Part shown: positions 1 through 64,000 of the stretch, one piece after another
Layout: every line of letters starts with the position of its first letter
Position numbering within the stretch: the stretch's first letter is position 1
Source: Rhizobium sp.
GTDB lineage: Bacteria > Pseudomonadota > Alphaproteobacteria > Rhizobiales > Rhizobiaceae
Reading direction: 5' to 3'
DNA: 64,000 nucleotides
NCBI GenBank assembly: GCA_029865885.1
Contig: JARXAK010000231.1
Span: forward strand, 1 to 64,000
Made by a program: the position numbers and the translations under genes
The notes under the pieces: generated by a model
The model's input: only the letters and a program-made list of their open reading frames with translations
Databases searched by the model: none
Told to the model about the DNA's origin: nothing

Positions 1-2
1 GC

Positions 3-296
3 GCTGCAATGCGTGCCGGAATCTCCCTTCACACTCTGCGCCCGGACGAGGTTTCGCACGCCACGGACCAACTGTTCGAAGGCCGCCCGTTCACCGAGGA
101 CGACAAGCTCGACGAGGTGAACCTGCACGATGACGAGATCGCTTACGATCCGCTCCACGACGGCTACGTTGGCCCCCAGGGCGGTGTGTTCGCCGGTCCT
201 CCGACCAGCCAGCAGACGCAGAACACCGGACCGGAAGTGGATGCCCGTTCCGGCGACAATGACGACGAACCTTCGCAGTTTGGAGATATCGAATGA
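3..296 (+). CDS. C-terminal part of TniA/TnsB-like (Mu/DDE-type) transposase, truncated by window edge
   Basis: Frame open to the window edge; acidic C-terminal tail; ATGA overlap with a downstream TniB-like ATPase. Identity inferred mainly from gene order. Confidence 0.55.
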   Translation, partial: AAMRAGISLHTLRPDEVSHATDQLFEGRPFTEDDKLDEVNLHDDEIAYDPLHDGYVGPQGGVFAGPPTSQQTQNTGPEVDARSGDNDDEPSQFGDIE

Positions 297-1294
297 CTGA
301 CGCCAGCATCGCCATGAGCGCGCCTATTGTGAGCAAGTCGGATCGCAAGCTTCATCTGCAAAAGCTTTACCTGCGCTACGCAAAGTATCACGAGGTCAGC
401 GAGCACCTTGATGGCATGATCAGAAATGCCAAAGCCTGCCGGGAAGGTGGCGGCTTCAAGGAACGTGCACTTTTCGTAATTGGCGAGTCGAATACCGGCA
501 AATCGCGCATGCTGGAGGAGCTGTTCCGAGAGAAAGCGAACTTTCAGCCGTACCAAGATGAGGAGGGCGAATGGGTACGCCCTATGATCAGTATTGAAGC
601 GCCGTCGCCCTGCAGTTCCAGGGAACTTGCACTCAAAGTCCTCAAGGAACTTGGCGCTGTCGTTCGTAACAAACGAATTAGCAATCCGGAGCTGTACGAT
701 TTCCTGAAAGATCAGTTGCGTGATCAGAGGGTGGAGTATCTGCATATCGATGAAATGCAGGACACGGTTCTCCACAACACGGAGTTCGCCATCAAGTCCG
801 TACAGAGCGATGTGAAGAGCCTCCTTCAGATCAAGAACTGGCCCCTGCATGCCATCTTCTCCGGCGTGACCGATCTGGAAAAATTCATCCAGGGAGGCGA
901 TGGCCAGATCGGCAACCGCTCAAACACTATTCGCCTCGAACTCTTGAAGGACCCGAGGGACCTGAGGGCGGCCGAACAGATTTTGTCCAACATCGTCGTA
1001 AAACACGCAGGCCTTGAACCCGGCTGGGCTGAAAAGGACGAGCTTCCCGCGCGCCTCATACTGGCGGGGCAAGGACGCTTCGGCACGATCTGCGACGACG
1101 TCAAGAAAGCCTGCTTTGCCGCGATTGACGCTGATCGCAGCAAGGTCACGCTGTCTGATTTTGAAGCCGTTTACCAGGTCCGCAAGGCATGCCTGCGTGA
1201 GGACAATCCCTTCCGTGGGAATAAATGGCGGGACATCGTGCCCCCAAATGCCCTCGCCGACCTTCGCAAACCTGTTGCCAAACGAAAGAAGTGA
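293..1294 (+). CDS. tniB: TniB/TnsC-like transposition AAA ATPase
   Basis: Walker A-like GESNTGKSRMLEE, Walker B-like VEYLHIDEMQD; 333 aa; follows a TniA-like tail and precedes a TniQ-like ORF. Confidence 0.8.
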   Translation: MTDASIAMSAPIVSKSDRKLHLQKLYLRYAKYHEVSEHLDGMIRNAKACREGGGFKERALFVIGESNTGKSRMLEELFREKANFQPYQDEEGEWVRPMISIEAPSPCSSRELALKVLKELGAVVRNKRISNPELYDFLKDQLRDQRVEYLHIDEMQDTVLHNTEFAIKSVQSDVKSLLQIKNWPLHAIFSGVTDLEKFIQGGDGQIGNRSNTIRLELLKDPRDLRAAEQILSNIVVKHAGLEPGWAEKDELPARLILAGQGRFGTICDDVKKACFAAIDADRSKVTLSDFEAVYQVRKACLREDNPFRGNKWRDIVPPNALADLRKPVAKRKK

Positions 1295-1296
1295 CG

Positions 1297-3111
1297 ATGC
1301 TCGGTTCAAAGCTCGCCCGCCAGATCGCTCTCCACGACGATGAGTGCCAGGTAATGTTTGCCTCTAGGCTGGCAAAGGCCAATGGCTACTGCGACTTGGA
1401 CGAGTTCTGCTGGATGACGAACGTCCCTGTGTCGCGGCTGCAAACCATGGATGAGGAGACCGCAGACCTGTTAGCGACTTGGTCTGGTGTAACCGCTGGC
1501 CGTTTCCAAAGGTTTGCACTGACCGGTCGCAACCTGACGACATTTGGGGACGCAACTGTCCGGCGGTCACAGTTGGAAATGGCTGGCCTCCGTGTCTGCC
1601 GCCATTGTCTGCTGAATGACTTGGGCACCGGTCAAGGACGCACTGTGACACGCCCTTATGCAAGAGCCACATGGCGTTGGAGGGTGATTGGCACATGCCC
1701 AGAACACGGCTGTGACCTAGAGGCCATCCCCGCTTGCGATCTCACCGCATGGATCGCGCGACGCGGCGATGCACTCGCGGCAAATCTGCCGGAAGTTCGC
1801 AAACCCGAACCCGTCGATGTGTATTTTGCTGGCCGGGTCATCGGTGGTGCAAAAACATCGGAGTTTCTGGACGAACTTCCGGCATATGTGGCTGCCGAGT
1901 TCTGCACTGTCATCGGCCATATCAATGAATTTGCACAGACGACTGGTGTTCGAAGTCGCGTTCCAGACGGCTTCAAGAACACATCATGCCGCCGAGAGGG
2001 GTATAGGATTGCCAGAGAGGGCCGAGCCTCGATTCTGTCTTTTCTTTCCACTCATGTCAGCACCGTAGTTGAAGACGTCTCGGATTTCACAGATGTCTAC
2101 GGTGCCGCACGTCGCTGGTTGCGGAAGTTCGTCACGGACGCGGATTACCGCGCTGTTGTGGAGCTGTTCCAGCATCACGCCGAACAGCATATTCCGATGG
2201 CAGTCGGCGACGTTTTCCTCACTGAGGTAAAGGAACGCCTGGTCCACACGATTCAGTCAGCAGCCGTCGAGTATCAGATCACACCTGCTCGGGTGAAAAG
2301 TGTCGCAGAGAAGCAGGGTTTTACGACGACCAATCCGGACGGGAGTGTACGCGCCTCTCGCGTATTTCCGCGCGGTGCCTTGCACGAATATCTTGTTCTT
2401 GAGAGCCAGCTTCTCACGACCACCGAGGCAGCTAATACCTTGGGGTGCAGTTGGCATTTTCTCGACATTCTCCTCACTCAGGAACACTTGCCGTACCACT
2501 TGAACTCGGAGGAGTGCGCGCGGGTGTATCGCCGTATCAAGCGTGCCAGCGTAGACAATCTGATCGCCTGGCTCACCCTGAGAAAGGAACAGATGAGCAA
2601 CGATGGGCTAGTCTCTATCCCTAAGGCAACGGCCATTTGTCACTGCAAAACGCCCGAAATCATTTCTCTGATTTTTACCGGCACCCTGAAAAGGGTTTCA
2701 TGGTCTGGCACGGAACTGCAGCTCAGGAATCTGCTGGTCGATCCAGTTGAAGTGCTCCAGCATGTCGCTCTTGAAGGCCCCGGAGCCTTCATGGATGTAG
2801 CAGCCTTGGAGAAGGCGTTGCGCACCACGACAGCGACCGTAGAGGAGCTTATCAAGCTTCAGTTTCTGCAAGTGCAGATGCGACCTCATCCTCGAACGCG
2901 GGTCCATCAACGTTTCGTCCATCCGCTCGACGTCGAGGGGTTTGTGTCGAAACATGTCTCATTGAGCGCCATGGCACGCGAGAACGGCAGGCAGATCGCA
3001 AGTTTGAAAAAGGCATTAGATAAAGAAGGCATCAAGCCGATCTTTGAACCTACCGGTAAGATTGCCAGGTTCTATCGCCGATCTGATGTGCGGCGTCTTG
3101 GATTGGCGTGA
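1297..3111 (+). CDS. tniQ: TniQ/TnsD-like transposition target-selection protein (604 aa)
   Basis: N-terminal zinc-finger-like CRHCLLNDLG...RATWRWRVIGTCPEHGCDLE typical of TniQ; start chosen 2 nt after the tniB stop; long C-terminal region with repeated HTH-like segments. Confidence 0.75.
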   Translation: MLGSKLARQIALHDDECQVMFASRLAKANGYCDLDEFCWMTNVPVSRLQTMDEETADLLATWSGVTAGRFQRFALTGRNLTTFGDATVRRSQLEMAGLRVCRHCLLNDLGTGQGRTVTRPYARATWRWRVIGTCPEHGCDLEAIPACDLTAWIARRGDALAANLPEVRKPEPVDVYFAGRVIGGAKTSEFLDELPAYVAAEFCTVIGHINEFAQTTGVRSRVPDGFKNTSCRREGYRIAREGRASILSFLSTHVSTVVEDVSDFTDVYGAARRWLRKFVTDADYRAVVELFQHHAEQHIPMAVGDVFLTEVKERLVHTIQSAAVEYQITPARVKSVAEKQGFTTTNPDGSVRASRVFPRGALHEYLVLESQLLTTTEAANTLGCSWHFLDILLTQEHLPYHLNSEECARVYRRIKRASVDNLIAWLTLRKEQMSNDGLVSIPKATAICHCKTPEIISLIFTGTLKRVSWSGTELQLRNLLVDPVEVLQHVALEGPGAFMDVAALEKALRTTTATVEELIKLQFLQVQMRPHPRTRVHQRFVHPLDVEGFVSKHVSLSAMARENGRQIASLKKALDKEGIKPIFEPTGKIARFYRRSDVRRLGLA

Positions 3112-3134
3112 CACACATTTGATACACAGCACAC

Positions 3135-3160
3135 AAAACCCGCTAACGCGGGTTTTTCTT
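3135..3160 (+). terminator. Rho-independent terminator after the tni genes
   Basis: AAACCCGC-taac-GCGGGTTT followed by TTTTTC. Confidence 0.7.
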
Positions 3161-3234
3161 TGCCTGTGATGCTATTCCGGCCACCGATAACCGCACTTTC
3201 TGCAACGGACAGGTGAACGATTTCCCTTCGGAAT

Positions 3235-3256
3235 CCCAGCCAACCTGGGCTTTTTT
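3235..3256 (+). terminator. Second hairpin with T-run
   Basis: CCCAG-ccaac-CTGGG-C-TTTTTT. Confidence 0.5.
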
Positions 3257-3326
3257 AATGACCAGGGACAAACCTTAGGGGCCGCACCAAAGCACCACCG
3301 AATTCGAAGGGTTTTTAGATTTGGAA

Positions 3327-3401
3327 TGGTGCTGCTAGAGAGATTTGAACTCTCGGCCTCTCCCTTACCAAGGGAGTGCTCTACCCCTGAGCTATAGCAG
3401 C
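3327..3401 (-). tRNA. tRNA-Thr (GGT)
   Basis: Reverse complement gctgctaTAGCTCAGGGGTAGAGCActcccttGGTaagggagaggccgagaGTTCAAATCtctctagcagcACCA: complete cloverleaf, anticodon GGT. Confidence 0.93.
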
Positions 3402-3555
3402 ATCTGGCGGGCGACGTCTTTGGTCTGCCCGGAACGAGGCGCCTATTGCCACAGAGTTTTGGGGAGCGCAAGCCGTAAAGCGATTGTGCGGCCAAGTTTT
3501 ATGAGGAGGGCGAAGGGGACTTTTCGATTTTTGTTCGATCGGTTATCACCCGCTG

Positions 3556-3870
3556 ATGACGAATGACCCGGAAAACAAGGGCGAAGCGGACGACGGCGCC
3601 ATCGAGGCCGCCCGGCTTGCCGATCGTGGAAAACGTGGACTGTCCGATGCCGAAGAACGGCGGCGGGAGCGGGCTGCGGCCAAGCTGCGCGAAAATCTCG
3701 CGCGCCGAAAGCTGCAGGCGCGGGCCCGCCGGGCCGGAGAAGCGGAAGATGGTGTCGGTTTGCCGGCCGCGCATTCGCCGCCATCTGCGTTGGGTTTGGA
3801 AGGCGAGGCCGTAAAACTCTCAGCGGACGAAGGCAGCCCTGCCGCAAATTCGTCCAAACCCGGTGATTAA
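3556..3870 (+). CDS. Small charged conserved hypothetical protein upstream of murA
   Basis: 104-aa Glu/Arg/Ala-rich ORF; position only. Confidence 0.45.
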   Translation: MTNDPENKGEADDGAIEAARLADRGKRGLSDAEERRRERAAAKLRENLARRKLQARARRAGEAEDGVGLPAAHSPPSALGLEGEAVKLSADEGSPAANSSKPGD

Positions 3871-3996
3871 CCGAGCGTTGCGGCTTCAATTGAACCGCTC
3901 GTGGTTTTCGTCTAAAGAGCCAGCCTCGCCGGATTGGCTACCCCTCACACCTTCTTCAGGAAAGGCGGGCACTTCTTGCCCGTATCGCAGGCTCTC

Positions 3997-5289
3997 ATGG
4001 ATCGCATCAGGATTGTTGGTGGCAATGCGTTGAACGGGATCATCCCGATCTCGGGCGCCAAAAACGCAGCGCTGCCCCTGATGATCGCCTCGCTGCTGAC
4101 GTCGGACACGCTGACGCTGGAAAACGTGCCGCATCTCGCAGACGTCGAAGGTCTGATCCGCATTCTCGGCAATCATGGCGTCGATATCGCCGTCAACGGC
4201 CGCCGCGAACATCAGGACGGTTCCTATTCGCGGACCATTCATTTCACCTGCCGCACGGTTGCCGATACGACGGCACCCTATGAGCTCGTCTCGAAGATGC
4301 GCGCCAGCTTCTGGGTCATTGGCCCGCTGCTCGCCCGCGAAGGCCAGGCCCGCGTTTCGCTGCCCGGTGGCTGCGCCATCGGCACGCGCCCGGTCGACCT
4401 CTTCATCGAAGGCCTCGCAGCACTTGGCGCCGAGATGGAAATCGACGGCGGTTACATCAATGCCAAGGCCCCGAAGGGCGGCCTGATTGGCGCGCGCTAT
4501 ACCTTCCCCAAGGTCTCCGTCGGCGCGACCCATGTCATGCTGATGGCAGCCTCGCTTGCCCGCGGCACGACCGTAATCGGCAATGCGGCGCGCGAGCCTG
4601 AAGTCGTCGATCTCGCCAACTGCCTGATCGCCATGGGCGCCAAGATTTCAGGCGCCGGCACCTCGACCATCACCATCGAAGGCGTGACCAGCCTTTCCGG
4701 CGCCCGCCACCGCGTCCTGCCCGACCGCATCGAGACCGGCACCTATGCCATGGCGGTTGCCATGACTGGCGGTGATGTGACTTTGGCCGGCACCGACATG
4801 ACGCTGCTCGATACGGCGGTCGAAGCCATTCGCCGCGCCGGGGCCGAAGTGTCCGCTGTCGAGGGCGGTATCCGCGTCATCGGTCATGGCGATCAAATCC
4901 GCCCGGTGGATATCGTCACCGAACCCTTCCCGGGCTTTCCGACCGACCTGCAGGCGCAGTTCATGGGTCTGATGACCCGCGCCCACGGCGTTTCGCATGT
5001 GACTGAAACGATCTTCGAAAACCGTTTCATGCATGTGCAGGAACTGGCGCGCCTTGGCGCCAAGATCACGCTGTCGGGCCAGACCGCCCGCATCGAGGGC
5101 GTAACGCGCCTGCGCGGCGCGCCTGTGATGGCGACCGATCTGCGCGCCTCGGTCTCGCTGGTCATCGGGGGGCTTGCCGCCGAGGGTGAGACCATGGTGT
5201 CCCGCGTCTATCATCTCGATCGCGGCTTCGAGCGGCTGGAAGAGAAGCTCACCCGTTGTGGCGCGATTATCGAGCGCATCAGCGGCTGA
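3997..5289 (+). CDS. murA: UDP-N-acetylglucosamine 1-carboxyvinyltransferase
   Basis: [29 protein letters not shown] and [10 protein letters not shown] motifs of the MurA family; start trimmed from the ORF-track start. Confidence 0.95.
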
Positions 5290-5424
5290 TCGACGTCGAG
5301 CGGTCTTTGCGGCGGGATGGGGCGAAAAGTCTTTTTGTCCCGTTGCCACTGGACAAGCCGCAACCTATGTCGAAAACATGAAATTCGACAGTGAGGCCGT
5401 CTTCGGATGGCACGGTGAGGTGAC

Positions 5425-5862
5425 ATGACGGACTTGAAGCTTCTGGCGCTCGATGCCGATGATCTCGCGATCATCTCGGCCCATATGCAGGATGCCGTGT
5501 TCAAGGTCGGCGATTTGAGTTTTTCGGCCCGGTCCGGACTGTTTTCGCTCGCCGCCAACCGTTTCGTTTGGGAAAAGGCGGCGCGTGCGTCGAAGAGCTT
5601 TGAGCGTCGCCGTGCGGGCCTGAGCTTCAAGCGCGTCGAAGCGGTCCGCTCGATCGGCTTCGATCGCAGCCGTGCCGACGAGGTGATGAGCCTGCTCGCC
5701 ATCCGCTACCTTCCGAAAGGGGAGGGGCCGGATGGTGTCGTCGAACTGTTGCTCGCCGGCGGCGGTACCGTCGCGCTTGAGGTGGAATGCATCGAGGCCC
5801 AACTCGCCGATACCGGCGGTGCCTGGGAAACGATGACGCGGCCGGAACACGAGGCAGGCTGA
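5425..5862 (+). CDS. DUF2948-family-like protein
   Basis: LKLLALDADDLAIISAHMQDAVFKVGDL; usual murA-hisD neighbour in rhizobia. Confidence 0.75.
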   Translation: MTDLKLLALDADDLAIISAHMQDAVFKVGDLSFSARSGLFSLAANRFVWEKAARASKSFERRRAGLSFKRVEAVRSIGFDRSRADEVMSLLAIRYLPKGEGPDGVVELLLAGGGTVALEVECIEAQLADTGGAWETMTRPEHEAG

Positions 5863-5933
5863 CAAGGCTTGAGGCTCGCGCTGTTGGCGCGGCTTGATTG
5901 AATTTGAGAATGCTTGAGAGGGAAATACGGGGC

Positions 5934-7232
5934 GTGGCAATCTGGCTGGATCAGGCATCGGGAGATTTCGAGGCGCGTTTCGCGGCCTTCCTGACGACCA
6001 AGCGTGAAGTGTCCGACGACGTCAATGACGTCGTGCGCAAGATCATTGATGACGTGCGGACCCGTGGTGACGCGGCCCTTGCCGACTATTCCAAACGCTT
6101 CGATGGCGTGGATTTCTCGACTGTTTCCATGCGGGTGACCGATGAGGAGATCGCCTCGGCACTCGCCTCGACGTCACCGGAGCTCATCGACGCGCTGAAG
6201 CTGGCAGCCGAACGCATCGAGCGCCATCACGCCCGCCAGATGCCGAAGGACGATATCTACGAAGATGCGATCGGCGTCGGCCTCGGGTCGCGCTGGACGG
6301 CCATCGATGCCGTTGGCCTTTACGTGCCGGGCGGCACCGCCAGCTATCCGAGTTCGGTGTTAATGAATGCGCTGCCGGCCAAGGTGGCCGGCGTCCCGCG
6401 CGTCGTCATGGTCGTGCCGGCAACGGGCGGCGCCATCAATCCGACGGTTCTGGCCGCTGCCAGCATCGCCGGCGTCACCGAGATCTACCGCATCGGCGGC
6501 GCCCAGGCGGTGGCAGCCCTTGCCTATGGCACCGAGACCATCGCCCCCGTTGCCAAGATCGTCGGCCCGGGCAATGCCTATGTCGCTGCCGCCAAGCGTC
6601 AGGTCTTCGGCACCGTCGGCATCGACATGATCGCCGGCCCCTCGGAAGTGCTTGTCATTGCCGACAAGGACAATGATCCGGACTGGCTGGCCGCCGATCT
6701 GCTCGCCCAGGCCGAACACGATCCGGGTGCCCAGTCGATCGTCATCACCGACGACCATGCGCTGGGCGAAGCCGTCGAAGCCGCCGTCGAGCGGCAGCTG
6801 AAAACCCTGCCCCGCGCCGAGACGGCGTCTGCCAGCTGGCGCGATTTTGGCGCGATCATCACGGTCGAGAAGCTTGAGGACAGTATCCCGCTTGCGAACC
6901 GCATTGCAGCCGAACACCTCGAGCTTGCCGTCGATGATCCCGAGCCGCTGATATCAGGCATCCGCAATGCCGGAGCAATCTTCGTCGGCCGCCACACGCC
7001 TGAGGTCATCGGCGATTATGTCGGCGGGTCCAATCACGTCCTGCCCACGGCGCGCTCGGCCCGCTTCTCTTCGGGGCTCTCGGTGCTCGATTACGTCAAG
7101 CGCACCTCGATCCTGCGCCTCGGTCCCGACCAGTTGCGGAAGCTTGCACCCGCCGCCATTGCGCTGGCAAAGTCGGAAGGGCTCGAAGCCCATGCGCGCT
7201 CCGTCGCCATCCGTCTCAATCTCGGGGACTAG
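5934..7232 (+). CDS. hisD: Histidinol dehydrogenase
   Basis: VGLYVPGGTASYPSSVLMNALPAKVAGV, GPGNAYVAAAKRQVFG, GSNHVLPT; GTG start (MAIWLDQASGDFEARF) preferred. Confidence 0.95.
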   Translation: MAIWLDQASGDFEARFAAFLTTKREVSDDVNDVVRKIIDDVRTRGDAALADYSKRFDGVDFSTVSMRVTDEEIASALASTSPELIDALKLAAERIERHHARQMPKDDIYEDAIGVGLGSRWTAIDAVGLYVPGGTASYPSSVLMNALPAKVAGVPRVVMVVPATGGAINPTVLAAASIAGVTEIYRIGGAQAVAALAYGTETIAPVAKIVGPGNAYVAAAKRQVFGTVGIDMIAGPSEVLVIADKDNDPDWLAADLLAQAEHDPGAQSIVITDDHALGEAVEAAVERQLKTLPRAETASASWRDFGAIITVEKLEDSIPLANRIAAEHLELAVDDPEPLISGIRNAGAIFVGRHTPEVIGDYVGGSNHVLPTARSARFSSGLSVLDYVKRTSILRLGPDQLRKLAPAAIALAKSEGLEAHARSVAIRLNLGD

Positions 7233-7235
7233 CCG

Positions 7236-7709
7236 ATGGCAGCGGGCGACTTCCGGCTCTCAGATGTCGTGTTGGACGAGACCATCGGGCGCTCGACCCC
7301 CGATGTTGAGCATGAGCGGGCGGTCGCCATCTTCGATCTCATCGAGGAAAACACCTTCGAGCCCGCAGGCCATCCCGGTGGCCCCTACAAGCTGTTCCTG
7401 TCTCTGATGGATCGCAAGCTCGTCTTCTCGATCAAGACGGAGGCCGGCGATGACGTCGCCGTCCACATCCTGTCTCTGACGCCGCTGCAGCGGATCATCA
7501 AGGACTACTTCATGATCTGCGAAAGCTATTATGAAGCGATCCGCTCCTCGACCCCCTCGCAGATCGAGGCGATCGACATGGGGCGTCGCGGCATCCACAA
7601 TGACGGTTCCCAGACGCTGATGGACAGGCTCTCGGGCAAGATCAAGATCGATTTCGACACCGCCCGTCGTCTGTTCACCTTGGTCTGTGTGCTCTATTGG
7701 CGGGGCTAG
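7236..7709 (+). CDS. UPF0262 family protein
   Basis: [32 protein letters not shown]; follows hisD. Confidence 0.8.
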
Positions 7710-8176
7710 ACGGAATGGAGAAGGGCGGGACAGACAGCCGCCGTTCGCCTCGACCGGGGGCGATCCTCTTCATGTGTGGCCAGAACGTCATTCGAAGCCC
7801 CATGGCCGAGGCGATTGCAAAGCAGGGACTTCCAGCCGGCACCTGGGTCGCCTCAGCCGGCGTGAAGAAAGGCGAGCGCGATCCCTTCGTCGATGTGGTG
7901 CTGGACGAAGTCGGCCTATCGCTTGGCCGCCGCCAGCCCCAGACGCTGGAAGACATGGCCGATGACTTCTTCGATCTCGTCGTGACCCTGACGCCAGAGG
8001 CCCATCACGCTGCACTCGAACTGACCCGGCATTCCGCCGTCGAGGTCGAATACTGGCCGATGCCGGACCCGACGGTCGAGACCGGCAGCCGCGAGCAGCG
8101 GCTTTCCGCCTATCGCGACGTGCGGGATCGTTTGACGAAGTTGATCCGTGAAAGACTGGTGCTGGTCCCGGATTAG
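7697..8176 (+). CDS. Low-molecular-weight phosphotyrosine phosphatase-like protein
   Basis: [19 protein letters not shown] (CX5RS P-loop variant) near the N-terminus. Confidence 0.8.
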
Positions 8177-8320
8177 GGCCGTTTTTGCCCCTCTTGAAAC
8201 AAATCACAAAAGCCGAATCTACAAGGTTCACAAATGCCGGGCGATTGTGTAGTTTCCGCCCACATTTTAAGGGGCCCTCAGCGCGCCCCGCTTCAAAACC
8301 CCAGGAAAGACAACCACTCT

Positions 8321-8539
8321 ATGGCTAAAGAAGAAGTCCTCGAATTCCCCGGCGTCGTTACCGAACTGCTGCCGAATGCCACCTTCCGCGTTAAGCTCGA
8401 AAACGAACACGAAATCATCGCCCACACCGCTGGCCGCATGCGCAAGAACCGCATCCGCGTTCTCGCCGGCGACAAGGTCCTGGTCGAGATGACCCCGTAT
8501 GACCTGACCAAGGGCCGGATCACCTATCGCTTCAAGTAA
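8321..8539 (+). CDS. infA: Translation initiation factor IF-1
   Basis: [53 protein letters not shown]. Confidence 0.97.
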
Positions 8540-8580
8540 GCCTTAGGCCCAAGACCTGAAGGCTTGAGGAGCGCGTTCGG

Positions 8581-9201
8581 ATGGAACTGAGACAGAAGCT
8601 GATTTTGGCCTCCGGGTCGCCGCGCCGCGTGGATCTCCTGAAGCAGGCCGGCATTGAGCCCGCACGCCTGATGCCGATGGATCTCGACGAGACGCCGAAG
8701 AAATCCGAACATCCGCGCTCGCTCGCCCGCCGCCTGTCCCCCGACAAGGCCAGGGAAGCCCACCAGCAGGTGCGCAAGGACCTCACCTGGAACGACAGCT
8801 ACATCATTGCTGCCGATACCGTGGTGGCCGTCGGTCGTCGCATCCTGCCCAAGGCGGAGCTGATGCAGGAGGCCTCCTCGGCGCTGCATCTCTTGTCCGG
8901 CCGCAGCCACTGGGTCTTTACCGGCGTCTGCCTGATCGCGCCCGACGGCAAGCTGCGCCAGAAGATCGTCGAGACCAAGGTGCGCTTCAAGCGCCTCTCC
9001 GGTTACGACATCGAATGCTACCTGGCCTCCGGCGAATGGCGCGGCAAGGCCGGCGCCTATGCCATCCAGGGCATTGCCGGCAGCTTCGTCCAGAAGATCG
9101 TCGGCTCCTACACCAATGTCGTTGGTCTGCCGCTCTTTGAGACGCTGCAGATGCTCTCCGGCGAGGGCTATGACGTGCATACCGGCTGGACGGAGGGCTG
9201 A
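8581..9201 (+). CDS. maf: Maf-like nucleotide pyrophosphatase
   Basis: [60 protein letters not shown]. Confidence 0.92.
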
Positions 9202-9203
9202 CC

Positions 9204-9416
9204 GTGGCAGACGGAGGAGAACAGCGGACCGCCAAGGTCGAGCCGCTGCGCAAGGCGCGGCCTTGTCCCGAATGCCGTCGTCCGTCGACGCGCGACAACT
9301 ATCCCTTCTGCTCCGACCGCTGTCGGAACCTGGATCTCTCGCGCTGGCTGAAAGGCTCCTATGCCATACCGGTCGCCGACGACGAGTCCAAGGCCGACGA
9401 CGACTACCGCGACTGA
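9204..9416 (+). CDS. yacG: DNA gyrase inhibitor YacG (zinc-binding)
   Basis: CPECRRPSTRDNYPFCSDRCRNLDLSRWLKGSYAIP. Confidence 0.92.
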   Translation: MADGGEQRTAKVEPLRKARPCPECRRPSTRDNYPFCSDRCRNLDLSRWLKGSYAIPVADDESKADDDYRD

Positions 9417-9522
9417 TGGATTTGCAGGCCGCAAAGCCGGTCTGCAACCGCTCGCGATCCCCTTGTTCTCGTTCACCTTTTAGCGATTTTCACATCTTCT
9501 TCAAAAAAGTGGCCGAAGGTGC

Positions 9523-9550
9523 TGGACATGGCCGAACAAGATGTTATAAC
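9523..9550 (+). promoter_or_regulatory. Candidate sigma70-type promoter for tRNA-Phe
   Basis: TGGACA - 16 nt - TATAAC upstream of the tRNA. Confidence 0.45.
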
Positions 9551-9622
9551 CCCGCTCGCTCCCGGGGAAATGCCCCGGCGGTCTTGAAAAAAGACCGGCA
9601 GGCTTTTAAAACAAGCCGAGAT

Positions 9623-9698
9623 GCCCGGATAGCTCAGTTGGTAGAGCAGCGGATTGAAAATCCGCGTGTCGGTGGTTCAAATCCGCCTCCGGGCACCA
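9623..9698 (+). tRNA. tRNA-Phe (GAA)
   Basis: gcccggaTAGCTCAGTTGGTAGAGCAgcggattGAAaatccgcgtgtcggtgGTTCAAATCcgcctccgggcACCA. Confidence 0.96.
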
Positions 9699-9703
9699 TT
9701 TTT
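9654..9703. repeat. attL: 50-bp direct repeat formed by the 3' part of tRNA-Phe
   Basis: ttgaaaatccgcgtgtcggtggttcaaatccgcctccgggcaccattttt, identical to 21553-21602. Confidence 0.93.
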
Positions 9704-9803
9704 ATTCAGCAAGTTCAATGCGATGTGGTGCAAGTGCCTGGTGGGCGCTCCGGCTTGAAATGCGCTTGGGTGTCATTCTGGGTATCAGGTGTGTGCGCCG
9801 GAT

Positions 9804-11273
9804 CTAACGCCCCCAACGTTGCTGCATGTCTGTCGGATACGTCATCGAAAAGTATCTATCTTTCGCTGGGTCAAACGGTAGGAAAACATGCGTGGGAAGT
9901 TCCCAATCTGCGTTTCCGTTAGCAACTTGCTGAGCAAACTGTAAAATCTGCCACTTAGCGAGCGCTCGATACCATGCCGTATTCCGAGCTGTGATATCCG
10001 CATGCCATGCATTTGCGACTACATTCATTTCATTGGTGGCTTTCTGTAACGCTTCTTCGCGTTCTGAGGCCGTGAGGTTCTCTACGATGTATCCGATGAC
10101 ACCATAGTCTAGTTCGGAAACTGCCATCCAAGTCAGATGGTTGTCTTGCTTTGGCGCATCGAAATTCCAATCCATCCAATGCTGGTAGACCAGTGACCAT
10201 AACTGCTTGCGTTCTTCTAAATCGGCAACTCTTGCAAATGCCGCGATACAATCGGTTGTGGCCTCTCGGCATTCGCCGTGAGACGCGTTGAGCTCAATCG
10301 CTTCAATGCAGGCTGATTTTGCCTCAATAGAGGCGCCATTCAGACTGTATCCCAAGGCTGCCTGCAGCACTTCTGTCCGAACGGGATAGCGGTTAAGGGC
10401 TCTCATCCATTTCCGCCACTCCCCTGCATCCTGCTGAACATCTTTGAATAGTGCTGCAAGAGCTTCCAACGTTTCTTCCGAAAGCGTTTCATTTCGAGGG
10501 TGGTTGAATGCAAGACTCTGAACCAGGGCAAATCTGCCACGGTTCGATTTCAGAGTCCGACCAATCCTGCCGATCTGATGCGAAGTCATAGCGCCCGCTA
10601 CGCAAATTATAAGCAAAATTGAACCGAACTGGTCGACCGCCAAGCCGAGTGCATATTCCCCCTTGTTTGTGGTGCACAAACAGGTGGTCGCCTCGGCTAG
10701 GTAGTGGTCAGGGTAAACAGAGGAGGCAACCGTCCTCCATAGAGACTCAATTGTGGGCCAATCAGCGTCTTTGTCGGCCTGAACAAAAGCATCAACAGCT
10801 TCTCGTTCCCAAATAGGTTCGGCCTTCCCTCCAGAACTGAACTCGGAGTGTGTTGTTCCTATAAGCGCTGCCATACTCGCGAACAGATTGTCACTGAGAA
10901 AGGCAACTGGAATACGCTCCCAGATTGGCTTATCAAATAAAAACGCGCGCGAAACGCTGAGAATTGCTGCAAGCTTCGGCAAATCAGGTTTTTGCTGCTT
11001 GCATGCCTTGAGCTCGTTCAGCAACCATGCCAATCGATCCACCCAGATTGCTTTATCATTTGCTGTCAACGGCTGTCTGGAATGGCGATAGCTGTAGATT
11101 GCCCCAAGGTCCAACTGATAAGCTTCCGAAAGGGCCTGTCGCTGGCTATCCCCTTCAAGCACAAATGGGTTATTCAAGGACGATAGTACTTTGATGATAT
11201 TTTTCGGTCCTACGGGATCCGGAACCGTCTCAGAGGTTGCTATCAACTCACCCCAGTCTAGTTGTGTGGACAT
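9804..11273 (-). CDS. Uncharacterised all-helical (HEAT/ARM-like?) protein, second gene of a two-gene cargo operon
   Basis: 489 aa from MSTQLDWGELIATSE; start overlaps the upstream stop (TAATG). No family recognised. Confidence 0.75.
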   Translation of the reverse strand: MSTQLDWGELIATSETVPDPVGPKNIIKVLSSLNNPFVLEGDSQRQALSEAYQLDLGAIYSYRHSRQPLTANDKAIWVDRLAWLLNELKACKQQKPDLPKLAAILSVSRAFLFDKPIWERIPVAFLSDNLFASMAALIGTTHSEFSSGGKAEPIWEREAVDAFVQADKDADWPTIESLWRTVASSVYPDHYLAEATTCLCTTNKGEYALGLAVDQFGSILLIICVAGAMTSHQIGRIGRTLKSNRGRFALVQSLAFNHPRNETLSEETLEALAALFKDVQQDAGEWRKWMRALNRYPVRTEVLQAALGYSLNGASIEAKSACIEAIELNASHGECREATTDCIAAFARVADLEERKQLWSLVYQHWMDWNFDAPKQDNHLTWMAVSELDYGVIGYIVENLTASEREEALQKATNEMNVVANAWHADITARNTAWYRALAKWQILQFAQQVANGNADWELPTHVFLPFDPAKDRYFSMTYPTDMQQRWGR

Positions 11274-12853
11274 TACGGCTGCTTCCAGACGAGATTTGTT
11301 GGCTGATCGACGGCATCCCATAGTTCCAGAAAGGCATCGTGGATCAGTTGCCCGTTATCGGCTTCCTGTAAAATGTGATGTGCTTTCCCAAGCCCGTTGA
11401 CCGAAGTTCCCAAGGACCACGCTCTCGCGCCGTTTTCGAGATATGGAAATATGATAAAGCGGTCATGGAAGTCCCACCCGTTATTTCCGTCGCTCGAACG
11501 AAATTCGATTTTTAAGCCGTGGAAATTGCTCCTTAGGTTCTGCAAGAGGGCCGCATATGTCGCTTTTAATGCCTCTTTCGTGGTTGTTGAGCCTGCGGGC
11601 GTTTTTAGTGCTGTAATAGCGCGCATTTCGGAGCCAAAGTTCTTGTTGTAAAACAATGTGTCAATTACATCTTGCGGCGCAAGAAACGGATCCCACAGCC
11701 ACACTCCTTTGAATCCGAATTGGTCGATAAGACCCCTGACGTCGCTTAAGGCTCTGCTTCGCTCCGTCGCGGCACCATGTTGCTTGGGATTGTATTGGAC
11801 AAAGCGCCTTTGTTCAGTCAGCCTCGTTCGTTCCTCTTTGTAAATTCGGTTGCGCACTGGACGACGGATATCTGATGCGCTCGTATCACCAACGATAGAC
11901 TGGGTGTCATGCCCGACCAGTTGGACCCTCATATCTTGGAGATTTGAATCATAGGCGTTCGATTGAAAAACACGGGGCTCATGCCGCACCAAGCCCATAC
12001 CGAAGCTGACGGTATTTATAAATGCGGTTTCGTCAGTTGCGCTTAGGAGGATATTATTCTGAGGGTCCCATATATGGCCGCGAAATGTCCCTATGCCTGC
12101 GTCAGGAGCTATGATCGCCTCACCGTCTGTAATGTTCATGGAGCCAAAACCCAATATGGTTTCGTCGTAAACCACCTCAACGGTCGCATTCAAATTTCGA
12201 GGAGTTGCTTTCGGATGCCAAGCGACTTCCACTGCGTACTCGCCGCCTCTCCGTCCAAATCGACTTTGAATTACCTCAACGGGGAGCTGTATCGTAACCC
12301 CTCCTAGCCTGTCGGCCAGCTTTCCAATGTGTAGAGGTATAGCAGTCGATATTTTTTCGGACAGGTCGAGCAAAGATGTCGATTTGCTCAGCAAGGGCGC
12401 CAAGCCCGTTTTCAACGGATCGATGAGTTCAAATACGAGGCTTCCATTGCCGAAATTGTTTTTCAGAACTCTATTATACGGAATGTCGTTTAGGGAATTT
12501 GCTGGTACAAACTGTCGTTGTAGCGGCGTGAGTTTCCCCACCCAAACTGGCAGAGAGGCTGGTAGCCATGTCCCCTCCGACTTTAAGACGTTTAGGCTTT
12601 CCAAGAGCTTGGGGATTGAGAGCATTTGTCGATGTAAACCGAAGCTCCACCCCTTTAGCGAATTGAGTGCGATGCGCTTGGTGAGGAAACCTGTCTCAAG
12701 CACGCTCAATCCGTCATCCCCGGCGATTGCAAGGGTGAAGAGATTTATCGGAGTTCTTGAATTTGGAGGATAGCCAAGAATTTCGAGTAGTTCGAACTGG
12801 GTGAAAAAACCGACGATGCCGTCTTGCAATAGTGTTTCGAGTTCTGGCCACAT
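11273..12853 (-). CDS. Protein with PLD-like C-terminal region, resembling VPA1262-family proteins
   Basis: GVWLWDPFLAPQDVIDTLFYN ... WDFHDRFIIFPYLENGARAWSLGTSVNGLGKAHHILQ: HDR-type phospholipase-D-like half-site. VPA1262 similarity is from memory and unverified. Confidence 0.65.
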   Translation of the reverse strand: MWPELETLLQDGIVGFFTQFELLEILGYPPNSRTPINLFTLAIAGDDGLSVLETGFLTKRIALNSLKGWSFGLHRQMLSIPKLLESLNVLKSEGTWLPASLPVWVGKLTPLQRQFVPANSLNDIPYNRVLKNNFGNGSLVFELIDPLKTGLAPLLSKSTSLLDLSEKISTAIPLHIGKLADRLGGVTIQLPVEVIQSRFGRRGGEYAVEVAWHPKATPRNLNATVEVVYDETILGFGSMNITDGEAIIAPDAGIGTFRGHIWDPQNNILLSATDETAFINTVSFGMGLVRHEPRVFQSNAYDSNLQDMRVQLVGHDTQSIVGDTSASDIRRPVRNRIYKEERTRLTEQRRFVQYNPKQHGAATERSRALSDVRGLIDQFGFKGVWLWDPFLAPQDVIDTLFYNKNFGSEMRAITALKTPAGSTTTKEALKATYAALLQNLRSNFHGLKIEFRSSDGNNGWDFHDRFIIFPYLENGARAWSLGTSVNGLGKAHHILQEADNGQLIHDAFLELWDAVDQPTNLVWKQP

Positions 12854-12988
12854 AGTCGGTCTCGCAGCATGCTTCTAATATCGCGAGACTGACTATGCGC
12901 TTTTGTCGTGATTCTGTCGATGTTGGTTGCAACTAAAGATAAATCCGGGGGCGTCTGTGTGAAAGTCCTCTTCCGCAGGATGCTGCAT

Positions 12989-13204
12989 TCATTTTCCGAC
13001 GAACAGTTCCCTTGCTTCTTTCTCGCCCGCTGACCCTTTGAGCCACTGCCAAGGTGAGCGCGGCTTGTGCGACTTTGCCAGCTCCGGGTACTTCTTCGGG
13101 TCGCGGGTGGCATCGCGCAGGCGTTCGCGTGCCTCCTTCGGATCGATCTTCAGCTCGGCGCACAGCGCCTTGAGGGTGATGATTTCGGGGGCCTTGTCGG
13201 TCAT
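12989..13204 (-). CDS. Small conserved hypothetical protein (71 aa)
   Basis: MTDKAPEIITLKALCAELKIDPKEARERLRDATRD; helical, HTH-like start, good RBS (ggagacg). Confidence 0.6.
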   Translation of the reverse strand: MTDKAPEIITLKALCAELKIDPKEARERLRDATRDPKKYPELAKSHKPRSPWQWLKGSAGEKEARELFVGK

Positions 13205-13286
13205 GATCGTCTCCTTCGGTTCAAGACGATCTTTTCATTAAGACAAGGTCTGAGCGGCTGTCAGGGAAAATCCCGTATCCTTCTGA

Positions 13287-13529
13287 TCATTCGAGTTTGG
13301 ACAGGAGCCTGTCGAGCAGCACCGTCGGATTGCTGCCCATAGCCTTCACCAGCGTCGCAAACTCCAGCACGTCTATCCGCCGTTCCGCGCCTTCGACCTT
13401 GGCCACATAGGATTGCGGTTTGCCGAGCCTGTCGGCCACCTGCTGTTGGGTCAATTGAGCCGCGCGACGTGTCTCCACGAGGAGTTCGACGAGACGCTCG
13501 TACTCGGGTGTGTGGGTGGATTTGGTCAC
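13287..13529 (-). CDS. XRE-family HTH transcriptional regulator
   Basis: LVETRRAAQLTQQQVADRLGKPQSYVAKVEGAERRIDVLEFATLVKAMG. Confidence 0.85.
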   Translation of the reverse strand: MTKSTHTPEYERLVELLVETRRAAQLTQQQVADRLGKPQSYVAKVEGAERRIDVLEFATLVKAMGSNPTVLLDRLLSKLE

Positions 13530-13631
13530 GCGCTCCGACGTCCAAGAAATTCCGGAGCAAGTGGAATAATCCCGATTTAGAATTATCCCATTTAGGGATA
13601 TTATGCTGCATATCCTCGGTGGAGTGCAGCA

Positions 13632-13910
13632 ATGGAACTTCTGACTTCAAGCTATGCGCCGTTTATCGGCATCGCCGCTTTTGCCGCTGGCGCATTCCTT
13701 TCCGTCGAATGGCAAGGCCGCATTCGCCCTATGCTCATCCCGCGCGCCGAGATCGAGCAGCTGGCGGATGACCTGTTCGACAAGCACGGGGACCGCGCTG
13801 AAGAATTTGCCGCGATGGAAGAGGACCGCGCTTGGCGCTATTCGCAGAACTTCGAGCAAGGCAAATGGCGGCGGGTGCGCAAGGTACTGGAACGTCGCAG
13901 CCGTCTTTAA
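13632..13910 (+). CDS. Small membrane-anchored protein (92 aa)
   Basis: One N-terminal hydrophobic segment (FIGIAAFAAGAFLSVEW) followed by a charged helix; divergent from the xre gene. Confidence 0.6.
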   Translation: MELLTSSYAPFIGIAAFAAGAFLSVEWQGRIRPMLIPRAEIEQLADDLFDKHGDRAEEFAAMEEDRAWRYSQNFEQGKWRRVRKVLERRSRL

Positions 13911-14413
13911 CTGACCGGCAGACCGTGCGGACTATGCGCACGCGGCCGCGTTACATCGGCGCCGGAAACATCGCCGTGTCGCTCACTGGTGAGCCAGGAC
14001 GCGCCGTCGGCACGTTACGCGGTGTAGCGACATGCTTCAGCCGATCAACGGCCCTCAGAGGTCAAATTCAACGATTTCCGCGACAGCATTTCACCCAATT
14101 GACACCCAGGAGACGTGCTGGTCCTCTTTCATCAAGCCGTCACCCTTGTATTCGTTGGCCAATTCGCTTGGTCCGGTGGGCCGACACGTTGATCAATTAT
14201 CCCAGTGTCGGTCCGGTGACGTTTCCCGCACGTCTCGACCTGTTGATGCTGGCGAAAGCCAGAAGACCGACCGGCTCCATGCAGCTGCAGGTATGGGGGA
14301 GGGCGTTTTTTATTTGCGACCTCGCTTAGCGTAGATCAGAAGGGTTACATGTTGCCGAGATTTCGAGCCTATAGCCGATACGAGGCGCATTTCGATTTTT
14401 TGGGGAGTGGGGG

Positions 14414-14932
14414 ATGGCAACGGAAGCAAGCTTACTCGGCGCGGCGGGTGAACACTTTATCATGTGCGAGCTTTTGCGACGGGGCTACATCGCGGCGCTC
14501 GCACCTCAGGGTGTTCCCAATACCGACATAGTCGTAACAGACCCGACCGGCGATAGGCTTTGCACGATCCAAGTGAAGTCACGTCGAGACATCGGATCCG
14601 ATGGTGGCTGGCATATGAAAGCCAAACACGAAGAGATCGTAGGCGAGCGGCTTTTCTATTGCTTCGTGGACTTCGGTAAATCACCGCAGGACAGGCCTGC
14701 TGTGTTCGTGATGCCGAGCGCGATCTGCGCGAAGGTTCTGGCCGAGTCACATGCGGCGTGGCTTTCAAATCCGGGTAAAGGTGGTCATCAGAGAAAGCAA
14801 ACTCCTATGCGGCGCATGGTGCCGGACTACGAGTCCGCTTTCAGGCCGCTCGCCAATCCCTATCCGAAGGGATGGATGGAGCCATATCGTGATGCATGGC
14901 ATCTACTCGGCCTCGCGAAAGAAGCCGAGTAG
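14414..14932 (+). CDS. PD-(D/E)XK-type nuclease-like protein
   Basis: GAAGEHFIMCELLRRGYIAALAPQGVPNTDIVVTDPTGDRLCTIQVKSRR: E...D...QVK arrangement. Confidence 0.65.
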   Translation: MATEASLLGAAGEHFIMCELLRRGYIAALAPQGVPNTDIVVTDPTGDRLCTIQVKSRRDIGSDGGWHMKAKHEEIVGERLFYCFVDFGKSPQDRPAVFVMPSAICAKVLAESHAAWLSNPGKGGHQRKQTPMRRMVPDYESAFRPLANPYPKGWMEPYRDAWHLLGLAKEAE

Positions 14933-14942
14933 GTGTCAAGCG

Positions 14943-15239
14943 TCAATTAGTTTTCGTGCGCGGGATGATGTCAAACGGCATCCTGCCACTTTTCATGATG
15001 GGTTCGTACTTTTCGATGTGCCCCTTGATCGTCATCGCATGTTTGAACGCAAGGTCACTCCGCGAATACGTCTCGAAGCCGTGGATGGCGGACCATACCC
15101 CGACGACTTCCAGCAGGGCCTCGACGACGTCGGTATTTTTCACACAGGTCCTGCCTCCGTCGTCGGCATTCAAGGTTTGCCAAATTGCTGCTTGGATTGC
15201 GCCCTTCAGAGCGGGCTGCTTCTTGGTGTTGCTGTTCAT
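14943..15239 (-). CDS. Hypothetical protein (98 aa)
   Basis: MNSNTKKQPALKGAIQAAIWQTLNADDGGRTCVKNTDVVEALLEVVGVWSAIHG; preceded by aggagacaagc RBS. Confidence 0.6.
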   Translation of the reverse strand: MNSNTKKQPALKGAIQAAIWQTLNADDGGRTCVKNTDVVEALLEVVGVWSAIHGFETYSRSDLAFKHAMTIKGHIEKYEPIMKSGRMPFDIIPRTKTN

Positions 15240-15530
15240 GCTTGTCTCCTTTTGTGGACATCCCAAGCTTAGAAACTTGAACAGCAAGCGTCCCGGTATG
15301 GTTTGAAACGGCTCGCGCCGTAGAATGAGGACCTGGGAGGTAATGCAGTTGTTCAGAACAATCGTATGTAAATATTTTTGAGAGACTGCTTATGCCTTCG
15401 TGCCGCCGATCGACCGGAAACACGCAAGCAATTCACTTGTTCAAAATTCATGTACATGAGGGAGTTTTGAACAAGTGCACGCGAAAGCGCCCGCCAAATG
15501 AGGCAGGCGCTGGTAATGTTGCCCGGGATG

Positions 15531-17309
15531 CTACGGTAGCGACCACATGGAGCGTCCGGACTTTCCGCGCCGCTTGACGATGTTCATGTCATCAGCCGCA
15601 CGTCTCAGCGTTTCGGGCGTTATCGATCGGGTTGACGCCATTTGGTCCAGCTTGTTCTTCTCCACCGGCCCCTTGGATAAGGTTTCACGCAAGAAGTCCT
15701 TGGCGAAGTCGCGTTCTTCGCTGGGCCTGCCGATCGTGCCAGGTGGTTTTGCGAGAAGATCGTCCTCGCTGAGGTCTGGATCGGCGTCGTGCCATATCAC
15801 AACAGGCGGACGACCCTTTTCCTGGCTGCGCAATTCAAAGACAAGGGTGGGCCCCTTTTCCGAGTAGTTTGCCTTTGCATGTGCAATGGCGCGTTTTGTC
15901 GGGTCATGGGGATGTATGCCCAAGATGAGCCCAGAACGAACCCGCGCCGAGATAGCAATCGAACCGATACCTTGATGCATCGCATTGTCCGCCTTGGCCT
16001 TACGCAAATGTCGTACGATCAGGATAGAGACATCATATTCGCGGGCAATGAGGTCCAGCTCGACCATGAAGCGCATGGTGTCGTTGGCTTTGTTTCCGTC
16101 GGTGTCCGCATCCATGTAGGCGATGATGGGATCAATCACCACCAGCGCGGGCCGATGGGCTTCGATCTCCTGCCGCAACATCATCATGCCGTTGGTATCA
16201 AGGGAAAAGACCTTTTCCTGATAGCGAACCTTCGAGATATCAGCCCCGTTTTCGACGAGCCGGGGTTTCAGTACTCGTGCCGGATCGTCCTCAGCCGACA
16301 GAAACAAGACGCCTCCCTCTTCGATAGTCGTGAGAAAAGGCGGCGGTTTGCCGGTTGTTACAGCCGCCGCCAGTGCAGCGGTGAAGGTCGATTTGCCTTG
16401 CCCCATGTTTCCGTCAAGCACGGTGGTCGCCCCCTTCACAATATAGGGATAAGCAAGGAACTGAACCTCTTGCTCCTCAACATCGGCTAGGCTGCCGAAA
16501 GCGTTTTCGAATCCAGCCTCGTAGTTGCTAACGCTGCGGGCGATGTCCGCAACCTCCTCGTCATCTAGCGGTGGGCTGCATATCACGCGATTCACGGTGG
16601 CGAGCACCCGCTCAAGGGCCGAGCCGCTCAGGCCTTTAAACCTGAAGTACCCCGCGTAGCTCGTGAGCGCGTTGTTGCGGCCGCCCTTGGTAACGCTTCC
16701 AGGCATCTCGAAGCTCGCCGTCCTTGACTGCTTTGGCTTCAAAATATCAAGGAAAGTCGGTGGCAACCTAGCAATCTTCCCAACGTTTCCGAGCTTCATG
16801 TGGTATTGCTTGCCGGAGTGATGCCTGCTGGGCGGAACGACAATATAGCCGCTTTTACCGTCCTTGATGTCGATTCCTTCGAGCCTCATCTTTTTCTTGG
16901 GCAGTGGCCGATCGATCCTAAAGTAGTGATGCGTGCCACGACCGGTCCTCACTGTTGCGGTGTTCGGCAGATTGAGGGTTTCATATGTCTTTCTCCCTTT
17001 TGGGCCATCGACATCGAGCACGAGGATGTTTTCGGGCAGGACCACGCCGAGGTTTGCATTGGGGTGGGATTTCAGGACACGCGTGATCTTCTGTTTCGAG
17101 TCGGTTGCGCTTTTGTGTCCGTTCCGGAATTCGGCAGTGATGGGATGCTTGCCCGGTGATTGGCAACTTGCATTTCCGCATTCACAACGCCCGTTGGCGG
17201 CAATGCCATGTAGGGCGACGATTTTCGCACCCGCATCGATCCATGCACATGCTGCTTCTAATCTTGACGAAGACAAAAGATCCCCGTCGATACGAACTAG
17301 GTTCGGCAT
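15531..17309 (-). CDS. Bifunctional primase/polymerase (prim-pol) plus RepA-like AAA helicase
   Basis: N-terminal prim-pol-like ANLGVVLPENILVLDVDGPKG / RTGRGTHHYFR; Walker A LDGNMGQGKSTFTAALAAA; Walker B ALVVIDPIIAYMD. Confidence 0.85.
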   Translation of the reverse strand: MPNLVRIDGDLLSSSRLEAACAWIDAGAKIVALHGIAANGRCECGNASCQSPGKHPITAEFRNGHKSATDSKQKITRVLKSHPNANLGVVLPENILVLDVDGPKGRKTYETLNLPNTATVRTGRGTHHYFRIDRPLPKKKMRLEGIDIKDGKSGYIVVPPSRHHSGKQYHMKLGNVGKIARLPPTFLDILKPKQSRTASFEMPGSVTKGGRNNALTSYAGYFRFKGLSGSALERVLATVNRVICSPPLDDEEVADIARSVSNYEAGFENAFGSLADVEEQEVQFLAYPYIVKGATTVLDGNMGQGKSTFTAALAAAVTTGKPPPFLTTIEEGGVLFLSAEDDPARVLKPRLVENGADISKVRYQEKVFSLDTNGMMMLRQEIEAHRPALVVIDPIIAYMDADTDGNKANDTMRFMVELDLIAREYDVSILIVRHLRKAKADNAMHQGIGSIAISARVRSGLILGIHPHDPTKRAIAHAKANYSEKGPTLVFELRSQEKGRPPVVIWHDADPDLSEDDLLAKPPGTIGRPSEERDFAKDFLRETLSKGPVEKNKLDQMASTRSITPETLRRAADDMNIVKRRGKSGRSMWSLP

Positions 17310-17362
17310 CGGTGGTCTCCAAATTTTCTAGGGGAGAAATGAGGGGCGCTCAGGCCCCTCTG

Positions 17363-17587
17363 TCAGAAATCGGCGTAAACGTGCCGCTTGCGTTCTTCCG
17401 CGCGGGCTTCGAACCACGCATCGATCTCTGCCTTGAGCCAAGCCACGCTTGTACCGGCCATGCGGATGCGGCGAGGAAAGCGGCCCAACTGCTCCCAGCG
17501 CAGAAGGCTGCTGTTGCTGACGCGGATTCCCATCTTGCGAAGTTCCTCCCGGCCAACGATGATTTGCTGATTAATGGCATTCGACAT
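17363..17587 (-). CDS. AlpA-family HTH regulator / excisionase-like
   Basis: IVGREELRKMGIRVSNSSLLRWEQLGRFPRRIRMAGTSVAWLKAEIDAWFEAR. Confidence 0.85.
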   Translation of the reverse strand: MSNAINQQIIVGREELRKMGIRVSNSSLLRWEQLGRFPRRIRMAGTSVAWLKAEIDAWFEARAEERKRHVYADF

Positions 17588-17722
17588 TTTGAATTCTCCA
17601 TCAGGTTTGGGGTGATGAAGAAGCGCGCTTCAACGCCTTCGAGAATGTCGCAGACGATCCGCGAAATCGAGCGAAGTTCCTGAAGCTTTCAATCCGTCTT
17701 GAATTGGATTTTTCTGTACGGA

Positions 17723-18367
17723 CTAAATGAAGTCAGCAATCTTGCTGTCCAAGGCCTCATGGCGGCCTGTGGTTTCCAGAAATACGCGCCTGACATAGGC
17801 AGGCGTTCGGCCTTCCATAACCTTGAGCTTATTGTCCCAGTTCCCACGGGATAATTTGATATCGGGGAAATGATCACGCACCGCATCAATCGCGATGTAG
17901 ACGATGTAGGATCTTATCTCATTCGTGTGAGCTATTTTCCCAGCGTTCTCGCCATCTATTTCCCGCTTCATCCATTCTGACAGATTTTGCGCCTTTGCCT
18001 TCAGCGCAGACAACTCCGTGAGGAAGCCGCCGGTGATTAGAGGTTTGCAATCGCCGTATTCCTCCCAATGACGAAAATGCGGGTCGTTCTCGCTTCGGAG
18101 TGCATTTTCAAGCCGTTCGATAGGCTTCAAGACGTTGGCGTCAAGCCACTTCACTCTTTGGGTCAAGGTCGCGTCGAAAGGTGCATACCGCTTAAAGCTA
18201 TTGGGAGAGGTGGCAATTCCACTGTGGATTTTCAGACATTCTGTGCGCAAAGAATGCCAGAAATCTGGAAATCGTTCGTCGCTGAGCACGCCAAGGATGT
18301 TGCCAATTTCCTTTCGGCAGACCTCACCGAAGATGTCGCCGCCAGCTCCGTCACCCGATCCGCCCAT
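17723..18367 (-). CDS. Hypothetical protein overlapping the integrase 3' end
   Basis: Open frame with a coherent helical protein (LNSFKRYAPFDATLTQRVKWLDANVLKPIERLENALRS); start uncertain, between 18367 and ~18240. Confidence 0.5.
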   Translation of the reverse strand: MGGSGDGAGGDIFGEVCRKEIGNILGVLSDERFPDFWHSLRTECLKIHSGIATSPNSFKRYAPFDATLTQRVKWLDANVLKPIERLENALRSENDPHFRHWEEYGDCKPLITGGFLTELSALKAKAQNLSEWMKREIDGENAGKIAHTNEIRSYIVYIAIDAVRDHFPDIKLSRGNWDNKLKVMEGRTPAYVRRVFLETTGRHEALDSKIADFI

Positions 18368-19506
18368 GTCTGCAAGGCCTCGCGCTTCTCGTCCAAATAC
18401 GCGTGGCGATTGTAGATCGATGCAACGCCGGAGACTATCCCGGATTTGTGGTTCAAGACGGCTTCGATGATATGCGGCGGGACCTTCAGGATAGCCATGT
18501 TGGTTGCAACGGTGCGGCGGACATCGTGAAAGCGCCAATCCTCTGCCTCCAGCCCGACGAAGGTATCGAGCCGATCCTTAAAGCGACCGAAACCCGAGAT
18601 CGGTGTCTTGCCGGTCGAGGTAAACACGTAGTCGGAGCCGAGGAAGCGCGGGATAGAGCGGAGAATGTCGAGCGCCTGCCGAGACAGCGGGACGATGTGA
18701 GCCGTGCTGTTTTTCGTGCGATCGGCTTTGAGCGTGAATGTCCCACGATGGAGGTCCAGTTCCGACCAGCGCATGGCCGCTATTTCTTGGCGACGCTGCC
18801 CGGTGAGCAAGAGAAGCTTGCCGAACTGTTCGAAGGGATAGCCTTCGGCCTCGCATCCCTTCCAATAGGCGACGATTTCGTCATCGGTCAGAACACGGTC
18901 ACGCGACTCCTCCTTGATCGGCGGCTTAAGACCGACCACGGGCGAGTTTTCGACAATGCCTTGATCGACGCACCAGGAATAGAGCTTCTTGATTGCGGCC
19001 AGCCCACGGTTCGCCCGCGTGCCTTTGCCTCCCTTCGTGCCGATATCGCTGATCAGGCGCTCAAGTTCGCGGGTCACGTCGCCACGCTTGATGGTATTGA
19101 TTGGCATGGGGTGAAGACCGCTCATGCGCTGCAAAATGCTCTCGGTGCCCTTCCAGTCCTTGGTCTGGCGCTGGGCGTATCGCGTGATGAACTGATGTAT
19201 GACATCGCCCAGCGTCAAAACCGGCGGCGCTGGCTCACCGTCGCGCGCTTGGAATGTGCCCAGTTGAATGTCGCGCAGTATCGATTGTGCCCTTTCGCGA
19301 GCATCCTTGAGCGACAGCACCGGGTAGGTCCCCAGCTTGATGCGTCGCAGTATGCCATCAACGCGAGTGGCGAGATACCAGACCTTTCCGCCTGCAGTCG
19401 AGACGCGGATATGCAGGCCGGTGACAAGCTGGTCACGAACCTCGTACCGCTTACCTTGAGCGGGGGAGAGACTATCAAGCAGCTTGGGTGTCAGTTTCTT
19501 TCGCAT
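18232..19506 (-). CDS. int: P4-type tyrosine recombinase/integrase
   Basis: N-terminal DUF4102-like MRKKLTPKLLDSLSPAQGKRYEVRDQLVTGLHIRVS; catalytic TGQRRQEIAAMRWSEL ... FHDVRRTVATNMA ... LNHKSGIVSGVASIYNRH. Confidence 0.93.
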   Translation of the reverse strand: MRKKLTPKLLDSLSPAQGKRYEVRDQLVTGLHIRVSTAGGKVWYLATRVDGILRRIKLGTYPVLSLKDARERAQSILRDIQLGTFQARDGEPAPPVLTLGDVIHQFITRYAQRQTKDWKGTESILQRMSGLHPMPINTIKRGDVTRELERLISDIGTKGGKGTRANRGLAAIKKLYSWCVDQGIVENSPVVGLKPPIKEESRDRVLTDDEIVAYWKGCEAEGYPFEQFGKLLLLTGQRRQEIAAMRWSELDLHRGTFTLKADRTKNSTAHIVPLSRQALDILRSIPRFLGSDYVFTSTGKTPISGFGRFKDRLDTFVGLEAEDWRFHDVRRTVATNMAILKVPPHIIEAVLNHKSGIVSGVASIYNRHAYLDEKREALQTWADRVTELAATSSVRSAERKLATSLACSATNDFQISGILCAQNV

Positions 19507-19621
19507 GACGCAACAATAAGATTGCAACGTCCGCGTGTCAGGGTATGGTTTGGGACGCGCAGAGATATTACGGAGCCAATTTAATGGTCTCCCTAAACTC
19601 GATGGCGCTCAGATTAGCTGG

Positions 19622-20584
19622 CTACGTTGGTGTTTCGGATATGCCGACCACTATCATTCGCTTTATGTCCCCAGCCCGATCTCGAACGAAATAGACCTGC
19701 AAGTAAACGAGATCGCGTTTCATGTTGTCGATCAAAGTTTTTCGTACTGTTGGGAGTATGTCATAGGGGATGCTAAAGTTTAGAGTTTTAGCTCCATTCT
19801 CAATTTTAATTTTTCCCCAGCCGTTATCTTTGTTGAACTGCGTTATATCGCCAAGTATCAGGTTCGGTGTTTTGTCAACAATAGCAGTTTCAATCTCCGA
19901 AGCCATTTGTCGATTAAGGAACAGTACAGGGCGCGTGTCCTTATGAGCGGATGACCTGATTTCTAAGGTGTCGGCACTTGTCCTTAACGCTGTTGCCATC
20001 TCACTTATCAACGGTGCAGACATGGCAATTAATTTCTGGCTCTGACTAGAGCTAATCGAAGATATAGCCGCCTCGTTCTCTGCCAGCCGTTGCTCTCGAT
20101 GGTATTCCGATATCCGACGCTTAACTAATTCTTGAGTGGAATCTGACAAGTTGTCAGCAGACAATCGACCAGCAATCACATCATCTACAAGAACACTGAG
20201 TTTGGAGGTCGAGCTTGCTGTTTGTTGGGCGTCGGACTGCGCTGACACTGTGGATAGTGTTGGCTCATCGATTTTTTCTATCACACGTTCACTAACGTAA
20301 GCGACAAGGTCAGCCAAAGATATGTTGATGAAAGGATTCTCGTCTTGAGACTGGCCTGGGTCCTCCACATTAATATTGAACGAACCCTCAGACTGACTCT
20401 TCAGTTGTATACTGAAGTTTGACTTGTTCGTAATGTTCTTTACGAATTTTCCATGTTGTCGAAATTGCGCCAACTTAACGACGAGACGTGCAGCGGCATA
20501 TTGAAAGCGGGCAGACTCATAGAAGTTCATTCTGTGTGAATCTGCTAACGCTCCCTCGAAATGAAACGTCAAAGTCTCCGACAT
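19622..20584 (-). CDS. Uncharacterised protein (320 aa), DUF7946-like from memory
   Basis: MSETLTFHFEGALADSHRMNFYESARFQYAAARLVVKL; AT-rich relative to flanks. Confidence 0.65.
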   Translation of the reverse strand: MSETLTFHFEGALADSHRMNFYESARFQYAAARLVVKLAQFRQHGKFVKNITNKSNFSIQLKSQSEGSFNINVEDPGQSQDENPFINISLADLVAYVSERVIEKIDEPTLSTVSAQSDAQQTASSTSKLSVLVDDVIAGRLSADNLSDSTQELVKRRISEYHREQRLAENEAAISSISSSQSQKLIAMSAPLISEMATALRTSADTLEIRSSAHKDTRPVLFLNRQMASEIETAIVDKTPNLILGDITQFNKDNGWGKIKIENGAKTLNFSIPYDILPTVRKTLIDNMKRDLVYLQVYFVRDRAGDIKRMIVVGISETPT

Positions 20585-20717
20585 TTAAAAACTATTCCCC
20601 TGCGACGCCCATCGCACCCTTGCTACCGTTCACCGTACGTTGCATCTTTCGCTTATCATTTCAACCAATCCTTATCTGGATGTAATCGTAGCCAAGCTAA
20701 ACACAGAACGAGACAGA

Positions 20718-21326
20718 ATGAACGAAATAAGTATAGGAGCCGTCGGAGCCGCCGCGATAGCAGGTTTAGTTTCTCTGTTAGGGCTTGTTATTGGCAAAGA
20801 GCAAAAAGTATCAGAGTTTCGACAAGCATGGATAGATGAGCTGAGAAAATGTGTGGTGTCATATCTCGTAAATATCAACGCAATATGTGACGCTTTACGC
20901 CTGGCAAGAGCAGGGAGAGCGATTGATGACGTAGCGTTGCTTTCAAATTACAAAATGCTCAATGAGGCAAGTCATGGAATTACTCTCCGCATAAACCCGT
21001 CTGAGGAGCCTGCAAAAGCACTTCTAAAATCGATGTCTGAGTTTGAATCTATCTCGCAGAGCAATTCAAATTTGACGCCTGAAAAAATACGAGAGCTGGA
21101 AAAGGGATTCATCGAATCTTCTCAGAAACTCCTGAAGTTTGAATGGAAGCGAGTAAAAAAAGGCGAGGCTAATTTCGTTTGGACGAAGAGAGTTGTCTAT
21201 GTGATAATTTTAGTGATGCTATCACTTTTAGCTTATGCATGGTTGGCTGAAAAAAAGACAGAAGGTGGAGCCGTAAGCGCTCCCTGCTTTTATCTGCTTC
21301 AAACAAATGGAAATATTTGTTCATAG
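20718..21326 (+). CDS. Predicted membrane protein with N- and C-terminal TM segments
   Basis: IGAVGAAAIAGLVSLLGLVIGKEQKVSEFRQAWIDELRKCVVSYL ... VVYVIILVMLSLLAYAWLAEKK. Confidence 0.7.
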   Translation: MNEISIGAVGAAAIAGLVSLLGLVIGKEQKVSEFRQAWIDELRKCVVSYLVNINAICDALRLARAGRAIDDVALLSNYKMLNEASHGITLRINPSEEPAKALLKSMSEFESISQSNSNLTPEKIRELEKGFIESSQKLLKFEWKRVKKGEANFVWTKRVVYVIILVMLSLLAYAWLAEKKTEGGAVSAPCFYLLQTNGNICS

Positions 21327-21552
21327 TGCGTTGAGCCCAAAAAATCAGTCGAGTGGTTGCTGTGTAACAATTACTGGGATGCTGTGCGACAGCGGGTGTC
21401 TGGGTGTCTTGCGGGAGCCAAAACAGCTGAACTTAAATGTGCGAAACTGAAATCGTATGTTACGGATTGGCAACTCTGGCAATAAGGCATTCAATATCTT
21501 GTTCGAACCAATCGGCACAAGACGAGTTAAGCCGCAACAGTTTCCAGTCCTG

Positions 21553-21602
21553 TTGAAAATCCGCGTGTCGGTGGTTCAAATCCGCCTCCGGGCACCATTT
21601 TT
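21553..21602. repeat. attR: 50-bp direct repeat (tRNA-Phe 3' fragment)
   Basis: Perfect match to 9654-9703. Confidence 0.93.
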
Positions 21603-21937
21603 CCTAAACAAAATCAATGTGATCTGAGTTCTGCAGCAGTCGATTGGCGAAAGCCATGCTGCGATTTTGCATTCTCTTCTGTTCTCCGTGAAATCGGAAG
21701 GCATGAGGCTTGAACATCAGGGGTGATCGAACTGCGCTTTTGGATTTTGTGATGGTCGCTGCACGTGCACCGGATTTATGACGGGGCACAAGACACCCTT
21801 GGTTGATGCGCTTGAGGTCGGACTGGCCGGTGCAGCCGATTGCCCTCAGGTGATACTGGGCGGGATCGAGTTGTGACTGGTTCACCCTCCAGCGTGGCGA
21901 CCCAGGATAAAGCATCCTCTCAATTGGTCTGAACCGC

Positions 21938-23380
21938 ATGGATCACGTTCCCGAACCGGCAAGCCAAAGGGTCGTCGGTTTCGTCGACGGCGCTGTTTCC
22001 CAGGTGGGGCGACGGGCAACTGAGTTCGACAGACTTCCCCTTGCAGAAACGATCGCCTCGCATTTTGTCCAGACGACGCGGCTGGCGGGTCCGATCCTGA
22101 TGGGCCATCTCTCGAACTTCGCCATGACGACGACGACTTTGCTGCTCTTTGGATGGCTCGGCAGTGGTTCTCTCGCCGCGGCGGGACTTGCGATCCGCGT
22201 GGCGGTCAGCACGAATATTCTGGCGGGCATTCTTCTTGTTGCCGGAGTCGCCGCCTCAAGCGCAAATGGTGGACGGGACGCCACACGCGTTTCCGGTTTC
22301 TACTGGAACGGCCTTTATCTGGCGCTGGCTCTGTCTGTTCTGTCCTTCGTTTGGATGAGTTTTGCGCCAGGCCTTCTTGCCGTTCTCGGCCAGCCTCCAG
22401 AGGTCGTGGCCGAAGCTGAACGGATTCTTCATGTCTTGCGTTGGGGCGAACCGGCAAATCTTGTGCGTCTCGGATTGATGCGCACAATGCTCCCTGCCCT
22501 TGGCATGACCTGGATCTTGTATGCGCTCACGCCCATCTCTCTCGTGCTCTACGCCGTCACCGGTTTTGTGCTTGTTTCGGGTTTTGATGGCCTGCCAACG
22601 CTGGGCGCAATCGGAATCCCCGTCGCTCTGGTCGGCGTGACATGGCTGACGGCGCTGGTCATGCTGGTTGCCGTCCATCTTGGTCGCAGCCGTTCTCTCA
22701 TTCCCTTCGCACCGGTCCGATTTTCGCTGTTGCGGGACATTCTCCGATCTGGCCTGCCGATTGGAACCTTGCAGGGCGTTGACGGGATCTTCTTCCTCAT
22801 TGCAACTGTCGTGGTCGGACAATTCGGTGCTGCCGCGCTCGCTGCACACCAGATCGCGTTGAACTTCGGCACGATCGCCTATTCGCTGGCGGTTTCATTC
22901 GGTGACGCTGCGGCACTGCGCATCAGCTACAGGCGCGGTGCCATTGCCTTTCAGGATGCACGGGTGGCCGGTTTCGTGGGCGTCACCCTGGGCACGGTGT
23001 CGATGGCCGCAGCGGCACTGGTCGTCCTCGCCTTCCCCAACGTCTTCATCGGTTTGTTTATCGACATCACCGATCCGGGCAACGCCGCAACACTCGCGGC
23101 GTCACAGTCGCTGGTGCTGTTTGCCAGTCTCTTTATCTTCGCCGACGGGGTCTACGGGACAGGCATGGGCGTGCTTCGGGGGCTCGGAGACAACCGCTAT
23201 GCGATGTTGGTCGTCATCGTCGTCTACTGGGGCATCGGACTCCCCGTCGGGACTGCCTATCATCTGCTCGTGGGGTTCGGCATTGAAGAGGTCTGGCTGG
23301 GGCTCGCGGCGTTGCAGGGGCTGATCGGGCTGGTTCTGATCCGGCGTTACGCCCAGGTCACACGGCAGGATCCGATATGA
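21938..23380 (+). CDS. MATE-family efflux transporter
   Basis: Twelve-TM-like; GPILMGHLSNFAMTTTTLLLFGWLGSGSLAAAGLA; true start may be downstream. Confidence 0.88.
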   Translation: MDHVPEPASQRVVGFVDGAVSQVGRRATEFDRLPLAETIASHFVQTTRLAGPILMGHLSNFAMTTTTLLLFGWLGSGSLAAAGLAIRVAVSTNILAGILLVAGVAASSANGGRDATRVSGFYWNGLYLALALSVLSFVWMSFAPGLLAVLGQPPEVVAEAERILHVLRWGEPANLVRLGLMRTMLPALGMTWILYALTPISLVLYAVTGFVLVSGFDGLPTLGAIGIPVALVGVTWLTALVMLVAVHLGRSRSLIPFAPVRFSLLRDILRSGLPIGTLQGVDGIFFLIATVVVGQFGAAALAAHQIALNFGTIAYSLAVSFGDAAALRISYRRGAIAFQDARVAGFVGVTLGTVSMAAAALVVLAFPNVFIGLFIDITDPGNAATLAASQSLVLFASLFIFADGVYGTGMGVLRGLGDNRYAMLVVIVVYWGIGLPVGTAYHLLVGFGIEEVWLGLAALQGLIGLVLIRRYAQVTRQDPI

Positions 23381-24507
23381 GTGAACAGGAACTGGGTTCT
23401 GGGAGAACCCTGCTGCATCAGAGCGAAAAATGCAGGGTTCCGGGGCAAGGGTCGCCAATCGATGCCTCGGATCTTGCCGGGTTGACGGCTGCCGCGATGC
23501 CAATACTGACCGGACATGAGCCGGTTTCGGTGATGCAACGGCCTGCGTCTCCGTTGGGCAGGCCGGCCAACCGCCTGGCTGCGCTGCATCATCGGGGCCG
23601 GCAGAAATGGATAACCGTGCCGGACAACATGCGCGGTTCGATCCTCTTCATCCTGTCGGTCGTGTTGTTTTCCATCATGATGGTGGCCATCAAGGAGATT
23701 GGCACGGGCTTGCCGCTGCCCCAGATATTGCTGATCCGGCAGGTCATCCTGAGCATGATACTTCTGCCGCTGCTGCTCGGCGACCTCTCGCGCGCACTCA
23801 GTACGCAATATCTGGGACGACACATCGCGCGAGGGCTCATCTGTCTCGGTTCGCAATACACTTATTTTCTGGCGCTTCTGTATCTGCCACTCGCCGACAT
23901 GACGGCACTCGGCTTCAGCCAGGTCATCTTCATGACCATTGCAGCCGTCGTTATTCTCAAGGAAAAGGTGGGCTGGCGGCGGTGGCTGGCAACAATGGTC
24001 GGCTTCGTTGGCGTCCTCATCATGCTCAGACCGAGCGGCGGTGCTGTCGACACCTATACCCTGGTCGCTGTCTTGAGTGCGCTGCTTTTGTGCGGCGTGA
24101 CCATATCGATCCGACTGATGGCTGGCACTGAGTCGACGGAAACTGTCATGCTCTACCAGTCCTTTGTGCTCTGCGCCGCCTATGCGGTGCCCGGCATTCT
24201 GTGGTGGGAGTGGCCAAGCCAGAAGGAGTGGTTCCTCCTGGTTGTGATCGGCATCGTCGGGACGCTGGGACAGTATCTCTTCACATTAGCATTTCGGGTG
24301 GCGGAGGCTTCGGCGCTCGCACCTCTTGAATTCACCCGGCTGCTGATTGCCATTGTCCTCGGCTACTTCGTCTTCAGCGAAATACCGGAGCTATCGACCA
24401 TGCTGGGTGCGATGATTGTCATGGGCTCGACGATCTACACGGTCCGGCGAAATTCGCGGCACGAAGACACCCATGGACAGAAAGCTTTCAACGGATCAGG
24501 TCCGTAG
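23377..24507 (+). CDS. EamA/DMT-family transporter
   Basis: Ten-TM EamA pattern (GSILFILSVVLFSIMMVAIKEIG ... LAPLEFTRLLIAIVLGYFVFSEIP); ATGA overlap with the MATE stop; start may be internal. Confidence 0.85.
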   Translation: MSEQELGSGRTLLHQSEKCRVPGQGSPIDASDLAGLTAAAMPILTGHEPVSVMQRPASPLGRPANRLAALHHRGRQKWITVPDNMRGSILFILSVVLFSIMMVAIKEIGTGLPLPQILLIRQVILSMILLPLLLGDLSRALSTQYLGRHIARGLICLGSQYTYFLALLYLPLADMTALGFSQVIFMTIAAVVILKEKVGWRRWLATMVGFVGVLIMLRPSGGAVDTYTLVAVLSALLLCGVTISIRLMAGTESTETVMLYQSFVLCAAYAVPGILWWEWPSQKEWFLLVVIGIVGTLGQYLFTLAFRVAEASALAPLEFTRLLIAIVLGYFVFSEIPELSTMLGAMIVMGSTIYTVRRNSRHEDTHGQKAFNGSGP

Positions 24508-24520
24508 GAAGACGGCCCCC

Positions 24521-25471
24521 TCAGGACGCAACCATAGCCAGCTTGCTGGCCATGGGAATGCTTTCCATATGGGTGTCGATGAGGCAATCGACGAAGCGGC
24601 GCGCAAGCTTGAATTCGCTGGAGCTCGGCCCTGTCACCGCTGCGATGGCATGGACCTTTCGGGTGAGGTCCTGGCGCAGCACCCGCAGCCTGCCGGTTTC
24701 GACATGTGGCTGAGCGACGTGATCGGGCAGATAGCCGATATTGCGTCCCGACAGGATCAGGGTCATATGGGCGTGAGCGCCGTATCCGATGTCGCCACGG
24801 GTCGCAGCATTCCGGATCCGTTCGGGGTGGAAGTGCTCGAGATGGCCGCGATTGGCATAGACGGCGTTTTCGATCTGCTGGAGCGTGATGTCTGAATCGC
24901 GGATGTGAAACAGCGGATGCGCCCGGCCGCAATAGATCGCTGCCGTTTCCGGAAACAACGGTTCGAAGTTCAGTTGGCTGAAGTGATCGTCGGTCAGGCC
25001 GATGCCGACGTGAATGAGGCCGTCCGCCACATGGCCCGTCATCTGAAAACCCAGCATGACTTCCAGCTTGAAGCGCGCGTTCGGATAATACTCGGCCAGT
25101 CGGCTGATGGCTTCTGCAATGCGCGAACGCGGATTGTCGACGATGTGGTCCTGGACGCCGATGATCAGCTCATGTCCGGCGCTGTCGTTGAGATTGGACG
25201 CACGCTGCTTGAAGTTCTCGACCGAGGCGAACAGGTCCTTGGCGGCCTGATAGACGACCTCGCCTTCATGATAGAGTTTGAAGCCTTTCGGGCCGCGCTG
25301 GCAGAGCCGAACGCCGAGACGGATTTCCAGCGATTTCAGATATTCGCTCAGCATGGACTGTGAAAGGTTCAAGACTGACTGGGCAGCCGTGAAGCTGCCT
25401 TCCTCCACGATCGTGCAAAAGCATCGCAGCAACTTGAGGTCTACATCGTAGATCTGGGACAAATTCGACAT
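24521..25471 (-). CDS. LysR-family transcriptional regulator
   Basis: LKLLRCFCTIVEEGSFTAAQSVLNLSQSMLSEYLKSLEIRLGVRLCQRG. Confidence 0.92.
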   Translation of the reverse strand: MSNLSQIYDVDLKLLRCFCTIVEEGSFTAAQSVLNLSQSMLSEYLKSLEIRLGVRLCQRGPKGFKLYHEGEVVYQAAKDLFASVENFKQRASNLNDSAGHELIIGVQDHIVDNPRSRIAEAISRLAEYYPNARFKLEVMLGFQMTGHVADGLIHVGIGLTDDHFSQLNFEPLFPETAAIYCGRAHPLFHIRDSDITLQQIENAVYANRGHLEHFHPERIRNAATRGDIGYGAHAHMTLILSGRNIGYLPDHVAQPHVETGRLRVLRQDLTRKVHAIAAVTGPSSSEFKLARRFVDCLIDTHMESIPMASKLAMVAS

Positions 25472-25954
25472 TGCAAACCAGTTCTGACTGTTTGAGCCGC
25501 CCTAGTAGGTTCCTCAGCAAAGATTGTGCCAACACAAGAAACGCATTTGCGATCTTTGATAAAAGTCAACTTTTCAAGGGCTTGGAATCCGTCGCACTCA
25601 GGGGCGATGCAAGTGAGCCGTTGCCGAACATGCGCGAACTGCTCATGTAAATGGCACGGCTTGACCCGAATGGTGCACCGCAACAGTTTTCGGGCACGGA
25701 ATGACAGCTTGCGCAGCTTTTTCGCCAAGACGGAAAGTTGCAGATGTCCCAGGGGAGTCGCTCCCGATTAGAGCAAGATACTATGATTGCAGGGAAACGG
25801 CGTGTTCGAAAAGCATCCATCCTGACCAATCAAAGCATCGAGCTTTGCCGATGGTCACTCATGCTGCACTGCGATTAACGTTCCTTCAACCCCTGTACCT
25901 GCGGGCAATCCTACGGCTGCGGCAGGTACGATGGATGCAAGGACACAGCGCAAA

Positions 25955-27256
25955 ATGTCGAAGAGCTTTCACCTCGCCTGGTTCATGAATTTCTCCGTCG
26001 ATGACTGGAATGCTCCGTTTTCAGCCGGTGGAAAACCCTGGGACGGAAACTTTTATGTCGACATGGCGAAGGCCATGGAGCGTGCCTGTTTCGACTACAT
26101 CATGCTCGAAGACACGTTGATGATCTCGGAAGCCTATGGCCACAGCATGGAGGTCTACCTCAAGCATGCTCTGATGGGCCCGAAGAGCGATCCCATGCCG
26201 CTTGCGGCGCTGATCGCCAGCAAGACAAGCAATCTCGGCGTTGTCGCCACCATGTCGACCATGGCCTATCCGCCCTTCATGCTCGCCCGTCTCTGTGCGA
26301 CGGTCGACAGCATTTCCGGCGGGCGTTTCGGTTGGAATATCGTGACCAGCGGTGAAAATCTCGCCGCCCAGAACTTCGGCATGGACGAGCTGCCACCCCG
26401 CCAGGACCGCTATGACATGGCGGACGAATATGTCGAACTCTGCAAGCAGCTTTGGGGCAGCTGGGACCAGGATGCCGTCGTGCTCGATCGTGAGACCGGC
26501 ACCTATGCCGACTACCGCAAGGTCAGACCCATCAATTTCGTTGGCAAGTATTACAAATGCCGCGGGCCGCTGAATTGCGTGCCTGGCCCGCAGGGTCGCC
26601 CGACCTTCGTACAGGCGGGAGGCTCGCCACGTGGCCGCCAGTTTGCGGCTATGACCGCCGACAGCATTATTGCGGCCGCATCCGGCATCGAGGCGATGAA
26701 GGAATATCGTGATGATATTCGCGCCAGGGCGCGCGCCGGCGGGCGCGATCCGGACGAGGTGAAGGTATTCTTCATCGTCACCCCCGTCTTGGCGGAGACC
26801 GAAGCTGCCGCCAAGGCCAAGCTCGATGACTATATCAGTTCGCCCGAATACCAGGTGAAGACGCTGGCTTCCATCAGCTCGGTCACCGATATCGACTTCT
26901 CGCAATTCGAGCTTGACGAGGAACTGCCTCGGTTGACCACCAATGGCGAGCAGGGCTCGCTCGACGCCTTTGCGCAATGGGGGCGCGGCAAGACGCTGCG
27001 GCAGTTGATCAGCGACAGGGCGACGCGTGGTCTCGACGGTGTCGTGGGCACGCCTGACCAGGTTGCCAAACGGCTGGGCGAGGTGATGGAGGCCGTCGGT
27101 GGTGACGGTTTCCTGATCAGTTCCCCCTTCCAGAAAGTCAGCCGCCAGTATGTCACCGAGATCTGCGAAGGCCTCGTGCCGGCCCTGCAGCGCCGTGGCC
27201 TGACCCGCACGGCATACACAAAGCCGACGCTACGCGAGACCCTTCGCGAGTTCTAG
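25955..27256 (+). CDS. NtaA/SnaA/DszA-type FMN-dependent monooxygenase (copy 1)
   Basis: MSKSFHLAWFMNFSVDDWN ... SGGRFGWNIVTSGENLAAQNFGMDELPPRQDRYDMADEYVELCKQLWGSW. Confidence 0.9.
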   Translation: MSKSFHLAWFMNFSVDDWNAPFSAGGKPWDGNFYVDMAKAMERACFDYIMLEDTLMISEAYGHSMEVYLKHALMGPKSDPMPLAALIASKTSNLGVVATMSTMAYPPFMLARLCATVDSISGGRFGWNIVTSGENLAAQNFGMDELPPRQDRYDMADEYVELCKQLWGSWDQDAVVLDRETGTYADYRKVRPINFVGKYYKCRGPLNCVPGPQGRPTFVQAGGSPRGRQFAAMTADSIIAAASGIEAMKEYRDDIRARARAGGRDPDEVKVFFIVTPVLAETEAAAKAKLDDYISSPEYQVKTLASISSVTDIDFSQFELDEELPRLTTNGEQGSLDAFAQWGRGKTLRQLISDRATRGLDGVVGTPDQVAKRLGEVMEAVGGDGFLISSPFQKVSRQYVTEICEGLVPALQRRGLTRTAYTKPTLRETLREF

Positions 27257-27310
27257 GAGCCCGCGCTGGAGACGAATGACCGATCTGCATCAGACAAGGG
27301 GACACCAGAC

Positions 27311-28615
27311 ATGCCAAAGCGCTTTCATCTTGGTTGGTTCATGAACTTCGCCGTCAGCGAGTGGAACCATCCCTTTGGCGCCGGGGGGCGGCCATGGGAC
27401 GGGAACTTCTACATCGACATGGCAAAGGCGATGGAGCGCGCCTGTTTCGACTATATCATGCTCGAAGACACCCTGATGATTTCGGAGGCCTATGGCCACA
27501 GCACCGAGGCCTATCTGAAGCATGCGATCATGGGCCCGAAGGCGGATCCCGCACCGATGGCGGCCTTGATCGGCGCCAACACCAAGCATCTTGGTGTCGT
27601 CGCGACCATGTCGACCATGGCCTATCCGCCCTTCATGCTCGCCCGTTTGTGTTCGACGCTCGACAGCATTTCCGGCGGACGCTTTGGTTGGAATATCGTG
27701 ACCAGCGGCGAGAATCTCGCCGCCCAGAACTTCGGCATGGACGAGCTGCCACCCCGCCAGGACCGCTATGACATGGCGGACGAATATGTCGAGCTCTGCA
27801 AGCAGCTCTGGGGCAGCTGGGATCAGGATGCCGTCGTACTTGATCGCGAGACCGGCACCTATGCCGATTTCACCAAGGTGCGGCCCATCGATTTCGTCGG
27901 CAAATACTACAAGTGCCGCGGGCCGTTGAACTGCGTGCCTGGCCCGCAGGGGCGTCCGACCTTCGTACAGGCGGGGGGCTCGCCGCGCGGGCGCCAGTTT
28001 GCGGCAATGACCGCCGACAGCATCATCGCACCCTCGTCAGGTGTGGATGGCATCAAGGCCTATCGGGACGACGTTCGCGCCCGCGCGCGCGCCGGCGGTC
28101 GTGATCCTGACGAGATCAAGGTTCTGTTCGTCATTGCCCCCGTGCTTGGGGAAACAGAGGCGGAAGCGCATGCAAAGTTCAACCGGATATCGGCGCATCC
28201 CGATTACATCGAGAAAGTCCTCGCCTCGATCAGTTCGATCACCGATATCGATTTCTCGCAGTTCGACCTGGACGCCGAACTGCCGCACCTGACCACCAAT
28301 GGCGAACAGGGGTCACTCGATGCCTTTGCGCAATGGGGCAGCGGCAAGACTTTGCGCCAGATCTGCATGGAGCAGGTGTCGCGCGGAATCGACGGGCTCG
28401 TCGGTACGCCCGATCAGGTTGCCGACCGTCTCGGGGAGATCATGGAGGAGGTGGGTGGCGACGGCTTCCTCATCACGCGCCCCTTCACGACGACGATCAG
28501 CCGCCAATACATCCTCGAAATCTGCGAGGGCCTTGTGCCGGCACTGCAGCGCCGCGGGCTCACTCGGACCGAATACACCAAGTCGACCCTGCGCGAAACG
28601 CTGCGGGAATTCTGA
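27311..28615 (+). CDS. NtaA/SnaA/DszA-type FMN-dependent monooxygenase (copy 2)
   Basis: Strongly similar to the preceding ORF along its length. Confidence 0.9.
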   Translation: MPKRFHLGWFMNFAVSEWNHPFGAGGRPWDGNFYIDMAKAMERACFDYIMLEDTLMISEAYGHSTEAYLKHAIMGPKADPAPMAALIGANTKHLGVVATMSTMAYPPFMLARLCSTLDSISGGRFGWNIVTSGENLAAQNFGMDELPPRQDRYDMADEYVELCKQLWGSWDQDAVVLDRETGTYADFTKVRPIDFVGKYYKCRGPLNCVPGPQGRPTFVQAGGSPRGRQFAAMTADSIIAPSSGVDGIKAYRDDVRARARAGGRDPDEIKVLFVIAPVLGETEAEAHAKFNRISAHPDYIEKVLASISSITDIDFSQFDLDAELPHLTTNGEQGSLDAFAQWGSGKTLRQICMEQVSRGIDGLVGTPDQVADRLGEIMEEVGGDGFLITRPFTTTISRQYILEICEGLVPALQRRGLTRTEYTKSTLRETLREF

Positions 28616-28690
28616 TCACGCCGTGCTGCCGCGACCATGGGTCGGGTCACAGGAGCCGACCAAGAGCCAACATCCGAAAAGAGGTCCCCG

Positions 28691-29251
28691 ATGACACAAG
28701 CAATCGATGAGATCATCTCCCAGACGACAGGGCCCGATGGCGGCTTGACATCGCGGCCACCCGTCGAAGCGCAGGACTATCGGAACGCGATGGCCAAGCT
28801 CGCGGCGGCGGTGAACATCATCACCAGCACCGGCGAGGACGGATGGTGTGGCTTTACCGCCTCCGCAGTGTCGAGCGTCACGGACAGCCCGCCGACATTG
28901 CTTGTCTGCATCAAGCGCACAGTCCAGGCCCATGGGACGATTGCAGCGTCGGGCGTCCTTTGCGTCAACACGGTCGCCGGACCGCAGGAGGGGCTTGCGA
29001 TGACTTTCGCCGGATCGGGCGGAAACAAGGATATGGCACAGCGTTTCGCCGGCGGAGATTGGACCCAGCTCGTAACCGGCGCGCCTGTATTGACCGGTGC
29101 CATCGTCAATTTCGATTGCCGCGTGGTCAGCGTCAGCACAATCGGCACGCATGATGTCTTTTTCTGCGAGGTTTTGGCCGTGGATGGCCATGACGCCGGG
29201 GAAAGCGAGGCTCTCGTCTATTTCGATCGGAAATTTCACGCCGTCGCCTGA
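28691..29251 (+). CDS. Flavin reductase family protein
   Basis: YRNAMAKLAAAVNIITSTGEDGWCGFTASAVSSVTDSPPTLLVCIKR. Confidence 0.88.
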   Translation: MTQAIDEIISQTTGPDGGLTSRPPVEAQDYRNAMAKLAAAVNIITSTGEDGWCGFTASAVSSVTDSPPTLLVCIKRTVQAHGTIAASGVLCVNTVAGPQEGLAMTFAGSGGNKDMAQRFAGGDWTQLVTGAPVLTGAIVNFDCRVVSVSTIGTHDVFFCEVLAVDGHDAGESEALVYFDRKFHAVA

Positions 29252-29305
29252 AGGTCGTCGGGCGCGGCTTCAAGCAAAACGCATGGCGGAAGATAGGAGA
29301 CAGCA

Positions 29306-30016
29306 GTGAACATCATGACCCCGGAATTCCAGAGGACGAAGACGCTGCCGTTTGGGACCGTTGCGAGTGCAGCCGAGATCATAGAGGAGGCTCGACAGGG
29401 GCGGATGTTCATCCTCGTTGATGACGAAGATCGCGAAAACGAGGGCGACATCATCATCCCCGCCTGTTTCGCCGACGCCGACGTCATCAACTTCATGGCA
29501 CGGAACGCCTGCGGCCTCATCTGCCTCGCGATCACGCGTGAACGCGCAGAAGCCCTGGCATTGCCGCCAATGGCACCTGTTACGAGCGCGCCGTTGAAGA
29601 CGGCCTTCACCGTCTCCATTGAAGCCCGCGACGGCGTGACCACGGGGATATCATCACATGACAGGGCGCGCACGGTCGCTGTCGCCATTGACCCCGATGC
29701 TGGGCCGACCGATCTGGTAATGCCGGGGCATGTCTTTCCGATTGTGGCGCGCGATGGCGGAACGATCGTGAGAGCGGGACACACCGAAGCGGCAGTGGAT
29801 GTCGCCCGTCTCGCCGGGCTGCCGCCATCCGGTGTCATCTGCGAGGTCATGAACGAGGACGGGACCATGGCACGCCTGCCGGACCTGATGGCCTTTGCCA
29901 GACGTCATGGGATGAAGGTCGGCACCATCGCCGATCTGATCGCCCACCGCTTCGCCATCGGCGATCACCCCTTGCCCGATACAGGCACGGCCACTCGTCA
30001 TGCTGCATTGCGGTGA
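29306..30016 (+). CDS. ribB: 3,4-dihydroxy-2-butanone 4-phosphate synthase (monofunctional)
   Basis: EEARQGRMFILVDDEDRENEGDIIIPA ... PGHVFPIVARDGGTIVRAGHTEAAVDVARLAGLPPSGVICEVMNEDGTMAR. Confidence 0.93.
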   Translation: MNIMTPEFQRTKTLPFGTVASAAEIIEEARQGRMFILVDDEDRENEGDIIIPACFADADVINFMARNACGLICLAITRERAEALALPPMAPVTSAPLKTAFTVSIEARDGVTTGISSHDRARTVAVAIDPDAGPTDLVMPGHVFPIVARDGGTIVRAGHTEAAVDVARLAGLPPSGVICEVMNEDGTMARLPDLMAFARRHGMKVGTIADLIAHRFAIGDHPLPDTGTATRHAALR

Positions 30017-30035
30017 CATCGCTGGCACCTCCAAG

Positions 30036-31103
30036 ATGAGGATGCGGCTCTCCGTTCTCGATCAATCACTGGTCTGTGCCGGACAGATGTCGGCGCAAGC
30101 AATTCGGGACAGCGTGGCGCTTGCCCGCGCTTGCGAGGGCTTCGGCTATCGCCGCTATTGGGTTTCAGAACATCACGGCAATAGTGCCATGGCGGGATCC
30201 GCGCCGGAAGTCCTGCTTGGTGCACTGGCCATTGCGACGCGCACGATGAGGATCGGCAGTGCCGGCGTTATGTTGCCGCACTACGCTCCGTTGAAAGTCG
30301 CCGAGCAGTTCCGCGTGCTTGAAGCGCTCGCCCCGGGGCGAATCGATCTCGGGCTTGGTCGCGGTCCCGGCGCCGATCGTCAGACGGCCTATGCCTTGAG
30401 GCCCGATGCTCTCGATAATCCCGTCTCCATGTCTGCGATGGACAGTTTTCCCGCCAATGTCGAGGACACACTTGCTTTGGTTCGGGGCGAGCCACTCGGC
30501 GATGACCATGTCTTCGCCGGGGTTTTCGCCCAACCCCAGGGGCCAACGGCACCCCAGCCCTGGATTGTCGGGTCAGGCAAGTATTCGGCACGTCTTGCAG
30601 GGCATCTCGGTCTGCCCTTTTGCCACGCACATTTTTTTGGCAACGACAGCGAAGCCGGCCAGGCGATCGGCGCCTATCGCGCAGGCTTTCGCGCCTCGTC
30701 GACCCTGACAGAACCCCTTGTCGGCCTGTGCCTCATTGCGATGGCAGCGCCAACCAGTGCCGAGGCCGAGCGCCTTTTCCTCTCCTATGTCCCCTGGCGT
30801 CTCTCGAGAGATGCGGGACGCATGGTGCCGTTGCAGCCGCCCGAACAGGCGGTCGCAGCGGCTGTCGGCCTTGATCGGGACACGATCCAGCGTCTGCGCA
30901 AAACGGCGGTGTTCGGAACCCCTGACGAGGTCTTCGCCAGGATTGCCGGGCTCAAGACCGGTTACGAAATAGACGAGATGGTGATCCTCGCGCCGGCATA
31001 TGAGCTCTCTGATCGCATTGCCTCCTACGACCTGATTGCGGGGATCAATCAAACACAGACAACAGATGGCCGACCGGATCGGGCGTCCGAATTCTGGTTA
31101 TGA
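30036..31103 (+). CDS. Luciferase-like (LLM, MsnO8-like) flavin-dependent monooxygenase
   Basis: LSVLDQSLVCAGQMSAQAIRDSVALARACEGFGYRRYWVSEHHGNSAMAGSAPEVLL. Confidence 0.88.
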   Translation: MRMRLSVLDQSLVCAGQMSAQAIRDSVALARACEGFGYRRYWVSEHHGNSAMAGSAPEVLLGALAIATRTMRIGSAGVMLPHYAPLKVAEQFRVLEALAPGRIDLGLGRGPGADRQTAYALRPDALDNPVSMSAMDSFPANVEDTLALVRGEPLGDDHVFAGVFAQPQGPTAPQPWIVGSGKYSARLAGHLGLPFCHAHFFGNDSEAGQAIGAYRAGFRASSTLTEPLVGLCLIAMAAPTSAEAERLFLSYVPWRLSRDAGRMVPLQPPEQAVAAAVGLDRDTIQRLRKTAVFGTPDEVFARIAGLKTGYEIDEMVILAPAYELSDRIASYDLIAGINQTQTTDGRPDRASEFWL

Positions 31104-31131
31104 CCGTCCACAAACCATCGGAGACTTCGCG

Positions 31132-31671
31132 ATGAAAGAGATCGGCGCCATTCCACCCGCAATTCCCGAGCTGCCGACCATTGATCAAGGCACTTTCTGG
31201 CGCACCCTTGGCACACGCGCCACTGGGATGACGATCGTCACAGCCAGGAGCGACGAGGGACCTGTCGGATTTCTCGGCCTGTCTGCGACACACGTGGCGG
31301 CCGACCCGGCAACCATGATGGTCTCCATCGATCGCAAAACCAGCGCGCTCGCAGGCGTGCTGTCTCAGAGACACTTTGCAGTCAACTTTCTCGATGCAGC
31401 CGCGGCTCATGTCGCGACAGCGTTCGGAGGTAAGTCCGGACTGCAGAACGCCGACCGTTTCGTCGACGACGAATGGGCGACACTTGCAACCGGCGCCCCG
31501 GTCTATTGTCAGGCTCTTGGCGTCTTCGATTGTCTCGTGGAGACCGTTGTTGAGCACGGCAACGTGTCCATCGTTATAGGCAGGGTGGTTGCGGCCTCCT
31601 CCCGCGCTGATGGCGAACCCCTCCTTTTTTTCCGCGGCAAGACGATCGAGGGCCTGCATAAGCCAGATTGA
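31132..31671 (+). CDS. Flavin reductase family protein (second)
   Basis: FWRTLGTRATGMTIVTARSDEGPVGFLGLSATHVAADPATMMVSIDRKTSAL. Confidence 0.85.
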   Translation: MKEIGAIPPAIPELPTIDQGTFWRTLGTRATGMTIVTARSDEGPVGFLGLSATHVAADPATMMVSIDRKTSALAGVLSQRHFAVNFLDAAAAHVATAFGGKSGLQNADRFVDDEWATLATGAPVYCQALGVFDCLVETVVEHGNVSIVIGRVVAASSRADGEPLLFFRGKTIEGLHKPD

Positions 31672-32068
31672 TCAGTTGGACGGCCGCCGGACAGATTGTC
31701 CGTGTCAAAGGCAGCTCCGCGCGGACTGCCGTGAACGACGTCCGTTGCAGAACTTGCTGCGGCATCAGCAAAGCACTGTCGATGTATTTTATTTCTATTT
31801 GCGGGCGTTCTGGAAGGGGCGATGCAATCCTGCATGCTGTGACTCTGCAAATTCTGGCAATGACGGTCCAATTGCGCGCTGTTCTTTGATTAAAAAAACA
31901 TCACCGCGATGCAATAAGATGCGCCAAAAGCTTCGGTTCAGCCGGAGTTCATTTTCAGTTTTCGCCATGTTTATCAGCAGGAAACGTCGCTACGGTCCTC
32001 ATACTGCGATGCAGCAAAGCAACATCCTCAAGGGAGGCAGGTAGCGGCTGCGAAGGAGAGCGCGTTTC

Positions 32069-33382
32069 ATGCCAGCGAATATGTTTCATCTTGGATGGTT
32101 TCTGCAGGGCTCAAGCATTGGTGGCTGGGGAGACAAATGGTCTGGAAATATCGCTAGCGACTGGATGTATCCGGGCGCCTATCTCGACCTCGCTCGCGCA
32201 ATGGAGCGCGCATGTTTTGACTATATCCTCATTGAGGACTCAATCTATGTTGGACAGAATTGGCAGGACTCGCGCGAGATTTTCCTGACCAATGGCATCA
32301 GTGTTCCGCGCCAGGAACCCTCTGTCGTTGCAACGTTGATGGCGGCTGCGACCACACGGCTTGGCATCGTTCCCACTTTGTCGACCTTTGCCTATCACCC
32401 TTATCTCACCTCGCGGATCGTCGGCACGCTCGACCAGATTTCGCTCGGGCGTGGCGGCTGGAACGTGGTGACCGGGAGCTCCGACCTGTCGGCTCAGAAC
32501 TTCGGAATGGACAAGCTCGCAGACCATGATGAGCGTTATGTCATGGCCGAAGAATACATGCAGATCTGTCAGGGGCTCTGGGGCTCCTGGGAGCCGGGCG
32601 CGATTGTCGGTGACCGTGAAACCGGGGTGCTCATCGACCACAACAAGGTCCACACGATCGATTACAAGGGCAAGTACTACGCGTCGCGCGGTCCGCTGAA
32701 TTCCGGCCCGCTTCCGCAGGGACAGCCTGTTATCGCTCAGGCCGGCGGGTCCAAAAGCGGCAAGGGATTTGCCGCCCGTTATGCCGACACCATTGTCGCG
32801 GCGCCGAAGGGCGTGGAAGCGATGAAACAGTACCGCAATGATGTCCGCACGGAGATGGCTGCCATCGGACGCGATCCGGACAAATGCAAGGTCCTCTTCC
32901 TCGTCCAGCCGATTGTGACGGAGACGATGACGGAAGCTGCCGAACGCATTGCCGAACGCAAGGCGGCATCCGAGAAATACATCGACCAGCGTCTGGCGCG
33001 CTTCGGCTGGAGCACCAATCTCGACCTCTCTGGCTGTGATCTCGACGCGCCGATCGGCGAACTTACCACCAACGGCCACCAGTCCAGCCTGGCCCAGTTT
33101 CTTGCGCGCTCATCCGGCAAGACACTGCGTGAGGCGATTATCGAGCATACCACCAGCGGCTATTGCGTCGACATGGTCGGCACGCCCGAAAGCATTGCGA
33201 GCCAGATGGCGGAGGTGATGGAGGAGGTCGGAGGCGACGGTTTTCTCATCGAGCAGCCAAACGTCAATCGGCGCACGATCGCCTCGATCACCGATGGCCT
33301 CGTCCCCGTCTTGCAGCATCGCGGACTGACACGAAAAGCCTACGCGCATGAGCAGCTGCGCGACAATCTTCTGGATTTTTAG
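32069..33382 (+). CDS. NtaA/SnaA/DszA-type FMN-dependent monooxygenase (copy 3, divergent)
   Basis: MFHLGWFLQGSSIGGWGDKWSG ... LGRGGWNVVTGSSDLSAQNFGMDKLADHDERYVMAEEYMQICQGLWGSWE. Confidence 0.88.
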   Translation: MPANMFHLGWFLQGSSIGGWGDKWSGNIASDWMYPGAYLDLARAMERACFDYILIEDSIYVGQNWQDSREIFLTNGISVPRQEPSVVATLMAAATTRLGIVPTLSTFAYHPYLTSRIVGTLDQISLGRGGWNVVTGSSDLSAQNFGMDKLADHDERYVMAEEYMQICQGLWGSWEPGAIVGDRETGVLIDHNKVHTIDYKGKYYASRGPLNSGPLPQGQPVIAQAGGSKSGKGFAARYADTIVAAPKGVEAMKQYRNDVRTEMAAIGRDPDKCKVLFLVQPIVTETMTEAAERIAERKAASEKYIDQRLARFGWSTNLDLSGCDLDAPIGELTTNGHQSSLAQFLARSSGKTLREAIIEHTTSGYCVDMVGTPESIASQMAEVMEEVGGDGFLIEQPNVNRRTIASITDGLVPVLQHRGLTRKAYAHEQLRDNLLDF

Positions 33383-33444
33383 CATCGCAGACACGGCACG
33401 ATCCGACATCGCCTTCTCCATCTTCACTTCCAGGGAGTTCTCTC

Positions 33445-34278
33445 ATGTCCATGAATTCGAAAACCGTATTGACTGTCGCCAGCATGCTCTTGGGAGCATT
33501 GACACTGACGGCGCGCCCGGCTTCGGCGGAAAAACTGATCCTTGGCAACGAGGGCGTCTATCCTCCCTTCAGCATCGTTGCGTCCGACGGTTCGCTGACA
33601 GGGTTCGAGCCGGCGCTTGCACGCGAGATGTGCAAGCGAATGAATGTCGAGTGCGAATTTGTCGTCATGGATTTCAAGGCGCTCATTCCGTCGATCCTGC
33701 AAGGCAAGTTCAACGTCCTCGCAAGCCAGCTTTCACCGACCCCGGAGCGCCTGGAGAAGCTCACATACGCCATGCCGATCGTCTATAATCCGGCGACGTT
33801 CATTGTGCGCAAGGACAGCAATCTCACCTTCACCCCGGAAGGGCTTGCCGGCAAGTCGCTGAAGCTTGGCCTTCAGCGGGGCGCATCCTCTATCCCTTAC
33901 GTCGAAAAGAACTTCGCAGGCCTGTTCACGCCTGTCCTCTACGACAATCCCGACCAGATGCGCCTCGATCTGCTGGCCGGCCGCGTCGACCTGATCTTCG
34001 ATTCCAAGATCAATTGGACGCTCGAACTGATCAACAAGCCGGAAGGCAAGGACTACATGCTCGCCGGCGGCGATCACTGGCTCGGTGATCCCGCGATCCC
34101 CCCGAACGAGCGTGGCTACAGCTGGGCCGTGCGCAAGGGTGACGAGGCGATTGTCGAGCGCATGAACGTCGCCCTGAAATCGATCATCGAAGATTGCACC
34201 TACACCAAGTTGCGCAAGGAATATCTCGACATCACGATCCTGGCCGCCGAGGAGGCCTGTGCCGCCGCCTCCGAATAA
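33445..34278 (+). CDS. Polar amino-acid-type ABC transporter substrate-binding protein 1
   Basis: Signal peptide plus LILGNEGVYPPFSIVASDGSLTGFEPALAREMCKRMNVECEFVVMDFKALIPSILQGKFN. Confidence 0.9.
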   Translation: MSMNSKTVLTVASMLLGALTLTARPASAEKLILGNEGVYPPFSIVASDGSLTGFEPALAREMCKRMNVECEFVVMDFKALIPSILQGKFNVLASQLSPTPERLEKLTYAMPIVYNPATFIVRKDSNLTFTPEGLAGKSLKLGLQRGASSIPYVEKNFAGLFTPVLYDNPDQMRLDLLAGRVDLIFDSKINWTLELINKPEGKDYMLAGGDHWLGDPAIPPNERGYSWAVRKGDEAIVERMNVALKSIIEDCTYTKLRKEYLDITILAAEEACAAASE

Positions 34279-34325
34279 GGCGGCCCAACAGGCTCTCACC
34301 TCACCTGTCCTCCTGTCTCCAACGA

Positions 34326-35234
34326 ATGGGAATGAAGTCCATGGGCATGCTCTCACGACAAGGCATCAGCAGGTTTTCTTTCTCGAACCGGGCCCAGACT
34401 GGGGGGCAGGGCAAATTTCCCCGCCTCGGGGTTCTCGTGCTCAGCCTGATGGCCATTCTTCTCGGCCATCTGCCGGCCACGGCTGAAACCCTCAAGCTCG
34501 GCAACGAAGGTGTCTATCCGCCCTTCAGCATGGTTGATGCCAATGGCACTCTGACAGGGATCGAGGCCGACCTTGCCCGCGAGATGTGCAAGCGGATGGA
34601 TGTCGAATGCGAAATCATCGTGATGGATTTCAAGGCGCTGATCCCGTCACTGCTGCAGGGCAAGTTCGACATCCTAGTTTCGCAGGTGACACCCACGGCC
34701 GAGCGCAAGGAGAAGATGCTGTTCAGCACCCGCATCGTCGCCAATCCGATGGTCTACGTCCTTCCTGCAAATGGTAATTACACACTTACCAAAGAAGGAC
34801 TTGCCGGCAAGGGTCTGAAGATGGGGCTGCAGCGTGGCGGCGCGCATATAAAGGTCGCGGAGGATATGTTCGGCGATGCCGTGGAATATGTCCTCTACGA
34901 CAATCCCGACCAAATCCATCTCGATATGGTGGCAGGGCGCATCAACATGTCCTTCGAGGCCAAGCTGAACGTCGTGGTCGACTTCCTCAGCAAGCCGGAA
35001 GGCAAGGCGTTTGAAATCGTCGGCGAGGACTACTGGATTGGCGAAGCCTCCGTCCCCGAGAACGAACGCGGCTTGTCCTGGGTGGCCCGAAAGGGAGAAG
35101 AGGCTCTGGTGGCCCGCATGGACACCGCGCTCAAGGCGATCATGGCAGACTGCACCTACACCGCCATCCGCAAGAAATACATGGATATCGCCATTCTCCC
35201 CGAGGACGAGGCCTGCGAAGGCAAGACCAACTGA
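34326..35234 (+). CDS. Polar amino-acid-type ABC transporter substrate-binding protein 2
   Basis: Paralogue of the preceding protein (KLGNEGVYPPFSMVDANGTLTGIEADLAREMCKRMDVECEIIVMDFKALIPSLLQGKFD). Confidence 0.9.
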   Translation: MGMKSMGMLSRQGISRFSFSNRAQTGGQGKFPRLGVLVLSLMAILLGHLPATAETLKLGNEGVYPPFSMVDANGTLTGIEADLAREMCKRMDVECEIIVMDFKALIPSLLQGKFDILVSQVTPTAERKEKMLFSTRIVANPMVYVLPANGNYTLTKEGLAGKGLKMGLQRGGAHIKVAEDMFGDAVEYVLYDNPDQIHLDMVAGRINMSFEAKLNVVVDFLSKPEGKAFEIVGEDYWIGEASVPENERGLSWVARKGEEALVARMDTALKAIMADCTYTAIRKKYMDIAILPEDEACEGKTN

Positions 35235-35276
35235 ACACACCCTCTTTGCTGCTCTCACGGATGAAAGGGTTCCGGC

Positions 35277-35975
35277 ATGGAAATATCATCAGCGGAGTTT
35301 TGGGGATATGTGCGCCAGATTGGCGGTGGCGCGGTCGTCACAATGCAGCTCTTCGTGTCCGGCTTCGTCTTGGCGCTCCTCCTTGGAACGTTGATCGGAA
35401 TTGTCACGCTGTCACGAAACATCGTGATCCAGGCGATCTGGCGCGTTTATTCCTCCATCATTATGGGCGTGCCATCTCTGCTGGTCATCTTCCTGCTCTA
35501 TTACGGAGGAAGCGCGATCCTGACTGGTCTTTTCGGGATGTCGCGGTCGATCGATGTCACGCCTTTTGGCGCCGGCTTGACGGCGCTGACCATCGTCTAT
35601 GCGGCCTATGTCGCCGAACTGCTCCATGGCGCAGTCCGCAATCTCCCAAGGGGACAATTCGAGGCATGCGCAGCGCTTAATCTCAGTCCCTTCCGCGCCT
35701 GGCGACATGTGATCCTGCCGCAGGTGGCCCGTCTCGCATTTCCGGGGCTCGTGAACATCTGGCTGATCGTTCTCAAGGATACCCCATTGGTGTCTCTTGC
35801 GGGCCTGAACGACCTCGTTGCCAATGCGAAAATCGCGGCCGGTGCCACCAACGAGCCTTTCGTTTTCTTCATCGCAGCGTCGCTGTTTTTCATCGTCTTC
35901 AGCGCCCTGACCATGCCACTCGCCGCCCGTATCGAAGTTCGCTTCAACCGCGGCCTAGCCAGGGTGAACACATGA
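35277..35975 (+). CDS. Amino-acid ABC transporter permease (HisQ/GlnP type)
   Basis: VYSSIIMGVPSLLVIFLLYYGG ... AYVAELLHGAVRNLPRGQFEACAALNLSPFRAWRHVILPQ. Confidence 0.92.
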   Translation: MEISSAEFWGYVRQIGGGAVVTMQLFVSGFVLALLLGTLIGIVTLSRNIVIQAIWRVYSSIIMGVPSLLVIFLLYYGGSAILTGLFGMSRSIDVTPFGAGLTALTIVYAAYVAELLHGAVRNLPRGQFEACAALNLSPFRAWRHVILPQVARLAFPGLVNIWLIVLKDTPLVSLAGLNDLVANAKIAAGATNEPFVFFIAASLFFIVFSALTMPLAARIEVRFNRGLARVNT

Positions 35976-36787
35976 ACGCGCTCGTGATCGACTTCGAACT
36001 TGTGTGGGAGTCGTTGCCAGCCATGCTGAGCGGGCTGATGACGACGGTGCTGGTGACCATCATTGTCCTGGTTCTCGGCCTGATTTTCTGCATTCCGCTG
36101 ACGCTGGCGAGAATGTCGTCGAACCGGGCATTTGCCTTGCCGGCGGCTTTTTTCGTGATGTTCTTCCGCGGTGCGCCACTGCTGATACTTCTCTATCTTG
36201 TCTATTATGGCTTCGGTCAGATCGAGGCGCTGCGGGACGGGCCGCTTTGGTTCATCTTCGGAAGTGCATTCGCCTGCGCCGTGATCGGGCTGACGCTCAA
36301 TCACCTTGCCTTCATGGTCGACGTCGTGAGGGGCAGTCTTGAGGCGGTTCCCGCTGGTCTCTGCGAAGCTTCGAATTCGCTCGGGATCTCGCCGCGCGAC
36401 ACCTTCCGATATATCCAGCTGCCGCTGGCGATGCGGTATGGAATCAAGGCTTACCAGAACGAAGTCGTCATGCTGACCAAAGGCACGGCAGTCATCAGCG
36501 TGATCACCATCATCGACCTGACGGCGGTCGCCAATGAGGTTTTCGAGAGAACGTACGATCCGTTCACCCCGATGCTGACCGTCGCTGCCTTCTACTGGAT
36601 CTTGGTCAACACGATGCGGCTTGGCTTCCGTCGATTTGAAGCCCACCTCAACCGTCATCATGCGGCCGAAGATGCTCGCCGCAATCTGACCTCATCCAAG
36701 ACAACGGGATCCGCCATGTTTCGCCCACTCGGATGGCTGAAGTCCAGGCGCGCGATGCTCGCTGCCCACAAGGAGCATGCCATATGA
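35972..36787 (+). CDS. Amino-acid ABC transporter permease (HisM type)
   Basis: FFVMFFRGAPLLILLYLVYYGFGQ ... EAVPAGLCEASNSLGISPRDTFRYIQLPLAMRYGIKAYQNEVV; overlaps previous by 4 nt. Confidence 0.92.
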   Translation: MNALVIDFELVWESLPAMLSGLMTTVLVTIIVLVLGLIFCIPLTLARMSSNRAFALPAAFFVMFFRGAPLLILLYLVYYGFGQIEALRDGPLWFIFGSAFACAVIGLTLNHLAFMVDVVRGSLEAVPAGLCEASNSLGISPRDTFRYIQLPLAMRYGIKAYQNEVVMLTKGTAVISVITIIDLTAVANEVFERTYDPFTPMLTVAAFYWILVNTMRLGFRRFEAHLNRHHAAEDARRNLTSSKTTGSAMFRPLGWLKSRRAMLAAHKEHAI

Positions 36788-37560
36788 CAGCGGTAGAGCC
36801 GTCCTCGACAGGTCCTTCCCTGTCCTCATCCATCGCGGTTAGCATGAAGGGTGTCGAGAAATGGTATGGAACGTTTCGTGCCCTCAATGGGATCGATCTC
36901 GATGTGCGACGTGGCGAGAAGATCGTCGTATGCGGACCGTCTGGTTCCGGCAAATCAACGCTCATCCGCTGCATCAACCGCTTGGAGCCGCATGATGCGG
37001 GATCCATCGTTGTCAACGGCATAGAGCTTGACGGGTCACCGGCAACCACACAGGACGTGCGCATAGAAGTCGGTATGGTATTTCAGCAGTTCAATCTGTT
37101 TCCACATCTGACGATCCTGGAAAACTGTACGCTTGCGCCACGTCTGGCGCGCGGTGCGACCCCAGAAGCGGCAGAGCGGCTTGCTCGGCGATTTCTCGAA
37201 CGCGTGCAGATTGGTGACCAGGCCCATAAATATCCAAGCCAGCTCTCGGGTGGACAGCAACAGCGCGTGGCGATCGCCAGAGCCCTGTGCATGGAACCGC
37301 GAATCATGCTTTTTGACGAGCCGACATCGTCTTTGGACCCGGAAATGATCAAGGAGGTCCTGCAGGTCATGGAGGATCTGACCAATGACGGGCTGACCAT
37401 GATCTGCGTGACGCATGAGATGGGCTTTGCCCGCCGGGTCGCCAATCGATGCATCTTCATGGACAAAGGCGAAATCGTCGAAGAGGGACCGGCCGATAGC
37501 TTTTTCGAAGCCCCGCGAAGCGACAGGTTGAGGACCTTTTTGTCGCAGGTTTTGCATTGA
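36784..37560 (+). CDS. Amino-acid ABC transporter ATP-binding protein
   Basis: VCGPSGSGKSTLIRCINRLE, LSGGQQQRVAIARAL, ABC signature and Walker motifs. Confidence 0.95.
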   Translation: MTAVEPSSTGPSLSSSIAVSMKGVEKWYGTFRALNGIDLDVRRGEKIVVCGPSGSGKSTLIRCINRLEPHDAGSIVVNGIELDGSPATTQDVRIEVGMVFQQFNLFPHLTILENCTLAPRLARGATPEAAERLARRFLERVQIGDQAHKYPSQLSGGQQQRVAIARALCMEPRIMLFDEPTSSLDPEMIKEVLQVMEDLTNDGLTMICVTHEMGFARRVANRCIFMDKGEIVEEGPADSFFEAPRSDRLRTFLSQVLH

Positions 37561-37697
37561 CGCAGCCCGGGGATTGCTGCGTTTGACTGCAGTCTCTGTC
37601 AAGGCGCGCTTGAGACATCTGAACCGCACCGGACACCGCGAGATCAGTTTGACATCAAGACGTTTACGCCACAGGACTGGGGCTGCCGAAAGACAGT

Positions 37698-38534
37698 TTG
37701 GACATGGATGGCAGAATGAGCAGTAATCAGTATTTCTCGCAGGTTGGCGGGCTTCCGGCGCAGACCCAGACCCTCTCCAGCAAGGCCGTCTTTACGACAG
37801 CCTATGCAGTGATCCCGAAGACGGTGATGAGCGACATCGTTACCAGCGTCTTGCCGCATTGGGACGAGACCAGGGCTTGGATCATCGCGCGACCATTGAG
37901 CGGCTTTGCCGAGACTTTCGCCCAGTACATTATGGAAGTGAAGCCCGGTGGCGGCAGCGTCAGGCCGGAGCCGGATTCTCGGGCGTCGGCGGCGATCTTC
38001 GTCGTCGAGGGCGAGGGCAAGATTACCTATGACAACCACGACCATCCGCTGCGGGCGGGTTCGTTCGCCTACCTGCCCCCCGGAGCGAAATGGGCCTTCA
38101 GCAACGAAAGTGCGGCGCCGATCCGGTTTCACTGGGTACGAAAGGCTTTCAATGTCGTGGATGGCTTGGAGCCGCCGCCAGCGATTTTTACCCATGAAGA
38201 CGACTGCGAAATGCACGCCATGCCCGATACCGAGGGCCGCTGGGCGACGACCCGGTTCATTGATCCGTCAGACGTGCGCTATGACATGCACCTCAACATA
38301 GTCACCTTCGAGCCGGGTGCTATCATTCCCTTCATGGAGACGCACATCATGGAGCACGGCCTGTATGTGCTGGAGGGCAAGGCGGTCTATCGCTTGAACG
38401 AGGACTGGGTGGAAGTTGAAGCCGGCGACTATATGTGGCTCCGCGCATACTGCCCCCAGGCCTGCTATGCCGGCGGCCCGGGACGCTTCCGCTACTTGCT
38501 CTACAAGGACGTCAATCGACACCCTCACTTGTGA
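37698..38534 (+). CDS. allE: (S)-ureidoglycine aminohydrolase-like cupin (AllE/YlbA/UGHY family)
   Basis: Bicupin: IFVVEGEGKITYDNHDHPLRAGSFAYLPPGAKWAFSN; GAIIPFMETHIMEHGLYVLEGKAVYRLNEDWVEVEAGDYMWLRAYCPQACYAGG. Confidence 0.85.
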   Translation: MDMDGRMSSNQYFSQVGGLPAQTQTLSSKAVFTTAYAVIPKTVMSDIVTSVLPHWDETRAWIIARPLSGFAETFAQYIMEVKPGGGSVRPEPDSRASAAIFVVEGEGKITYDNHDHPLRAGSFAYLPPGAKWAFSNESAAPIRFHWVRKAFNVVDGLEPPPAIFTHEDDCEMHAMPDTEGRWATTRFIDPSDVRYDMHLNIVTFEPGAIIPFMETHIMEHGLYVLEGKAVYRLNEDWVEVEAGDYMWLRAYCPQACYAGGPGRFRYLLYKDVNRHPHL

Positions 38535-38764
38535 TGTGTGCCGAACATCCCAGGGTTCCGAGCGACGGCGCGCGCTTGTTCCAGACCTTCTTCGATCGCC
38601 CCAGCATGGCGGAATTTATCACAGGACGGGTTGCTCGAATGTCCGCTTTTGTCCTGAATGGGGCAACTGCGGACATCCTCTTTTCGCCGGACCTAAACTG
38701 GCCACTCAGGAGGGCTCTCGCTGCGGCGTGCATTCCGTTACCGGCGCGATTCCGCGATTGACCG

Positions 38765-38819
38765 CTGACGATTTTTGAATTACGACTGACGAAATTCAAA
38801 AATCGTCAGTCGTAATTCA
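38765..38819. promoter_or_regulatory. Two interleaved 17-bp inverted repeats upstream of tetR (candidate operator)
   Basis: IR-A 38776-38792/38803-38819; IR-B 38765-38781/38793-38809; both perfect. Confidence 0.75.
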
Positions 38820-38821
38820 TC

Positions 38822-39424
38822 ATGGTCCAGAGCACTCAGCATTCGCCTGAAACCGCCGATATGGCGACCCGCATCCTTGAGGCTGCGGAGCTGCAGTTTC
38901 GCCATTATGGCTACAGCAAGACGACCGTCGCTGACGTGGCGAAGGAACTCGGCATGTCGCCGGCGAACATCTACCGGTTTTTCGGCTCCAAGAGCGAGCT
39001 GCTGGAGGGGGTCTGTGACCGGCTCTTGCAGCTGAGCCTGTCGCTTGCCCATTCTGTGGCCGCGCTTCCGATCAGCGCGGAGGAAAAGCTGCGTCGCTAT
39101 TCCATAACCCATTTCGAGTTCACGGTCGCAACCATGCTTGATGAGCGCAAGGTGCATGAAATGGTGGTGGTGGCGATCGAGCAGAGCTGGAGCGTCATCG
39201 ACAAGCACATCGACGAAATCCAGTCGATCCTGGCCGGCATCATTGCCGAGGGCATGGAGAACGGTGAGTTCGTCAAGGGTGACCCGGCCCATATAGCCCG
39301 CTGTTTCGGTGCGGCGACCTCGCCGCTTCATCATCCGCAGATGGTTGCCCAGTGCATCGGCAAGAACAACCGGGCGAGCCCCGAAGACCTGACAGAATTC
39401 GCCATCCGAGCCCTCAAAGTCTGA
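38822..39424 (+). CDS. TetR-family transcriptional regulator
   Basis: ATRILEAAELQFRHYGYSKTTVADVAKELGMSPANIYRFFGSKSELLEGV. Confidence 0.93.
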   Translation: MVQSTQHSPETADMATRILEAAELQFRHYGYSKTTVADVAKELGMSPANIYRFFGSKSELLEGVCDRLLQLSLSLAHSVAALPISAEEKLRRYSITHFEFTVATMLDERKVHEMVVVAIEQSWSVIDKHIDEIQSILAGIIAEGMENGEFVKGDPAHIARCFGAATSPLHHPQMVAQCIGKNNRASPEDLTEFAIRALKV

Positions 39425-39449
39425 GAACCCCCGCCGGGGAGGAACCGCC

Positions 39450-40601
39450 ATGTCCGCCAGTTTCCGTCTTTCGCTGATCGCCTTGCCTCTCTTTGCCGCA
39501 TTGGGTCTCGCCTCATGCAGCGAGAGCGGTGCCGAGGCTGTCGAGGAGCCGAGCCTTCGACCGGTCAAGGTCGTTGAGGTCGAGGCCCCTTCGACGGCAC
39601 GGGAGCTACGTTATTCCGGAACGGTGAAGGCCCGGAGTGAAGCCGCCGCCGGCTTCCGTGTGGCCGGCAAGATCATCGAGCGCCTCGTCGATATCGGCGA
39701 CCACGTCGTGCCGGGTGACGTGCTCGCCCGCCTTGATGTGACCGACTATCAGCTGCAGATGCGCAGCGCCGAAGCAAGCCTTGCGGCTGCCGAGCGCCAG
39801 CTGGAAACCGCAGACTTCGCCCTGAAGCGTGCCGATGCGCTCTTTCGCCAGCAGGTGACGACCAAGGCGCAGCTCGAACAGGCGCAGCTGAGCTACAATC
39901 AGGCGCTTGCCACGCGCGACAGCCAGCGCTCTTCGCTCGAACAGGCGCGAAACCAGGTCGCCTATGGCGAGCTGAAGGCCGACAAGCCCGGTATCGTGAC
40001 GGCCATCAGCGCCGATGCCGGCCAGGTGGTTGCGGCTGGCAGCCCCGTCGTGACCGTGGCTGCAGACGGCGAGAAGGAAGCCCTGATCGCCGTGCCCGAA
40101 AACGAGATCTTCGCCTTTGCCCCGGGCAAGGACGTTGAAGTCGGCTTCTGGTCGAAGGATGGCCTGGCCCTGAAGGGCACGGTCCGGGAAGTTGCCGGCA
40201 GCGCCGATGCCACCTCTCGCACCTTTGCGGTCCGCATTGCCCTGCCTGACAACCCGCAGATCCTGCTCGGCATGACGGCGCGGGTTACGGCGCTCGCGCC
40301 CTCGGACAAGAGCCTGTTCGAACTGCCTCTGTCCGCACTGGCCGAGGACGCAGCGAAGCAGCCGACGGTCTGGACGGTCGACCGCACTGCGGCCACCGTG
40401 CATGCGCGGCCCGTCACGATCGACAGCTTCTCCGATACCGGCGTTCAGGTATCCGCCGGCCTGAAGCCAGGCGATCTCGTGGTCGTGGCCGGCACGCAGT
40501 TCATGGCGGAAGACATGAAGGTTCGGCTTGCCGACGACGACCTGTCGCGCGCAGCCGAGGCGGATGCCGACACTGCCACGCCTGACGCCGCCACCCGTTG
40601 A
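39450..40601 (+). CDS. RND efflux periplasmic adaptor (membrane fusion lipoprotein)
   Basis: Lipobox-like LGLASCSE; GTVKARSEAAAGFRVAGKIIERLVDIGDHVVPGDVLARLD. Confidence 0.93.
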   Translation: MSASFRLSLIALPLFAALGLASCSESGAEAVEEPSLRPVKVVEVEAPSTARELRYSGTVKARSEAAAGFRVAGKIIERLVDIGDHVVPGDVLARLDVTDYQLQMRSAEASLAAAERQLETADFALKRADALFRQQVTTKAQLEQAQLSYNQALATRDSQRSSLEQARNQVAYGELKADKPGIVTAISADAGQVVAAGSPVVTVAADGEKEALIAVPENEIFAFAPGKDVEVGFWSKDGLALKGTVREVAGSADATSRTFAVRIALPDNPQILLGMTARVTALAPSDKSLFELPLSALAEDAAKQPTVWTVDRTAATVHARPVTIDSFSDTGVQVSAGLKPGDLVVVAGTQFMAEDMKVRLADDDLSRAAEADADTATPDAATR

Positions 40602-40635
40602 GCCCAGCGACCCTTACCTTCGGGACATCCCCAAT

Positions 40636-43600
40636 ATGAGCAATACTCCTGTCGAACCGGGCTCGTTCAACTTGTCCCGTTGGGCCATCGCCCATCCCAG
40701 CATCGCCCGCTTTCTCTTCGGCCTGATTATCCTGACCGGCCTTTTCGGTCTGATGCGCATGGGCCAGAAGGAAGATCCAGACTTCACCTTCCGCGTCATG
40801 GTCGTCCAGGCCTTCTGGCCGGGCGCGTCGCTCGCTGACATGCAGGATCAGGTGGTCAACAAGATCGAGCGCAAGCTGCAGGAAACGCCGTACCTGGACT
40901 GGGTCAAGTCCTATACGCGGCCGGGCTCGGCCATCATCACGCTGCAGGTCAAGGGCAATACCGACGCCAACGACGTGGCGGAGGCCTTCTATCAGGTCCG
41001 CAAGAAGGTCGGCGATATCGAGAACGAGTTGCCCGAGGGGCTGCTCGGCCCTTATTTCAACGACGAGTTCGGCGACACCTATATCACGCTCTATGCGCTG
41101 ACCGGCGACGGCTACAGCTATCCCGAACTGAAGCAATATGCGATCCAGGCGCGTGACGTGCTTCTGTCGACCGAAGGCGTCGAAAAGGCCGTCATCCTCG
41201 GCGATCAACCGCAGAAGATCTTCATCGAGGTGTCCTCCAAGGCTCTGGCCGAGCGCGGCCTGACCTTCGCTGACCTGCAGAACGCGCTGGCCGGGCAGAA
41301 CGCCATCGACGCGACGGGTAGCATCGACACCGGTTCCCGGTCGGTCCGCATCTCCGTTGATGGCGGGTTCTCGGCGGCTGAAGATATCCGCGAGCTCCGT
41401 CTGAAATCCGGCAACCAGGTCACCCGCCTCGGCGATATCGCCACGGTGACGGAAGGTCTTGAGGACCCCTATCAGCGCAAGTTCCGCTTCAATGGCAAGG
41501 ATTCCGTCCAGGTCGGCGTCGTCATGGCCAAGGGCTTCAAGGTGACCGATGTCGGCCAGTCGGTCGAGCAGACGCTGGAGCGCTTCGAGACGACCCTGCC
41601 GATCGGGCTGGAAGTCTCGCAGATCTCCAATCAGCCTGAAGTGGTTCGCGAGGCGATTGGGGAATTCATGAAGGCGCTCGGTGAAGCGCTGCTGATCGTG
41701 CTCGTCGTTTCCTTCGTGTCCATCGGCTGGCGCTCCGGTCTGGTGATCGCGATTGCCATCCCGCTGGTGCTCGCTGCGACTTTTGCCATCATGTACGAGC
41801 TCGGTCTCGACCTGCAGCGCATTTCGCTGGGTGCCCTCATCATCGCCCTCGGGCTTCTGGTCGATGATGCCATGATCGTGGTCGAGATGATGGAGCGAAA
41901 GCTGGAAGAAGGGCTCAACAAGCTGGACGCCGCAAGCTTTGCCTATTCCTCGACGGCGTTCCCGATGCTGACCGGCACCCTGATCACCACCGCAGGCTTC
42001 ATCCCGGTCGGCTTCGCCGAATCGACGGCGGGTGAATATGTTCGCTCGCTCTTTTATGTCGTTGGCATATCCTTGGTCGTTTCCTGGTTTGTCGCCGTCT
42101 ATTTCACCCCCTGGCTTGGCTACATGATCCTCAAGCAGAGGGCGCATGTCGGCGACCATCACGACGCCTTCGATACGCCCTTCTATCGTCGCCTGCGCTC
42201 GGTCGTCGGCTGGGCGGTCCAGCATCGGATTGTCGTAATTGCCTCGACGCTTGCCGTCTTTGCCGGCAGCATCTGGTCCTTCCAGTTCATCCCGCAGAAC
42301 TTCTTCCCGCAGTCTTCACGCCCTGAAATCCTGGTCGATATGTGGCTGCCGGAAGGCACCTCGATCAAGGAGGTCGAGGCCGAGGCGAAGCGGCTTGAGA
42401 CCGCAGTCCTGGCCGACCCGGATCAGCGTTTCGTTGCGACCTATGTGGGTGAGGGCGCCCCGCGCTTCTTCCTGCCGCTCGACCAGCAGCTTCGCAACCC
42501 GAACTATGCCCAGTTGCTGGTCATGGCAAAGGATGAGGAAGCCCGCGAACGCCTGATTACCAAGCTGCGGATGATGCTGGCCGAAGACTTCCCCTCCGTT
42601 CGTGGCAAGGTCGATCGCCTCTTCCTCGGGCCGCCCACCGGCTGGGCCGTGCAGATGCGCGTGAGCGGACCCGAACGGGACGAGGTTCGGCGCATTGCTG
42701 ATCAGGTGAAGGCGCGTTTCCAGCAGAATACGCTTCTCCAGGCCGTGCATGACGACTGGCTGGAGCCGGTTCCCGCCATGACCCTCGTCGTTGATCAGGA
42801 TCGTGCCCGTGCCCTTGGCGTCTCTTCGCAGCGCCTGCGCCAGATGCTGCAGGCGACGATGAGCGGCGCGCCGCTGGCCGACGTCCGGGCGGGTGAGGAG
42901 ACGATCGCCATCGTAGCCCGCGAGCCGGAGGAAAGCCGCCGTCTGTTGACGGCCGTCAACTCGATCTATGTCCCGACCGATCTCGGCGCCTTTATTCCCT
43001 TGTCGCAGATCGCCAAGGTCGTGCCCAGGCTGGAGCAGGGGATCGAGTGGCGCCGCAACCGCCTGCCGACGATCACGGTGCGCGCCACCTTGCCGGATGA
43101 CCTTCAGTCCAACGATGTGACGCTGAAGATGTTCGACGAGATGAAGCCGCTGCGCGACAGCCTGCCCGCCGGATACTCCATCGAAATCCAGGGCGGGGCT
43201 GAAGACAGCGCGGAGAGCCAGAATTCGATTGCTGCCAAGGCGCCGGTCATGCTGCTGGTGATCGTCGTGCTGCTGATGATCCAGCTGCAGCATTTCGGCA
43301 AGGCCATGCTGGTGCTCGCCACCGGACCACTCGGGATTATCGGGGCAGCTGCCGCACTGCTTATCTCGGGTGCGCCCTTCGGCTTCGTCGCCATCCTGGG
43401 TGTCATCGCGCTTCTCGGCATCATCATCCGCAACTCGATCATCCTGATCGACCAGATCGATCAGGACATCGCAGCCGGCATGGAGAGGCGCGAAGCGATC
43501 ATCGGCTCGGCTGTCCGCCGTTTTCGGCCGATCATGCTCACGGCGCTGACGGCGGTGCTTGCGCTGATCCCGATCTCGCGCGGCATTTTCTGGGGGCCTC

Positions 43601-43707
43601 TCGCCTACGCGATGATGGGCGGCATTCTCGTCGCCACGGTCCTGACCATCCTGGTTCTTCCAGCGGCGTATGCTTTCTTCTTCGGTCGCTCTCCCCACAA
43701 AGCGTGA
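40636..43707 (+). CDS. RND efflux transporter permease (AcrB/MexF superfamily)
   Basis: ~1023 aa; FNLSRWAIAHPSIARFLFGLIILTGLFGLMRMGQKEDPDFTFRVMVVQAFWPGAS ... LGLLVDDAMIVVEMMERKLEEG. Confidence 0.95.
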   Translation: MSNTPVEPGSFNLSRWAIAHPSIARFLFGLIILTGLFGLMRMGQKEDPDFTFRVMVVQAFWPGASLADMQDQVVNKIERKLQETPYLDWVKSYTRPGSAIITLQVKGNTDANDVAEAFYQVRKKVGDIENELPEGLLGPYFNDEFGDTYITLYALTGDGYSYPELKQYAIQARDVLLSTEGVEKAVILGDQPQKIFIEVSSKALAERGLTFADLQNALAGQNAIDATGSIDTGSRSVRISVDGGFSAAEDIRELRLKSGNQVTRLGDIATVTEGLEDPYQRKFRFNGKDSVQVGVVMAKGFKVTDVGQSVEQTLERFETTLPIGLEVSQISNQPEVVREAIGEFMKALGEALLIVLVVSFVSIGWRSGLVIAIAIPLVLAATFAIMYELGLDLQRISLGALIIALGLLVDDAMIVVEMMERKLEEGLNKLDAASFAYSSTAFPMLTGTLITTAGFIPVGFAESTAGEYVRSLFYVVGISLVVSWFVAVYFTPWLGYMILKQRAHVGDHHDAFDTPFYRRLRSVVGWAVQHRIVVIASTLAVFAGSIWSFQFIPQNFFPQSSRPEILVDMWLPEGTSIKEVEAEAKRLETAVLADPDQRFVATYVGEGAPRFFLPLDQQLRNPNYAQLLVMAKDEEARERLITKLRMMLAEDFPSVRGKVDRLFLGPPTGWAVQMRVSGPERDEVRRIADQVKARFQQNTLLQAVHDDWLEPVPAMTLVVDQDRARALGVSSQRLRQMLQATMSGAPLADVRAGEETIAIVAREPEESRRLLTAVNSIYVPTDLGAFIPLSQIAKVVPRLEQGIEWRRNRLPTITVRATLPDDLQSNDVTLKMFDEMKPLRDSLPAGYSIEIQGGAEDSAESQNSIAAKAPVMLLVIVVLLMIQLQHFGKAMLVLATGPLGIIGAAAALLISGAPFGFVAILGVIALLGIIIRNSIILIDQIDQDIAAGMERREAIIGSAVRRFRPIMLTALTAVLALIPISRGIFWGPLAYAMMGGILVATVLTILVLPAAYAFFFGRSPHKA

Positions 43708-44267
43708 CCGAAAGGGAGGAGGAGTGGGTCCCCAAGCCTCTCCTCCTTCCTTGCTTCTTGCCCGGCGTCCCTGCGATCCGGCCATTCTGGTTGCCTTATG
43801 GCCGGACTCCTCATCTAATTTTTGACCAGTTGATAAAATTTTCGGGCGCTGTTAAACAGCGCCCGCTGGCCGTGTTCCAGTTTCCTTTTTGCGACGCAGC
43901 ATTGCGCTAAATGCCGATTCTCCGGGATTATTTGCTATCGCTAAAGATCAGTAAGGTCGGTCAAGCATGGGCAAGTCTTTGGAATATTGCGATCGAGAAT
44001 ATTGAGGTATGGCGAAAACCAGACCAATTCTGTGGAATAAGTGAGCCGAATCTCTCTTTACAACATTCTTGAAGGCGATAAGACACTGCTTCAGTGATCG
44101 GATGGATGACCTTTGTCGCTTGTCAGAATACGACGTGTGACTGACAATCCTTCGATTGCCGGAAGACCGGTTGACCCCGACCTTCACAAAACACGGGCGC
44201 GATTCACGCGCCGCGGGACCAAAAGAACCGGCGAAGGCGTCTGCCCTTCGCCTTTGGGAGACTGCTC

Positions 44268-45866
44268 ATGAAAACCAAGTTCGCACTTGCCGCCGCAGCG
44301 CTTGCCGCGGCCACCTTCCTGTCGGGCGCCGCCAGCGCCAAGACCTTCGTTTACTGCTCGGAAGGTTCGCCTGAGGGCTTTGACCCCGGCATGTACACCG
44401 CCGGCACCACATTCGATGCCTCGGCTCACCCGATCTACAGCCGCCTGATGGAATTCAAGCCGGGCACGACCGAAGCGGAAGCCGGTCTGGCTGAGAGCTA
44501 TGAAGTCAACGCTGAAGGCACCGAATACACTTTCAAGCTGCGCCCGGGCGTCAAGTTCCACACCACAGAATTCTTCACGCCGTCGCGTGAGCTCAATGCT
44601 GACGACGTCGTCTTCTCGCTGGAGCGTCAGCTGAAGGCCGATCACCCGTGGAACCAGTATGTTGCCGGCACCTCCTGGGAATATTCGGCAGGCATGGGCT
44701 TCCCCGAGCTGATCAAGTCGATCGAAAAGGTCGATGACATGACGGTCAAGTTCGTGCTGAACCGTCCGGAAGCACCGTTCATCGCCAACCTTGCCATGCC
44801 CTTCGCCTCGATCGTTTCGAAGGAATATGCCGACAAGCTGGAAGCCGAAGGCAAGAAGGAGCAGCTGAACCAGATGCCTGTTGGCACCGGTCCGTTCTCC
44901 TTCGTCGGTTACCAGCAGGACGCCGTCATCCGTTACAAGAAGAACGCCGATTACTGGGGTGGCGCACCGAAGATCGACGACCTCGTCTTCGCGATCACCA
45001 CGGATGCCGCCGTTCGCTACCAGAAGCTCAAGGCTGGCGAATGCCACCTGATGCCGTTCCCGAATGCTGCCGATGTTGAGACCATGAAGTCGGATCCGGC
45101 GCTCACCGTGATGGAGCAGGAAGGCCTGAACGTCGCCTACCTCGCCTACAACACGACGCAGGCTCCCTTCGACAAGCCGGAAGTCCGCAAGGCGCTCAAC
45201 AAGGCGATCAACAAGGAAGCCATCGTCGACGCCGTGTTCCAGGGCATGGCAACACCGGCCACGAATCCGATCCCGCCGACCATGTGGTCCTACAACCAGG
45301 CTACACAGGACGACGCCTACGACCTCGATGCTGCCAAGAAGGAACTCGAAGCAGCCGGCGTCAAGGATCTCTCCATGAAGATCTGGGCCATGCCGGTTTC
45401 GCGTCCCTACATGCTGAACGCACGTCGCGCCGCCGAAATCATGCAGGACGACTTCGCCAAGATCGGCGTAACCGTCGAGATCGTTTCCTACGAATGGGCT
45501 GAATACCTCGACCGTTCGAAGGCCAAGGACCGTGACGGCGCCGTCATGCTCGGCTGGACCGGTGACAACGGCGATCCGGACAACTTCCTCGACACGCTGC
45601 TTGGCTGCGATGCCGTGGGCGGCAACAACCGCGCTCAGTGGTGCAACGAGGAATTCAATGCGCTGGTGAAGAAGGCCAAGGTCACCTCCGACCAGGCCGA
45701 GCGCACCAAGCTCTACGAAGAAGCCCAGCTCGTCTTCAAGCGCGAAGCGCCGTGGGCGACGATCGACCACTCGCTCTCGGTTGTTCCGATGCGCAAGGAA
45801 GTCTCCGGCTTCGTCCAGAGCCCGCTCGGTGACTTCACCTTCGAAAACGTCGACATCGCCGAGTAA
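44268..45866 (+). CDS. dppA: Dipeptide-type ABC transporter substrate-binding protein
   Basis: KTFVYCSEGSPEGFDPGMYTAGTTFDASAHPIYSRLMEFKPGTTEAEAGLAESYEV. Confidence 0.92.
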   Translation: MKTKFALAAAALAAATFLSGAASAKTFVYCSEGSPEGFDPGMYTAGTTFDASAHPIYSRLMEFKPGTTEAEAGLAESYEVNAEGTEYTFKLRPGVKFHTTEFFTPSRELNADDVVFSLERQLKADHPWNQYVAGTSWEYSAGMGFPELIKSIEKVDDMTVKFVLNRPEAPFIANLAMPFASIVSKEYADKLEAEGKKEQLNQMPVGTGPFSFVGYQQDAVIRYKKNADYWGGAPKIDDLVFAITTDAAVRYQKLKAGECHLMPFPNAADVETMKSDPALTVMEQEGLNVAYLAYNTTQAPFDKPEVRKALNKAINKEAIVDAVFQGMATPATNPIPPTMWSYNQATQDDAYDLDAAKKELEAAGVKDLSMKIWAMPVSRPYMLNARRAAEIMQDDFAKIGVTVEIVSYEWAEYLDRSKAKDRDGAVMLGWTGDNGDPDNFLDTLLGCDAVGGNNRAQWCNEEFNALVKKAKVTSDQAERTKLYEEAQLVFKREAPWATIDHSLSVVPMRKEVSGFVQSPLGDFTFENVDIAE

Positions 45867-46032
45867 TCGGAACCGTCACTCTTCCGCCGCGGGCTCTGGC
45901 CCGCGGCGTTTGTCGTTGATGCGGTAAGAATTTCGCATCATGCTCGAAGGCGCCATCGAAGCGGTTCGAGTAAACGTCAGTCGGCCATGGGGCCGCGGTT
46001 CGACCTTCAAAAGATAACAACAGGTCTCACTC

Positions 46033-47037
46033 ATGTTTGGCTTTCTCCTGCGACGGCTTGCCGTTTTGATCCCGACTTTCATCGGTGTGTCGATCATCGC
46101 CTTCGCCTTCATCCGGCTTTTGCCCGGCGATCCTGTCGCGCTGCTGTCAGGCGAGCGCGTCATGTCGCCCGAACGTCATGCCCAGATCAGCGCCCAGCTC
46201 GGCCTCGACCGTCCTCTGGTGGTCCAGTACTTCGACTATCTCGGCGGCGTCCTGACGGGGGATTTCGGCACCTCGATCGTGTCGAAGAGCCCGATCATCG
46301 ACCAGTTCTTCGCGCTCTTCCCGGCAACCGTGGAGCTTTCGCTCTGCGCGATCCTGATCGCGATTGCGCTTGGCGTTCCCGCCGGCATCATTGCGGCCAT
46401 CAAGCGCGGCTCATTCTTCGACCAGACCATGATGGGCATCGCCCTTGTCGGCTATTCCATGCCGATCTTCTGGTGGGGTCTGCTGCTGATGATCTTGTTC
46501 TCCGGCATGCTGCAATGGACACCGGTCTCCGGCCGGATCTCGCTGATGTTCTTCTTCCCGCCGGTCACAGGCTTCATGCTGATCGACAGTCTGCTGTCGG
46601 GCCAGAAGGGCGCCTTCGCGTCCGCCGTCAGTCATCTGATCCTGCCGTCGATCGTGCTGGCGACCATTCCGCTCGCCGTCATCGCCCGTCAGACGCGCTC
46701 GGCCATGCTCGAAGTGCTGTCGGAAGACTATATCCGCACCGCCCGCGCCAAGGGGCTTTCGCCCTTCCGCGTCGTCGGACTGCACGCGCTGCGCAACGCG
46801 ATGATCCCGGTCATCACCACGATCGGCCTGCAGATCGGCGTCATGCTGGCCGGCGCCATCCTCACCGAGACGATCTTCTCCTGGCCGGGCATCGGCAAGT
46901 GGATGGTCGACAGTGTCTTCCGCCGTGACTACCCGGTCATCCAGGGAGGCCTCCTCCTGATCGCCGGCATCATCATGGTCGTGAACCTCATCGTCGACCT
47001 GCTCTACGGCCTGATCAACCCGCGCATCCGCCACTAG
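46033..47037 (+). CDS. dppB: Dipeptide ABC transporter permease
   Basis: MFGFLLRRLAVLIPTFIGVSIIAFAFIRLLPGDPV. Confidence 0.93.
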   Translation: MFGFLLRRLAVLIPTFIGVSIIAFAFIRLLPGDPVALLSGERVMSPERHAQISAQLGLDRPLVVQYFDYLGGVLTGDFGTSIVSKSPIIDQFFALFPATVELSLCAILIAIALGVPAGIIAAIKRGSFFDQTMMGIALVGYSMPIFWWGLLLMILFSGMLQWTPVSGRISLMFFFPPVTGFMLIDSLLSGQKGAFASAVSHLILPSIVLATIPLAVIARQTRSAMLEVLSEDYIRTARAKGLSPFRVVGLHALRNAMIPVITTIGLQIGVMLAGAILTETIFSWPGIGKWMVDSVFRRDYPVIQGGLLLIAGIIMVVNLIVDLLYGLINPRIRH

Positions 47038-47051
47038 AAGGATAAAATCTG

Positions 47052-47960
47052 ATGGCAGAGACAATCAACAGCCAGCCGGTTTCGAGCGCGCAGCTGCGCC
47101 GCCAGATGCTGGCCGAGTTCTGGTTCTACTTCTCCGAAAACCGTGGCGCCGTCATTGGCCTCGTCGTTTTCGTCGCCCTCGTGCTGATTGCCGTTTTCGC
47201 CGGCGTCATCGCGCCCCATTCGCCTTTCGAACAATACCGCGACGCCGTTCTCCTGCCGCCCGCCTGGCTGGAAGGTGGCAATTGGAGCTATGTCCTCGGC
47301 ACCGACCCTGTCGGCCGCGATATCCTTTCGCGCCTGATATACGGCTCACAGTATTCGCTGTTCATCGGCGTCTTCGTCACCACGCTGTCGCTGACCACAG
47401 GCATCGCGATCGGCGTCATCGCCGGCTATTACGGTGGCTGGCTCGATACCGCGATCATGCGCCTGATGGACATCATCCTGGCCTTCCCGTCGCTGCTGCT
47501 GGCCCTCGTGCTCGTTGCCATCCTCGGGCCTGGCCTGACCAACGGCATGATCGCGATCGCACTCGTCCTGCAGCCGCACTTCGTTCGCCTGACGCGCGCG
47601 GCTGTCATGTCGGAAAAGACGCGTGATTATGTGACGGCAGCCCGCCTTGCCGGTGCAAGCCCGCTGCGCCTGATGTTCAAGACCATCCTGCCGAACTGCA
47701 TGGCGCCGCTGATCGTTCAGGCGACGCTGTCTTTCTCAAACGCGATCCTCGACGCAGCCGCCCTCGGCTTCCTCGGCATGGGCGCCCAGCCGCCGGCCCC
47801 CGAATGGGGCACCATGCTTGCCGAAGCGCGCGAGTTCATCCTGCGCGCCTGGTGGGTCGTGACCTTCCCGGGTCTGGCGATCCTGATCACCGTGCTCGCG
47901 ATCAACCTGATGGGTGACGGCCTGCGCGATGCGCTCGATCCCAAGCTGAAGAGGTCCTGA
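47052..47960 (+). CDS. dppC: Dipeptide ABC transporter permease
   Basis: GTDPVGRDILSRLIYGSQYSLFIGV ... LDAAALGFLGMGAQPPAPEWGTMLAEAREFI. Confidence 0.93.
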   Translation: MAETINSQPVSSAQLRRQMLAEFWFYFSENRGAVIGLVVFVALVLIAVFAGVIAPHSPFEQYRDAVLLPPAWLEGGNWSYVLGTDPVGRDILSRLIYGSQYSLFIGVFVTTLSLTTGIAIGVIAGYYGGWLDTAIMRLMDIILAFPSLLLALVLVAILGPGLTNGMIAIALVLQPHFVRLTRAAVMSEKTRDYVTAARLAGASPLRLMFKTILPNCMAPLIVQATLSFSNAILDAAALGFLGMGAQPPAPEWGTMLAEAREFILRAWWVVTFPGLAILITVLAINLMGDGLRDALDPKLKRS

Positions 47961-47962
47961 TC

Positions 47963-48811
47963 ATGGCGCTTCTCGATATCCAGAACCTCACCGTCCAGTT
48001 CGAGACGGCCACTGGCTGGTTCAAGGCCGTCGACGGCGTGTCGCTGTCGGTTGAGCCGGGCGAAGTGCTCGCCATCGTCGGCGAAAGCGGCTCCGGCAAG
48101 TCGGTTGCCATGCTCGCCGTCATGGGCCTTCTGCCCTGGACGGCGAAGATCACCGCCGACAAGATGGAGTTCCAGGGCCGCGACATCCAGAAGATCTCCG
48201 CTGCCGAGCGCCGCAAGCTGATCGGCAAGGACGTGGCGATGATCTTCCAGGAGCCGGTCGCGAGCCTCAACCCCTGTTTCACCGTCGGTTTCCAGATCGA
48301 GGAAGTCCTGCGCCTGCATATGGGCCTCAGCAGACAGGACTGCCGTGCGCGCGCCATCGAGCTTTTCAAGCTGGTTGGTCTGCCGGATCCTGCCGAGCGC
48401 CTCAACCACTTCCCGCACCAGATGTCGGGCGGCCAGTGCCAGCGCGTGATGATCGCGATCGCGATTGCCTGCAACCCGAAGCTCCTGATCGCCGATGAGC
48501 CGACCACAGCACTTGATGTGACGATCCAGAAGCAGATCCTCGATCTCCTGATGAAGCTCCAGGCTGAAACCGGCATGGGCCTGATCATGATCACCCACGA
48601 CATGGGCGTGGTGGCGGAAACCGCAGACCGCGTCATCGTCCAGTACAAGGGCCGGAAGATGGAGGAAGCCGACGTGCTCTCGCTCTTCGAAAACCCGAAG
48701 AGCCCCTACACCCGTGCGCTGCTCTCGGCACTTCCGGAAAACGCCAAAGGCGACCGCCTGACGACGGTTTCCGACTTCCTGGCCGCCGCTGAAACGGGAG
48801 GTGCAGCATGA
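47963..48811 (+). CDS. dppD: Dipeptide ABC transporter ATP-binding protein
   Basis: IVGESGSGKSVAMLAVMGLLP; MSGGQCQRVMIAIAIACNPKLLIADEPTTALDVT. Confidence 0.93.
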   Translation: MALLDIQNLTVQFETATGWFKAVDGVSLSVEPGEVLAIVGESGSGKSVAMLAVMGLLPWTAKITADKMEFQGRDIQKISAAERRKLIGKDVAMIFQEPVASLNPCFTVGFQIEEVLRLHMGLSRQDCRARAIELFKLVGLPDPAERLNHFPHQMSGGQCQRVMIAIAIACNPKLLIADEPTTALDVTIQKQILDLLMKLQAETGMGLIMITHDMGVVAETADRVIVQYKGRKMEEADVLSLFENPKSPYTRALLSALPENAKGDRLTTVSDFLAAAETGGAA

Positions 48812-49662
48812 CCGAAGCAACACAAACCCCGATGCTCGAGATCCGCGATATCAAGCGCGACTACCGCGTGCCGCAGGGCATGTTCAAGCAGGACAAGATC
48901 GTCCAGGCGGTGAAGGGTGTCTCCTTCAAGCTCGACAAGGGAAAGACGCTGGCCATCGTCGGCGAAAGCGGCTGCGGCAAGTCCACGCTTGCCCGCATCC
49001 TGACCTTCATCGACGAACCGACGGCAGGCGATCTCCTGATCGACGGCCAGAAGGTCGACACGCGCCCGGGGCACCTGACCGCCGACATGCGCCAGAAGGT
49101 GCAGATCGTCTTCCAGAACCCCTATGGCTCGCTCAATCCGCGCCAGAAGATCGGCGACGTGCTCGGTGAACCGCTGCTCATCAACACCAAGATGAGCGCT
49201 GCCGAACGCCGCGAGCGGGCTACCGAGATGCTGGTCAAGGTCGGCCTCGGCCCGGAGCACTACAACCGCTACCCGCATATGTTCTCCGGCGGTCAGCGCC
49301 AGCGTATCGCCATTGCCCGTGCCTTGATGCTCAATCCGAAGCTGCTGGTGCTCGACGAGCCCGTCTCGGCACTCGACCTCTCGGTCCAGGCCCAGGTCCT
49401 GAACCTGCTCGCGGACCTGCAGGAAGAGTTCGGCCTGACTTACGTATTCATCAGCCATGACCTTTCGGTCGTGCGCTACATCGCCGACGAAGTGATGGTG
49501 ATGTATTACGGCGAGGCGGTCGAATACGGCGCGCGGGATGCGGTCTTTGGTGATCCGCAGCACGAGTATACGCGGACCCTTTTTGCCGCGACACCGCGTG
49601 CCGATGTCGAGTCCATCCGGGCCCGCATGGCGCGGCGCGGCAAGCTTGCGGCGGCAGTTTGA
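48808..49662 (+). CDS. dppF: Dipeptide ABC transporter ATP-binding protein
   Basis: IVGESGCGKSTLARILTFIDEPT; FSGGQRQRIAIARALMLNPKLLVLDEPVSALDLS. Confidence 0.93.
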   Translation: MTEATQTPMLEIRDIKRDYRVPQGMFKQDKIVQAVKGVSFKLDKGKTLAIVGESGCGKSTLARILTFIDEPTAGDLLIDGQKVDTRPGHLTADMRQKVQIVFQNPYGSLNPRQKIGDVLGEPLLINTKMSAAERRERATEMLVKVGLGPEHYNRYPHMFSGGQRQRIAIARALMLNPKLLVLDEPVSALDLSVQAQVLNLLADLQEEFGLTYVFISHDLSVVRYIADEVMVMYYGEAVEYGARDAVFGDPQHEYTRTLFAATPRADVESIRARMARRGKLAAAV

Positions 49663-49709
49663 CCTTGCGCTCAGACACGGTTGCGAAGGGCGCCCGACGG
49701 CGCCCTTTT

Positions 49710-50183
49710 TCATTTCGGCAGATATCCGTGCGAGATTTTCGGACTGTCGAACACCATGGTCGAGCGGATGGTCTTGATTTCGGCGAGCCGATCGAATTCC
49801 TGCCAGATCAGCCGCTTGTAATCGGCCATATCTTTCACGGAGATCTTCAGCAGGAAGTCGAAATCACCGGCCACGGCATGGATCTCGACCACCTCGTCGA
49901 GCTTGCCGACATGTTCGATGAAGCGCTCGCCGACCTGCGGCGTGGTGCGGTCGAGTGTGATTTCGACGAAGGCCTGCAGGCCAAGCCCGACGCTCGGTGC
50001 ATCAATCACAAGTCTCTGCTTGATGATCCCGCTCGCATAGAGCCGGGCAAGCCGCCGCGACAAGGGGGCAGCCGTTAGGCCGACGCGTTCTGCAAGCTCG
50101 GTATTGCTGAGAGCCGCATCCTGCAGCAGGCAGGTGATGATCTTGCGATCGATCTTGTCCAGGCTCGGGCTCTCGGCTTCCAT
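49710..50183 (-). CDS. Lrp/AsnC-family transcriptional regulator
   Basis: LDKIDRKIITCLLQDAALSNTELAERVGLTAAPLSRRLARLYASGII; start trimmed to MEAESPSLD. Confidence 0.92.
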   Translation of the reverse strand: MEAESPSLDKIDRKIITCLLQDAALSNTELAERVGLTAAPLSRRLARLYASGIIKQRLVIDAPSVGLGLQAFVEITLDRTTPQVGERFIEHVGKLDEVVEIHAVAGDFDFLLKISVKDMADYKRLIWQEFDRLAEIKTIRSTMVFDSPKISHGYLPK

Positions 50184-50349
50184 TATCAATCTCTTCTGTA
50201 GTGTCGGGCGCAAATTTCTATCGCGAAATGATGATGTCGGGCAATATGTCTTAAGTTCGCTCAACGCATCCGACGAAATCCGCAGAGACTTTGCGCGGGA
50301 AACTTGATATCTCTTATCCAGCACAATCGCTCTTCGACGAAGGTCTCCG

Positions 50350-51522
50350 ATGTTCGACAAGCTCGCCTCCCAGCCCAATGACCCGCTGCTCGCCCTGATC
50401 GGGCTCTACAATGCTGATGACCGTGCGGATAAGATCGACCTGGGTGTCGGGGTCTACCGTGATGATCTGGGCCGCACGCCGGTCATGCGCTCGGTGAAAG
50501 CTGCCGAGAAGGAACTGCTGGAGAAGCAGGACAGCAAATCCTATGTCGCACCGGAAGGCGACCGGGTGTTCCTCGACCTGCTCTGGGACCTCGTCGGCGG
50601 CAAGGGCCATGGCAAATTTGCTGCCGGTGTCCAGACACCAGGCGGCTCCGGGGCGCTGCGTCTCGCTTCTGATCTCATTGCCCGCGCGGGCAGCGGTCGT
50701 CTGCATCTCGGCCTGCCCAGCTGGCCGAACCATGCCGGCATCTTCGGCGCGACCGGCCTCAATGTCGAAACCTATCCCTATTTCGATGTCCCGACCCAGG
50801 ATGTGCGTTTCGCCAGCATGATGAAGGCGCTGAGCAGCGCACCGCGCGGTGATGCCGTGCTCATTCATGCGAGCTGCCACAACCCGACAGGGGCGACACT
50901 GACGCTGGCTCAGTGGGAAGAGCTCGCCGCCGTGATCGGCGAGCGGCGCCTCGTGCCGCTGATCGATTCCGCCTATCAGGGTTTCGGCGCCGGCATCGAG
51001 GAGGATGTGGCCGGCCTGCGCACCATCCTCGCCGCAGCACCGGAAGCGCTGGTCGCCGTCTCCTGCTCGAAATCCTTCGGCATCTACCGTGAGCGCACGG
51101 GCGCGATCTTTGCCGTCGCCGAGACCCAGGAAGCGGCTGACATCGCCCGCTCCAATCTCGTGACCATGGCCCGCACCAGCTATTCCATGCCGCCGGACCA
51201 TGGCGCGGCCGTCGTCCGCACGATCCTGTCCACCGATAGCTTGCGTCAGGATTGGATCAACGAGTTGAACAGCATGCGTGACCGCCTGAACGGCCTGCGC
51301 CGCGAACTGGCGGCAGCACTCGGGGATGGCTGGCAGTTGGCGCCGCAGATCGCCGAACAACAGGGCATGTTCTCGCTGCTGCCGCTGAAGGAAGCGGACG
51401 TTCTGGCACTGCGCAAGTATCACGGCATCTATATGCCGACCTCTGGACGCATCAACATCGCGGGCCTGAAGAGCCAGGATATCCCGCGCGTTGCCAGCGT
51501 GCTGAAACCGCTTCTGGGCTGA
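50350..51522 (+). CDS. tyrB: Aromatic amino acid aminotransferase
   Basis: MFDKLASQPNDPLLALIGLYNADDRADKIDLGVGVYRDDLGRTPVMRSVK; PLP site VSCSKSFGIYRERTGA. Confidence 0.92.
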   Translation: MFDKLASQPNDPLLALIGLYNADDRADKIDLGVGVYRDDLGRTPVMRSVKAAEKELLEKQDSKSYVAPEGDRVFLDLLWDLVGGKGHGKFAAGVQTPGGSGALRLASDLIARAGSGRLHLGLPSWPNHAGIFGATGLNVETYPYFDVPTQDVRFASMMKALSSAPRGDAVLIHASCHNPTGATLTLAQWEELAAVIGERRLVPLIDSAYQGFGAGIEEDVAGLRTILAAAPEALVAVSCSKSFGIYRERTGAIFAVAETQEAADIARSNLVTMARTSYSMPPDHGAAVVRTILSTDSLRQDWINELNSMRDRLNGLRRELAAALGDGWQLAPQIAEQQGMFSLLPLKEADVLALRKYHGIYMPTSGRINIAGLKSQDIPRVASVLKPLLG

Positions 51523-51527
51523 ACACC

Positions 51528-52154
51528 ATGACCACGACCACCGCAAAACAGGCGGGCGCCGAGCGCCACCGCCTCTATGAAGACGTGCTTGCGATGATCT
51601 CGGGCACGATGTTCGTCTCACTGGGGACGCTGATCTACACGGAGACCATGCTGACGGTCGGATCGAGTGCCGGTCTGGCCCTGCTCCTGTCCTATGTCAG
51701 CGGCTGGGGTTTTGGCCTGATCTTCTTCATCGTCAACCTGCCCTTCTATATCCTGGCGGTGAAGCGCATGGGCTGGGCCTTTACGCTGCGCACCTTCACG
51801 GCAGTCGCTCTGGTCTCGATCCTGTCGAAGCTGAACAGTCAGTGGATCGATTTCTCCTATCTCAATCCGCTCTATGCGACTGTCATCGGTGGCGGGTTGA
51901 TCGGCACCGGTCTTTTGATGCTGTTCCGACATCGTACCGGTCTCGGCGGCATCAATATCCTCGCGATGTATCTGCAGGAGAAGACGGGGCTACGCGCCGG
52001 CTATTTCCAGCTCGGCGTCGATCTCGCGATCCTTGCCGCCGCGTTTTTCGTGCTGCCCGCCGACCGCCTGGCACTCTCGGTCCTCGGAGCCGCGATCGCC
52101 AATCTGATCCTGGCGATCAACCACAAGCCGGGCCGCTACATGGGCCTCAGCTGA
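51528..52154 (+). CDS. YitT-family membrane protein
   Basis: Multi-TM; LNPLYATVIGGGLIGTGLLMLFRHRTGLGGINILAMYLQEKTGLRAGYFQLGVDLAI. Confidence 0.82.
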   Translation: MTTTTAKQAGAERHRLYEDVLAMISGTMFVSLGTLIYTETMLTVGSSAGLALLLSYVSGWGFGLIFFIVNLPFYILAVKRMGWAFTLRTFTAVALVSILSKLNSQWIDFSYLNPLYATVIGGGLIGTGLLMLFRHRTGLGGINILAMYLQEKTGLRAGYFQLGVDLAILAAAFFVLPADRLALSVLGAAIANLILAINHKPGRYMGLS

Positions 52155-52169
52155 GCGCCGTATTCAGGC

Positions 52170-52922
52170 TTACGCCAGTGCAGCATCCACGATGACGAGC
52201 GGACGTCCCTGCGTGCAGGCCTCGATGCGGGCGTCCACCCGGTAGACATCTCGAAGCAGGGCAGGGGTGATCACCTCGGTGGTCGCCCCGCTCGCAACCA
52301 GTCGACCGTCTGCCACGACGAGCGCATGGTCGCAGTAGCGCATCGCATGGTTCAGGTCGTGGAGGGCGATCAGCACGGCAATCCCGCTTTCCGCCGCGAG
52401 TTGGCGCATGAACTGCAGCACCTCGATCTGCCGGAAAAGATCCAGCGCCGAGGTCGGCTCGTCCATCAAAAGCACTTCCGGCTTGCGCACGAGTGCCTGG
52501 GCGATCGCGACCAGCTGTCGCTGGCCACCCGAGAGTTCGCCGAGATCTCGGAAGGCGAGGTCAGAAATCCTCAAGGACGCGAGAATGCGGTCGATCTCCA
52601 AAAGCTCGTTGTCGGCGACCTTCCAGCCGGAACCCTGCTTGGAAGCGAGAAGCACGCTCTCATAGACAGTGAGCACGGCGTTGGCGCCGGTGTCCTGCGG
52701 CATGTAACAGATAGGACGGAGGCTCTCCTCGCCGGACAGATGCACGACGCCTTCGCCTTTCAGCAACCCGGCGATCCGCTTGAACAGCGTCGACTTGCCG
52801 GCGGCATTCGGGCCAATGACCGCCGTCAGCACGCCGCCTGTTATGTCGCCGGTGTTGATATCGGCAAAGACGCGGTGCCGGCCATACTGTGCGCCGAGCG
52901 CTTCGAGCCTGAGGGCTACCAT
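52170..52922 (-). CDS. Iron-siderophore-type ABC transporter ATP-binding protein
   Basis: VIGPNAAGKSTLFKRIAGLL; LSGGQRQLVAIAQALVRKPEVLLMDEPTSALDLF. Confidence 0.92.
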   Translation of the reverse strand: MVALRLEALGAQYGRHRVFADINTGDITGGVLTAVIGPNAAGKSTLFKRIAGLLKGEGVVHLSGEESLRPICYMPQDTGANAVLTVYESVLLASKQGSGWKVADNELLEIDRILASLRISDLAFRDLGELSGGQRQLVAIAQALVRKPEVLLMDEPTSALDLFRQIEVLQFMRQLAAESGIAVLIALHDLNHAMRYCDHALVVADGRLVASGATTEVITPALLRDVYRVDARIEACTQGRPLVIVDAALA

Positions 52923-53980
52923 GCGCGCCTCCTGTTGGTGAAGATAAGTGAAAAGAAGAAGGGCACGCCGACAAGGGCCGTGATCACCCCGATCGGCATG
53001 ATGGCGCCGGGGATCAGCATCTTCGAGACCACCGACGTGACCGAAAGCAGCAGCGCACCGCAGAGCACGGAGCCGGGCAGGAAGAAACGCTGGTCCTCGC
53101 CGAGCAGCATGCGGGCGATATGCGGGCCGACGAGACCGATGAAGCCGATCGTGCCGACGAAGGAGACCGGGATTGCGGCGAGCAAACTCACGAGCAACAT
53201 GGTCTCAAGCCTGAGCGCCCGGACATTAACGCCGAACGAGGCCGCCTTGTCGTCCCCTAAGCGAAGCGCCGTCAGCGCCCAGGCGCGACGCGCAAACAGA
53301 GGTACGCAGAAGACCAGCACGGCAAAGGTGACGGCCACCTTGCTCCAGGTCGCCTTGGTGAGCGATCCCATGGTCCAGAAGACGACGGCGGCGAGCGCCT
53401 GTTCGGAGGCGAGATATTCAAGCAGCGACAGCAGCGCGTTGAAGGTGAAAACCAGCGCGATGCCGAGCAGCACGATCGTTTCCACCGTGACCCCGCGCAT
53501 GGTCGACACGCCGTAGATAAACATCGAGGCGAGCATCGCCATCAGGAAGGCGTTGATCGGCACCATATACTGGACGGCGGCCGGAAACACGGCGACACCC
53601 GCGACAAGCCCGAGCGCCGCGCCGAAGCCGGCAGCGGCGGAAATTCCGAGCGTAAACGGCGAGGCGAGCGGATTGGCAAGGATCGTCTGCATCTGGGCGC
53701 CGGCAAGCGACAGACAGGCGCCGACGGTGACCGCCATCAGCGCAATCGGCATCCGGATATCCCAGATGACAACGCGCAGCTGGTTGCCAGCCGAGGCTGG
53801 ATCCCAGATCGTCGCGACGACTTCCGAAAGGGTGTAGCGGGCCGGCCCATAGGCCATGTCGACGGCAATCGACAGCAAGAGACAGACAAAGAGCCCGGCC
53901 AGAATGGCCAGGCGCTTCGCCGTCAGGCTTCGATAGGTGTCGCTGGAGGCCGGAAGTGCCGTTTCGACGGTGGTAGCCAT
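52916..53980 (-). CDS. Iron-siderophore-type (FecCD) ABC transporter permease
   Basis: RMPIALMAVTVGACLSLAGAQMQTILANPLASPFTLGISAAAGFGAALGL; FVGTIGFIGLVGPHIARMLLGEDQRFFLPGS. Confidence 0.93.
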   Translation of the reverse strand: MATTVETALPASSDTYRSLTAKRLAILAGLFVCLLLSIAVDMAYGPARYTLSEVVATIWDPASAGNQLRVVIWDIRMPIALMAVTVGACLSLAGAQMQTILANPLASPFTLGISAAAGFGAALGLVAGVAVFPAAVQYMVPINAFLMAMLASMFIYGVSTMRGVTVETIVLLGIALVFTFNALLSLLEYLASEQALAAVVFWTMGSLTKATWSKVAVTFAVLVFCVPLFARRAWALTALRLGDDKAASFGVNVRALRLETMLLVSLLAAIPVSFVGTIGFIGLVGPHIARMLLGEDQRFFLPGSVLCGALLLSVTSVVSKMLIPGAIMPIGVITALVGVPFFFSLIFTNRRRAW

Positions 53981-54047
53981 GGATGTGTCCTGCAGATGGT
54001 GCCTCAAACGGCAAGTGGCCGGCGGTTGCCCGCCGGCCGGATGGAGA

Positions 54048-55187
54048 TCAGGAGCCTGCCTTCACCGAGGCGAAGTAGCCGGAGTGATAGTCGACCGGCA
54101 GGAAGCGCTCATGCATTTCCTTGAAGGTGGCGTCCGCATCGAGATCCTTGAACAGATCCGGATGCAGCCACTTGGCGATCTGCTGCACGGCAACGAACTG
54201 GTAGGGGCTGTTGTAGAACTGGTGCCAGATGGCGTGCACGTTGCCATCCTGCACGGCCTTGATGTCGGTGAAGCCGGGGCGCTTCATCAGCTCGGAGAGC
54301 TTGCGCGCGGCTTCGGCCTTGTCGGCACCCGGGCCAACGCCAACCCACTTGCCGCCGGGAACATACAGTTCCCAGTTCGAGCCAGTGACGATCACCTGGT
54401 CGGGATTGGAGGCAATGATCTGCTCAGGGTTCACGGTACCGAAGGTGCCGGGAATGATGTCCTTGGCCATGTTGATGCCGCCGGCGAGTTCAACCATCTT
54501 GCCGAAGTTCTCATTGCCGAAGGACATGCAGCAATCGTCGGAATAACCACCGGCGCGCTCCATGAAGACAACCGGCTTCTTGAGATCCGACTGCTTGGCC
54601 AGCACATCTGTTACCTTGGCGATCTGCTCGTCGTGGAACTTGACGAATTCTTCGGCGCGCTCTTCCTTGCCGAACAGCTTGCCGATGATACGCATCGAAT
54701 CATCCGTGTGCTCCATCGGCTTCTCGCGGAAGTCGATATAGACGAGCGGAATGCCGACGGCGGCGAGCTTTTCGATATAGCCGCTTTCTTCGGTCGCCGA
54801 CTTCGCTTCCGTGTTCATGATGATGACGTCGGGCTTCAGCGCGACCGCCTGCTCGATATCGAAGGTGCCGTCCTTCATCCCGCCGAAGGTCGGGATCTTT
54901 TCCATCTCGGGATATTTCTTCAGGTAGATGTTGTAGCCGTCGAGGTCGGCCTTCTTGAAGTCGTCGCGCCAACCGATGACACGGCCGAAGGGATTGTCGG
55001 TGTCGAGCGCTGCGGTGAAATAGATCTGGCGACCTTCACCAAGGATGACGCGTTCGACCGGAACGCTGACTTCAACCTCGCGGCCGGTGATGTCCTTGAT
55101 CTTCACGGTTTCGCCGGCCAGGGCGACGCCTGAAAAAAGAACGAGCGAAATCGCGGCGGCAGAAGCCACCTTCTCCATTTTGAACAC
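54048..55187 (-). CDS. Iron-siderophore-type ABC transporter substrate-binding protein
   Basis: Signal peptide; VKIKDITGREVEVSVPVERVILGEGRQIYFTAAL; ALKPDVIIMNTEAKSATEE. Confidence 0.9.
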   Translation of the reverse strand: MFKMEKVASAAAISLVLFSGVALAGETVKIKDITGREVEVSVPVERVILGEGRQIYFTAALDTDNPFGRVIGWRDDFKKADLDGYNIYLKKYPEMEKIPTFGGMKDGTFDIEQAVALKPDVIIMNTEAKSATEESGYIEKLAAVGIPLVYIDFREKPMEHTDDSMRIIGKLFGKEERAEEFVKFHDEQIAKVTDVLAKQSDLKKPVVFMERAGGYSDDCCMSFGNENFGKMVELAGGINMAKDIIPGTFGTVNPEQIIASNPDQVIVTGSNWELYVPGGKWVGVGPGADKAEAARKLSELMKRPGFTDIKAVQDGNVHAIWHQFYNSPYQFVAVQQIAKWLHPDLFKDLDADATFKEMHERFLPVDYHSGYFASVKAGS

Positions 55188-55303
55188 GATCAGTTCTCCT
55201 GTTTGTGATTTGTCGTGATCTATGTTTTTATGAGTTTGACAGTCAAGAATTATCTTTTAGAAGTCTTCCAACCTCCTTGGCCCGGAATCGGAAGACCGCG
55301 AAA

Positions 55304-56107
55304 ATGCAAGCTCTTAGCGCCATCTCGAATCATGACCTTCGCGACGAAATCAAAGCTTACTGGTCGCTGCGCGCTGAAACATTCGACAGTCAGCCGGGTC
55401 ACGAGATCTTTTCCGAGGAAGAAAAAGCTGCCTGGCACGCGCTGTTTCTGAAACATCTCGGGCAAGGACAGGGCCGCTCCGCACTTGATCTGGCCTGCGG
55501 CACGGCCGTGGTTTCACACCTGCTCGATGATCTCGGCTTCAGGGTCACCGGAATGGATTGGGCGGAGCCCATGCTTGAGCGCGCCCGCGCCAAAGCCAAG
55601 GCCAGGGGCCGGCAGATCCGCTTCCTGATGGGTGATGCCGAGCGAACCATGGAAGACGACGATAGCTATGACGTCATTACCAACCGCCATCTCGTCTGGA
55701 CGCTGGTCGATCCGCTTGCCTGCTTCAAGGAATGGCACCGGGTCTTGAAGCCCGGCGGCAAGGTGCTGATCGTCGACGGCGATTTCGTCAATACCTCGAA
55801 GCTGACACGCCTCCTGAAGATGCTGACGCGTATGGCGAGCCGTGCCGGTCTTGCCCGCGATGCCCTTCACGGGGCGCCGAGTGCTGACATGGCGGATACG
55901 CATAATCGTATCCTGTCGCGGGTCCACTTTTCGGGCGGCGCCCATGCGGATGCGGTTGCCGACCTGCTGCGGCAGGCAGGCTTCTCAAAGGTCACCGTCG
56001 ATCACAACATGGGTGCGATCCACAAGGCGCAGCGCAAGAACTTCTCCTTCTTCAAGGGGTTGGAGCGTGCCACCCAGCATCGCTACGCGATCTGCGCGGA
56101 GAAGTGA
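55304..56107 (+). CDS. Class I SAM-dependent methyltransferase
   Basis: ALDLACGTAVVSHLLDDLGFRVTGMDWAEPMLERARAKA; VLKPGGKVLIVDGDF. Confidence 0.88.
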   Translation: MQALSAISNHDLRDEIKAYWSLRAETFDSQPGHEIFSEEEKAAWHALFLKHLGQGQGRSALDLACGTAVVSHLLDDLGFRVTGMDWAEPMLERARAKAKARGRQIRFLMGDAERTMEDDDSYDVITNRHLVWTLVDPLACFKEWHRVLKPGGKVLIVDGDFVNTSKLTRLLKMLTRMASRAGLARDALHGAPSADMADTHNRILSRVHFSGGAHADAVADLLRQAGFSKVTVDHNMGAIHKAQRKNFSFFKGLERATQHRYAICAEK

Positions 56108-56242
56108 GCTCCCGGGGCTTTGCCCTGCTGACAGTTTAAGTCGTTCAGGCTGCAGGATACGCGCGGCGATCACCCGAAGATCGCCGCCGGATTTACACGC
56201 CTTGAAGACTGATATACTAATATCTCAGTTAGAGAGGGGCGC

Positions 56243-56977
56243 ATGCCGGAGATGGACAAGAGCAACCCGAGAGCGCGCAGCGTTCCGGCCGAGCATCATC
56301 GGGGGAGAACGCGTGACGGACGTGCGGCGACCCGGATTCATGCGGTTCTTCGCGATGAAATCGTCGAAATGCATTTGAAGCCACTTGAGACCCTGAATGA
56401 GAAGCAGCTTGGGCAGCGCTTTGGTGTCAGCCGAACACCCGTGCGCGAGGCATTGTTGCGGCTGGCAGACGAGGGGCTTGTCGAGATCTATCCGCAATCC
56501 GGAACCTTTGTTTCCCGCATTCCGCGCCGTGCGCTCTATGAAGCCATTCTGATCCGCAAGTCGCTTGAGGTGACCACGGTGTCCCTGGCGATTGCTGCCA
56601 TGAAGGACGCGGACAGATTGCCGGCCCTTGAGGAAAATCAGGCCGCCTTGATCAAGGCGGCGGAGGCCGGAGACATTCCGCTTTTCCATAGAGTCGACAG
56701 CGAGTTTCACCGGTTGATCGGCAACATTGCCGGCTATCCCGGGATCTGGACGGTTATCGCGCAGGTCAAGGTCCACATCGACCGCTATCGGTTTGTGACG
56801 CTCCCGCAAAAGGGGCGGTTGGATCTCGTGATCGCCGAGCATGCCGCGATCATCGACGGAATGCGTCGCCGCGACGAGGGCGCGGCGGTGCTGGCGATGA
56901 GCCAGCACATTGGCAGGATGACCGAGGAGCTGGATGATATCGAGCATCTCGACCCTGACCTGTTTCTCGACATTTAA
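56243..56977 (+). CDS. GntR-family (FadR/FCD) transcriptional regulator
   Basis: LKPLETLNEKQLGQRFGVSRTPVREALLRLADEGLVEIYPQSGTFVSRI. Confidence 0.93.
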   Translation: MPEMDKSNPRARSVPAEHHRGRTRDGRAATRIHAVLRDEIVEMHLKPLETLNEKQLGQRFGVSRTPVREALLRLADEGLVEIYPQSGTFVSRIPRRALYEAILIRKSLEVTTVSLAIAAMKDADRLPALEENQAALIKAAEAGDIPLFHRVDSEFHRLIGNIAGYPGIWTVIAQVKVHIDRYRFVTLPQKGRLDLVIAEHAAIIDGMRRRDEGAAVLAMSQHIGRMTEELDDIEHLDPDLFLDI

Positions 56978-57018
56978 ATCAACAGCCAAGCTTTGCCAGA
57001 TACTCCGGGAGGACCACC

Positions 57019-57774
57019 TTGAAGCCATCATTCGATCTTTCAGGCCGCGTGGCCATCGTCACCGGCGCCAATACCGGTATCGGCCAGGGCCTGGCCGTTG
57101 CCCTTGCCGGGGCCGGTGCGGCCGTTCTGGGCGTCGGCCGATCCAGCATGAGCGAAACAGAAGCCTTGATCAACGCAGGCGGCGGACGCTTCGCATCCTT
57201 CTCCGCCGATCTCTCGACGATTGAGCCGGTGGACGCAATCGTCGAGGCTGCCGTATCGGCCTTCGGATCTGTCGATATCCTCGTCAACAATGCAGGCATC
57301 ATCCGCCGTGCTGACGCGATCGACTTCACCGAGGCCGACTGGGACGCTGTCATGGACGTCAACCTGAAGACGGCGTTTTTCCTCTCTCAGGCTGCCGCCA
57401 GACGCATGATCCCGAATGGCCGAGGCAAGATTATCAACATCGCGTCGATGCTGTCTTTCCAGGGTGGCATCCGCATTCCCTCCTACACGGCGTCCAAGAG
57501 CGGTCTTGCCGGGCTGACCCGCCTGCTGGCCTGTGAATGGGCCGCCAAGGGCATCAACGTGAATGCGATTGCGCCCGGTTATTTCGTCACCAACAACACG
57601 ACCGCGCTTCGGGAAGATCCGAAGCGCTCGAGTGACATTCTTGGGCGGATCCCTGCAGGGCGGTGGGGGAATCCTGAAGAGCTCGGCGGCGCGGCAGTCT
57701 TTCTGGCGTCCGATGCCTCCGCTTACGTGCATGGCACCATCCTCCCCGTCGACGGCGGTTGGCTGGCACGTTAA
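57019..57774 (+). CDS. kduD: SDR oxidoreductase, likely 2-dehydro-3-deoxy-D-gluconate 5-dehydrogenase
   Basis: FDLSGRVAIVTGANTGIGQGLAVALAGAGA; YTASKSGLAGLTRLLACEWAAKGINVNAIAPGYFVTNNT. Confidence 0.85.
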   Translation: MKPSFDLSGRVAIVTGANTGIGQGLAVALAGAGAAVLGVGRSSMSETEALINAGGGRFASFSADLSTIEPVDAIVEAAVSAFGSVDILVNNAGIIRRADAIDFTEADWDAVMDVNLKTAFFLSQAAARRMIPNGRGKIINIASMLSFQGGIRIPSYTASKSGLAGLTRLLACEWAAKGINVNAIAPGYFVTNNTTALREDPKRSSDILGRIPAGRWGNPEELGGAAVFLASDASAYVHGTILPVDGGWLAR

Positions 57775-57806
57775 GCAGAAGGGGGGACGCGATAAGGGGG
57801 GAAGAG

Positions 57807-58721
57807 ATGGGACGTATCGTATCGATTGGCGAATGCATGGGCGAGCTCTCGGAAACGGGCACGCCCGGAGCGCTGCAAATGGGTTTTGCCGGAGATACGC
57901 TCAACACGGCCTTTTATCTGCGCCACAGCCTGGGACCTGACTGGCAGGTGGACTATGTGAGCGCCGTCGGCACGGACGGGCTCTCAGACCGGATGGTGGG
58001 TTTTCTGGGAGACCAGGGCATCGGAACCGACCACATACGGCGCCTGACCGACAAGACGATCGGGCTCTACTACATCACCTTGAAAGACGGTGAACGCAGT
58101 TTCACCTATTGGCGTAACGACAGCGCCGCCAAGAGGCTCGCCAGTGATCCCACAGCTCTGGCCCGCGCACTTGAGGGGGCCGATCTCGCCTATTGGTCCG
58201 GCATCACGCTGGCGATCCTGCCCAACCAGGATCGCCTTGCGCTGATCGAGGCGCTCAGCCAGTTTGCGGGCAAAGGGGGGACTGTTGTCTTCGACCCCAA
58301 TCTCCGGCCACGGCTCTGGGACAGTGTGGATACCATGCGCGGCTGGATCCATCGCGCAGCAGCAGTCAGCGAGCTCTGTCTCCCGTCTTTCGAGGACGAG
58401 GCGACCTGGTTTGGCGATGCCGATCCGGCAGCGACGGTGAGACGTTACCAGGCCGAGGGAACAAGACGGGTGATTGTGAAGAATGGCGCCGAACACGTCA
58501 CCTTCGCCACCGGCAACGCTGTGCCGAGCACGCTTGCGATTGCGCCGGTCGAACGGATTGTCGATACAACCGCAGCCGGGGACAGTTTCAATGCGGGGTA
58601 CCTGGCAGCAGAACTCACCGGTTCATCCGTCCAGGATGCCATTGCTGCGGGCGCCAGACTGGCGGGACGAGTGATCGGGGCCAGGGGGGCTCTGATTGCA
58701 GATGCCGTGCAGCACGCCTGA
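57807..58721 (+). CDS. kdgK: PfkB-family sugar kinase, likely 2-keto-3-deoxygluconate kinase
   Basis: IVSIGECMGELSETG; GTVVFDPNLRPRLWDSVDTMRGW; VDTTAAGDSFNAGYLAAEL. Confidence 0.88.
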   Translation: MGRIVSIGECMGELSETGTPGALQMGFAGDTLNTAFYLRHSLGPDWQVDYVSAVGTDGLSDRMVGFLGDQGIGTDHIRRLTDKTIGLYYITLKDGERSFTYWRNDSAAKRLASDPTALARALEGADLAYWSGITLAILPNQDRLALIEALSQFAGKGGTVVFDPNLRPRLWDSVDTMRGWIHRAAAVSELCLPSFEDEATWFGDADPAATVRRYQAEGTRRVIVKNGAEHVTFATGNAVPSTLAIAPVERIVDTTAAGDSFNAGYLAAELTGSSVQDAIAAGARLAGRVIGARGALIADAVQHA

Positions 58722-58734
58722 TCAGCCATAGCCC

Positions 58735-58905
58735 TCAGACAGGGGCGATGGCTCCGCCGAAGAGCGTGAAATAGCCCCAGGCCAACACAAAGGCCGCAAG
58801 AATGCCAACCCAGATCAGTGCCTTCCGGAGGGACGGTGACATCGCGGCCTTCGGCTTTGGCGGCTTGTCTTCGGGTGGGCGCTCGAACTTGATGACGTTC
58901 GACAT
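58735..58905 (-). CDS. Small membrane protein (56 aa), absent from the supplied ORF track
   Basis: MSNVIKFERPPEDKPPKPKAAMSPSLRKALIWVGILAAFVLAWGYFTLFGGAIAPV*: charged N-terminus plus one TM helix; upstream aaagagag. Confidence 0.65.
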   Translation of the reverse strand: MSNVIKFERPPEDKPPKPKAAMSPSLRKALIWVGILAAFVLAWGYFTLFGGAIAPV

Positions 58906-59201
58906 ACGGTGGCTCTCTTTTGGTACTCTTCTTCAGTAAGCTTCCTGCCATGATCGTGCGGCGACAACAAGACTACCACTTGGGTCTTTATTCCTGTTTC
59001 GGCGCAAGACGGTGAACGCTTTTTTCAAACAACAGCCTGCGATGATCATTGCATCAATGCAACAAGTGTTCCTCAATGTTTCACTTCATGCTTGTCGGCG
59101 GGCTCCCGCGTCGCTAGCGTCCGTTTGGCAGTGAGAATGGTGCTGTCCGGCAAGGCGCTGGACGCTCTCCTGCAGATGATGATGGACCTGACCGAAACGC
59201 A

Positions 59202-60296
59202 ATGAGAAGTTTTCTTGACCTTTCCGCCCAGGCTGATGTCAATCCCGGTCAGGACGGGGATGCGTTTGTAGCTGGCCGCAAGATCTCAGGCGTTTCATCT
59301 GCCCATTTCCTGAAGCTTGTCGAAGAGCACGGCAATATCGGGTTCTGGACTTGCGATCTCGTCACCGGTCAATGCAGTTGCAGCTCCGGCCTTGTTCGGG
59401 TGATGGGCGTTGAGCAACCCCAACCCTTCAGACTCGCGGATCTGGTCGATCAGGTCCATCCCGAGGATCGTACGTTTTGCGAGGATGTCTGGCCGCTGAT
59501 CCGCTCAGGAGTGCCGGTCAACCGGAACTTCCGTATCATCCGTGGCGATAGGACTGTTCGGTGGATCGAGTTTCGGTCCGAAGTGGTGCTCGACGCCGAG
59601 CAGCGTCCTGTCCGGGCCATCGGTCTGTTGCAGGATGTCTCGCAACAGCATGAAAACCGCCAGGCGCTTGAGGAAAGCATCGGGCGCTATCGAGCCCTGG
59701 TCAGCGCCGTCGCGGCGATGGAATGGCGGGCGACCGCCAGTGGCGAACCTGTCTTCTCGCATGGTTGGATGGCCCTTACAGGGCAGCGGGAATCCGATAT
59801 GTTGAACGGAAACTGGCTGGCCGCTGTTCACCCGGATGACCGCCAAATGGTGATTGCAGCCTGGCAGGATGCCGTTGCCAACCTCTCCCCTTATGTCGCC
59901 AATCAACGCATTCTCCGGGCGGATGGCGAGTATGAGTGGTTTCATGCTCGTGCGGTGCCGGTTCTGCACAAGGGGGCACGCCCGCATGAATGGCTGGGAA
60001 TGATCATCCGTCACCAGGATTTTGCCAAGAACGGAAGTGATGGGCGCCTGGCAGATGCGACCGTGACGCCGATGCAGATCCGCGCAGGACGGGCGATGTT
60101 GCAATGGACCTTGGAAGACCTCTCGCGTGAATCCGGGGTTTCCGTCTCTTCGATCCGGCGGATCGAGGGAGAGGGAGAGCGATCCACGCGACCGACCTCG
60201 CTCACCGCGATTCGCCAGTCTTTCGAGCGTCAAGGCCTCGTGTTCAGCGATGGCAATGCCGTCTCGCTGCAGCGCTTGCCTGTCAAAAGCCCATGA
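59202..60296 (+). CDS. Tandem PAS-domain protein with C-terminal XRE-like HTH
   Basis: GNIGFWTCDLVTGQCSCSSGLVRVMG; HPDDRQMVIAAWQDAVAN; TPMQIRAGRAMLQWTLEDLSRESGVSVSSIRRIEGEGERS. Confidence 0.8.
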   Translation: MRSFLDLSAQADVNPGQDGDAFVAGRKISGVSSAHFLKLVEEHGNIGFWTCDLVTGQCSCSSGLVRVMGVEQPQPFRLADLVDQVHPEDRTFCEDVWPLIRSGVPVNRNFRIIRGDRTVRWIEFRSEVVLDAEQRPVRAIGLLQDVSQQHENRQALEESIGRYRALVSAVAAMEWRATASGEPVFSHGWMALTGQRESDMLNGNWLAAVHPDDRQMVIAAWQDAVANLSPYVANQRILRADGEYEWFHARAVPVLHKGARPHEWLGMIIRHQDFAKNGSDGRLADATVTPMQIRAGRAMLQWTLEDLSRESGVSVSSIRRIEGEGERSTRPTSLTAIRQSFERQGLVFSDGNAVSLQRLPVKSP

Positions 60297-60413
60297 GAAC
60301 GTGCGCTTTCGTCCTCGGGACAGAGACGCGAGGCTTGCTGACGGTCTTGGGAAGCATCACGTTCCATGCTCTGTCCGCGCCGCAGCCGGGCTCGTCGACA
60401 CTTGGTATAAGCC

Positions 60414-60875
60414 TCAGACTGCGGCGACCTTTTTCTTCACGGGCGGGTTTTCTGCATCGTAGCTAGCCCGCGCTTCCCGGATGCGCCCATGATGTTCCGC
60501 CGTCCAGACGACGAGGGTGGCGACAGGTCCCAGCAGCGATTCTCCCAGCTCTGACAGGCGGTATTCGACGCTCGGCGGTTGCGTCGGGAACACTTGGCGG
60601 TGAACCAGCCCGTCACGCTGCAGGCTGCGCAACGTGCCAGTAAGCATGGCTTGCGAAATATCGGGAATTGCCCGCTTCAGTTCTCCGAACCGGTGAGGTT
60701 GGTAACCGAGCGTCTGCAGAATGAGCGAAGCCCATTTGTCTCCAATGTGAGCGAACACGTCGCGCACCGGGCATTTCTGTGCGTCGAAGACCGTGTTCAC
60801 GGGCGTTTGGATCATTGCCATCACGGTGCGGATCGCCGCGCTATGGTCTGCCTTTGTCTTTGCATGTGCGGTCAT
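60414..60875 (-). CDS. HxlR-family transcriptional regulator
   Basis: [58 protein letters not shown]. Confidence 0.92.
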
Positions 60876-61002
60876 GGGTACCGTCCTCGGAACCTGGTTC
60901 TAAAAAACTGCCTACTTTACGGTGGCATGGTGATCTGCAATATAGACCTACTCTACAAATTAAACCAGCCCCAAAGTTGAGGGCGCATAGAATGGAACGA
61001 AC

Positions 61003-61902
61003 ATGACTGCAAAATATCTCGTAACCGGCGCCTCCGGCCAGCTCGGCCAGCGCGTCGTCCATCATCTGCTCGAAACTTCGGGCGTTGCCGCCGGCGATAT
61101 CATCGCTGCCAGCCGCAAGCCGGAACAGCTGGCCGATCTCGCCGCCAAGGGCGTGCAGGTTCGCCGCGTCGACTTCGACGACGCCCAGTCGATGGAGGCC
61201 GCCTTCGCAGAAGCCGCCAACGTGCTGATCATCAGCACGGATTCGCTCGACCGTCCGGGCCATCGTCTGGTGCAGCACCGCGCCGCGATCGCTGCAGCTG
61301 AAGCGGCTGGGGTCAAGCACCTGCTTTACACCTCGATGCCTGAGCCGACAAACTCGCCGCTTCTGTTCGCACCGGATCACGAAGGCACGGAAGCCGCCAT
61401 CCAGGCAAGCAGCATTCCGGCTTGGACCATCTTGCGCAACAACTGGTACTTCGAAAACGTCATGATGGGCGCCGGCCCGGCCTTGGCTTCCGGCAACTGG
61501 TATTCGGCGGCGAGTGATGGCAAGATTGCCCATATCTCCCGCGACGATCTGGGCCGTGCGGCAGCCGCCGCGCTGGTTGCTGCCGGCAGCGAGAAGAAGC
61601 TCTACACGTTTACGGGTTCGAACTCCTACACCTACCGCGACATCGCGGCCCTGCTTGCCAAGGCTGCAGGCAAGGACGTGGCCGTAGTTGACGTCCCCCT
61701 GGAAGGCCTCGTCCAGGGCATGGTCGGTGCAGGTCTTCCTGAGCCGGTGGCGCGCGTCTATGCCTCCATCGACACGATGATCGGAAACGGCGGTCTCGCC
61801 AAGATCACCGGTGATTTCAAGGCGCTGACCGGCCGCGAGCCGCAGAGCTTTGAAGCCTGGGTTGAAAGCCAGGCTGGCGCCCTGAAGTCCATGATCCCCT
61901 GA
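61003..61902 (+). CDS. NmrA-like SDR / NAD(P)H:quinone oxidoreductase (QorB-like)
   Basis: YLVTGASGQLGQRVVHHLLETSGVAAGDIIAASRKPEQLADLAAKGVQVRRVDFDD. Confidence 0.88.
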   Translation: MTAKYLVTGASGQLGQRVVHHLLETSGVAAGDIIAASRKPEQLADLAAKGVQVRRVDFDDAQSMEAAFAEAANVLIISTDSLDRPGHRLVQHRAAIAAAEAAGVKHLLYTSMPEPTNSPLLFAPDHEGTEAAIQASSIPAWTILRNNWYFENVMMGAGPALASGNWYSAASDGKIAHISRDDLGRAAAAALVAAGSEKKLYTFTGSNSYTYRDIAALLAKAAGKDVAVVDVPLEGLVQGMVGAGLPEPVARVYASIDTMIGNGGLAKITGDFKALTGREPQSFEAWVESQAGALKSMIP

Positions 61903-62187
61903 TCCTAGGGATCTCCAATCGGCCGCCGCCAGGCCGATACGGTGATGCCATCCCCCACACGTGGCACAACCGCGCAACCGCCCGTTCCCCTGAACGGGCG
62001 GTTTCGTTTTGCGTGCGGGGCGCTTTCCACAGATGGCCGGGATGTCGAGATATTGCCTCTTTCGCAGGCATGTCTGCCCGCAAGACATGCATCCAGCAGC
62101 CTTCCCGGTGGCGCTGAGGTCGGATTATCCCCCGCCGGCTGCCATTTTCGGACTTGGCACGCGCTTTGCTCCGTAAAGACCAGAGTT

Positions 62188-62292
62188 AGCCGCTAGGGTT
62201 CCGGCGCCGCAAGGCGCGGCTGGTCCGAGAGCGGCTCCCGATGGAGAGACATCCCATCGGGTGCACGGCGGGACAAAAGCCCGGGAGACCTC
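62188..62292 (+). ncRNA. Guanidine-I (ykkC-yxkD) riboswitch-like leader
   Basis: gCTAGGGTTCCGgcgccgcaaggcgcggCTGGTCCGAGAGcggctcc...gggtgcACGGCGGGACAAAAGCCCGGGAGA matches the conserved ykkC core by eye. Confidence 0.88.
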
Positions 62293-62364
62293 GTAAGCCA
62301 AGGGATTGGCGGCGCGATGGTCCATGCCGATCCCTTTTCGAAGACGCAAAAGGGGAATTTCTAC

Positions 62365-63438
62365 ATGCAGACTGTCAAGACACTCCTGTCGATCACGGCG
62401 CTTGCCGGCGCTCTCGCCTTTAGTCCGATGACATCGGCCGAAGCCGCACCGAAGAAGGACTTCAAGGTCGCCTGGTCGATCTATGTCGGCTGGATGCCCT
62501 GGGGCTATGCCAATGACACCGGCATCGTGAAGAAGTGGGCCGACAAATATGGCATCAACATCGAGGTCACGCAGTTCAACGACTACGTGGAATCGATGAA
62601 CCAGTACACCGCCGGTGCCTTTGATGCCGTGACGCTCACCAACATGGATGGCCTGTCGATCCCCGCCGCCGGTGGCGTCGACACGACCGCCGTCATCGTT
62701 GGCGACTTCTCGAACGGCAATGACGCATTGATCCTCAAGGGGAAGGACAAGCTCGAGGATGTGAAGGGTCAGAACGTCAATCTCGTCGAGTTCTCGGTCT
62801 CCCATTATCTGCTCGCCCGTGCGCTCGAAAGCATCGGTTCCTCCGAGCGTGATGTGAAGGTGGTCAACACCTCGGATGCCGACCTGGTCGCCGCTTATCA
62901 GACACCTGATGTCACGGCGGTCGTGACCTGGAACCCGCTGGTCGCCAGCATTCTGGAAGATACGTCGGCAAAGAAGGTCTTCGATAGCTCGCAGATCCCG
63001 GGCGAGATCATCGACCTGATGGTCGCCAATACCGACGTGCTCAAGGATAACCCGGACTTCGGCAAGGCGCTTGCCGGGATCTGGTACGACACCATGGCCG
63101 TCATGACAGCAGATACAGAAGAGGGCAAGGCAGCCCGCACGGCGATGGGAACGGCGTCCGGAACGGATCTGGCGGGCTTCGAAGCCCAGATGGCGGCCAC
63201 CAAGCTCTTCGACAAACCCGCCGATGCCGTGGCTTTCTCCGCCTCGCCGGATCTGTCCAAGACCATGGATATCGTCCGCAACTTCCTCTTCGAAAAGGGC
63301 CTTCTCGGCAGCGGAGCGCCGTCTGCCGATGTCATCGGTATCGAACTGGCGGACGGCTCGGTTCTTGGCGACAAGGAAAACGTCAAGTTCCGCTTCACCA
63401 CCACCTACATGGACGCGGCCGCCAAGGGCGCGCTCTGA
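62365..63438 (+). CDS. NitT/TauT-type ABC transporter substrate-binding protein (riboswitch-controlled, guanidine/urea-type)
   Basis: Signal peptide; FKVAWSIYVGWMPWGYANDTGIVKKWADKYGINIEVTQFNDYVESMNQYTAGAFDAVTLTNMDGL. Confidence 0.88.
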   Translation: MQTVKTLLSITALAGALAFSPMTSAEAAPKKDFKVAWSIYVGWMPWGYANDTGIVKKWADKYGINIEVTQFNDYVESMNQYTAGAFDAVTLTNMDGLSIPAAGGVDTTAVIVGDFSNGNDALILKGKDKLEDVKGQNVNLVEFSVSHYLLARALESIGSSERDVKVVNTSDADLVAAYQTPDVTAVVTWNPLVASILEDTSAKKVFDSSQIPGEIIDLMVANTDVLKDNPDFGKALAGIWYDTMAVMTADTEEGKAARTAMGTASGTDLAGFEAQMAATKLFDKPADAVAFSASPDLSKTMDIVRNFLFEKGLLGSGAPSADVIGIELADGSVLGDKENVKFRFTTTYMDAAAKGAL

Positions 63439-63509
63439 GGCAGACCATACCGCCCGGTTGACGATGTCATCCGGGCGGCTCCCGCCTCCCTGAAATCCTG
63501 GAGTGGTCG

Positions 63510-64000
63510 ATGCGCTGGATCAATGCTCATCCTGGAAATGGCGCGCGCCTGACGCTGGTGCTTCTGCCCTTCGTGCTGGTGCTGGCCGCCTACATGATCG
63601 GCTCGGCCGAACGGCTCGCAGAAAACCCGAACGACAAGCTGCTGCCCGGTTTCGCTACCCTCTGGGAGGCTGTCAGCCGGATGGCCTTCACCGCCGACGC
63701 CAGAACCGGCGAGTATCTGCTTTGGTCGGACACCTGGGCGAGCCTGGGGCGTCTGTTCGCAGGGCTTGGCATTGCCACCGCGATCGCGCTTCTGCTCGGC
63801 CTCGTCATCGGCATCCTGCCCTATGCACGGGCAGGTCTCTCTCCCTTCGTCGGCGCCATCTCCATGGTTCCGCCCTTGGCGCTCCTGCCCATCCTTTTCA
63901 TCGTCATGGGGCTCGGCGAGGCGTCGAAGATTGCGCTGATCGTTATCGGTGTCGCACCGATCATGATCCGCGACCTGGCGCTGACCGCCGTCTCCCTGCC
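63510..64000 (+). CDS. NitT/TauT-type ABC transporter permease (truncated by window end)
   Basis: MRWINAHPGNGARLTLVLLPFVLVLAAYMIG ... GRLFAGLGIATAIALLLGLVIGILPYARAGLSPFVGAISMVPPLALLPILFIVMGLGEASK; open frame to 64000. Confidence 0.85.
   Translation, partial: MRWINAHPGNGARLTLVLLPFVLVLAAYMIGSAERLAENPNDKLLPGFATLWEAVSRMAFTADARTGEYLLWSDTWASLGRLFAGLGIATAIALLLGLVIGILPYARAGLSPFVGAISMVPPLALLPILFIVMGLGEASKIALIVIGVAPIMIRDLALTAVSL

Follow-up and report, generated by a model that had tools for sequence, protein, structure and literature searches.

We asked what a pair of tightly coupled genes at the edge of a genomic island in Rhizobium sp. does, and whether it serves the host cell or the element that carries it. 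The window analysed is a stretch of 64,000 nucleotides (contig JARXAK010000231.1, positions 1 to 64,000). Gene A (11273..12853, minus strand) encodes a 526-aa protein with a VPA1262_N domain (NCBIfam NF040700, 4e-73), and gene B (9804..11273, minus strand, ATG at 11273) a 489-aa partner with a predicted all-helical, solenoid-like fold. The TAA stop codon of A and the ATG of B have one base in common, forming a TAATG overlap (11271..11275, minus strand); in these points the sequence agrees with a preliminary description of the locus, which had reported two minus-strand genes of 526 and 489 aa joined in this way. An overlap of a few bases is usual in homologous A/B pairs, the commonest value being 4 when the likeliest start codon is picked. 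Both genes have a GC content of 0.50, and the values are 0.52 for the island and ∼0.60 outside it. An XRE-type HTH regulator (13287..13529, minus strand; Pfam HTH_3, 4e-7) is encoded upstream of the operon, and a 71-codon reading frame (13204-12989, minus strand) lies upstream of A with a gap of ∼135 bases.

The operon is part of an 11.9-kb island inserted at a tRNA-Phe gene (9623-9698). The island is flanked by a perfect 50-bp direct repeat, the left copy of which (attL, 9654..9703, plus strand) covers the 3' end of the tRNA gene, and the right copy of which (attR) occupies 21553..21602 (plus strand). The operon adjoins attL, the position from which it had earlier been taken for cargo of an integrated element. 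The island also encodes a tyrosine integrase (18232..19527, minus strand; Pfam Phage_integrase 6e-20, Arm-DNA-bind_3 2e-12) and a Prim-Pol primase/AAA_25 replication protein (15531..17309, minus strand; Prim-Pol 8e-27, AAA_25 6e-23, PriCT_1 1e-11), and a Pfam scan of seven island proteins returned no phage structural or conjugation protein. Congeners keep the sequence left of the island up to the end of the tRNA gene and not past it. The left border is firm because this conservation stops at the tRNA end, and the repeat is the basis for the right border; no clean empty site was obtained among the congeners, whose match ends at the same point. The sequence right of attR (21603 onwards) is not found beside tRNA-Phe in congeners; this part, beyond the island, may belong to another element or be a variable region. 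Two other island proteins deserve mention: a 320-aa protein (19622-20584, minus strand) has a sub-threshold match to DUF7946/DUF7947, and a 172-aa protein (14414-14932, plus strand), for which we found no Pfam or PADLOC match, contains an IQVKSR segment that by eye resembles a PD-(D/E)XK nuclease or a resolvase.

Gene A belongs to a named family. It matches the VPA1262_N_dom model (NF040700) with 246.8 bits over residues 55-512, threefold above the cut-off of 80 bits. The full-length VPA1262_fam model (NF040699, ∼1,026 positions) aligns only with residues 372-489, and its 18.5 bits fall below the cut-off of 325. Pfam and PHROGs contain no match to A, and a sequence search of solved structures returned none. 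No named system in PADLOC 2.0.0 matches A or B significantly; the A protein of the window touches only the candidate PDC-S05, and weakly so (0.013, 12.7 bits, last 66 aligned residues), as do 37 of 70 A proteins (best value 1e-5). Matches of other A proteins to ZorD, Cas12u3, CARF2, KwaB and DpdC were judged to be due to chance, each involving 1-3 of the 70.

The AlphaFold model of A, calculated from 70 homologues (pLDDT 91.8), consists of a β-rich N-terminal domain and a C-terminal domain with the PLD fold that had been proposed from sequence. The latter spans approximately residues 350-526 (11273..11806, minus strand; borders estimated from secondary structure, Foldseek and conservation). 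Foldseek returned the nucleases Zucchini (PDB ID 4gem, probability 1.00, E 1.2e-3) and NucT (PDB ID 6ehi, 0.99, E 6e-3), and a search of a viral structure library returned a poxvirus envelope protein (probability 1.00), which we take to be a member of the PLD family. E-values for A range from ∼1e-3 to 1e-2 with target-normalised TM-scores of ∼0.5; they are modest because only ∼180-200 of the 526 positions take part. The search table lists no aligned residues; the motif and the succession of strands and helices place the match in the C-terminal part. Matches to GH2 glycosidases and arrestins had poor r.m.s.d. values and were dropped as evidence of family. The 325 N-terminal residues (11879-12853, minus strand) have no credible structural match. 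They carry a polar set of their own that is invariant or nearly so (N37, LKNNFxxGS at 130-138, K148, D181, G184 and Q189xP191; the invariant polar residues named are N37, K131, N132/N133, K148, D181, G184 and Q189), and which looks like a possible second functional site, with no matching fold or family.

Three motifs define the putative active site. The LWDPF motif (residues 386-390; 11684..11698, minus strand) contains the invariant W387 and D388, the FHDRF motif (residues 462-466; 11456..11470, minus strand) resembles an HxK half-site with Arg in place of Lys, and GTSVN (residues 482-486; 11396..11410, minus strand) is the counterpart of GSxN in PLD enzymes. The segment FHDRFIIF...AWSLGTSVNGLGKAHH, which had been likened to one HKD/HDR half-site, is indeed present, and A carries one PLD motif per chain. 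Nine residues do not vary among the 70 aligned type I A proteins, type I being the A+B form seen in the window: W387, D388, H463, D464, R465, G482, S484, N486 and H492. Since FHDRF and LWDP, either being sufficient, served as patterns in the homologue search, the invariance of these two motifs is in part built into the search; neither pattern contained S484, N486 or H492. Chance is not a good explanation of the FHDRF segment, given the VPA1262_N_dom match at 4e-73 and the identity of H463, R465, S484, N486 and H492 in all aligned proteins. The site reads HDRFxxFP...GTSxN and does not fit the canonical HxK(x4)D(x6)GSxN: the His and GTSxN are kept, Lys is replaced by Arg and Asp by Pro. At position 470, which corresponds to the HKD Asp, 67 of the 70 type I proteins have Pro and the remaining 3 Ile. 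We regard A as having a divergent PLD site because the type I proteins lack this terminal Asp, the loss of which might mean that catalysis is lost or altered.

The substitution at position 470 in all 70 type I proteins, together with the separate invariant polar set of the N-terminal domain, gives weight to a serious rival of an active enzyme, namely that the PLD-like domain is dead or only binds nucleic acid or membrane, and that either B or the conserved N-terminal domain of A is the effector of what would still be a defence system. We consider this unlikely. The 70 proteins differ from one another at two thirds of all positions, yet none departs from the site residues His, Arg, Ser and Asn or from H492 and D388; a dead site would usually have drifted. 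Furthermore, the complete HxRxxxxD is retained in the A proteins of a related architecture (type II, see below; HDRFIAVD...GSSLNS), in their small PLD neighbors and in solitary proteins of ∼250 aa. An Arg in place of the Lys is also found in BrxL-HKD of BREX, the activity of which is thought to be kept (PMC12839542). On the strength of these relatives and of the BrxL-HKD precedent, we hold A to be probably a divergent but active PLD enzyme.

Gene B had been described as all-helical with no recognizable motif, and both parts of this description stand: the AlphaFold model (65 homologues, pLDDT 94.5) is all α, and the protein has zero matches in Pfam, NCBIfam, PHROGs and PADLOC. The best structural matches are ARM/HEAT solenoids (β-catenin, importin) with an E-value of 0.01 and a TM-score of ∼0.25. 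The match is weak and silent on function; it lends credence to the solenoid class but not to a particular family. Sequence matches of B to solved structures comprised designed helical bundles and chance hits only, and the Pfam matches of B family members were scattered and were put down to chance. The mean pairwise identity of B is 18%, compared with 34% for A; the higher variability of B is as expected for a sensor or partner under arms-race pressure.

We next consider whether A and B are inherited together. A single-sequence query of genome and viral contigs found nothing, and an alignment query was needed: an alignment of nine A proteins located 80 genome loci and 5 viral-contig loci. B homologues were found by iterated profile search, and loci were de-duplicated before counting. 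B lies directly downstream of A in 79 of 84 other loci and is interrupted or split in three more, and is thus present in 82; 5 further loci ended at a contig edge and were left out of the 84. B is missing from two loci, L115 and L116, the latter having a 604-aa gene in its place. Among seven A-bearing plasmids, a homologue of B was found just downstream in six. The distance matrices of A and B correlate strongly across 63 loci (Mantel r = 0.897; none of 2000 permutations was as high, the highest reaching 0.13), a correlation that is partly due to shared species descent. On a Bradyrhizobium plasmid (L003, 15675-16739), an IS630-type element, ISRj1, sits between A and B, and should break translational coupling there.

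According to record titles, the hosts of A/B include Pseudomonadota, Bacteroidota, Bacillota, Campylobacterota, Acidobacteriota, Bdellovibrionota, Myxococcota and Thermodesulfobacteriota, with further bins labelled Chloroflexota and Melainabacteria; overall, the pair is spread over some eight bacterial phyla or more. The tree of A is patchy and agrees only loosely with taxonomy (11 phylum changes and 22 class changes), several of the cross-phylum hosts being metagenome bins in which mis-binning is possible. Near-identical A proteins occur in Bordetella, a betaproteobacterium, and Onishia, a gammaproteobacterium, and a melainabacterium shares a closely related one with Sideroxydans. Within the genus, a VPA1262_N protein is encoded in only 2 of 36 genomes, that of the window and one other (G018). 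The two families were found to co-occur as the preliminary description had anticipated, being adjacent in 79 of 84 loci, carried on mobile elements and flanked by defence genes; homologues are not mostly single genes outside mobile elements. A and B form a real, conserved and horizontally moving two-gene unit. Rhizobium sp. R634 has two copies of the operon (L052 and L053), separated by ∼280 kb on a single contig and equal in score and length; the second may be a duplication or an assembly effect.

To define the genomic context, we compared the nearest long open reading frame on either side of A/B in relatives (123 proteins) with PADLOC models at a threshold of 1e-10. The neighbors matched 257 models, compared with 11 for 123 control reading frames, which were taken at fixed positions in 12 other genomes and were not genome-matched to the neighbors. 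The figure of 257 counts models and not proteins, since one protein can match many overlapping models; the 25 models listed among the neighbor matches derive from about ten different proteins. Represented are ThsB (Thoeris), HamA (Hachiman), NucC and phospholipase effectors (CBASS), LmuA (Lamassu), PD-T4-6 and several reverse transcriptases (DRT). On an R. etli plasmid the operon lies beside a CBASS cyclase and an S-4TM effector, on an Aliarcobacter plasmid near a type I restriction system and a reverse transcriptase, and on an Agrobacterium plasmid between restriction endonucleases. The conserved operon is thus enriched beside known defence genes, and a defence function is well supported by context. 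The pair could alternatively serve the mobile element itself, in replication, excision or competition between elements, and not host immunity. The location of the pair, in the window an integrase- and primase-bearing island and in other genomes plasmids or viral contigs, would agree with such a role, but the pair occurs with many unrelated elements and on chromosomes, and its neighbors are enriched for defence families and not for one type of element gene; we regard this alternative as quite improbable. Competition between elements overlaps with defence, and sequence alone cannot separate the two.

In an addiction module that stabilizes the island, A would be a toxic nuclease, B its neutralizer and any effect on phage secondary. 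Two coupled genes on an integrated element, on plasmids and on islands, B accompanying A almost always, are what such a toxin-antitoxin pair would look like, yet B is of the same size as A, which is unusual for an antitoxin, and A is the first of the two genes. VPA1262 has both parts on one chain, an arrangement that suits regulation over differential decay of an antitoxin, and the strong enrichment of defence genes among the neighbors also argues against an addiction module, although defence islands hold toxin-antitoxin pairs too. We find this explanation doubtful, with little more than an outside chance of being correct.

Our preferred reading is that A and B are an undescribed two-gene anti-phage system, in which a PLD-fold nuclease would be the effector and a solenoid protein the sensor or regulator. 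We hold with good confidence that the operon acts in defence or against mobile elements, and consider it likely that the PLD domain of A is the catalytic effector, and equally so that B is a regulator or sensor. The joint reading we favor somewhat less firmly, its standing being close to that of its parts because the three claims go together. In this proposed system, A would be a phosphodiesterase by virtue of its C-terminal PLD fold, and most likely a nuclease with no activity as long as the cell is healthy. One-half-site PLD nucleases such as NucT and Zucchini act as dimers, and for this reason A is probably a homodimer; where a related locus also encodes a small PLD protein, the other half-site may come from that protein. 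The B solenoid would bind A, keep it inactive or position it, and respond to an infection cue, with the stop/start coupling holding A and B at a fixed ratio. Activated A would then cleave nucleic acid, either that of the invader or the cell's own. If this is correct, a widespread two-gene immune system is added, one which tools based on Pfam, NCBIfam, PHROGs and PADLOC miss because B has no model in these libraries.

Comparison with known proteins places the pair outside every named system tested. VPA1262 from V. parahaemolyticus (NF040699, ∼1,026 aa) shares with A an N-terminal half of the same family (NF040700, profile-profile probability 95%), has ∼500 residues in the place of B and is encoded on an integrase-bearing island, VPaI-6, which has direct repeats (PMC1464126). 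It differs from A+B in being one fused chain, the C-terminal half of which has no detectable homology to B. PDC-S05, a PADLOC candidate for single-gene phage defence (∼300 aa) that is mentioned once in each of two survey papers, has an HDR...G-x-S segment like that of A and matches the solitary PLD-like relatives at 1e-13 to 1e-30; in contrast to A+B, it is a small single gene with neither the N-terminal VPA1262 domain nor B. NucT (H. pylori) and Zucchini share with A the fold of the C-terminal domain and one half-site per chain, but their motif is HxK(x4)D; in A it is HxR(x4)P, and A also possesses a large N-terminal domain and a partner of its own. In BREX and BREX-related systems, the BrxL-HKD and HKD-helicase effectors likewise use a PLD/HKD domain as a defence nuclease, but are joined to AAA/helicase proteins in multi-gene systems, whereas A has no ATPase (PMC12839542). 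Among PLD proteins paired with prokaryotic Argonautes, a PLD-family protein also acts with a partner in immunity; there the partner is an Argonaute, whereas B is helical with no family match (PMC11442185). By title, the open-licence literature on VPA1262 comprises two papers on Vibrio genomic variation, the main text of DefensePredictor names no such system under the terms searched, and the PADLOC model NsnC, which type II A proteins touch, was not traced in open-licence literature. The A+B pair is undescribed as a system in the open-licence papers and databases searched, and a description elsewhere is possible. It probably works like known effector/partner defence modules with PLD nucleases.

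The A core is found in four architectures. Type I is A+B. Type II consists of A, a small PLD protein (213-254 aa) and a large gene of 639-683 aa, and is present at L031 and L032, in Burkholderia glumae (L127) and in Klebsiella variicola (L129). Type IIb has A and a ∼600-aa partner but no small PLD protein (G018, of the same genus as the window, and Rhizobium tumorigenes, L149), and type III is a single chain of ∼1,100 aa, VPA1262 proper. In profile-profile comparisons the A cores are homologous (probability 99.5% for type I with type II, 95.2% with type III). Homology of B to the large type II partner or to the C-terminal half of VPA1262 found no support, with probabilities below 3%; from composition and place, our guess is that the type II and III partners are also helical. 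We tentatively suggest, with the balance slightly against it, that these loci form a superfamily of immune systems built from a VPA1262_N core with a divergent HDR-type PLD site and differing large partners. The partner (the B solenoid, the small PLD protein with a large one, another large protein or the fused half) would then, on an equally tentative footing, set what is sensed. With several natural architectures and defined site residues (H463, R465, N486 and the Asp-to-Pro change), how one PLD effector works under different partners becomes a testable question. In G018 (contig C353, L028), a type IIb locus at 621-4113, with an A protein of 570 aa and a 608-aa partner, is present in place of type I. 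On an Azospirillum plasmid (L148, ∼7473-8160), the small PLD gene of a type II locus is split by a frameshift, with the HDR part in the other frame.
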